From Bacteroidetes bacterium GWF2_33_38 (GTDB lineage Bacteria; Bacteroidota; Bacteroidia; Bacteroidales; GWF2-33-38), in NCBI GenBank assembly GCA_001769505.1, contig MEOF01000011.1, positions 1 through 33,030 on the forward strand: a stretch of 33,030 bases of DNA. The letters are read 5' to 3'. Of the stretch, positions 1 to 33,030 are shown one piece after another. The position numbers and the translations under genes are program-made. The notes under the pieces are model-generated. The model was not told the DNA's origin. It did no database searches and was given only the letters and a program-made list of their open reading frames with translations. How positions within the stretch are numbered: the stretch's first letter is position 1; every line of letters starts with the position of its first letter.

Positions 1-84
1 ATTTCTTGCCGCATAATTTGCCCTAAAATAAGGGATGGGGTATTTTATGCTCATATTGAAACAGGGGAGTTATATATGAGTTAA
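1..84 (+). other. possible 3' end of an upstream coding region (uncertain)
   Basis: One plus-strand frame is open from the window edge to a TAA at 82-84 and would end in ...YAHIETGELYMS. The other two plus frames stop early. The opposite strand is also open here, with an ATG at 51-53 (complement) reading MSIKYPIPYF out of the window. Codons such as GGG and AGG are uncommon in the neighbouring genes. With only 84 bases, neither reading can be confirmed, and the stretch may be non-coding. Confidence 0.2.
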
Positions 85-110
85 ACGAACTATAGTTAAA
101 TGTAAATTCA

Positions 111-140
111 AAAATTACGTTTGTAATAAAACGTGAAACT
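111..140 (-). terminator. weak terminator-like hairpin after the response regulator
   Basis: Read on the minus strand, just beyond the stop codon of the response regulator, ACGTTT and AAACGT (117-122 and 129-134) form a 6-bp stem with a 6-nt loop followed by AATTTTTG. The stem is short and AT-rich, so this is only a candidate end for the two-component operon. Confidence 0.3.
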
Positions 141-155
141 AGAATTAATCTCGGA

Positions 156-800
156 TTACAAATCAATAAACCTTTGTCGAACGCAAAACAAAACTAATTC
201 GGCGGTATTGTGAGTGTTTGATTTAGTCGCAATGTTTCTTCTATGCGATTTTACTGTGTCGGAACAAACATGTAATTTATCAGCAATATCTTGACTTGAA
301 CAGCCTTTGCAAATGAGTTTCATAATGGTAATTTCACGTTCGGTAAAATCTTTGCTATCAGCACTTTCATTTGCTGAATTTTCGACTAAATTCATCAAAA
401 TTTCGTTTGAAAAATAACTTTTCCCTTTTGCAACTTTTTTAATTGCTGTTTCTAGCTCTGCAATATCTACATTTTTAACGATAAATCCTTTTGCACCAGC
501 ATCGACAAGTGCGTGATAATATTGAATATCGGAAAAAGATGAGCATATTAAAATATTTAATTTAGGACTTTTTGCTATGGCTCTCCTACTTGCTTCAATA
601 CCATTCATATCGGGCATTGCAATATCCATTAAAATTAAATCTGGCTTAAACCTATCTAATAAGTTGAGCAATTCCTTACCATTTTCGGCTTCGGCAATTA
701 CTTCGCCTATATCTTCATTTTCGATTAATGATTTTATTCCTTTTCGAAATATTCGATGATCATCAACTAAAATAATCTTCAGTTTTTCTGTACTATCCAT
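156..800 (-). CDS. LuxR/NarL-family response regulator
   Basis: This 214-residue protein is a two-component transcription regulator. The N-terminal receiver domain (about 7-125) shows the acidic pair in VDDH (13-14), the phospho-acceptor Asp59 in LMDIAMP, and Lys109 in GFIVKN. The C-terminal LuxR-type helix-turn-helix (about 150-211) begins FTEREITIMKLICKG and contains the recognition-helix segment SDTVKSHRRNI. It lies 9 bp downstream of a sensor kinase with a HisKA_3/HATPase core, the usual partner of NarL/FixJ regulators, so the pair very probably forms one operon and one phosphorelay. The target genes and signal cannot be read from the sequence. The family and function are secure, but the regulon is unknown. 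Confidence 0.93.
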   Translation of the reverse strand: MDSTEKLKIILVDDHRIFRKGIKSLIENEDIGEVIAEAENGKELLNLLDRFKPDLILMDIAMPDMNGIEASRRAIAKSPKLNILICSSFSDIQYYHALVDAGAKGFIVKNVDIAELETAIKKVAKGKSYFSNEILMNLVENSANESADSKDFTEREITIMKLICKGCSSQDIADKLHVCSDTVKSHRRNIATKSNTHNTAELVLFCVRQRFIDL

Positions 801-809
801 TATTTTTCC

Positions 810-3800
810 TTACAATTTACCATTTATAACCAATACAATTTCGAATATAACTCCTTTATTGGGTTCGCTACGATATTCAATTTTTGCATGAATAGAATCA
901 AGACGCTTTTTAATATTCAATAAACCTAAGCCAAAATTCGATTTCATGATTTTATCTACATCAAAACCAATTCCGTCGTCAGAATATTTTATATATAAGT
1001 TATTTTCAACTTTAATAATCGAAATGGTTACGGTATTTGCATGTGAGTGCTTAATCGCATTATGAATGCTTTCGGTTAGTATCCGATAAAGAATGTGTTC
1101 TTTAACTAATTCTATTCTGTCGTTAAAATTCGACTCATATTTCAATATAATATGTGTTGTTTCTTGAATTCGATTGATGAATGTTTGAATTGCTTCGTTC
1201 AAACCAAAATTTTCGAGTAAATGCGGACTCAAATTAGTTGATATTTCTCTTATAGTGGCATGTGTCAAGTCGATGGTTTCCTCGGCTTTTTTCAGTACTT
1301 CATCTTTATTGGCTTTTGCATCTTTTTTACCGAGCCACTGAATATACATTCTAATTATCGACAAAAGTGGTCCAACTCCATCGTGTAATTCTTGAGCAAA
1401 TCTTTCTCGTTCTTTTGTTTCTGTTTCTATAGTTGCGATAGTTACCTTATTTTCAAGCATTCTTTGCTCCGAGATATCGTTCATAGTTACCAAAACATAC
1501 TTTTCGCAATTTAAATGTACGATTGTAGTTGACAATTGAATAATATATTTTTTTGCTTCCCCAGCTTTTACTTTTATCAATTCAGCTTCAATTCTTGTAA
1601 AATGCTTATCGGTATCGATAGTTGATTGAATAGAATTTCGAATAGTACACGTTTTACAGGCTTCGCCATTTCCACAACCATTTGGGGTTCCAATTGCAGC
1701 AATACAACTAAAAACCTCACCGCCCTGCTTACCTATAATATTATCGGGGTGTAAATCGGAAAAATACAAACCTATTTTATTGATTTTAACCACTTCTGTT
1801 TTTGAATTTAACAACAACATGATTGCCGGCGAATTGTTAAATATAGTTTCGAGTGTTTCGGTGTGTTCTTTTAATTCGGTTTCGATTTGTTTTCGTTGGG
1901 TAATATCTCTTGTAATTGACAAAATGTGTGATTTACCATCTATATCAATGATATTTGCCGACATCAACCCTATTTTCAAACTTCCATCTTTGCAACGAAA
2001 CTCCGATTCTAAATTTTTGACATAACCTTCTGTTTTTAAAGCTTCTAACAATAATTCTCTATCCTTAAGCCTATTCCATATATTTATTTCCAACGACGTT
2101 TTTCCAATCACATCTTCTGGTAAAAATCCGGTTAGTTGGGTAAACCCAGTATTAATATCGACACAGAATCCATCTAACTCATTAATACTTATAGCATCAG
2201 AACTTGTATCAAATGCCAAACGATATCTTTCTTGAAGTTTGCGTATAGTTTCTTCTGATTTTTTGCGTTCGGTAATATCTGTAATAATAACAAAGGTTTT
2301 GTGCTGGTTATTTTCTTCGAAAGCCTGAAGAGTTACATTTGTTGGATATACTGTACCATCTTTTGTTTTATGATAAGATTCAAAAGAAACTAACTTATTT
2401 TGTCCTCTACTTAATAATTCACCAATCTTTTCATACGATTCATAATTGAAATTCGGGTCAATATCATAAACCGTTAAACATTGAAATTCCTCAATAGTGT
2501 ATCCCAATTTATTAATAGCCCCCTGATTTGCATACTCTATTTTCAAGGTAGATGAATTAAAGATATATACTTCATTTGAACTTGAATCAATAATTCGAGA
2601 TAATTTTAACTTTTCTTGCTCTAGTTTTTGCTGTTCGGAAATATCGACAGCTCGGGAAAGAATTTTTGTCTTTCCATATTCTTCAAATAAATTAAGGTTT
2701 ACAATTACCGGATAAATTGTTCCATCTTTTCTTTTATGTTCCGTTTGAAAAACATGACGCTTCTTATTTTCATCAAATAAGTCTCGTTTTATTTCAACTA
2801 TCTTTGTTTCATCAACTAAAGGGTCAAAATCGAAAGGTTTAAAGCCAATAATTTCGTCAATTGAATAACCTAAATTTTTCACTACGCTTTTATTTGCATA
2901 TTCAACCTGCAAAGTACTTGGTTCAATTATGAAAACCTCGTCAATTGTATCTTCAATAATTCTCGACAATCTCGATTTTTCCTTTTCTAATTCTCGCTGT
3001 TCGCTAATATCAATAAAAGTAACCACAACTTGATACATATTTGCATCGGTATCAAACTGAGGTTCGGCACATACCAATAACCAAACGTATTTTTTCACTA
3101 AAGGTTTGTACACTCCGATAGTAACATTTCTAACCGGTTTTTGGGTTCTTAATGCTTCATTAATAGGATGAGTTTCTCCAGGAAATGGAGAGCCATCGTC
3201 GTGAATTGTATTCCAATCAGGGTCAAAAGGCGTTTTTCCTAAAAGCTGCTCTTCGCTCAAACCCAACAATTCCATCGCTTTGCGATTAACCATTAATATT
3301 TCACTTTTTGTGTTGTGTAAAATCACACCAACAGACATATCTGTAATCAGAGTTCTAAATTTTTCTTCGCTTTTCACTAATGATAACTCCAACTTTTTTC
3401 GTTCGGTAATATCACGAACTATTGATAAAGTATACTCTTGATTATTAAAAGCATATAAGGAATTTCCAATTTCGACCGGAAAAATTCGTTCATCTTTTGT
3501 TTTGTGTCTGGTTTCAAAAATCATAGTTTGACCTGAATAAACCTTATGCTTAATTTGATTTATCATTTCAGGTGTAATGTCGGGGTCTATGTCAAAAGTG
3601 TTCATTTGCAACAATTCTTCGCGGCTGTATCCCAGCGAACGGCATGCACGGTCATTTACATAAACAAATTTATGTTTATCTTTTAGATAGATAAAAATGC
3701 TTTCGGAAGTATTATTTAAGGCAAAACTGAGCATTTCAATTTCTTCGATACGTTTCTTTTTCTCCGTAATATCTTCCGATATGCCAAGTAAATATTTGTT

Positions 3801-6116
3801 GTTTCCTGTCTTATCCTTAATCGCAATTTTTTTTGTATAAAGTATTTTTATTCCATATTTAGTATTAATATTCTCTTCTTCAATTATTACTAAATCATTA
3901 CTATTAAAAACGGCTCTATCTTTTGAAGTAAAAAAATCGGCTTGTTCTTTCGGGAAAAAGTCGTAATCATTCTTTCCAATTAATTCTTCACGGTTATAAC
4001 CTAAAAGTTGTTCCCCTGCTTTATTGAAATGTGTAAATTTTAGGTCCTCTGCATTTTTAATAAATATCATTAATGGTATATTTTCAAAAATATTTAACAA
4101 AAAGGCTTCGCTTTCTTCGGTTTTTTCTTTTGCAAAGATTAGGTCTAGTTGGGCTTTTTTTCGTTCGGTTATATCTTGAACAGTTCCTATTGAGCGGACT
4201 TGATTGCCTTCAAAATCAAAAACAGTTTCACATTTTTCTAAAACGTATTTAATTTCTCCAGTTTTAAGCAAAAGTCTATGCTCAATTTCATAATTTGTTT
4301 TGTTGATTAACGAATTTGTATATGCTTCGTTAACTTTTTGCTTATCGTCGGGATGAATATTGTCGAGAAACGATTCATAAGTAGCATTAAACTCTTGGGG
4401 TTCCAGATTGAAAATTCGATAAACTTCATCAGACCAAAGTAATTTGTTTTCAGCAACATTCAGCTCCCAATGCCCAATCTTTGCGACCTTCTGTGCTTCG
4501 TTTAGTAAAATTTCATTTTTTTGCGAAATTTCTTTTTCCGCAATTATTGCTAATTCTAGTTTTTTTCGTTCAGTAATATCTTGAACCGAACCCATAAAAT
4601 AAAGCGGTTCGTTCTCCTGATTTTTTATAATTGTTGCATTTAATAAACCATAAACAACATGCCCATTTTTATGAATAAATCCTTTTTCAAGTTGAAAAAA
4701 TGGAATTTCTCCTTGTTTAAGTTTGTGTTGTAATTCTATATTTTTTGCAAGTATTTCGGGTTCGGTGATTTCTTTAATTGTTTTTCCTAAAAATTCACTT
4801 TCGGAGTATCCTATAAAATCGCAAAAAGCTTTATTTACTCTTGTAAAAATAAAATCTAACGAAAGAAGTGCAATTCCAATTGAAGCATTCTCGAACATTA
4901 GTCTGAATCTCTGTTCGCTTTCTTCAATTTGTTCTTTCGTTTTTTTGAGTTCAATATTTCGTTCATTTAATTCTTCATTTGCCGATAAATATTCTTCATT
5001 TTTTTCGTTGAGTTTAATCTCGATTTTTTTTCGTTCGCTTACATCATAAAAACTCGTAACAAAATGCTTGGGGTATGGCGAATAAGCTCTTACTTCAAAG
5101 TATTTATCAATATCGGCTGAATAATCAGTAAATTCCACATTCAATGATTCAAGAGCTACTTTGCCATAAGTTTCGATCCAATATTTTTCGGTTTTTGGCA
5201 ATACTTCCAATACTCGTTTATTGATTATGTCCTCTCTTTTTAATCCGGTAAGTTCTTCAAATTTACGATTAACCTTAATAAACACGTAGTCAATCGGCAT
5301 GTTATTTTCGTCAGTTATAATTCGATGCAGTGCAAAAGCTGCACTCATATTTTCAAAAAGTAATTTAAAATCATTTTCCGAATTTTCGAGCTGTTGTTTT
5401 GATTTTATTAATGAATCATTCGTTAAGTTGATTTCTTTTATCATTAAAATTTGCTTATCAAGGTATTTTTTGTGAATTTTTCTTGAAAGCCAAAGCAGAA
5501 TTAGTGATGATAATGGCAAAATAATAAAACAAATAAACAAAATTGATACAATAATATTATATCTACTCGTTTTAAACTCTTTATTGATAGCACTGTATGG
5601 TCTATAAATACCCAATGTCCAATTACGAGAAGATATCTTTCGTAAAGCCAGAAGTTGTTTCTCGTCTTGAGTATAAAGATAATCTCCCACAAAATTTTTG
5701 CGACTATTTACGATTTCAGAAATTTTAAAAGTCATTCCATCTTTATTTACGACTATATTATTTCCGACATAAACTCCAAGTTTTTCTGATAATTTTGAAT
5801 GAAAAATCAATTCGGAACCATTGTCAATTAAGCAAATATATTCGCCTGTGGGGTGATTCGTAATTTTGTTAAAAAAGGGATAAATTAGTGTTAATATTTC
5901 ACTTTCCGATTTGTCGGAATTTGCCAAAATAAATTTTTCTATGTAATCAAGTTCGTGATTAAAATGAATAACCGTTTCAAATTTTAAATCTTTATATGAT
6001 TCGTCTAACGTATTAATGCCAACGTATAAGGATAGAGATATTGAAATAATAACTACAGTAGCTGAATAAAAGATTAAAAGCGAAGTGTTAGATAACTTTA
6101 ACTTTAAAAAATTCAT
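810..6116 (-). CDS. multi-PAS membrane sensor histidine kinase (NarX/DesK type core)
   Basis: This 1768-residue kinase has a transmembrane helix near 12-34, an extracytoplasmic part (about 35-185) and a second helix near 187-211. About ten PAS modules follow between residues 245 and 1565. Most end in the PAC-type signature DITERKK or DISEQ, which repeats along the chain. The tenth PAS has a Cys cluster (FSCIAAIG...GCGNGEACKTC). The catalytic end carries a HisKA_3 box with the presumed phospho-His in FAQELHDGVGP (around 1580). An HATPase_c domain follows, with an N box (ESIHNAIKHSHA), a G1 box (DDGIGFD) and a G2 box (GLGLLNIKKR). It is therefore a membrane-bound kinase integrating several cytoplasmic cues for the response regulator just downstream. 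The number of PAS copies is unusually high. The ligands cannot be told from sequence. The start ATG at 6114-6116 fits the first helix. Confidence 0.93.
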   Translation of the reverse strand: MNFLKLKLSNTSLLIFYSATVVIISISLSLYVGINTLDESYKDLKFETVIHFNHELDYIEKFILANSDKSESEILTLIYPFFNKITNHPTGEYICLIDNGSELIFHSKLSEKLGVYVGNNIVVNKDGMTFKISEIVNSRKNFVGDYLYTQDEKQLLALRKISSRNWTLGIYRPYSAINKEFKTSRYNIIVSILFICFIILPLSSLILLWLSRKIHKKYLDKQILMIKEINLTNDSLIKSKQQLENSENDFKLLFENMSAAFALHRIITDENNMPIDYVFIKVNRKFEELTGLKREDIINKRVLEVLPKTEKYWIETYGKVALESLNVEFTDYSADIDKYFEVRAYSPYPKHFVTSFYDVSERKKIEIKLNEKNEEYLSANEELNERNIELKKTKEQIEESEQRFRLMFENASIGIALLSLDFIFTRVNKAFCDFIGYSESEFLGKTIKEITEPEILAKNIELQHKLKQGEIPFFQLEKGFIHKNGHVVYGLLNATIIKNQENEPLYFMGSVQDITERKKLELAIIAEKEISQKNEILLNEAQKVAKIGHWELNVAENKLLWSDEVYRIFNLEPQEFNATYESFLDNIHPDDKQKVNEAYTNSLINKTNYEIEHRLLLKTGEIKYVLEKCETVFDFEGNQVRSIGTVQDITERKKAQLDLIFAKEKTEESEAFLLNIFENIPLMIFIKNAEDLKFTHFNKAGEQLLGYNREELIGKNDYDFFPKEQADFFTSKDRAVFNSNDLVIIEEENINTKYGIKILYTKKIAIKDKTGNNKYLLGISEDITEKKKRIEEIEMLSFALNNTSESIFIYLKDKHKFVYVNDRACRSLGYSREELLQMNTFDIDPDITPEMINQIKHKVYSGQTMIFETRHKTKDERIFPVEIGNSLYAFNNQEYTLSIVRDITERKKLELSLVKSEEKFRTLITDMSVGVILHNTKSEILMVNRKAMELLGLSEEQLLGKTPFDPDWNTIHDDGSPFPGETHPINEALRTQKPVRNVTIGVYKPLVKKYVWLLVCAEPQFDTDANMYQVVVTFIDISEQRELEKEKSRLSRIIEDTIDEVFIIEPSTLQVEYANKSVVKNLGYSIDEIIGFKPFDFDPLVDETKIVEIKRDLFDENKKRHVFQTEHKRKDGTIYPVIVNLNLFEEYGKTKILSRAVDISEQQKLEQEKLKLSRIIDSSSNEVYIFNSSTLKIEYANQGAINKLGYTIEEFQCLTVYDIDPNFNYESYEKIGELLSRGQNKLVSFESYHKTKDGTVYPTNVTLQAFEENNQHKTFVIITDITERKKSEETIRKLQERYRLAFDTSSDAISINELDGFCVDINTGFTQLTGFLPEDVIGKTSLEINIWNRLKDRELLLEALKTEGYVKNLESEFRCKDGSLKIGLMSANIIDIDGKSHILSITRDITQRKQIETELKEHTETLETIFNNSPAIMLLLNSKTEVVKINKIGLYFSDLHPDNIIGKQGGEVFSCIAAIGTPNGCGNGEACKTCTIRNSIQSTIDTDKHFTRIEAELIKVKAGEAKKYIIQLSTTIVHLNCEKYVLVTMNDISEQRMLENKVTIATIETETKERERFAQELHDGVGPLLSIIRMYIQWLGKKDAKANKDEVLKKAEETIDLTHATIREISTNLSPHLLENFGLNEAIQTFINRIQETTHIILKYESNFNDRIELVKEHILYRILTESIHNAIKHSHANTVTISIIKVENNLYIKYSDDGIGFDVDKIMKSNFGLGLLNIKKRLDSIHAKIEYRSEPNKGVIFEIVLVINGKL

Positions 6117-6191
6117 TGCGTTTTTTTATAATTTTTAAAGATAAAAATAAAAATCGTTTTACATATTTTTTTTACATTTAAGGCATATTTT

Positions 6192-6248
6192 TGATGATAA
6201 AATTTCAAAAAAGTGATGATAAAATTTCAAAAAAGTGATGATAAAATC
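6192..6248. repeat. 22-bp tandem repeat, about 2.6 copies
   Basis: The unit TGATGATAAAATTTCAAAAA (plus AG) starts at 6192, 6214 and 6236 with an exact 22-bp period. The third copy breaks off after TGATGATAAAAT. It lies in the 331-bp divergent region between the sensor kinase and rpsA, about 140 bp upstream of the rpsA promoter. It could be a protein-binding array spaced at two helical turns or a replication-slippage product. The rest of this intergenic region shows only AT-rich DNA and the promoter noted separately. Confidence 0.8.
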
Positions 6249-6361
6249 AACTACTCATATACTCAAAATCAAAAACTATTAAAATTAATCATACAGAGTA
6301 TCTTATCATCTGAACACAAAAGTTTTATTTTTAAAAAATAGTCGTATAATTATCTAAAAAC

Positions 6362-6393
6362 ATTGTAGTTAACGAAAATAAATTGTACTTTTG
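6362..6393 (+). promoter_or_regulatory. Bacteroidota-type promoter for rpsA
   Basis: A -7 element TACTTTTG (6386-6393) matches TAnnTTTG. ATTG (6362-6365), 20 bp upstream, approximates the -33 TTTG. The predicted start lies about 50 bases before the rpsA ATG, leaving an AT-rich leader (6400-6447) that could hold autoregulatory structure. The call rests on consensus match only. Confidence 0.55.
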
Positions 6394-6447
6394 TAGCTTA
6401 TATATCTATAAATATTGTCTAACTTATTAATTAACAAATTGTTTTAG

Positions 6448-8355
6448 ATGGCAAAAAAAGAAGAATTATTAGAAAATGTAGCTTTAAGCCAATACGAAGA
6501 AGAATTGGAACTTAAAGGTAATCCTCTTGAAGAGGACTTAATTGAAGAGGATCTTGACGAGGAAGTAGTAGATGTTCTGAAATACGTAACATTCGAAAAA
6601 CCAGAAGATTTTAATTGGGATAACGTTGGTAAAAAATACGAAAGTTATTCAAAAGACGAAAAAGCTAGCTTAGAAGCTAAGTACGACAAAACCCTTTCTA
6701 CAATTGAAGAAAACGCTGTAGTTGACGGTCATGTTGTAGCAATGAACAAACGCGAAGTTGTTGTTAACATTGGCTACAAATCAGAAGGAATTATAAACAT
6801 AAACGAATTCAGATACAATCCCGACTTAAAAATTGGCGACCCTGTTGAAGCTTACGTTGAAAGTCAAGAAGATAGAACTGGTCAATTATTATTATCACAC
6901 AAAAAAGCTAGAGCTCTACGTTCATGGGACAGAGTTAATTCAGCTTTAGAAAATAGTGAAATCATTAAAGGTTTCATCAAATGCAGAACTAAAGGTGGTA
7001 TGATCGTAGATGTATTCGGAATCGAAGCATTCTTACCAGGTTCTCAAATCGATGTTAAACCAATTCGCGATTACGATGTATTCGTTGGTAAAACTATGGA
7101 ATTCAAAGTTGTTAAAATCAATCACGAATTCAAAAATGTTGTTGTATCTCACAAAGCACTTATCGAAGCTGAACTTGAGTTACAAAAACAAGAAATTATT
7201 GCTAAACTTGAAAAAGGACAAGTTCTCGAAGGAACTGTTAAAAATATCACTTCATACGGAGTATTTATTGATTTGGGCGGCGTAGATGGATTAATTCACA
7301 TCACCGACTTATCATGGGGACGAGTTACACATCCTGAAGAAATTGTACAATTAGACCAAAAATTAAATGTAGTTATTCTTGATTTCGATAACGAAAAGAA
7401 AAGAATTGCATTGGGCTTAAAACAATTAACTCCACATCCTTGGGATTCGTTGAATACCGATTTGAAAGTTGAAGACGTAGTAAAAGGTAAGGTTGTTGTT
7501 TTGGCTGATTATGGTGCATTTATCGAAATTTCTGCTGGTGTTGAAGGTTTAATTCACGTTTCAGAAATGTCATGGTCGCAACACTTAAGAAGTGCACAAG
7601 AATTCTTAAAAGTAGGTGATATTGTTGAAGCTAAAATTTTAACATTAGACCGCGAAGAAAGAAAAATGTCACTTGGTATCAAGCAATTGAAACCAGACCC
7701 ATGGGAAAAAATCGAAGAAAGATACCCAACAGCTTCTAAACACAATGCTATTGTTAGAAACTTCACATCGTTTGGTGTTTTTGTAGAATTAGAAGAAGGA
7801 GTTGATGGTTTAATTCACATTTCTGATTTATCGTGGACTAAAAAAATTAAGCACCCAGCTGAATTTACTTCAATTGGAGCCGAAATTCAAGTATCTGTTT
7901 TAGAAATCGACAAAGAAAACCGAAGATTAAGCTTAGGTCACAAACAATTAGAAGAAAATCCTTGGGACGTATTCGAAACTATTTTCTCAGTTGATTCAGT
8001 TCACGAAGGAACAATCGTTGAATTAAGCGACAAAGGAGCTGTTATTTCACTTCCTTACGGAGTTGAAGGATTTGCTACACCTCGTCACTTAGTAAAAGAA
8101 GATAAATCGAATGCAAAAGTTGAAGAAAAATTAGACTTCAAAGTTATCGAGTTCTCAAAAGAAGGTAAGAAAATTATCGTTTCTCACAGTCGAGTTTTCG
8201 AAGATGTTCAAAGAGCCGAAAGTCAAGCAACAAAAACAAAGACTGAAAAAGCTGTTAAAAACATGAAAGATAAACTCGAAAAAACAACTTTAGGAGATAT
8301 TTCTGAACTTGCAGCTTTGAAATCTGAAATGGAAGAAAGCGAAAAAAATAAATAA
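6448..8355 (+). CDS. rpsA: 30S ribosomal protein S1
   Basis: This 635-residue protein has six S1 (OB-fold) RNA-binding repeats at about 90-152, 170-236, 255-326, 341-413, 428-500 and 512-590. They are preceded by an acidic N-terminal tail and followed by a Lys/Glu-rich C-terminal tail. Typical S1 motifs are plain in repeats 3 to 5: YGVFIDLGGVDGLIHITDLSW, YGAFIEISAGVEGLIHVSEMSW and FGVFVELEEGVDGLIHISDLSW. S1 binds the 30S subunit and mRNA leaders and promotes initiation. This matters in Bacteroidota, whose mRNAs often lack a Shine-Dalgarno sequence. The first two repeats are more divergent, as expected for the ribosome-anchoring end. The gene has its own promoter, and a STAS gene follows 30 bp later, possibly co-transcribed. 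Confidence 0.97.
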   Translation: MAKKEELLENVALSQYEEELELKGNPLEEDLIEEDLDEEVVDVLKYVTFEKPEDFNWDNVGKKYESYSKDEKASLEAKYDKTLSTIEENAVVDGHVVAMNKREVVVNIGYKSEGIININEFRYNPDLKIGDPVEAYVESQEDRTGQLLLSHKKARALRSWDRVNSALENSEIIKGFIKCRTKGGMIVDVFGIEAFLPGSQIDVKPIRDYDVFVGKTMEFKVVKINHEFKNVVVSHKALIEAELELQKQEIIAKLEKGQVLEGTVKNITSYGVFIDLGGVDGLIHITDLSWGRVTHPEEIVQLDQKLNVVILDFDNEKKRIALGLKQLTPHPWDSLNTDLKVEDVVKGKVVVLADYGAFIEISAGVEGLIHVSEMSWSQHLRSAQEFLKVGDIVEAKILTLDREERKMSLGIKQLKPDPWEKIEERYPTASKHNAIVRNFTSFGVFVELEEGVDGLIHISDLSWTKKIKHPAEFTSIGAEIQVSVLEIDKENRRLSLGHKQLEENPWDVFETIFSVDSVHEGTIVELSDKGAVISLPYGVEGFATPRHLVKEDKSNAKVEEKLDFKVIEFSKEGKKIIVSHSRVFEDVQRAESQATKTKTEKAVKNMKDKLEKTTLGDISELAALKSEMEESEKNK

Positions 8356-8385
8356 TTTATTAAACAAATTTAACCTTATAGCATA

Positions 8386-8736
8386 ATGGATTTTAAAATA
8401 GAAAAAAACGACAAATACACGCTTATTAAGGTATTAGTGGATAAATTGGACACGCATATTGCTCCTGCCTTAAAATCTGAATTAGTTTTAATTTCAGGTA
8501 ACGGCGAGAAAAATATAATACTAGATTTAAGCGAATGTAAATATTGTGATTCATCAGGACTTAGTGCTATACTGGTTGCAAACAGATTGTGTAAGAATGC
8601 AAGCGGAACGTTTGTTTTAACTGGATTGCATACTGCAGTAGAAAGACTTATCACAATATCACAATTAGACACAGTCTTAAATATCACTTACAAACTTGAT
8701 AAAGCTGTTGAACTAGTTTTGAAAGATGTTGAATAA
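8386..8736 (+). CDS. STAS-domain protein (anti-sigma factor antagonist-like)
   Basis: This is a 116-residue single STAS domain. Residues 45-60 (IILDLSECKYCDSSGL) carry the DSSGL motif at 55-59 that in SpoIIAA/RsbV proteins holds the phosphorylated serine (Ser56 or Ser57 here). No other domain is present. Such proteins bind a serine kinase/anti-sigma factor in a partner-switching pathway. No anti-sigma kinase or phosphatase is encoded nearby, so the partner must be elsewhere and the role in sigma control is inference. It sits between rpsA (30 bp) and the ribonuclease Z gene (8 bp), so co-transcription is likely. Confidence 0.9.
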   Translation: MDFKIEKNDKYTLIKVLVDKLDTHIAPALKSELVLISGNGEKNIILDLSECKYCDSSGLSAILVANRLCKNASGTFVLTGLHTAVERLITISQLDTVLNITYKLDKAVELVLKDVE

Positions 8737-8744
8737 TTTTATCT

Positions 8745-9659
8745 ATGGCATTTAATGTCACTATCTTAGGATGTAGCTCTGCATTACCTACATCCAAAAG
8801 AAATCCAACCGCTCAAGTACTCAATGTATTTGAGCGGTTCTTTTTAATTGATTGCGGTGAAGGAACTCAAATTCAATTACGTAAGTTTAAATTCAAACTT
8901 TCACGAATCAATCATATTTTTATCAGCCATCTTCATGGCGACCACTATTTTGGTTTATTCGGTTTGCTATCATCATACGCACTAATGGGGCGAAAAAATG
9001 ATATTCATATTTATGCCGATGCTCAAATCGAAGAAATTATAAATTTCGTATTGAAAAATATTATCGACAATGTCGACTTCAAAGTTATTGTTCACGAACT
9101 GAATAATAAATCACCGGAAATAATTTACGAAGATTCCCATATTACCATAAAATCATTCCCGCTAAAACATCGAATAAACACATGTGGATTTTTATTTGCC
9201 GAAAAACCGAAAACTAGAAACATAAAAAAAGAAATAATTTCTGAATATAAACTTTCTATCAAAGACATTATAAGCATTAAAGATGGAAACGATTATATAA
9301 GTGAGTTGAATGAAATTATTCCAAATTCACATTTAACTATTGCTGCCCCCGCTCCTCTTTCGTACGCATATTGCTCCGATACTATGTTTAAAGAAGAAAA
9401 TGCATCATATTTTCCAAATGTTAACTTACTTTTTCACGAATCTACTTTTTTAGATATACACGCCGACAGAGCCAACGACACCTATCATTCAACAGCTAAA
9501 CAAGCTGCTCAAACAGCAAAAATTGCAAATGCCAATAAACTGATTTTAGGACATTACTCAGCCCGATACAAAGACTTGACTCCTATTTTAGAAGAAGCTC
9601 AAGAAATTTTTCAAAATACCGTTCTAGGTTTAGATGGGCTAACCGTCGAAATTGAATAA
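8745..9659 (+). CDS. rnz: ribonuclease Z (tRNA 3'-processing endonuclease)
   Basis: This 304-residue metallo-beta-lactamase-fold nuclease matches the short form of RNase Z. The zinc-binding motif HLHGDH lies at 62-67, with Asp66 as the expected general base. Further metal ligands are likely in PLKHR (near 138), YCSDT (near 210) and LGHYSARY (near 268). The insertion following residue 150 corresponds to the flexible arm region that holds tRNA. The enzyme cuts tRNA precursors just after the discriminator base, giving the 3' end to which CCA is added. The gene begins 8 bp after the STAS stop, so it is probably part of the rpsA-STAS-rnz transcription unit. Confidence 0.95.
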   Translation: MAFNVTILGCSSALPTSKRNPTAQVLNVFERFFLIDCGEGTQIQLRKFKFKLSRINHIFISHLHGDHYFGLFGLLSSYALMGRKNDIHIYADAQIEEIINFVLKNIIDNVDFKVIVHELNNKSPEIIYEDSHITIKSFPLKHRINTCGFLFAEKPKTRNIKKEIISEYKLSIKDIISIKDGNDYISELNEIIPNSHLTIAAPAPLSYAYCSDTMFKEENASYFPNVNLLFHESTFLDIHADRANDTYHSTAKQAAQTAKIANANKLILGHYSARYKDLTPILEEAQEIFQNTVLGLDGLTVEIE

Positions 9660-9666
9660 TTTCTTG

Positions 9667-9705
9667 AAGATATTAAATTTCACAATATCAGCTTTATTTT
9701 ATTTC
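9667..9705 (+). terminator. weak terminator-like hairpin after rnz
   Basis: GATATT (9669-9674) pairs with AATATC (9684-9689) across a 9-nt loop, and a T-rich run follows at 9692-9704. It lies between the convergent rnz and HupE-like genes. The stem is short and A/T only, so confidence is low. Confidence 0.3.
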
Positions 9706-9725
9706 GATAAAAAATTGCATCTATT

Positions 9726-10304
9726 TTAGAATCTTTCAATCATCAAATAGATAGAAATCAATGCCGCCAAAGTTGACAGAAGGTAGGTAATAATTACTTG
9801 GATTATTCTAACATATTTTGTTGCTAAAGTTAAAATCAGCATTACGCTCGAAACAATAATAATTTGACCTAGTTCAATTCCAACATTAAAAGCAAATAGA
9901 GGAAGTACAAAACTTTCTTCTTGACCGAAAAACGAACGTAAATAATTCGAAAATCCAAGCCCGTGAATCAATCCGAAAAACAAAACAAAAAGGTATTTTA
10001 CCCGATGCATGTTTTTACTTACGATGTTACCTGCCTGAAAAAAATTACTGACCGAAGTAATAAATATGGTAAATGCTATCAAAAACTCAATAATATTGCT
10101 TGGAATCGAAACTAAATTTAAAACCCCAAGAACCAATGTAATCGAATGTCCAACTGTAAATGCGGTGATTAAAACTAGTAAATTTTTCCATTGCTTTAAG
10201 CTGTACACAGTACACAAAGTAAGTATAAAAAGTATGTGGTCGTAACCTGCAAAATCGGCAATATGGTCGAAGCCTAAACTTAAATATAAATTGAATATTG
10301 ACAT
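9726..10304 (-). CDS. HupE/UreJ-family membrane protein
   Basis: This 192-residue polytopic protein has about six predicted membrane helices. Family-typical histidines lie within or near the helices: GFDHIADFAGYDHILF (His14 and His23) and TVGHSITL (His53). A further histidine is in LFFGLIHGLGFSNYL. HupE/UreJ proteins are linked to nickel or other metal movement in hydrogenase and urease loci, but this branch occurs widely in Bacteroidota with no such enzymes, and none are visible here. The gene is divergent from a DUF6702-like exported protein, with a 55-bp gap, a pairing I recall from other Bacteroidota. Transport of a metal ion is plausible but unproven. Confidence 0.85.
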   Translation of the reverse strand: MSIFNLYLSLGFDHIADFAGYDHILFILTLCTVYSLKQWKNLLVLITAFTVGHSITLVLGVLNLVSIPSNIIEFLIAFTIFITSVSNFFQAGNIVSKNMHRVKYLFVLFFGLIHGLGFSNYLRSFFGQEESFVLPLFAFNVGIELGQIIIVSSVMLILTLATKYVRIIQVIITYLLSTLAALISIYLMIERF

Positions 10305-10359
10305 AAATTTGTTTTAAGAGTCCTTTTAACAAAAATTTATTTGTAATTTTATCATTCAA

Positions 10360-10860
10360 ATGATAAGCGTAAAAGTAAAAATATTATTTTGTTTTCTCTT
10401 TCTTACAACAAGTATTATGGGTCATCCCTTGCATTTTTCTATGACCAATGTTGAGTATGATAATGACAAACAAGGTTTTTCCGTTGGAATAAAACTTTTT
10501 ACTGACGATTTTCAAAATGGCTTAATTCATAAGTTTGGGAAAAACATTAATCTGGCGGTTGAAAATGTTGATATGAATTCGGCATACATCAGTAAGTACA
10601 TCAACGAAAATTTTTTAATTTACATTGATGGAAAACCAAGTAATCAACTAACTTTTGTTTCGAGTAAAAAACATGAAGATGCAATTTGGGTTAATTTTTT
10701 TCTGCCAACTAAAAATACTTTTCACAAAATTGAGTTTGAGAATAAATTAATGCTCGATTTATTTGAAAATCAAACTAATTTATTGATTTTTTACTACGAT
10801 AATGTTAAGCAAGGCTTTAATTTGAAGAACGATAATTATAAATGTAAAGTGGTTATTTAG
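10360..10860 (+). CDS. DUF6702-like exported protein
   Basis: This 166-residue protein has a signal peptide (about 1-21, ending near SIMG). It then begins HPLHFSMTNVEYDNDKQGF and continues GIKLFTDDFQNGL, which is the pattern I associate with DUF6702 proteins of Bacteroidota. No lipobox Cys follows the signal peptide, so it is likely periplasmic. It contains no enzymatic motif. It is divergent from the HupE-like gene, and its stop overlaps the GTG start of the next gene by one base (TAGTG), suggesting translational coupling. The function is unknown. Context hints at a role with the HupE-like protein. Confidence 0.75.
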   Translation: MISVKVKILFCFLFLTTSIMGHPLHFSMTNVEYDNDKQGFSVGIKLFTDDFQNGLIHKFGKNINLAVENVDMNSAYISKYINENFLIYIDGKPSNQLTFVSSKKHEDAIWVNFFLPTKNTFHKIEFENKLMLDLFENQTNLLIFYYDNVKQGFNLKNDNYKCKVVI

Positions 10861-13454
10861 TGAGATATATAATATTACTCATATTATCGATTTTGATTTT
10901 TTCTAACGCATACTCTACTCACAATAGAGCAGGCGAAATTACATATCGACAAATTTCACAACTCACTTACGAAATTACCATTACAACATTTACCTACTCG
11001 CAAAGTCCTGCCGATAGACCCGATTTGGAAGTAAAATGGGGAGACAACACAACTTCAATCGTACAGCGAGTGGTTAAAACAAGTTTGGGCGATAATTACA
11101 ATAAAAATGTTTATATCGGAGAGCACACCTATCCCGGCTCAGGAACGTACGAAATTATAGTAGAAGACCCTAACAGAAATTATGGCGTAGAGAATATTCC
11201 TAACTCGGTTAATGTGGTTTTTTCAATCAAAACCGTTATGCTCATCAATTCGGAAGTTGGATATAATAACACTCCTGTTTTATTGAACCCTCCGATTGAT
11301 AAAGCGGCAAAAGGGAAAATATTTATTCATAATCCTGCAGCATACGATGCTGATGGCGACAGCTTAGCTTACCGCTTAGGAATTTGTACTGGCGAAAACG
11401 GCGAAGATATTATTGGTTACGAATTGCCCGAAGCTAGCAATGTTATTTTTATTGATTCTTTAAATGGAGATTTAATTTGGGATTCGCCTGTTGAAGTAGG
11501 AATATATAACGTCGCAATTGTTATTGAAGAGTGGCGTAATAATATAAAAATTGGGAAAATTGTTCGCGATATGCAAATTGAGGTTATTGAAAGCGATAAT
11601 AATCCTCCTATCATTGACGCATTTGAAAAATTTTGTGTCGTGGTTGATTCAACACTAATATTTGAGGTGAATGCAAGCGATTCTGATAACAATATCATTA
11701 CCCTAACCGGAAACGGAGGTCCTTTATATTTAAACGATTCTTCGGCCGTATTTGAACAACCAAAAATAGGACAGGGAACTGTAAGCCAGACTTTTACTTG
11801 GAATACAAATTGTTCGCATGTTCGCCGACAACCTTACCAAGTTGTGTTCAAAGCTAAAGATGATGACGACGAAGTTGAATTGGTTGACATCGAAAATGCT
11901 GAAATTTTAGTCATTGCTCCTCCCATCGAAAATATACAAACCGAGGCAACAAACAATGCTGTTCATTTAACTTGGGATACTTGCTCATGTTCACAAGCAA
12001 CTGGATATTTTATTTACAGAAAACAAGGATTGGCCAATTATATTCCGGCAAATTGTATAACAGGAGTTCCACAGTGGACAGGTTACGAACGTATTGCTAA
12101 TGTAGAAGGTTTTGAATCCTTAAATTATATCGATAATAACGATGGTCGGGGTTTGGCTCAAGGCTATGTTTACTGCTATATTATTACAGCTTATTTCGAC
12201 GACGGGGCAGAAAGTATTGCATCTGCTGAAGTATGTACCGAATTGGTAAAAGGTATTCCGGTAATTACAAATGTAAGTGTGCGAAATACCGATAATATTG
12301 AAGGTTCTATGTTTGTAGCTTGGTCAAAACCAACTGATTTCGATACCATTGCAGCTCCGGGTCCATATAAATATTTGATTTATCGTTCAGAGGGAATGTG
12401 GGGCGAAAGTCTATCGCTAATTGATTCATTACCACAAATAAATGACACTATTTTTGTCGATACGCTTATCAATACAAAAGAAAAACAATATTCATATAAA
12501 ATTGAATTTTATAACGATGAAACTGGAAATCGTTTTTTAATTGGAACACCTCAGGTTGCATCGTCAATGTATCTAAAGCTTGTGAGTTCCGATAATCAAA
12601 TCAGCCTTGATATTGATAAAAATGTTCCTTGGTTAAACGATACGTTCATTGTTTTCAGACAAAATGCCTTGATAATGGAGTTCGATTCAATCGGAATAAC
12701 TTCAACCTTGCCCTATGTTGATACGGGGTTGAAAAATGGAGCAACCTATTGTTATAAAATTGAAAGCCTTGGGCGATATATTACCGATGGATTTATTGAT
12801 CCGATAATCAATTTTTCGCAATATACTTGTGGAAGTCCGCTAGATAATGTTTCTCCTTGTTCACCGAACTTAATTCTTACTTCACTTTGCGACAGTTTGA
12901 AAAATGCCTTGACATGGAATAATTTAAATGATTCGTGTGCCGACGATGTGTTAAAATACAATATTTATTACTCATCGTCAATTAGCGGAGAATTAGAGTT
13001 AATAGCTACATTAAATAATGCTAACGATACAGCATATATTCACGTTCCGGAAGAGTCAATGGCTGGCTGCTATCTTGTAACCGGAGTCGATTCGGTTGGA
13101 AACGAGAGCTCAAAACTTTCTAGAACCTGCATTGATAATTGTTCGTATTATGACTTACCGAACGTCTTTACTCCGAACAATGATGGACAGAACGATTTTT
13201 TTATTCCTGGACCTTACAATTTTGTTGAAAAAATAGATATTGAAATTTACGACCGATGGGGCGTTTTAATGTTCAAAACACAAGACCCTGATATTAATTG
13301 GGACGGTCGTAATATGGAAACAAAAAAAATTGTTCCCGATGGAGTTTATTATTACGTTTGCGATGTATATGAATACCGTCTGACAGGACTTGAACCTAGA
13401 ACAATATTAGGGTTTGTTCACGTTTTGTCGGGAAAACAAATAAATGCTGAATAA
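10860..13454 (+). CDS. T9SS type B sorted surface protein (gliding-motility C-terminal domain)
   Basis: This 864-residue protein starts at a GTG (10860-10862) overlapping the previous stop. The signal peptide is about residues 1-19 (MRYIILLILSILIFSNAYS). The mature start THNRAGEITYRQ is a hallmark of large Bacteroidota surface proteins. The middle contains cadherin/PKD-like and fibronectin-III-like beta modules (for example NAVHLTWDTCSC and GSMFVAWSKP). The C-terminus (about 770-864) begins LPNVFTPNNDGQNDFF and contains IYDRWGVLMFKT and WDGRN, the CHU_C/type B sorting domain that sends cargo through T9SS. It is probably a cell-surface adhesin or structural protein. Its partner and ligand are unknown. 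The end overlaps the TPR gene by 11 bp. Confidence 0.9.
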   Translation: MRYIILLILSILIFSNAYSTHNRAGEITYRQISQLTYEITITTFTYSQSPADRPDLEVKWGDNTTSIVQRVVKTSLGDNYNKNVYIGEHTYPGSGTYEIIVEDPNRNYGVENIPNSVNVVFSIKTVMLINSEVGYNNTPVLLNPPIDKAAKGKIFIHNPAAYDADGDSLAYRLGICTGENGEDIIGYELPEASNVIFIDSLNGDLIWDSPVEVGIYNVAIVIEEWRNNIKIGKIVRDMQIEVIESDNNPPIIDAFEKFCVVVDSTLIFEVNASDSDNNIITLTGNGGPLYLNDSSAVFEQPKIGQGTVSQTFTWNTNCSHVRRQPYQVVFKAKDDDDEVELVDIENAEILVIAPPIENIQTEATNNAVHLTWDTCSCSQATGYFIYRKQGLANYIPANCITGVPQWTGYERIANVEGFESLNYIDNNDGRGLAQGYVYCYIITAYFDDGAESIASAEVCTELVKGIPVITNVSVRNTDNIEGSMFVAWSKPTDFDTIAAPGPYKYLIYRSEGMWGESLSLIDSLPQINDTIFVDTLINTKEKQYSYKIEFYNDETGNRFLIGTPQVASSMYLKLVSSDNQISLDIDKNVPWLNDTFIVFRQNALIMEFDSIGITSTLPYVDTGLKNGATYCYKIESLGRYITDGFIDPIINFSQYTCGSPLDNVSPCSPNLILTSLCDSLKNALTWNNLNDSCADDVLKYNIYYSSSISGELELIATLNNANDTAYIHVPEESMAGCYLVTGVDSVGNESSKLSRTCIDNCSYYDLPNVFTPNNDGQNDFFIPGPYNFVEKIDIEIYDRWGVLMFKTQDPDINWDGRNMETKKIVPDGVYYYVCDVYEYRLTGLEPRTILGFVHVLSGKQINAE

Positions 13455-14676
13455 AGTGAAAATGATAATTAGATATATAATTTTAATTTTTTTAGCTACG
13501 ATTTCTTTTTTAGGAGTCTCGCAAGAAAAAAATGATTTGTATTTCAAAGCTGAAGCTTATGAAAAGCAAGCTAATTATCAAGAAGCTGTGCTTTTTTACA
13601 ATAAATTTATTGAATTAGATTCTACACAGTTTAACATATATTTAAAACGAGCCGACAATTATTTTCAACTTAGCGAATTTCAACAATCACTCAAGGATTA
13701 CAAAAAGGCTGAAAATTTAAATGCAGTAGAGGGCACTTACGGAATTGCTAGATGCTATGCAATGCTGGGCGAAAAACAAAAAATGTTCGAATCGCTAGAA
13801 AATCATCTAAAACAAAAAGAAAAACAAAGTCAAGCCAGCATTAAACTCGATACTGTATTTGAAAAATATCACGAAACCATTGAGTGGAAATCTTTATGGA
13901 TGAAAGATTGGTATTCGCAAACCGAGATGACCATTTTTGACGCAGAGTACCTTATGTCAAAAGCCTTATATGTTGATGCAATCGAAATTTTAGATGCTTT
14001 TCTCGAAAAATCGAAACGAAACCATTATGCTTTTTATCTAAGAGCGATGGCTTCAAAAGCTTTGGGAAACAATAAAGGTAGCATTTCCGATTTAACCTTG
14101 GCACTTGCAATCAGCAAAAAAAATGATTTGTATTTTTTCGAAAGAGCAAATCTTTATTTGCTTGATAAAAAATTTAAAAAGGCTTTAGAAGATTACAATT
14201 CTGCAATTGCTTTCAACTCACTTCGAATTGATTATTACTTTAATCGGATGATTGCACAATACAATCTCAACGAATATGATAAAGCTCTTGATGATGTAAA
14301 TTTGTATTTGAAATATTATCCTGTAAACGATTTGGCAAATTATTATTGTGGGCTTATCTATTTTGCTCAGGAAGATATGCACAAAGCATTGGAATATGTT
14401 AATTATGCATTACATACCAATACAGGGAATGCTGATTATTTTTTGTTACGCGGAAACGCATACTATTTAACTAGTTCGTACGAATTGGCCGATAAAGATT
14501 TTTCGATGGTTCTCGACCTAAATCCAAAAGTTGCCGAAGCATATTTTTTTCGTGCTATGTGTCGATTTGAACTTGGCAACAACGATGGAGCTTGCTCTGA
14601 CTGGGAAAAGGCTTTTAATCTTCACTACATCGACGCCGACGAATATCTAAGAAAACATTGTTGGAAAAATTATTAA
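13444..14676 (+). CDS. exported TPR-repeat protein
   Basis: This 410-residue protein has a signal sequence (about 1-26, ending near LGVSQ). An internal ATG at 13462 (MIIRYIILIF) is an alternative start giving a more compact signal peptide. Eight or so tetratricopeptide repeats follow, such as ANYQEAVLFYNKFIELDS, KKFKKALEDYNSAIAFN and NEYDKALDDVNLYLKYYP. The C-terminal unit NNDGACSDWEKAFNLHY is typical of Bacteroidota TPR proteins. TPR arrays mediate protein contacts. The start lies inside the end of the T9SS-sorted protein gene, so the two are probably translated together. A role in helping that surface protein, or in T9SS itself, is inference. Confidence 0.88.
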   Translation: MLNKVKMIIRYIILIFLATISFLGVSQEKNDLYFKAEAYEKQANYQEAVLFYNKFIELDSTQFNIYLKRADNYFQLSEFQQSLKDYKKAENLNAVEGTYGIARCYAMLGEKQKMFESLENHLKQKEKQSQASIKLDTVFEKYHETIEWKSLWMKDWYSQTEMTIFDAEYLMSKALYVDAIEILDAFLEKSKRNHYAFYLRAMASKALGNNKGSISDLTLALAISKKNDLYFFERANLYLLDKKFKKALEDYNSAIAFNSLRIDYYFNRMIAQYNLNEYDKALDDVNLYLKYYPVNDLANYYCGLIYFAQEDMHKALEYVNYALHTNTGNADYFLLRGNAYYLTSSYELADKDFSMVLDLNPKVAEAYFFRAMCRFELGNNDGACSDWEKAFNLHYIDADEYLRKHCWKNY

Positions 14677-14761
14677 TTTTTGTATTTAATCAGAAATTTT
14701 ATGCAATTCTGTTTATGTGTAAAATTATGTTGTAATTATTTATCCAAGAATACATTTTTTA

Positions 14762-15328
14762 TTAATTCTTACGGAATTTTTTGAATTTAAAAATTCGAAA
14801 AAAATGATTGTCTTTCAAACTTACATAAAGCATAATTGCACCTAACATCGAGACCAATACCACTGCTGTAATATTCATTGCCATGCGTTTTGGGTCAAGA
14901 CCATTATTTATGGTGTAAATAATTGGAATAAAAATCATCATAAAAAAAACAAGCATAAAAATTAAGTCAACTAGCGTATAAATAATTACAGCCGACTTAT
15001 AAATCTTACTCTGCATAAATTCCGCATATTTTTTCTGAGCATTTTGGGCTGCACGTTTTCTTGCACGTTGGCGTTCTTGAAATATCCAATCTTCTTCGCT
15101 GAAATTTGACTTATTTGATGTTTTTGCTTTAAAAATAGGCGTATCTAATTTTGCCTGAATCAAATATTCGTAAGCTTCGTTTATTAAAATAAATTTTTCT
15201 TGTGCATCGGGCGAATGATTTACGTCGGGGTGAAAACGTTTTGCTAAATTCCGATAAGCCTTTTTAATTTCCATAATACCAGCATCATCGCTAAGTTCCA
15301 GTATCTTATAGTAATCGTATTTGAACAA
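14762..15328 (-). CDS. J-domain (DnaJ-like) membrane protein
   Basis: This 188-residue protein has an N-terminal J domain (about 4-65, DYYKILELSDDAG to NEAYEYLI) with the essential HPD triad at 33-35. A basic linker (RQRARKRAAQNAQKKY) leads to two membrane helices at about 112-138 and 149-167. It lacks the Gly/Phe and zinc-finger regions of DnaJ, so it is a type III J protein. It should stimulate the ATPase of a DnaK partner at the inner membrane. The substrate is unknown. The gene is divergent from a PlsC-like acyltransferase and convergent with the TPR gene, with no clear operon partner. Confidence 0.9.
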   Translation of the reverse strand: MFKYDYYKILELSDDAGIMEIKKAYRNLAKRFHPDVNHSPDAQEKFILINEAYEYLIQAKLDTPIFKAKTSNKSNFSEEDWIFQERQRARKRAAQNAQKKYAEFMQSKIYKSAVIIYTLVDLIFMLVFFMMIFIPIIYTINNGLDPKRMAMNITAVVLVSMLGAIMLYVSLKDNHFFRIFKFKKFRKN

Positions 15329-15380
15329 AATATTTTATATGTTGAGAAAAGATTATACTTTTATAAAAAAAATAAAGATA

Positions 15381-15929
15381 ATGATATCGAAGTGGATTTT
15401 AAAGTTAATGGGCTGGAAAATAGTTGGCGAATACTATAAAGTTGATAAATGCATTATTGTAGTGGCTCCTCACACTAGTATGATGGATTTTGTCGTCGGA
15501 AGACTTTTTTTTAACACCTTGCCAATAAAAGTTCATTTTGTAATCAAAAAAGAGATGTTTTTTTTTCCGCTAGGTTACTTGTTAAAAGCATTGGGAGCGA
15601 TTCCAGTTGACCGAGGTACTCGAAACAATATGGTTGATCAGCTTGCCGACCTTTTTAATTCAAAAGATAAAATGTTTTTAATAATTACACCCGAAGGAAC
15701 TCGAAAAAAAGTTCTTCGATGGAAAAGAGGATTTTATTTCATTGCCGAAAAAGCAAACGTTCCTATTTACACAGGAATTTTAGATTATAAAAAGAAAGAA
15801 ATATTCGTTGGCGAGCAATTTATTCCTACCGGAGATATTGAAGTTGATATGAAAGCTATTAGACTAAGATATAAAGGTGCTACTGGCAAACATCCCGAAT
15901 ATTTTTCAATAGGTAACGCAGAAGAATAA
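15381..15929 (+). CDS. PlsC-like 1-acylglycerol-3-phosphate acyltransferase family protein
   Basis: From the ATG at 15381 the protein has 182 residues. Block I of the glycerolipid acyltransferase family is APHTSMMDF, with the catalytic His31 and Asp36 spaced HX4D. The substrate-binding block is PEGTRKK (104-110), and VPIYTG lies further on. Enzymes of this family move an acyl chain to lysophosphatidic acid or a similar alcohol at the membrane. This small soluble-looking branch may act on another acceptor, such as an ornithine-type lipid. The open frame extends to 15321, but that would overlap the divergent J-domain gene and adds a lysine-rich stretch unlike the family. An ATG at 15342 also exists. 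I prefer 15381. The next gene begins 3 bases after the stop. Confidence 0.88.
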   Translation: MISKWILKLMGWKIVGEYYKVDKCIIVVAPHTSMMDFVVGRLFFNTLPIKVHFVIKKEMFFFPLGYLLKALGAIPVDRGTRNNMVDQLADLFNSKDKMFLIITPEGTRKKVLRWKRGFYFIAEKANVPIYTGILDYKKKEIFVGEQFIPTGDIEVDMKAIRLRYKGATGKHPEYFSIGNAEE

Positions 15930-15932
15930 TTT

Positions 15933-16712
15933 ATGACAAATTTAAGAGTTTCGATTGTACAGTCCGATTTAATTTGGGAAGATGTATCCGCAAATCTATC
16001 GCATCACTACGAATTGATAAAAAATTTGAAAGGCAAAACCGACTTAATTGTTTTGCCCGAAATGTTTACAACAGGATTTTCGCTGCAAGTAAAACAACTT
16101 GCACAAACCATGAACAGCAAAACTATTGATTGGTTAACTCAAACCGCAAGAGAATTGAATGTTGCAATTTCAGGAAGTGTAATTATTCAGGAAAACGATA
16201 ATTTTTACAATCGACATTTTTTTGTTCATCCCGACCAAAAGATAAATTACTATGACAAACGGCATTTGTTTAGAATGGGCGATGAACATAAAAGATTTAC
16301 CGCTGGCAGCAAACAAGTTATTGTAAATTATAAAAATTGGAGAATAAATTTATTGACTTGTTACGATTTGCGATTTCCGGTTTGGAGTAGAAATCGGAAT
16401 AATTACGATCTTGCAATTTATGTTGCCAATTGGCCTGATAGTCGAAAATTTGTTTGGAACACATTATTGTCGGCACGAGCTATCGAAAATCAAATATATG
16501 TAATTGGTGTTAATCGAGTTGGTATCGACGGCATGAATCTTAATTACTCAGGAAATTCAAAAATTATTCATCCAAAAGGACATGCAATAAGCGAAATTGA
16601 GGAATACAAACAAAACGTAATTACAACCAAAATTTTAAAATCAGAACTCGAAGATTTTAGAAAAGCTTTTCCTGTTTTGTTGGATAGCGACAGGTTTGAA
16701 ATTGAATATTAA
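15933..16712 (+). CDS. carbon-nitrogen hydrolase, omega-amidase (YafV/Nit2) type
   Basis: This 259-residue nitrilase-superfamily enzyme shows the full catalytic triad: Glu43 in LPEMFTTGF, Lys109 in YYDKRHLF and Cys143 in LLTCYDLRFPVW. The local sequences around each residue resemble YafV and mammalian Nit2, which hydrolyse alpha-ketoglutaramate and alpha-ketosuccinamate, the products of glutamine and asparagine transamination. Metabolite repair of these keto-amides is therefore the best guess, but the precise substrate is not proven. The protein has no signal peptide and should be cytoplasmic. It follows the acyltransferase gene by 3 bases and is presumably co-transcribed, although no shared pathway is evident. 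Confidence 0.92.
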   Translation: MTNLRVSIVQSDLIWEDVSANLSHHYELIKNLKGKTDLIVLPEMFTTGFSLQVKQLAQTMNSKTIDWLTQTARELNVAISGSVIIQENDNFYNRHFFVHPDQKINYYDKRHLFRMGDEHKRFTAGSKQVIVNYKNWRINLLTCYDLRFPVWSRNRNNYDLAIYVANWPDSRKFVWNTLLSARAIENQIYVIGVNRVGIDGMNLNYSGNSKIIHPKGHAISEIEEYKQNVITTKILKSELEDFRKAFPVLLDSDRFEIEY

Positions 16713-16750
16713 AACCGATTTGGCTTATTTGTAGCAACATTTTCTTGCCC

Positions 16751-16772
16751 TTGTTGGAATCCATTCCAACAA
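16751..16772. repeat. 22-nt palindrome TTGTTGGAAT/ATTCCAACAA
   Basis: Ten-base arms TTGTTGGAAT and ATTCCAACAA are separated by CC, giving a near-perfect 22-nt palindrome about 40 bp after the nitrilase stop. No T-run follows, so it is a poor terminator. The outer seven bases of each arm (TTGTTGG/CCAACAA) are the same as in the palindromic elements inside the FAD oxidoreductase gene, suggesting the same repeat family. Confidence 0.75.
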
Positions 16773-16792
16773 ATATTATAATTGAATAGGGT

Positions 16793-16935
16793 TTATACCG
16801 AATAATTTTTTAGAGAAAATTTCAAATAGTTCGACCACGTAGTGGTCGTATGTTTATAGCTGAACAATTCAGCTATGACTCATTTGGAGTCATACAAATC
16901 TTTAAATTTAGCATATAATTTCTTATTCGGTATAA
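16793..16935. mobile_element. 143-bp MITE-like element with 13-bp inverted ends and three internal hairpins
   Basis: The ends TTATACCGAATAA (16793-16805) and TTATTCGGTATAA (16923-16935) are exact inverse complements. Inside are three consecutive perfect hairpins. CGACCAC/GTGGTCG (16832-16848) has loop GTA. ATAGCTGAA/TTCAGCTAT (16856-16876) has loop CAA. TATGACTC/GAGTCATA (16874-16894) has a 5-nt loop and shares three bases with the second. No coding capacity is seen. The layout suggests a small non-autonomous mobile element or a structured repeat, and similar loop and junction words are familiar to me from other Bacteroidota intergenic repeats. No transposase is in the window. Confidence 0.65.
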
Positions 16936-16994
16936 TGTCTAATAGGATATTTATAAAGTAACTCGAACATTCTTGTCCAAGTTACATATTATCA

Positions 16995-17026
16995 AATAAG
17001 CAACGCTTATTGAAAAAGCTTTGCTT
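16995..17026. repeat. adjacent small hairpins AATAAGC/GCTTATT and AAGC/GCTT
   Basis: AATAAGC (16995-17001) and GCTTATT (17005-17011) form a 7-bp stem with loop AAC. AAGC-TTT-GCTT (17016-17026) follows directly. A further pair, GTAACT/AGTTAC (16958-16963 and 16980-16985), lies just upstream. Together with the element to the left, nearly all of this gene-free stretch is made of short dyads. Confidence 0.45.
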
Positions 17027-17050
17027 GGTTACAACATTATCACTAACGAG

Positions 17051-17076
17051 GACAAAAAATAAGTATTCATTGAATA
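17051..17076 (-). terminator. terminator-like hairpin after the HMA gene
   Basis: On the minus strand, just past the HMA stop, TATTC-AAT-GAATA (17064-17076) forms a 5-bp stem with T6 eight bases beyond it (plus-strand A run at 17054-17059). It is a weak candidate for the end of the metal-uptake operon. Confidence 0.35.
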
Positions 17077-17082
17077 GGTAAG

Positions 17083-17355
17083 TTACGATTTAACTCTTCC
17101 AATTGCACAGCTTACATACGATTTTACGGTTGCACCAAAATTTCCACTACCTTTTTCTGGATAACCTAATTTTGAAAGCTTTTTTAAAAATATTTCTCTT
17201 TTATTTTCGTCACTTTCGTAGCCAATAGTAACCGATGAATCATCATGATTAATGCTCACATCTTTTACGCTTTCTGTTTTTTTTAATTCTGTACGAATTG
17301 TATTTGCACAGCCATGACATTTTAAATTTTCGATATAAATTACTTCTGTTTTCAT
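17083..17355 (-). CDS. HMA-domain heavy-metal-binding protein
   Basis: This 90-residue protein consists of a heavy-metal-associated ferredoxin-like fold with the metal-binding pair Cys13 and Cys16 in LKCHGCANTI. This is the CxxC site of copper chaperones and P-type ATPase N-domains. It has no signal peptide. The extension after residue 70 includes a third cysteine in YVSCAIGR. The gene begins 11 bp after the stop of a TonB-dependent receptor, which is in turn preceded by a Cys/His-rich small exported protein, so the three likely form an operon handling copper or a similar soft metal. The metal identity is inferred from family and context only. Confidence 0.9.
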   Translation of the reverse strand: MKTEVIYIENLKCHGCANTIRTELKKTESVKDVSINHDDSSVTIGYESDENKREIFLKKLSKLGYPEKGSGNFGATVKSYVSCAIGRVKS

Positions 17356-17366
17356 TTGTTTATTTT

Positions 17367-19592
17367 TTACTTAATATTAAATCGAAATCCTACATAAAAC
17401 ATTCGGCCGACTATTGGACCCCAAATCATAGATGTATCGAAATGCTCGCCAAATGGGTTTTCAGGAGAAATAATTGGGTCTTTTTGCACAAAATTCGTCA
17501 GATTTTCTCCACCAATATAGAAATCCAAGTTTTTATATTTTTTGGTTATTTGAGCATGTAAAATATAATATGCGGGCGAATTTTCTGCTTTTTGGTATTC
17601 GGCAGGACTACTTTGTGTGTTTGGCAAACGACTCGTTCCTACTAATTGATTGGTTATATCGAATTGCCACTTTTCGTGATTGGTTGCATACGACAATGCA
17701 AGTACACCTTTCAATTTATTTACTAAAGGTTTGTCGATTAATTCGTTGTTCAATGTTGCTTTTACATCGTTGTAACGTGCTGCTAACGTGAAATCGAAAC
17801 GTTTAAAAGGTGTCATTATCAACTCAATTTGAGCACTATTTGAATACGATTTTCCATCTAAGTTGTATAAATATGCCTTGCTTGCATCTTGGTCAAAGTC
17901 AACAATTATCTGATTCACAAAATCGGTTCGATAAAAATCAATGCTTATCGTTCCCAATTCATCGTGACCTTTTTCCAAGTGTTTAGTTAAATTTATTCCA
18001 CAGTTCCAAGCCTCTTCGACATCAAAATCTTCGATTATTACAATTTGTCTTGAACTTGCTAACATGGCTGTATTTTCGACAAAAACATTTGCAGTTCGAT
18101 AACCTTTTCCTGCCGATGCTCTTAAAATAGTTTCGTGAGCAAATTCCCATCTAAAATGGGTTCGTGGAGTAATAAATAGTCCGAATTTACTATTCAAATC
18201 GCTTCGTAAACCAAGAATTAACGACATGTTTTCCCGAATTTCGTAAGTATATTGAGCAAAAGCACCCGGAACGCTTTCAATTTTATCTAAATTTGTTAGA
18301 TTAAAATTTTCGGTGTAGTTGTCAAGTACATAACTTAATCCTGTACTAATTTTATGATTTGTATTTGAAATAATGGTTTGATAAATCAAGTTCCCATATA
18401 AACTTCGTTGAGTTACATCGTAATTATTTAATCCGAAAAAAGAATTTTGTTTGTGATATGTCCCCGATAGAATTAAACCTAAGCTTTTATGTGTGGCACC
18501 TTTAAATTGAATTCCATTTTTAGCAAAAACTTCAATTCGCTGAGTATTTACACCCAAACCATACGAATTTGTTGTACCGTAATCAGTATCTTTATAAAAT
18601 GATGTTTGTCCGCCGGCTCTATTTTCATACAAATATTTCACTCCGTATTGTCCACAAAATTTGCCCTCAATATCGTATGTCCAGCGATTAAATAAATTAA
18701 TTTGCTTGATTAAAGGCATGTCCATAAATCCATCCTTGTTATCGTCAACTTTATTTGCGAAATTTTCAGCGTGAGTCAATAACATAGTGCTTAATCTTTC
18801 TGTGATTTTTTTTGCCAACAAAACATTTGCTTCACTTTTCATCATGTGATTTGCATAAAGATTGACAAAAAACTTATCGGCTTTATCTGGCTTTTTGTAC
18901 TCAATATTTATTTGCCCGGTTGTTGATTCATAACCATTAATTACCGAAGCCGTTCCTTTAGATATTTGAATTGACTCCATCCATGTTCCAGGAATGTAAC
19001 CCAAGCCAAAAGTAGAAGCAACGCCTCGAATCATAGGTACGTTTTCGGTTAATATTTGACTGTAAACGCCTGCTAATCCAAGCATCTGAATTTGTTTGGC
19101 TCCGGTAACAGCATCGCTATACGAAACATCTACTGTAGCACTATTCTCAAAGCTTTCGGATAAATTGCAACAAGCCATTTTCTGCAAACCATGTGTCGAA
19201 ATTGTTTGTGTTTGTATGGTTTTCATTTTCGAAACAAACTCTCCTTTCACTCTTTCTTCTACAACAACCTCGTTGAGCAATAAATCTTGTTTTAAAACAA
19301 TATTTATCTCCTTTTGAGATTTTCCAACTTCTATTGTGTCGCTCGAGTAGCCCATATAACTGAACACTAAAAAGTTATTTTTTCCTTTTATTTTTTCGAT
19401 TGTAAAATATCCATTTTCGTCAGTAATGGTACCATTGGTCGAATTTAACCAATATACATTTGCGTTGACGAGTGGAGCAAAATGAACATGCTCTCCATGT
19501 GCTTGATTTTCTTGCACAAATCCCGATATATAATCTTGCCCATTTACTGAAAATGTTAAAAATATTCCGATTATTATTAATATATTTTTCAT
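17367..19592 (-). CDS. TonB-dependent outer-membrane receptor, probable metal (copper) uptake
   Basis: This 741-residue protein has a signal peptide (about 1-18, ending SVNG). A carboxypeptidase-regulatory-like beta domain (about 20-105) carries the His-rich start HGEHVHFAP and TDENGYFTIEKIKG. The plug domain (about 115-230) contains KMACCNLSESFE and STTGQINIEYKKP. A 22-strand-type barrel follows, ending in an aromatic-rich strand (RMFYVGFRFNIK). The receptor should import a ligand across the outer membrane using TonB/ExbB energy. The neighbouring HMA protein and the Cys-rich small protein, together with the CC motif in the plug, point to copper or a metal complex. No SusD-like partner is present, so glycan import is unlikely. 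Confidence 0.92.
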   Translation of the reverse strand: MKNILIIIGIFLTFSVNGQDYISGFVQENQAHGEHVHFAPLVNANVYWLNSTNGTITDENGYFTIEKIKGKNNFLVFSYMGYSSDTIEVGKSQKEINIVLKQDLLLNEVVVEERVKGEFVSKMKTIQTQTISTHGLQKMACCNLSESFENSATVDVSYSDAVTGAKQIQMLGLAGVYSQILTENVPMIRGVASTFGLGYIPGTWMESIQISKGTASVINGYESTTGQINIEYKKPDKADKFFVNLYANHMMKSEANVLLAKKITERLSTMLLTHAENFANKVDDNKDGFMDMPLIKQINLFNRWTYDIEGKFCGQYGVKYLYENRAGGQTSFYKDTDYGTTNSYGLGVNTQRIEVFAKNGIQFKGATHKSLGLILSGTYHKQNSFFGLNNYDVTQRSLYGNLIYQTIISNTNHKISTGLSYVLDNYTENFNLTNLDKIESVPGAFAQYTYEIRENMSLILGLRSDLNSKFGLFITPRTHFRWEFAHETILRASAGKGYRTANVFVENTAMLASSRQIVIIEDFDVEEAWNCGINLTKHLEKGHDELGTISIDFYRTDFVNQIIVDFDQDASKAYLYNLDGKSYSNSAQIELIMTPFKRFDFTLAARYNDVKATLNNELIDKPLVNKLKGVLALSYATNHEKWQFDITNQLVGTSRLPNTQSSPAEYQKAENSPAYYILHAQITKKYKNLDFYIGGENLTNFVQKDPIISPENPFGEHFDTSMIWGPIVGRMFYVGFRFNIK

Positions 19593-19624
19593 GATTTTTT
19601 ATGTTAAAATTTGTCCTTATTCTC

Positions 19625-19657
19625 AAACCTCCAAGGTTTTAAAAACCTTGGAGGTTT
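19625..19657. repeat. 33-nt perfect palindrome between the receptor and the small Cys-rich gene
   Basis: Sixteen-base arms AAACCTCCAAGGTTTT and AAAACCTTGGAGGTTT flank a single A. It lies 33 bp upstream of the receptor start and 20 bp past the stop of the upstream gene in the same direction. The stem would be very stable. It has A/T ends but no separate long T-run. It could attenuate read-through into the receptor gene, or be a dispersed palindromic repeat. I recall the same AACCTCCAAGGTT word from other Bacteroidota, unverified. Confidence 0.8.
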
Positions 19658-19677
19658 ATTTGGAAATTTTTAAAAAA

Positions 19678-20112
19678 TCATAAAAGAAAACAACAAAGAC
19701 GCTGAATAACATTGTCTTTATTTTTAATTAAAGGAGGTAAATTGTCTGTTAATTTGGTATATGAAAATTCATTGAATTTCAATTGAATTTGAGAGAAAAA
19801 CAAAACAAAGGTTAAAGGATATATCTTTAAGTTGACAGTTTTGTATGTAAAAGCCTGTTTTAGAATATGATATTCGTAATTATTTGAGCAGTTGTGGGCT
19901 TTATCTTCACAACAACTTATAGCTGAGTCAAAATAAGTATGGGACTTCTCAAGTTCGCAACTATTTGTCGCACAACAATCATCATTTTCGAACAAATGAA
20001 TATCGTCAACTCTACAAATATCGCAATGATGATGTATCAGATTGAATCCCATTGTGGTAACAATAAAATTCACCAAAACATAATACACTAGAATTTTCTT
20101 GAAAAATTTCAT
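19678..20112 (-). CDS. small Cys/His-rich exported protein (HYC_CC_PP-like)
   Basis: From the ATG at 20110-20112 the protein has 144 residues and an N-terminal hydrophobic export segment (about 4-23). A metal-ligand-rich stretch follows: LIHHHCDIC, then NDDCCATNSC and SCCEDKAHNC. Near the C-terminus is NLPPLIK. The order of a His/Cys group, a CC pair and a PP pair is what I recall as the HYC_CC_PP family found beside metal-type TonB receptors and HMA proteins, as here. The open frame reaches 20139 (MKAIFYFCY...), but the second ATG gives a standard signal sequence and follows a TACTTTTG box. Periplasmic or membrane-anchored metal binding is likely, and its exact role is unknown. Confidence 0.75.
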   Translation of the reverse strand: MKFFKKILVYYVLVNFIVTTMGFNLIHHHCDICRVDDIHLFENDDCCATNSCELEKSHTYFDSAISCCEDKAHNCSNNYEYHILKQAFTYKTVNLKIYPLTFVLFFSQIQLKFNEFSYTKLTDNLPPLIKNKDNVIQRLCCFLL

Positions 20113-20243
20113 GTAACAAAAGTAAAAAATAGCTTTCATTATTTAGAACTACTTTAAATAATTAACATATATTTAACATTTCATGTAAATTTTAGCCTTA
20201 AAACAACCAACTTAATAGAAAAATACATAATTTTAAGGTTACC

Positions 20244-20251
20244 TATTTTTG
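20244..20251 (+). promoter_or_regulatory. possible -7 box for the 1425-residue secreted protein
   Basis: TATTTTTG fits TAnnTTTG and lies 26 bp before the ATG at 20277. No TTTG sits 19-20 bp upstream, so this is half a promoter at best. Confidence 0.3.
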
Positions 20252-20276
20252 AGTTTATTGTAACAATTTATTATAT

Positions 20277-23200
20277 ATGAAAAATATTATTCTTTTATCA
20301 TTCATCGCCTTTCTTGGAATTAGTAATTTACATGCACAATTTTGGACATTAGATTTTGAAACAGCGGGAGGATATACAACAAATCCAGCTGAATTTACTG
20401 ATGCAGGAGATGATTATTTCACAAGAACCGACGGAACCAACATAACTGGAACTTACACTTCTCCTAATGGTTCTTGGTTTTTTGCTGCTCAGGATATAAA
20501 CGGTGATCAATCTACTGTTCCCTGTGTGATGACAATTAATAATATCGATATATCAAGTCTTTCGGGATTATCGTTTAAAGTACTTCTTGCAGAAGACGCC
20601 GGTGTTGGTTGGGACGCAGACCCTGATGAGGTTACATTTGAATATAATATTGATGGTGGTGCATGGACAAATTTAATTTGGGTGCGAATTGACCAATCAG
20701 AAGCAGATGGTTTAAATGGACCTTGTAGCATTGATACTGACTTTGATGGAGAAGGCGATGGTACTGTTTTGACAAATACTTTTCAAGAAATTTCAGCTAA
20801 TATTGCAGGAACAGGAAATTTATTAGATATAAGAATAACTATTGATTTAACTGCAGGAGATGAAGATATTGCTTTCGATAACTTGCAATTATTTAGTACG
20901 GTTGCTTGTGCCACTCCAACAACTCAAGCAAGCAATATTATCTTCCCAAATACAGGACTCGATAATATGGATATTTCATGGACAAACGGAAATGGAAGCA
21001 ATAGAATTGTAAAAATAAACACTGTAAATTCGTTTACAAATTTAGTTGACGGAACTAGTTATACGGCAAATTCTGTTTATGGAGGAGGTGAACAAATTAT
21101 TTATGCAGGAAATGGAAACTCAGTTTCGGTTACTAATTTAACTCCCAATACAATTTACTACGTAAAAGTTTATGAATATAGTTGTACTGGTGCTTCGTCG
21201 TTATACTTAAACTCAACAAATACAAATAACCCTAATAATAATACAACAGACGCCCCATGTTCTGGAGCAACAACCCAAGTCTCAAGTCTCATTTTTTCAA
21301 ATATAAGCGATGCTTCGTTTTCGCTTTCTTGGACAAGTGGTGATGGCGACCACCGTTTAGTTGTTGTGAAGCAGGGCTCTGCAGTAACATCTGAACCTAA
21401 TAACAACACAACTTACGTCGCTAGTGCAAACTTTGGTTCTGGTAGTGATATTGGAACCAATGAGTTTGTAGTATATGCAGGAACAGGAAATTCTGTTACA
21501 ATATCTGGATTGGATCCCGAAACAACATATTATGTCGGAATATTTGAATTTTGTGCCCCAACTGGAAATGGAAGTGAAGTATATTTAACCCCTGCTGCTG
21601 AAAACAACACAACTACTCAAGCCGATTATCCTTCGTCTTGTTTTGAGATTGAGAGTATATTAGTTGACGCTTGCATCTCAGATAATTTAACATTCTCAGA
21701 AGGTAATAATGAAATGGTAAGATTTATAATTGGACCAAATCCGTTGAATGTATCAGACCTAACAGTTACTTGGCCTAATAATTCTTTCGAAGGATTTATT
21801 CAAAATGATACCACTGCGGCAATAACTAGTTATCTAAATGGTACCATTCAGAGTTGTGGATTATTAATAGAACCTACTGGCGGTAATTTACCTGCCGGTT
21901 CTAAAGTTCTAATGATTACTGCTTCTGATACTCTTGTAACTTCTGGTCACCCAACTCTAGCAGCTGGTCATTATTTTGATTTAGCAGGAAATTCATTTTC
22001 TTATTTATCTGATACCTTGTATATTATATTTCATAAGTCCAAAAGTCCTGGACTTGGAGGATATTTTTCGAATCATACTGGTTCTCAAAATACGAATGTA
22101 TTAACGATGGATTTTGGCGGAGGGTGCAATGACCAAGTTACAGTTTATATTGACTCATTACTTGGGAATTTTAGTTCAGATGGAGATGGAGACCGTGTTG
22201 ATTTTGATTGGGATGGAACCGATTATTATGTAAACGATGGTTGCCAAGCACCTTTTGAACCAGCTGGAGTTACAGCAATTAATGTAAATCAAATCAGTAA
22301 TATTTGCGTTGGTGAATCCTTAGAAATCAATGGGGAAGCAATAGGGACATATACTGATTTGTATTGGACAACAAGCGGAACGGGAACTTTCACCGACCCA
22401 AATTCATTAAATACAACCTATGAGCCGGGAGTTGCTGAATCAGGTCTTGTAACCTTATCTTTAACAGCTGAATCAGGCTCTTGTGGAACAGTAACTGATA
22501 CTTTATTGGTTACCATTTATCAATTGCCGACCCCAACGGTTTCTAACGATACAATTATTTGCAGCGGAGATGTTGCACATTTAGTTGCCGGAGGAGGAAC
22601 AAGTTACTCGTGGTCTGACAGTTTGGGGGCATCGGCGACAGTAAATGCAAGTCCTACAGCAACAACTACATATATAGTTACGGTTACTCAAAATGGATGC
22701 TCAGATACTGCAAGTGTAAAGGTAAACATTAACGAATTACCAACTGTTACAGCTTCTTCCAATGATGCTGATGATAGTATTTGTAATTCCGATGAGATTA
22801 CATTATCAGGAGGTGGTGCAACAACTTACGTTTGGGATAATTCAGTTATCGATGGCGTTTCATTTACACCAACTGCTACTGATACATATACAGTTACGGG
22901 AACCGATGTAAACGGTTGCGAAAATACCGACCAAATTACAATCAATATTACAGAAATTACCGCAAATGCAGGTTCAAATCAAGAAATAACAAATGGTTCT
23001 ACAGCTACTTTGTCAGGAAGTGCAACTGGCGGAACAGCATATACATACAGTTGGGAACCAACCACATCTTTAGTTGACCCAGATGTTCAAAATCCTACAA
23101 CAATTAGCTTGGGAGCAACTACTATATTTACCTTAACTGTAACCGATACAAATACAGGATGCCAAGATACTGCACAAGTTATTGTAACGGTAACTGGTGG

Positions 23201-24554
23201 GGCTTTATCGATAACAGCTATGGTTGACATCGATACCATATGTGAAAATGGAACAACTAATCTTTCAGCACTTGTTTCGGGAGGTTCAGTTGCTTATGTA
23301 TATTCTTGGTCATCGAATCCTGCTGGTTTTTCATCAACCTCATTAAATCCAGGTGCTGTATCTCCTGCGATAACAACAACATATACTGTTGTTGTTACCG
23401 ATGCTGTTGGAAGTACCTCAACTTCAAGCATAACTGTGTATGTAAATCCTCTGCCAACATTGAATCTATCTGATGTTTTTGCTTGTACCGGCGAAACTGT
23501 AACAATAGGACCATCAACAACTTACAATTCATATTCTTGGTCAACTGGAGCTACAACTCAAACCATTGATGTGAGCATAGGCGGCACATTTGATTTAACT
23601 GTTGAAGATACAAATGGTTGCGAAAATACCGCCCAAATTGTTGTGAACTTCGGAACTACTACTCTATTTGGTTATGATATAGACGATGCTTGCGATGGAA
23701 ATATAATTCCTTTATCGGCTTCTTCTGCTGATACATATTTATGGTCAACTGGAGAAACAACACAAACAATTAATGTTACAACATCAGGAACTTATACGGT
23801 TTCAACTCAATCGTCAACTAGTTGTGATGGTGCAGGAACTTATCATATTACTTTCATCGATTTACCAATTGTTGAACTTGGTAACGACACCGCAAAATGT
23901 ACAGGAGAAAGCATCGTATTGGAAACTGTAAATAATTCAGATTACGAATACGAGTGGAGCAATGGAGGAACAACTTATTCTACAACTGTTACAGCAGGAG
24001 GAAGCTATAATGTAACTGTTACGAATAATGGATGTACCATAATAGATAACATCGAGGTTACTTTTTACGCTCTTCCCGAACCATTATTCGGTCCAGTTGA
24101 AATAATTTTAGAAGACCAAACATTAACCTTAGATGCTGGAAATCCAGGAGGAACTTATATTTGGTCAACAACAGAAACTACTCAATCAATTGAAGTTACT
24201 GAGGCGGGCAACTATGCAGTTACAATTACCGATGCAAACACATGTGTAAATACAGCTACAGTAAGCGTGGTTCTTGATGCAGGCGATGTTTATCCATACA
24301 ATGTTTTTACACCAAACCAAGATGGTTATAACGATGTTTGGACAATTGATTACTTAACAAAAGAATCGTTCCCAAATGCTGTTGTTTATGTTTTCAATCG
24401 AAACGGAAATAAAGTTTTTGAGTCGATGCGATATGAAATACCTTGGGATGGAAAGTACAATTCAAAAGATTTACCAGCAGCAACTTATTTCTACATGATA
24501 GATTTGGGTGATGGTTCTGAAATTTTAAAAGGAACTGTAACAATTGTTAGATAA
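20277..24554 (+). CDS. large T9SS type B secreted protein with Fn3-like, lamin-tail-like and Ig-like repeats
   Basis: This 1425-residue protein has a signal peptide (about 1-20, ending LHAQ). A jelly-roll-like N-terminal region reaches about residue 210. Two related Fn3-like repeats (about 211-325 and 327-450) share LTPNTIYYVKVYEYSC and LDPETTYYVGIFEFCA. A lamin-tail-like module (about 455-665) begins SCFEIESILVDACIS. Many Thr/Ser-rich immunoglobulin or PKD-like repeats follow (about 670-1330) with YSWSTGATTQTI-type words. The C-terminal type B sorting domain (about 1335-1425) contains NVFTPNQDGYNDVWTI and WDGKYNSKDLPAATYFY. It should be exported through T9SS and displayed or released as an adhesin-like protein. 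The PorP/SprF homologue immediately downstream is the common partner of such cargo. Confidence 0.92.
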   Translation: MKNIILLSFIAFLGISNLHAQFWTLDFETAGGYTTNPAEFTDAGDDYFTRTDGTNITGTYTSPNGSWFFAAQDINGDQSTVPCVMTINNIDISSLSGLSFKVLLAEDAGVGWDADPDEVTFEYNIDGGAWTNLIWVRIDQSEADGLNGPCSIDTDFDGEGDGTVLTNTFQEISANIAGTGNLLDIRITIDLTAGDEDIAFDNLQLFSTVACATPTTQASNIIFPNTGLDNMDISWTNGNGSNRIVKINTVNSFTNLVDGTSYTANSVYGGGEQIIYAGNGNSVSVTNLTPNTIYYVKVYEYSCTGASSLYLNSTNTNNPNNNTTDAPCSGATTQVSSLIFSNISDASFSLSWTSGDGDHRLVVVKQGSAVTSEPNNNTTYVASANFGSGSDIGTNEFVVYAGTGNSVTISGLDPETTYYVGIFEFCAPTGNGSEVYLTPAAENNTTTQADYPSSCFEIESILVDACISDNLTFSEGNNEMVRFIIGPNPLNVSDLTVTWPNNSFEGFIQNDTTAAITSYLNGTIQSCGLLIEPTGGNLPAGSKVLMITASDTLVTSGHPTLAAGHYFDLAGNSFSYLSDTLYIIFHKSKSPGLGGYFSNHTGSQNTNVLTMDFGGGCNDQVTVYIDSLLGNFSSDGDGDRVDFDWDGTDYYVNDGCQAPFEPAGVTAINVNQISNICVGESLEINGEAIGTYTDLYWTTSGTGTFTDPNSLNTTYEPGVAESGLVTLSLTAESGSCGTVTDTLLVTIYQLPTPTVSNDTIICSGDVAHLVAGGGTSYSWSDSLGASATVNASPTATTTYIVTVTQNGCSDTASVKVNINELPTVTASSNDADDSICNSDEITLSGGGATTYVWDNSVIDGVSFTPTATDTYTVTGTDVNGCENTDQITINITEITANAGSNQEITNGSTATLSGSATGGTAYTYSWEPTTSLVDPDVQNPTTISLGATTIFTLTVTDTNTGCQDTAQVIVTVTGGALSITAMVDIDTICENGTTNLSALVSGGSVAYVYSWSSNPAGFSSTSLNPGAVSPAITTTYTVVVTDAVGSTSTSSITVYVNPLPTLNLSDVFACTGETVTIGPSTTYNSYSWSTGATTQTIDVSIGGTFDLTVEDTNGCENTAQIVVNFGTTTLFGYDIDDACDGNIIPLSASSADTYLWSTGETTQTINVTTSGTYTVSTQSSTSCDGAGTYHITFIDLPIVELGNDTAKCTGESIVLETVNNSDYEYEWSNGGTTYSTTVTAGGSYNVTVTNNGCTIIDNIEVTFYALPEPLFGPVEIILEDQTLTLDAGNPGGTYIWSTTETTQSIEVTEAGNYAVTITDANTCVNTATVSVVLDAGDVYPYNVFTPNQDGYNDVWTIDYLTKESFPNAVVYVFNRNGNKVFESMRYEIPWDGKYNSKDLPAATYFYMIDLGDGSEILKGTVTIVR

Positions 24555-24622
24555 CAAATTATAAATTGTCAATTATGAATTCTAAAAAAATAGCGAATGA
24601 AGTAGTATTGCAATTTACAATT

Positions 24623-24658
24623 CAAACTTGATGAACTTTACAAACTTGATAAACTTTA
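24623..24658. repeat. 18-bp tandem duplication upstream of the PorP/SprF gene
   Basis: CAAACTTGATGAACTTTA (24623-24640) is followed directly by CAAACTTGATAAACTTTA (24641-24658), with one mismatch. A third partial CAACTT follows. It ends 14 bp before the ATG of the PorP/SprF gene, so it forms part of its leader. It may be slippage or a spacer in a polycistronic message. Confidence 0.7.
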
Positions 24659-24672
24659 CAACTTACTAAAAT

Positions 24673-25626
24673 ATGAAACGATTATTTTTAAGCATACTTT
24701 CAGTTACGGTTTTCGGAACAGCATTTGCTCAGCAAATTCCGCAGTTTAGCTTACGTTCACTTGATATGCTGTATTTCAATCCCGGAATTTCAGGTTCAAC
24801 AAGTTTACCTGAAATAAAACTGCACCATCGAAATCAATGGGTTGGATTTGGAGGAGGTTCACCAATGACAAGCTCACTTTCTTACCATTTTGCTATGAAT
24901 CAGAGAACAGGAATTGGAACTTATATTTTTAACGATAAATCGGGACCAACTGGCAAAATGGGACTAAACTTATCGTATGCTCATCACTTGCCTGTAAAAA
25001 CATTTTGGTTGTCACTAGGCTTAAGTGCTTCAGTGGTTCAACATTCGCTAAATGGCAGCGATTTTGATTTGAAAGATGGTTACGACCCAAAAGTTTCTGA
25101 AGGGATGAACGATAAATCGATAAAACCAGATTTTAATTTTGGAGCATTAGCTTACAATCAAAAGTTTTTTCTTGGATTTTCTGTTTTACAAATGCTAAAT
25201 TTTAATGTAAAATTTGATTCGTCAAATGAGCCTGCTAACATGCAATTAGCAAATCATTTTTATGTTGTTGGTGGTTATACTTTAGAAGCTCAGAAAGGAG
25301 TTGAAATTGAACCATCATTTTTAGTTCAAATCATCAATGGTGCACCAACAATGATTGACTTGAACGTAAAAGCTGCGTTTAATCATAATATTATAGCAGG
25401 GATTTCGTATCGTTACGACGATTCTGCTTTATTGATGGCAGGATACCGTTTCGACCGTTATTTTATAGCATATTCTTACGATATAGTACTTTCAAAACTT
25501 CGAAATACAAACAGTGGTTCGCACGAAATAATTATAGCATTTCAATGGCCATCATCTAAAAAAGTTAAACCATTGTTCGATTTAAAAGGAAGTACACGCG
25601 GTCAGTTAAAGAAAAGGCTTTATTAG
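24673..25626 (+). CDS. PorP/SprF-family type IX secretion outer-membrane protein
   Basis: This 317-residue protein has a signal peptide (about 1-19, ending AFAQ). The family opening is QIPQFSLRSLDMLYFNPGISGS, followed by LHHRNQWVGFGGGSPMT and FNDKSGPTGKMGLNLSYAHH. The remainder alternates as an outer-membrane beta barrel. PorP (Porphyromonas) and SprF (Flavobacterium) proteins are needed for secretion or surface attachment of type B sorted cargo. This copy follows a large type B protein after 118 bp, so it probably serves that cargo. Core T9SS motor genes (porK, porL, porM, porN) are not in the window, so this is an accessory paralogue, not the main cluster. Confidence 0.93.
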   Translation: MKRLFLSILSVTVFGTAFAQQIPQFSLRSLDMLYFNPGISGSTSLPEIKLHHRNQWVGFGGGSPMTSSLSYHFAMNQRTGIGTYIFNDKSGPTGKMGLNLSYAHHLPVKTFWLSLGLSASVVQHSLNGSDFDLKDGYDPKVSEGMNDKSIKPDFNFGALAYNQKFFLGFSVLQMLNFNVKFDSSNEPANMQLANHFYVVGGYTLEAQKGVEIEPSFLVQIINGAPTMIDLNVKAAFNHNIIAGISYRYDDSALLMAGYRFDRYFIAYSYDIVLSKLRNTNSGSHEIIIAFQWPSSKKVKPLFDLKGSTRGQLKKRLY

Positions 25627-25679
25627 AAAACAAAAATCGAAACTTGTAACTAGTAAATTTTCTTTTTTGTTTCTTTTTT

Positions 25680-25711
25680 TTTGACTTTAATCATGTAATT
25701 TATTACATTTG
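25680..25711 (+). promoter_or_regulatory. Bacteroidota-type promoter for the M14 carboxypeptidase
   Basis: TTTG (25680-25683), a 20-bp spacer and TACATTTG (25704-25711) match the -33/-7 consensus fully. Transcription should start about 25716-25720, leaving a leader of only about 12 bases before the ATG at 25730. This rules out the upstream TTG at 25709 as the translation start. Confidence 0.7.
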
Positions 25712-25729
25712 TCAAAAAACTGCACGATT

Positions 25730-28700
25730 ATGAAACATTATTTCATTTCTATTTTGCTATCCTTCGCTTTTTTTATAAGCACAACAGCCCAACAACCAGA
25801 AAGAGCAAATGAATACCTTACGACAAAAGGTGAGGTTTATTTTAAATTTAAAGTAGAGAACGTAAAAACTTTAAAAGCACTTTCGTTGAAAATATCAATT
25901 GATAAAATTGATTATGAGAATAAAGAAATATACGCATATGCAAACCAAAAGGGCTTTGATTTTTTTGAAGGTTTCGATATCCCTTATGAAGTTTTAGTTC
26001 CAGCTGGAGACTTGATTAAAAATCCTGCCATGTTTTCATCGTTTGACAGAGCAACAATGGCTTGGGATTCATATCCTACCTACGAAGCATACGAAGCGAT
26101 GATGTATCAGTACGAAATAGATTATCCTGGATTGTGTCGAATTGAAGAAATTGGAACGACCGTTGAAGGACGAAAAATATTGTTTGCCGTAATTAGCGAC
26201 AATGTTTCTGTAAATGAGGCTGAACCTCGATTTATGTACACATCAACTATGCATGGAGATGAAACCACCGGTTGGATTATGATGCTTCGATTGATTGATT
26301 ATCTGCTTTCTAATTACGGAACAAACACGCAAGCTACTAATATTGTTGACAATACAGAATTGTGGATTAATCCATTAGAAAACCCTGACGGAACATATGC
26401 TTCAGGAAATTCAACTGTAAGTGGAGCAACCCGTTATAATGCAAATGGTGTTGATTTGAATAGAAATTTTAAAAATCAAGCTTATGATCACCCTGATGGA
26501 GAAGCATGGCAACCCGAATCAATTCTTATGATGAATTTAGTTGATTCAATTCATTTCGTAATGTCTGCAAATAGCCATGGAGGGATTGAACTCGCAAACT
26601 ATCCTTGGGATACATGGACTACTCATTTTATTTCTGGTAATCCAAGCACAAACGGATATTATACGACTCATGCCGACCAAGATTGGTGGATAGATTTAGC
26701 TAGTGAGTTTAGAGATTATGCACAAGCAAATTCTCCTGTGGGTTATTTTACCGGCGAAAACGACGGAATTACTCACGGTGCTGATTGGTATGTAGTTACA
26801 GGAAGTCGCCAAGATTATTATAATTATTTTGGAAGATGCAGAGAAATGACGTATGAAGTATCGGAAACAAAGTTACCCGCAGGAAGCAATCTGCCATCTT
26901 ATTGGAATTATTTATATCAAGGATATTTAGCGTATATTGAGCAAGTTCAATATGGGTTTAGAGGAATTGTAGTTGATTCGTTAACGCTTCAGCCTCTGTA
27001 TGCAAATATTTTTATAAATAATCACGATTCTGATCAAACCGACATTTATACCGAATTACCATTTGGCGATTATTATAGACCGATAAAAGCAGGAACATAC
27101 AGTGTTACTTACGATGCAAACGGATATTTGTCAAAAACGTTTGACATAACAGTTGCTGATTACCAAACATTGATTTTCGATACGGTAAAATTAGCTCCGG
27201 CAATGCCATCAGCTCAATTTTCTGCCGATTTTACAGAGTTTTGTTCAGCACCTTCAACGGTTAACTTTATTAATCAAAGCGTTGATGCTAGTTCATTCTA
27301 TTGGACATTTGGTGATGGAGGAACATCAACTTTAGAAAATCCATCGCATACTTATTACAATCCAGGTTTTTATACTGTTCAACTAATTATTCAAGGTGTG
27401 TTTGGCGGTAGCGACACAATTTCTAAAACCAATTTCATAAATATTGATGCCTCGAATCCTTGTTCATATGATATGCCTACTAGTGGAACGCAAACATTGA
27501 CCGAATGTGGCGGATTTTTATACGATGATGGTGGTGTGTCTGGTGTTTATTCAGTTAGCACAACATCTAGTACAACGATTTCAGTAACAGGTGCTTCTTT
27601 CATAACTGTTAATGTTTTGGATTTGGATATTGAAGCTGGAAGTGGCGGTTCATGCGACTACGATTACATTGCATTTTACGATGGACTCGACAATGCTTCG
27701 CCTTTAATTAATGGAACTCATTATTGCAATACAACCGGAAATCCGGGAACGATTATTTCAACAGGAAGTTCAATTACCATCGAACTCTATTCTGATGAGA
27801 ATACTACCGGAGCAGGATTTGAGATTCAATGGAATTGCAATTATCCCACTGCTCCTCCAGTGGCAGATTTTACAACTTCTGTAACCGAAAGTTGCCTTGG
27901 AGTAGTTCAGTTTTATGACTTATCTACCAATGGTGCTACTTCTTGGGAATGGAATTTCGGTGACGGAAATACATCTAATCTTCAAAATCCAACTCATACA
28001 TATGCAACAAATGGGATATATACAGTTAGTTTAACGGCTACAAATATATATGGAGATGGCGTAATTTCTTATTCAGATTTAATTACGATTAATAGACCTG
28101 CCGGACCATCAATTACGCCTCAAAATATTTGTGGAGTAAAAAGTACAACTATTAATGCCAATGGACAAGGAACATTATATTGGTACGACGAAAGCAATGG
28201 AGGAAATTTATTGAATATCGGTGATTCATATGCAACTCCTATCATTTCTGAAAATACAACTTATTACGTCGAAGATTATATCGAAACTTCTACATATTAC
28301 AATGTTGGAGAACAAATAGTTTTGGCTAATGGAAGTATTTTTATAAATTCAAACGTACATTATTTAGAATTTGACGCTTATGAGGAATTTAAATTAAATT
28401 CGGTGCTTGTAAATGCTGATGGTGAAGGAGAAAGAAAAATTTCGTTAAGAAATAGCTCTGGAATTGAAATACAATCTATATCAGTAAACATTCCTGATGG
28501 CGAAAGTCGAGTTACCTTGAATTTCGACGTTCCGATTGGAACAAATTTACAGCTTGCAGGACCTGTTTCTCCATATTTATTCAGAAGTAGTACAGGAACA
28601 TCTTATCCTTACGAGATATCAGGTATTATGAGCATTACAAATAACAGTGCAGGCAATTTGAGTTACTATTATTATTTTTACGATTGGGAAATTTCGCAAA

Positions 28701-29431
28701 CAACAAGTTGTATGAGCGAAAGAACTCCCGTAACTGTATCGGTTCTAGATTTACCAACTCTTGATTTAGGTAGCAACATCGAAGTTTGCGAAGGCGAATC
28801 AAGTGTTATTAGTACAGGTGTTTATAACACGTACAATTGGTCAACCGGAGCAACAAGTTCATCTATTAACGTATCCACTTCTGATACTTACAGTTTGACA
28901 GTTACCGATAATAATAATTGTGAAGCAAGCGACGATGTTTTGTTTACAGTTAACCCTTTGCCATTGGCAAGTTTCTCGCAAGTAGAAAATGGAAGTGAAA
29001 TTACGTTTACAAATCTATCTTCAAATGCAAATACTTATACATGGAATTTTGGTGATGGAACATTTTCAAACGAAGCAAACCCAGTTCACACTTATGCTTC
29101 AACCAATTCGTTTACCGTTGAACTAACTGCTGAAAATTCATGTGGAACGGATAATAGCTCAACCACTATTATTGTTCTATCAAACAATGATTTATCGGAA
29201 AATAATTTGGTAAATATTTATCCAAATCCAACAAATTCTAACCTGTATATTGAAACCACAGATGATTATTCCTCATTTGAAATATCAGATATTTCTGGTA
29301 AAATTATTTTATCAGAAAATATCATATCATCGATTACAAAAGTTGATTTGACAAAGTATTCAAAAGGTATGTATTTTATAAAGTTATCTTCTAATAATAA
29401 ATTCCTGTTAAAACGATTCATTCTAGATTAA
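25730..29431 (+). CDS. secreted M14 zinc carboxypeptidase with PKD and CUB-like domains, T9SS type A sorted
   Basis: From the ATG at 25730 the protein has 1233 residues with a signal peptide (about 1-20, ending TTAQQ). The M14 peptidase domain (about 115-415) has the zinc ligands in STMHGDETTG (HxxE) and a later His in SANSHGG. The substrate-binding words are NPDGT and VDLNRNF, and the catalytic Glu is probably in MTYEVSETKLP. After it come a carboxypeptidase-regulatory-like domain (about 425-500), PKD (about 505-580), a CUB-like domain with paired Cys (about 590-715), a second PKD (about 720-795), Ig-like regions, a third PKD near 1085-1160, and the type A sorting domain (IYPNPTNSNLYIE to the end). 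It is an extracellular enzyme trimming C-terminal residues of peptides. The longer frame starting at a TTG at 25709 is rejected because of the promoter. Confidence 0.93.
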   Translation: MKHYFISILLSFAFFISTTAQQPERANEYLTTKGEVYFKFKVENVKTLKALSLKISIDKIDYENKEIYAYANQKGFDFFEGFDIPYEVLVPAGDLIKNPAMFSSFDRATMAWDSYPTYEAYEAMMYQYEIDYPGLCRIEEIGTTVEGRKILFAVISDNVSVNEAEPRFMYTSTMHGDETTGWIMMLRLIDYLLSNYGTNTQATNIVDNTELWINPLENPDGTYASGNSTVSGATRYNANGVDLNRNFKNQAYDHPDGEAWQPESILMMNLVDSIHFVMSANSHGGIELANYPWDTWTTHFISGNPSTNGYYTTHADQDWWIDLASEFRDYAQANSPVGYFTGENDGITHGADWYVVTGSRQDYYNYFGRCREMTYEVSETKLPAGSNLPSYWNYLYQGYLAYIEQVQYGFRGIVVDSLTLQPLYANIFINNHDSDQTDIYTELPFGDYYRPIKAGTYSVTYDANGYLSKTFDITVADYQTLIFDTVKLAPAMPSAQFSADFTEFCSAPSTVNFINQSVDASSFYWTFGDGGTSTLENPSHTYYNPGFYTVQLIIQGVFGGSDTISKTNFINIDASNPCSYDMPTSGTQTLTECGGFLYDDGGVSGVYSVSTTSSTTISVTGASFITVNVLDLDIEAGSGGSCDYDYIAFYDGLDNASPLINGTHYCNTTGNPGTIISTGSSITIELYSDENTTGAGFEIQWNCNYPTAPPVADFTTSVTESCLGVVQFYDLSTNGATSWEWNFGDGNTSNLQNPTHTYATNGIYTVSLTATNIYGDGVISYSDLITINRPAGPSITPQNICGVKSTTINANGQGTLYWYDESNGGNLLNIGDSYATPIISENTTYYVEDYIETSTYYNVGEQIVLANGSIFINSNVHYLEFDAYEEFKLNSVLVNADGEGERKISLRNSSGIEIQSISVNIPDGESRVTLNFDVPIGTNLQLAGPVSPYLFRSSTGTSYPYEISGIMSITNNSAGNLSYYYYFYDWEISQTTSCMSERTPVTVSVLDLPTLDLGSNIEVCEGESSVISTGVYNTYNWSTGATSSSINVSTSDTYSLTVTDNNNCEASDDVLFTVNPLPLASFSQVENGSEITFTNLSSNANTYTWNFGDGTFSNEANPVHTYASTNSFTVELTAENSCGTDNSSTTIIVLSNNDLSENNLVNIYPNPTNSNLYIETTDDYSSFEISDISGKIILSENIISSITKVDLTKYSKGMYFIKLSSNNKFLLKRFILD

Positions 29432-29440
29432 TTTTGGGGT

Positions 29441-29470
29441 AAAAAGGGTAGAATTTCTACCCTTTTTTTT
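29441..29470 (+). terminator. rho-independent terminator after the carboxypeptidase gene
   Basis: GGGTAGA (29446-29452) pairs with TCTACCC (29456-29462) across ATT, flanked by A5 before and T8 after. The A-tail makes it potentially bidirectional, but both neighbouring genes run on the plus strand. This is the strongest terminator in the window. Confidence 0.88.
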
Positions 29471-29507
29471 ATTTTTACATTTTAGAAAATATTGTAATCA
29501 TTATTAC

Positions 29508-29537
29508 TTGTCATTCCGAACCTAATGTGAGGAGTCT
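29508..29537. repeat. dispersed repeat of the GTCATTCCGAAC...GAGGAGTCT type
   Basis: TTGTCATTCCGAACCTAATG followed by TGAGGAGTCT has the form of a repeat found in many bacterial genomes (GTCATTCCGAACG...GTGAGGAATCT, from memory). It lies just upstream of the FAD oxidoreductase, overlapping the place where a -33 box would be. A related member lies inside that gene at 31893-31920. Confidence 0.6.
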
Positions 29538-29538
29538 A

Positions 29539-29546
29539 TAAATTTG
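29539..29546 (+). promoter_or_regulatory. possible -7 box for the FAD oxidoreductase
   Basis: TAAATTTG fits TAnnTTTG and ends 13 bp before the ATG at 29560. The -33 position falls in the dispersed repeat and reads TCCG instead of TTTG, so the promoter is only half supported. If real, it was partly built or disrupted by the repeat. Confidence 0.35.
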
Positions 29547-29559
29547 TAAAAAAATCCAA

Positions 29560-32500
29560 ATGTCAATTAACGCTTCTACCCTTGCCCAGCTTAAATCACA
29601 ACACAATATTGAAATTTTCACAGATGAAACTTCACGCATAATTTATTCAACCGACGCTTCTGCTTACAAAGAAATGCCTTTGGGAGTAGCTTTTCCAAAA
29701 AATAAAGACGAAATTCAGAAAATAATTCAATTTGCATCACAAAATTCAATTCCTATAATTCCACGCACCGCTGGAACTTCTTTGGCAGGACAAGTTGTTG
29801 GAAATGGTTTGGTGGTTGATGTTTCAAAACATTTAACTAAAATTATTTCTTTCAATAAAGACGAAAAATGGATAAAAGTTCAACCTGGAGTTGTGTTGGA
29901 CGAATTAAACATTTTTTTGAAACCTCACGGATTGTATTTTGGACCAGAAACTTCCACTTCATCACGCTGTATGATTGGCGGAATGGTTGGCAACAATTCT
30001 TGCGGAGCTCGTTCGTTGGTTTACGGAAGCACACGAAATCACACGTTGGAAATTACAGCATTTTTGAGCGATGCATCGGAAGTTGTTTTCAAAGAATTGA
30101 CAAAAGATGAATTTGCTGAAAAGCTAAAAATTAAAACTTTAGAAGGAAAAATTTATCGTCAAATCAACGATATTTTATCCGATAAAGAAATTCAAACTGA
30201 AATAAATTTGCAGTTTCCTGATAAAAAAATTGAACGCCGAAATACTGGCTATGCAATTGATATTTTGGCTGATAGCGAAATATTTACAACCTCTGTTACC
30301 GCCTCTGTTGGTGTTGTCACCAACAGACAAAACGAACTTGTTGGTGATAACACCAACAAGGGGAGAAAGGGAAACGCAACAAATCAAAAATTCAATTTTT
30401 GTAATTTGCTTGCAGGTTCAGAAGGAACTTTGGCTTTTACAACCGAAATTAAATTAAATTTGGTTGAACTTCCACCAAAAGAAGTTGCTTTAATTTGCGT
30501 TCATACCAAAACTTTAAAAGAAGCTTTTTATGGAAATTTAGTTGCCTTGAAACATTCGCCAACTTCCATTGAATTAATGGATAACACAATTTTAGAACTT
30601 ACAAAAGCAAATATTGAACAAAATAAAAATCGATTTTTCGTTGAAGGAAATCCCGAAGCAATTTTAATTGTTGAATTTGCAAAAAACACAAAAGAAGAAC
30701 TCGAAACATCAAGTAATCAATTAATTGAAGATTTGAAAAAAGTTAAAATTGGTTATCATTTTCCAGTAATCTACGGTTCTGATATTGCCAAAGTTTGGAA
30801 TTTGCGAAAAGCTGGTTTGGGAGTTTTATCGAATATGCCGGGCGATGCAAAACCCGTTCCTGTAATTGAAGATACGGCTGTAAATCCCGAACATTTGCCT
30901 CAATATATTGAAGAATTGCAAGAGATTTTGAAAAAGTACAATTTGTCGTGCATTTACTACGCACACATTGCAACTGGCGAATTGCATTTGCGTCCAGTTT
31001 TGAATTTAAAAGCCGAAAAAGATGTAGAATTGTTTCATCAATTGGCATTGGAAGTTGCACATTTGGTGAAAAAATTTAATGGTTCGTTGAGTGGCGAACA
31101 CGGCGATGGTCGTTTGCGTGGCGAATTTATTCCGTTGATGTTGGGTGAAAAAATTTATCAAATTTTTAAAGACATAAAACACACGTGGGACGAAAAAAAT
31201 ATTTTCAATCCAAACAAAATTGTTGACACACCAAAAATGAATACAAATTTGCGTTTTGCGGTTAATCAAAAAACTCAAAACGTAGAAACATTTTTCGATT
31301 TTTCAGCTTCGGGCGGATATTTGCAAACCATTGAAAAATGCAATGGTTCAGGCGATTGCCGTAAAACAGAAGTTATAGGAAAAACAATGTGTCCGAGTTT
31401 TATGGCATCGAAAGATGAAGAAAAAACAACTCGTGCTCGTGCAAATTTGTTACGTGAAATTTTGAATAACAAATCCACCGCTGTTGGTGTTGTCACCAAC
31501 AGCTCCGAATTACTTGTTGGTGATAACACCAACAATGGAAAACTTTTCGACCACAAAGAATTATACGATATTTTAGATACTTGTTTGTCGTGCAAAGCTT
31601 GTAAAACCGAATGTCCATCGAGTGTTGATATGGCGAAAATTAAAGCAGAATTTTTGCAACAATATTATCTAATTCACTCGCCATCAATGCGAACTCGTTT
31701 AATTGCAAATTATATCGAAATCAATAAATTAATGTCAATTTTTCCACGAATTTCAAATTTTGTTTTGAAAAACAGATTTACTTCCACTTTCGTGAAACAC
31801 TTTACAGGATTTGCACAACAACGAAATTTGCCAACGCTTTCAACTCAAAAATTCTCGGTTTTTTATAAAAATTTTACTAAAACAAAAAGTGAGTCATTGC
31901 GAGAGAAACGAAGCAATCTCAAAACTGACGAAGAAAATCTTGCCTCTGTTGGTGTTATCACCAACAGACAGAACGAACTTGTTGGTGATAACACCAACAA
32001 GGGGAAATCAGTTTATTTATTCATCGATGAATTTACAAAATACAACGAAAGTGAAATAGGAATTAAATGCGTAAAACTGCTCGACCGTTTGGGTTACAAG
32101 GTTATAATTCCTGATTTTGAACAAAGTGGACGAACTTTTTTATCGAAAGGTTTTTTGAAACGTGCAAAAGTTATTGCAAATAAAAATGTTGAAATTGCAA
32201 AAAAAATAAATACTGCCTCTGTTGGTGTTATCACCAACAGACAGAACGGGCTTGTTGGTGATAACACCAACAAGGGAATTTGTGCCGAAACTCCATTAAT
32301 TGGAATTGAACCATCGGCAATTCTCACATTTAGAGACGAATATCCAATTTTAGTTGACCAACATTTAAAAGAATTTGCACAAGAAATTGCAAAAAACACA
32401 TTTACAATTGAAGAATTTTTAAGTTCAGAATTTGAAAAAGGAAACATAAATCAAGATTTGTTTACAGACGAAATACGAGAATTTAAAATTCATGGACATT

Positions 32501-32802
32501 GTTATCAAAAATCAATTTCTGCGATTGCTCCAACTTTGAAAATGGTATCCATTCCCAAAAATTACAAAGCAAGCGAAATACCTTCGGGTTGTTGCGGAAT
32601 GGCTGGTTCGTTTGGTTTTGAAAAAGAACATTATCAACTTTCGATGCAAGTTGGAAACTTAAAACTTTTCCCCGAAATTAAAGCTTTAAACTCTGAAATT
32701 ACTGTTGTTGCAGCCGGAACAAGTTGCCGCCAACAAATAAAAGATGGAACTCAAAAAAATGCTTTTCATCCTGTGGAAATTTTGTTTGAGGCGTTGAAAT
32801 AG
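29560..32802 (+). CDS. FAD-binding and Fe-S oxidoreductase (YdiJ/GlcD-GlpC fusion type) with in-frame repeat insertions
   Basis: This 1080-residue protein has an N-terminal PCMH-type FAD domain (about 35-240, with PRTAGTSLAG at 68-77 and GGMVGNNSCGARS). A FAD-oxidase C-terminal domain follows (to about 560, with GSLSGEHGDGR). The ferredoxin-like part has a first Cys group starting C594 and C600 and a second, C675-C678-C681-C685 (CLSCKACKTECP). The C-terminal CCG-type domain has GHCYQKS and SGCCGMAGSFGF (C1011, C1012). It should oxidise a 2-hydroxyacid such as D-lactate or D-2-hydroxyglutarate and pass electrons on through Fe-S clusters. Four palindromic repeats add about 20 residues each at 249-268, 641-661, 796-815 and 887-906, and another repeat lies near 778-787. 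Without them the length falls to about 970, close to my recollection of the family. All known motifs and the frame are intact, so I call it functional. Confidence 0.92.
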   Translation: MSINASTLAQLKSQHNIEIFTDETSRIIYSTDASAYKEMPLGVAFPKNKDEIQKIIQFASQNSIPIIPRTAGTSLAGQVVGNGLVVDVSKHLTKIISFNKDEKWIKVQPGVVLDELNIFLKPHGLYFGPETSTSSRCMIGGMVGNNSCGARSLVYGSTRNHTLEITAFLSDASEVVFKELTKDEFAEKLKIKTLEGKIYRQINDILSDKEIQTEINLQFPDKKIERRNTGYAIDILADSEIFTTSVTASVGVVTNRQNELVGDNTNKGRKGNATNQKFNFCNLLAGSEGTLAFTTEIKLNLVELPPKEVALICVHTKTLKEAFYGNLVALKHSPTSIELMDNTILELTKANIEQNKNRFFVEGNPEAILIVEFAKNTKEELETSSNQLIEDLKKVKIGYHFPVIYGSDIAKVWNLRKAGLGVLSNMPGDAKPVPVIEDTAVNPEHLPQYIEELQEILKKYNLSCIYYAHIATGELHLRPVLNLKAEKDVELFHQLALEVAHLVKKFNGSLSGEHGDGRLRGEFIPLMLGEKIYQIFKDIKHTWDEKNIFNPNKIVDTPKMNTNLRFAVNQKTQNVETFFDFSASGGYLQTIEKCNGSGDCRKTEVIGKTMCPSFMASKDEEKTTRARANLLREILNNKSTAVGVVTNSSELLVGDNTNNGKLFDHKELYDILDTCLSCKACKTECPSSVDMAKIKAEFLQQYYLIHSPSMRTRLIANYIEINKLMSIFPRISNFVLKNRFTSTFVKHFTGFAQQRNLPTLSTQKFSVFYKNFTKTKSESLREKRSNLKTDEENLASVGVITNRQNELVGDNTNKGKSVYLFIDEFTKYNESEIGIKCVKLLDRLGYKVIIPDFEQSGRTFLSKGFLKRAKVIANKNVEIAKKINTASVGVITNRQNGLVGDNTNKGICAETPLIGIEPSAILTFRDEYPILVDQHLKEFAQEIAKNTFTIEEFLSSEFEKGNINQDLFTDEIREFKIHGHCYQKSISAIAPTLKMVSIPKNYKASEIPSGCCGMAGSFGFEKEHYQLSMQVGNLKLFPEIKALNSEITVVAAGTSCRQQIKDGTQKNAFHPVEILFEALK
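30301..30363 (+). mobile_element. in-frame double-hairpin palindromic element, copy 1
   Basis: Hairpin 1 (30304-30327) has arms TCTGTTGGTG/CACCAACAGA with loop TTGT. After a 9-nt spacer (CAAAACGAA), hairpin 2 (30337-30360) has arms CTTGTTGGTG/CACCAACAAG with loop ATAA. It encodes SVGVVTNRQNELVGDNTNKG (residues 249-268) within a loop between RRNTGYAIDIL and NFCNLLAGSEGTLAF, which I expect to be nearly contiguous in relatives. It differs from copy 3 at only 2 of 63 positions. Confidence 0.85.
31477..31539 (+). mobile_element. in-frame double-hairpin palindromic element, copy 2 (diverged spacer)
   Basis: Hairpin 1 (31480-31503) has arms GCTGTTGGTG/CACCAACAGC with loop TTGT. The spacer is TCCGAATTA. 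Hairpin 2 (31513-31536) has inner arms TTGTTGGTG/CACCAACAA with loop ATAA, and its outermost pair is lost. It encodes VGVVTNSSELLVGDNTNNG between the two Fe-S motifs. The outer pair of hairpin 1 has changed from T-A to G-C, a compensated change, while the spacer is largely different. This is either an older or a separate lineage of the element. Confidence 0.85.
31893..31920 (+). repeat. dispersed GTCATTGCGAG...GAAGCAATCTC repeat inside the coding sequence
   Basis: GTCATTGCGAGAGAAACGAA plus GCAATCTC lies in frame in the FAD oxidoreductase, where it is read as ESLREKRSNL (about residues 778-787). In another frame it reads SHCERNEAIS, the peptide commonly mis-annotated from this repeat family. 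The inverted ATTGC/GCAAT ends are visible. It sits 21 bp before palindromic copy 3, so two unrelated repeats share one linker. Confidence 0.75.
31942..32004 (+). mobile_element. in-frame double-hairpin palindromic element, copy 3
   Basis: Hairpin 1 (31945-31968) has arms TCTGTTGGTG/CACCAACAGA with loop TTAT. The spacer is CAGAACGAA. Hairpin 2 (31978-32001) has arms CTTGTTGGTG/CACCAACAAG with loop ATAA. Here the two loops are exact complements, so the cores of both hairpins are full inverse complements of each other. It encodes SVGVITNRQNELVGDNTNKG (796-815). Confidence 0.85.
32215..32277 (+). mobile_element. in-frame double-hairpin palindromic element, copy 4
   Basis: Hairpin 1 (32218-32241) and hairpin 2 (32251-32274) are identical in sequence to those of copy 3. 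The spacer is CAGAACGGG, giving a Glu-to-Gly change. It encodes SVGVITNRQNGLVGDNTNKG (887-906), between a segment ending EIAKKINTA and one starting ICAETPLIGIEPSAIL. It is in the same orientation and reading frame as the other three. Confidence 0.85.
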
Positions 32803-32827
32803 AAAGTATATAGTAGATTTTTTCCTC

Positions 32828-32849
32828 CGTCAGGTGTTTTCACCTGATG
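32828..32849. repeat. 22-nt hairpin CGTCAGGTG-TTTT-CACCTGATG
   Basis: A 9-bp stem (one G-T pair) with loop TTTT lies 25 bp after the FAD oxidoreductase stop. The core GGTGTTTTCACC equals GGTGTTATCACC of the palindromic elements apart from one loop base, and CCTC precedes both. It has no T-run after it on the plus strand, so it is a weak terminator and looks more like a single-hairpin relative of the elements. The remainder of 32850-33030 shows AT-rich DNA with no gene I can support. Confidence 0.6.
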
Positions 32850-33030
32850 AAATATTGAAAAAATAAATATAAATGATCGAAAATCATTTTAGTACATGAC
32901 AAAACATATAACATGCTGATAAACAACTAATTAGGTTCTTTGAAAATTTGGTTAATACCTTGATATTCAGTATCTTACATAAGATTACAACGTCAATATG
33001 TATGATATGAATACCAAGGATAAAAACAAA

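Follow-up and report, generated by a model that had tools for sequence, protein, structure and literature searches.

A short element with paired ends between convergent genes

The window, by which we mean the whole stretch of 33,030 nucleotides analyzed from Bacteroidetes bacterium GWF2_33_38, carries a short palindromic element between two convergent open reading frames (ORFs): one on the forward strand that by eye looks carbon-nitrogen hydrolase-like (Table 1), and one at 17083-17355 on the reverse strand. The element has a G+C content of 30%, against 33% for the window, and the window's ORF list holds no frame of at least 80 aa overlapping it, in agreement with a preliminary description that had seen no reading frame here. 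That description had also pointed out exact 13-bp inverted ends, which are indeed present, as TTATACCGAATAA at 16793-16805 and its inverse complement at 16923-16935. The limits that it drew at these 13-mers are 6 bp too short on each side, as the copies described below place the boundaries at 16787 and 16941.

Between the ends, we find all three of the perfect stems of 7, 9 and 8 bp that had been described. They are not fully separate, though, for hairpins 2 and 3 overlap by three bases, TAT, at 16874-16876, and as these bases are common to both, the two hairpins cannot both form in full. The overlap accompanies a gap peculiar to the window copy: aligned with most other copies, it shows one 8-base gap, which falls between hairpins 2 and 3, and one 1-base gap elsewhere.

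Table 1. Features of the element and of its surroundings in the window
Feature	Position	Strand	Sequence or size	Basis
Upstream neighbour ORF, outside the element	15933..16712	+	259 aa	ORF list
Whole element (putative MITE copy)	16787..16941	.	155 bp, TAG...CTA	own-genome repeat search and alignment
Left terminal inverted repeat, outer TA included	16787..16805	+	TAGGGTTTATACCGAATAA	boundary common to copies
Hairpin 1	16832..16848	.	CGACCAC/GTGGTCG, 7-bp stem, loop GTA	perfect stem
Hairpin 2	16856..16876	.	ATAGCTGAA/TTCAGCTAT, 9-bp stem, loop CAA	perfect stem
Hairpin 3	16874..16894	.	TATGACTC/GAGTCATA, 8-bp stem, loop ATTTG	perfect stem
Right terminal inverted repeat, outer TA included	16923..16941	-	TAGACATTATACCGAATAA (inward reading)	boundary common to copies
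69-nt palindrome copies in the 29560-32802 ORF	30294-30362, 31470-31538, 31935-32003, 32208-32276

The element is repeated in its genome and folds beyond chance

The preliminary description had proposed looking for the ends elsewhere in the genome, and had named as refutation a sequence unique in the genome and unconserved in relatives, which is not what we found. A search of the own genome returned 16 rows that merge into 12 places, and a further copy lies in G001 (Bacteroidetes bacterium GWA2_31_9). Eight of the 12 are near full length (the window copy on contig C11, two on C55, and one each on C61, C62, C54, C2 and C9), with 86-100% identity to the window copy and four on each strand. Of the remaining four, the copy on C45 has an internal deletion, that on C53 is interrupted by another repeat nested within it, that on C17 consists of two left ends joined back to back, and that on C3 is truncated. 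Aligning the eight with the copy from G001 gives a full unit of about 164 bp, TAGGGTTTATACCGAATAA ... TTATTCGGTATAATGTCTA. Eleven of the 12 own copies do not overlap an ORF of at least 80 aa; the exception, on C53, touches one 90-aa ORF over about 20 bp. Among 60 genomes searched as relatives, the own genome included, matches occur in three. Besides the own genome, these are G001, whose 76% identical copy places the window-type interior in another genus of this family, and G010, where no more than 22 bases match. No match to the element was found in plasmid records.

These places bear on whether the palindromes could be accidents of composition. At least one exact 13-bp inverted pair within 200 bp occurred in 16 of 40 dinucleotide-shuffled windows, and thus the 13-bp ends taken alone are weak evidence, since chance gives such pairs. 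Folding is beyond chance: a 171-nt stretch gave z -5.7 on the forward and -6.6 on the reverse strand, none of 200 shuffles being as stable on either, and the interior alone, folded with DNA parameters, gave z -5.5 (0/200 shuffles). As the element is repeated at 12 places in the genome, we regard chance palindromes as refuted, with a probability close to nil.

Junctions with TA

Both ends carry TA in nine of the 11 copies whose ends can be read (the truncated copy on C3 is left uncounted); the exceptions are C55:3649, with TTTACA, and C61, with an altered left end. We compared the bases just outside the element in 17 rows, ten from the own genome and seven from others, and dropped three (L008, L012 and L014) whose right limits were misplaced. 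In the 14 usable rows, only the C45 copy shows a 4-base outside match, GTAA on both sides, while the others have no full match over 3-10 bases. We take the GTAA match for chance, since one in 14 A+T-rich rows is about what we would expect, by our own estimate rather than by computation. Insertion at TA, which is probable for this element, would produce just such junctions, with TA and no longer duplication. The orthologous gene in G001 and in G002 (GWA2_30_7) offered no recognizable empty site; in G001, this gene keeps its upstream neighbour and has a different downstream neighbour.

Predicted folding, RNA and terminator readings

If the three hairpins were themselves the function, then the copies would be members of a dispersed structured non-coding RNA family or a cis-regulatory RNA, in line with the multi-stem non-coding RNA that had been one of two options in the preliminary description. 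Strong folding is what such an RNA would show, and all or nearly all of the nine aligned copies, including the 76% identical copy from another genus, retain the stem cores. However, both strands fold about equally and the copies lie in both orientations; the window has no Rfam match at gathering scores; covariation is slight, with a change on both sides in only 2 of 34 predicted pairs; hairpins are lost in the copies on C45, C17, C53 and C3; and elsewhere unrelated interiors lie within the same kind of ends (see below). We therefore consider an RNA function very improbable.

The alignment also suggests how perfect stems might arise. Most copies have GTA as the loop of hairpin 1, and C2 has its reverse complement, TAC; in hairpin 3, the usual loop TTT is replaced by AAA in C9. 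In C62, an altered right arm of hairpin 1 yields a 15-bp palindrome, AAATAGTTCGACCAC-GTA-GTGGTCGAACTATTT. The flipped loops and the C62 arm resemble the traces that template switching leaves at quasi-palindromes, the process treated in the portions consulted of PMC8794818 and PMC7202029. Template switching could explain the perfect stems without selection for an RNA, and the loops turned to their reverse complement, together with the rewritten arm, would be natural examples of its outcome.

A different kind of selection, for transcription terminators or REP-like palindrome repeats between genes, has the setting of the window copy to recommend it, as this copy lies between convergent ORFs and gives one terminator-like match on the forward strand at 16832-16848 (hairpin 1 followed by TATGTTTATA), against a shuffle mean of 0.1. 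Yet the T tract TATGTTTATA is a poor one, only 3 of the 10 own copies flanked on each side by a listed ORF have a convergent setting, and what recurs is a unit about 164 bp long that has defined ends and TA junctions. Such selection is, in our judgment, a very improbable origin for the family.

Search for a transposase partner

IS630/Tc1-mariner transposases bind paired ends, cut, and insert at TA. The preliminary description had suggested looking for a transposase with matching ends in the genome; the own draft genome has no match to DDE_3 (PF13358), class-wide and order-wide protein searches found no IS630 in it, and suggestive relatives were found elsewhere only.

Three loci in other genomes are suggestive of an IS630-type partner. 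At L096, from the Bacteroidetes MAG G357, an end with the identical 13 bp lies about 200 bp past a broken IS630-type gene and faces its 3' side; what is left of the gene is a 101-aa DDE_3 piece (E 2.4e-10). This was the only match when tblastn was run with three IS630 proteins over all 77 genome and 9 viral stretches carrying the end pattern. Elsewhere in G357, the same kind of end occurs at L192, where the stretch that was read shows no IS630-type gene, and another IS630 copy, at L163, lacks the end. At L210, an intact IS630 transposase of 341 aa (DDE_3 E 4.3e-34) has TTATACTGAACGA about 18 bp past its stop and TGATACTGAACAA before its start, with GATACTGAAC likewise upstream of the start; both of its ends differ from the MITE end at 3 of 13 bases. 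At L154, an incomplete IS630 gene has ATATACTGAACGA about 18 bp past its stop. Both of these related genes, from other genomes, carry the motif TATACTGAAC about 18 bp past their stop codons. IS630 genes of other subgroups (L155, L212 and L213) have quite different ends. The likeness at L210 is incomplete, in that TA is absent at the MITE spacing and the right end is off at 6 of 19 positions, a level of match that also arises by chance elsewhere in L210 and in other loci.

No intact IS630 with exactly the MITE ends was found among the matches class-wide (2 of 295 genomes), order-wide (9 of 393), with DDE_3 in 14 genomes (4 matching), or in the family of G979 (1 of 17). Viral contigs gave no confirmed relative, and the 2016 plasmid records, judged by identity alone and all below 60%, gave no intact element with exact ends. 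By eye, we recognized no transposase in the ORFs of eight single-ended stretches (L081, L105, L106, L121, L122, L135, L137 and L140); the other single-ended stretches were checked solely by the tblastn search with three IS630 proteins. L198, L199 and L202 have no second end with fewer than 6 mismatches in 19.

One candidate in the own genome was rejected. At G000:C30:10257 (L065), a C-terminal fragment that by eye is transposase-like (IEGFFSHLKEKLAPHHGL...) stands beside a near-exact end and at first suggested a captured gene tail. By eye, however, the end continues in frame into the fragment, so that the arrangement may be a coding coincidence; the 39-aa tail has no Pfam match.

The lack of an IS630 transposase in the genome and of an exact autonomous partner, and the unfitting TA spacing of L210, would also suit a MITE moved by some other transposase, in which case TA would belong to the inverted repeat and not be a target duplication. 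Against this stand the TA junctions, with a longer outside match in only 1 of 14 rows, the similar ends on two IS630 elements, and the IS630 remnant near the same 13-bp end. We hold a non-IS630 transposase to be rather unlikely, although the odds of this reading overlap with those of the main one, and a partner of IS630 type to be likely.

Related ends flank other cores across Bacteroidota

Exact TAGNNNTTATACCGAATAA occurs in 77 stretches of genome contigs and 9 viral stretches. In 10 of the 77, from six genomes, a second inverted end follows at a distance of 79-239 bp, the mismatches totalling no more than 3 (L073, L078, L083, L087, L101, L123, L124, L126, L128 and L131). Four of these pairs come from GWA2_31_9 and two from the Flavobacteriales MAG Baikal-G3, and the record titles of all ten name Bacteroidota groups, Emticicia included. 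Seven pairs measure 155-165 bp, the others being 79 bp (L124), 106 bp (L101) and 239 bp (L078). Most of the other TAGNNNTTATACCGAATAA matches, which are single and spread over many phyla, may be chance, as may a 159-bp pair with a weakly folding interior in one of the nine viral stretches (L151). Further pairs, of 25 (L139), 396 (L087), 566 (L124), 1655 (L123) and 2790 bp (L071), were provisionally taken for chance.

The interiors of the window copy, L073, L083, L126, L101 and L124 gave no cross-match by blastn at E up to 0.05, so the ends are of the same kind and the cores have been replaced. The interiors of L073, L083 and L126 are each alignable with their own reverse complement over 64-98 columns. 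Ten interiors were folded with DNA parameters, a set to which L078, L128 and L131 do not belong; eight gave z -5.5 to -9.6, and L101 and L124 gave z -1.9 and 0.04. The eight strong folds represent four independent cores: the window type three times, the GWA2 type three times, L073 and L126.

These palindromic cores exchanged between the same kind of ends are, to us, the most interesting aspect of the family. It is conceivable, though we think it distinctly unlikely, that one end set, TAGRNNTTATACCGAATAA, came time and again to enclose near-perfect palindromic cores unrelated to one another, at an almost constant total length (155-165 bp in seven of the ten pairs, a range that this family shares), with a hairpin core of set size and not its sequence being selected. 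If this were true, a cruciform or hairpin may join the ends for the transposase, or turn the insert into a harmless terminator. The family makes testable whether a palindromic MITE core is chosen for shape rather than sequence.

Two side observations concern variants of the ends. The variant TAGAGTTTATACCGAATAA, with at most 1 mismatch, is present in 4 of the 395 genomes of a phylum sample, the own genome included. G360, the Ignavibacteria MAG of L137 and apparently also G599, has 61 end-pattern matches when up to 2 mismatches are allowed, whereas the reversed control has 2; TAGAGTTTATCTCGAATAA appears twice among the six matches listed. The 61 are probably a large related repeat family.

A probable gene-less MITE and its possible mode of movement

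Collectively, our data make it very likely that the element is a non-autonomous, gene-less bacterial MITE that probably inserts at TA and is most likely mobilized in trans by an IS630/Tc1-mariner transposase. The other option of the preliminary description, a non-autonomous element or MITE, is thus supported by the 12 places, by TA at the ends, and by further short Bacteroidota elements whose ends are of this kind. We infer its mobility, its IS630 partner and the mechanism from the repeats, the ends, the TA junctions, the predicted folding and the related elements elsewhere.

In this model, a transposase supplied in trans would recognize the ends of about 19 bp, TAGRNNTTATACCGAATAA, and carry the element to new TA sites, leaving TA...TA junctions; for the IS630/Tc1-mariner mechanism, we refer to the consulted parts of the ISY100 paper (PMC2170065). 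The core would be a cargo-free row of perfect palindromes, similar in predicted folding on either strand, with no role or a passive one: an element that is transcribed would fold, and one between convergent genes might contribute to termination. As hairpin 1 is terminator-like, insertion between convergent genes may be tolerated or mildly useful. Since the near-full copies have diverged, by up to about 14% from the window copy, and the draft has no IS630 gene, present movement in the own genome is unlikely unless a transposase arrives.

Among known systems, RUP of Streptococcus pneumoniae, a MITE with ends like those of IS630-Spn1, is close in kind: the consulted parts of PMC2229807 and PMC3049150 describe a short element (about 107 bp) with TA ends, a tight fold with paired ends and a proposed IS630 partner. 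RUP differs in sequence and host, its IS630 is common in its species whereas none was found here, and the present element has three short palindromes in a row as its interior. Among the bacterial repeats reviewed in 2007, an IS match is reported for RUP alone in the portions consulted (PMC2229807), and ends matching an IS of the same genome are not strictly required of a bacterial MITE. Correia/NEMIS of Neisseria and ERIC are likewise described there as shorter than 200 bp and A+T-rich, with terminal inverted repeats, TA ends and strong stem-loops, but have other sequences, a comparison made here without alignment.

Two systems come from Bacteroidota. BrickBuilt and its fellow MITE-like repeats in Porphyromonas gingivalis have similar ends and a dissimilar remainder, but also ends of their own, tandem-repeat interiors and target duplications of varying length, according to the parts consulted of PMC4596501. 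As these repeats are described in this way, core exchange between shared ends has a precedent. MITECca01 of Cardinium, a MITE derived from IS982, differs in its size of about 240 bp, its IS982-family ends and the presence of the parental IS in the same genome (PMC9769881, in part). The family reported here is apparently undescribed; no paper with either 13-mer was found in open-licence PMC text, which seldom prints such sequences. It adds a sequence-defined MITE family, of a kind already well known, in a little-studied Bacteroidota lineage.

Other repeats in the genome and in a window gene

A second repeat family of the own genome, TTATACCGATTAAACATCAAAATGTCGCATAC..., has 12 copies among the stretches examined (L048-L057, L059 and L060). 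Six of them stop at 132 bp and carry AATTGGTATTA-like ends, and the rest end differently; the family is absent from the window. A third repeat, marked by GATTCAATGTGACCGACACAATTTAAAAATAAGATACCCGC and a GCGGGTATC hairpin, was seen at C53:20511-20757 (L012/L067), L010 (C3) and L014 (C17); it is nested in one MITE copy, abuts another and lies close to a third.

Palindromes of another kind lie inside a gene of the window. The ORF at 29560-32802 on the forward strand encodes 1080 aa related to FAD-linked glycolate/lactate dehydrogenases and contains four in-frame 69-nt double palindromes (Table 1), which encode ASVGVVTNRQNELVGDNTNKG-like peptides. Relative to the solved homologue LctD, the first copy falls between two local alignments (query 172-276, chain 177-191), within about 90 extra residues. 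The 69-nt repeat also matches on contigs C41, C27, C21 and C60, and at the four such loci read it is never in an ORF longer than 72 aa. The in-gene repeat resembles the palindromic elements inside Rickettsia genes.
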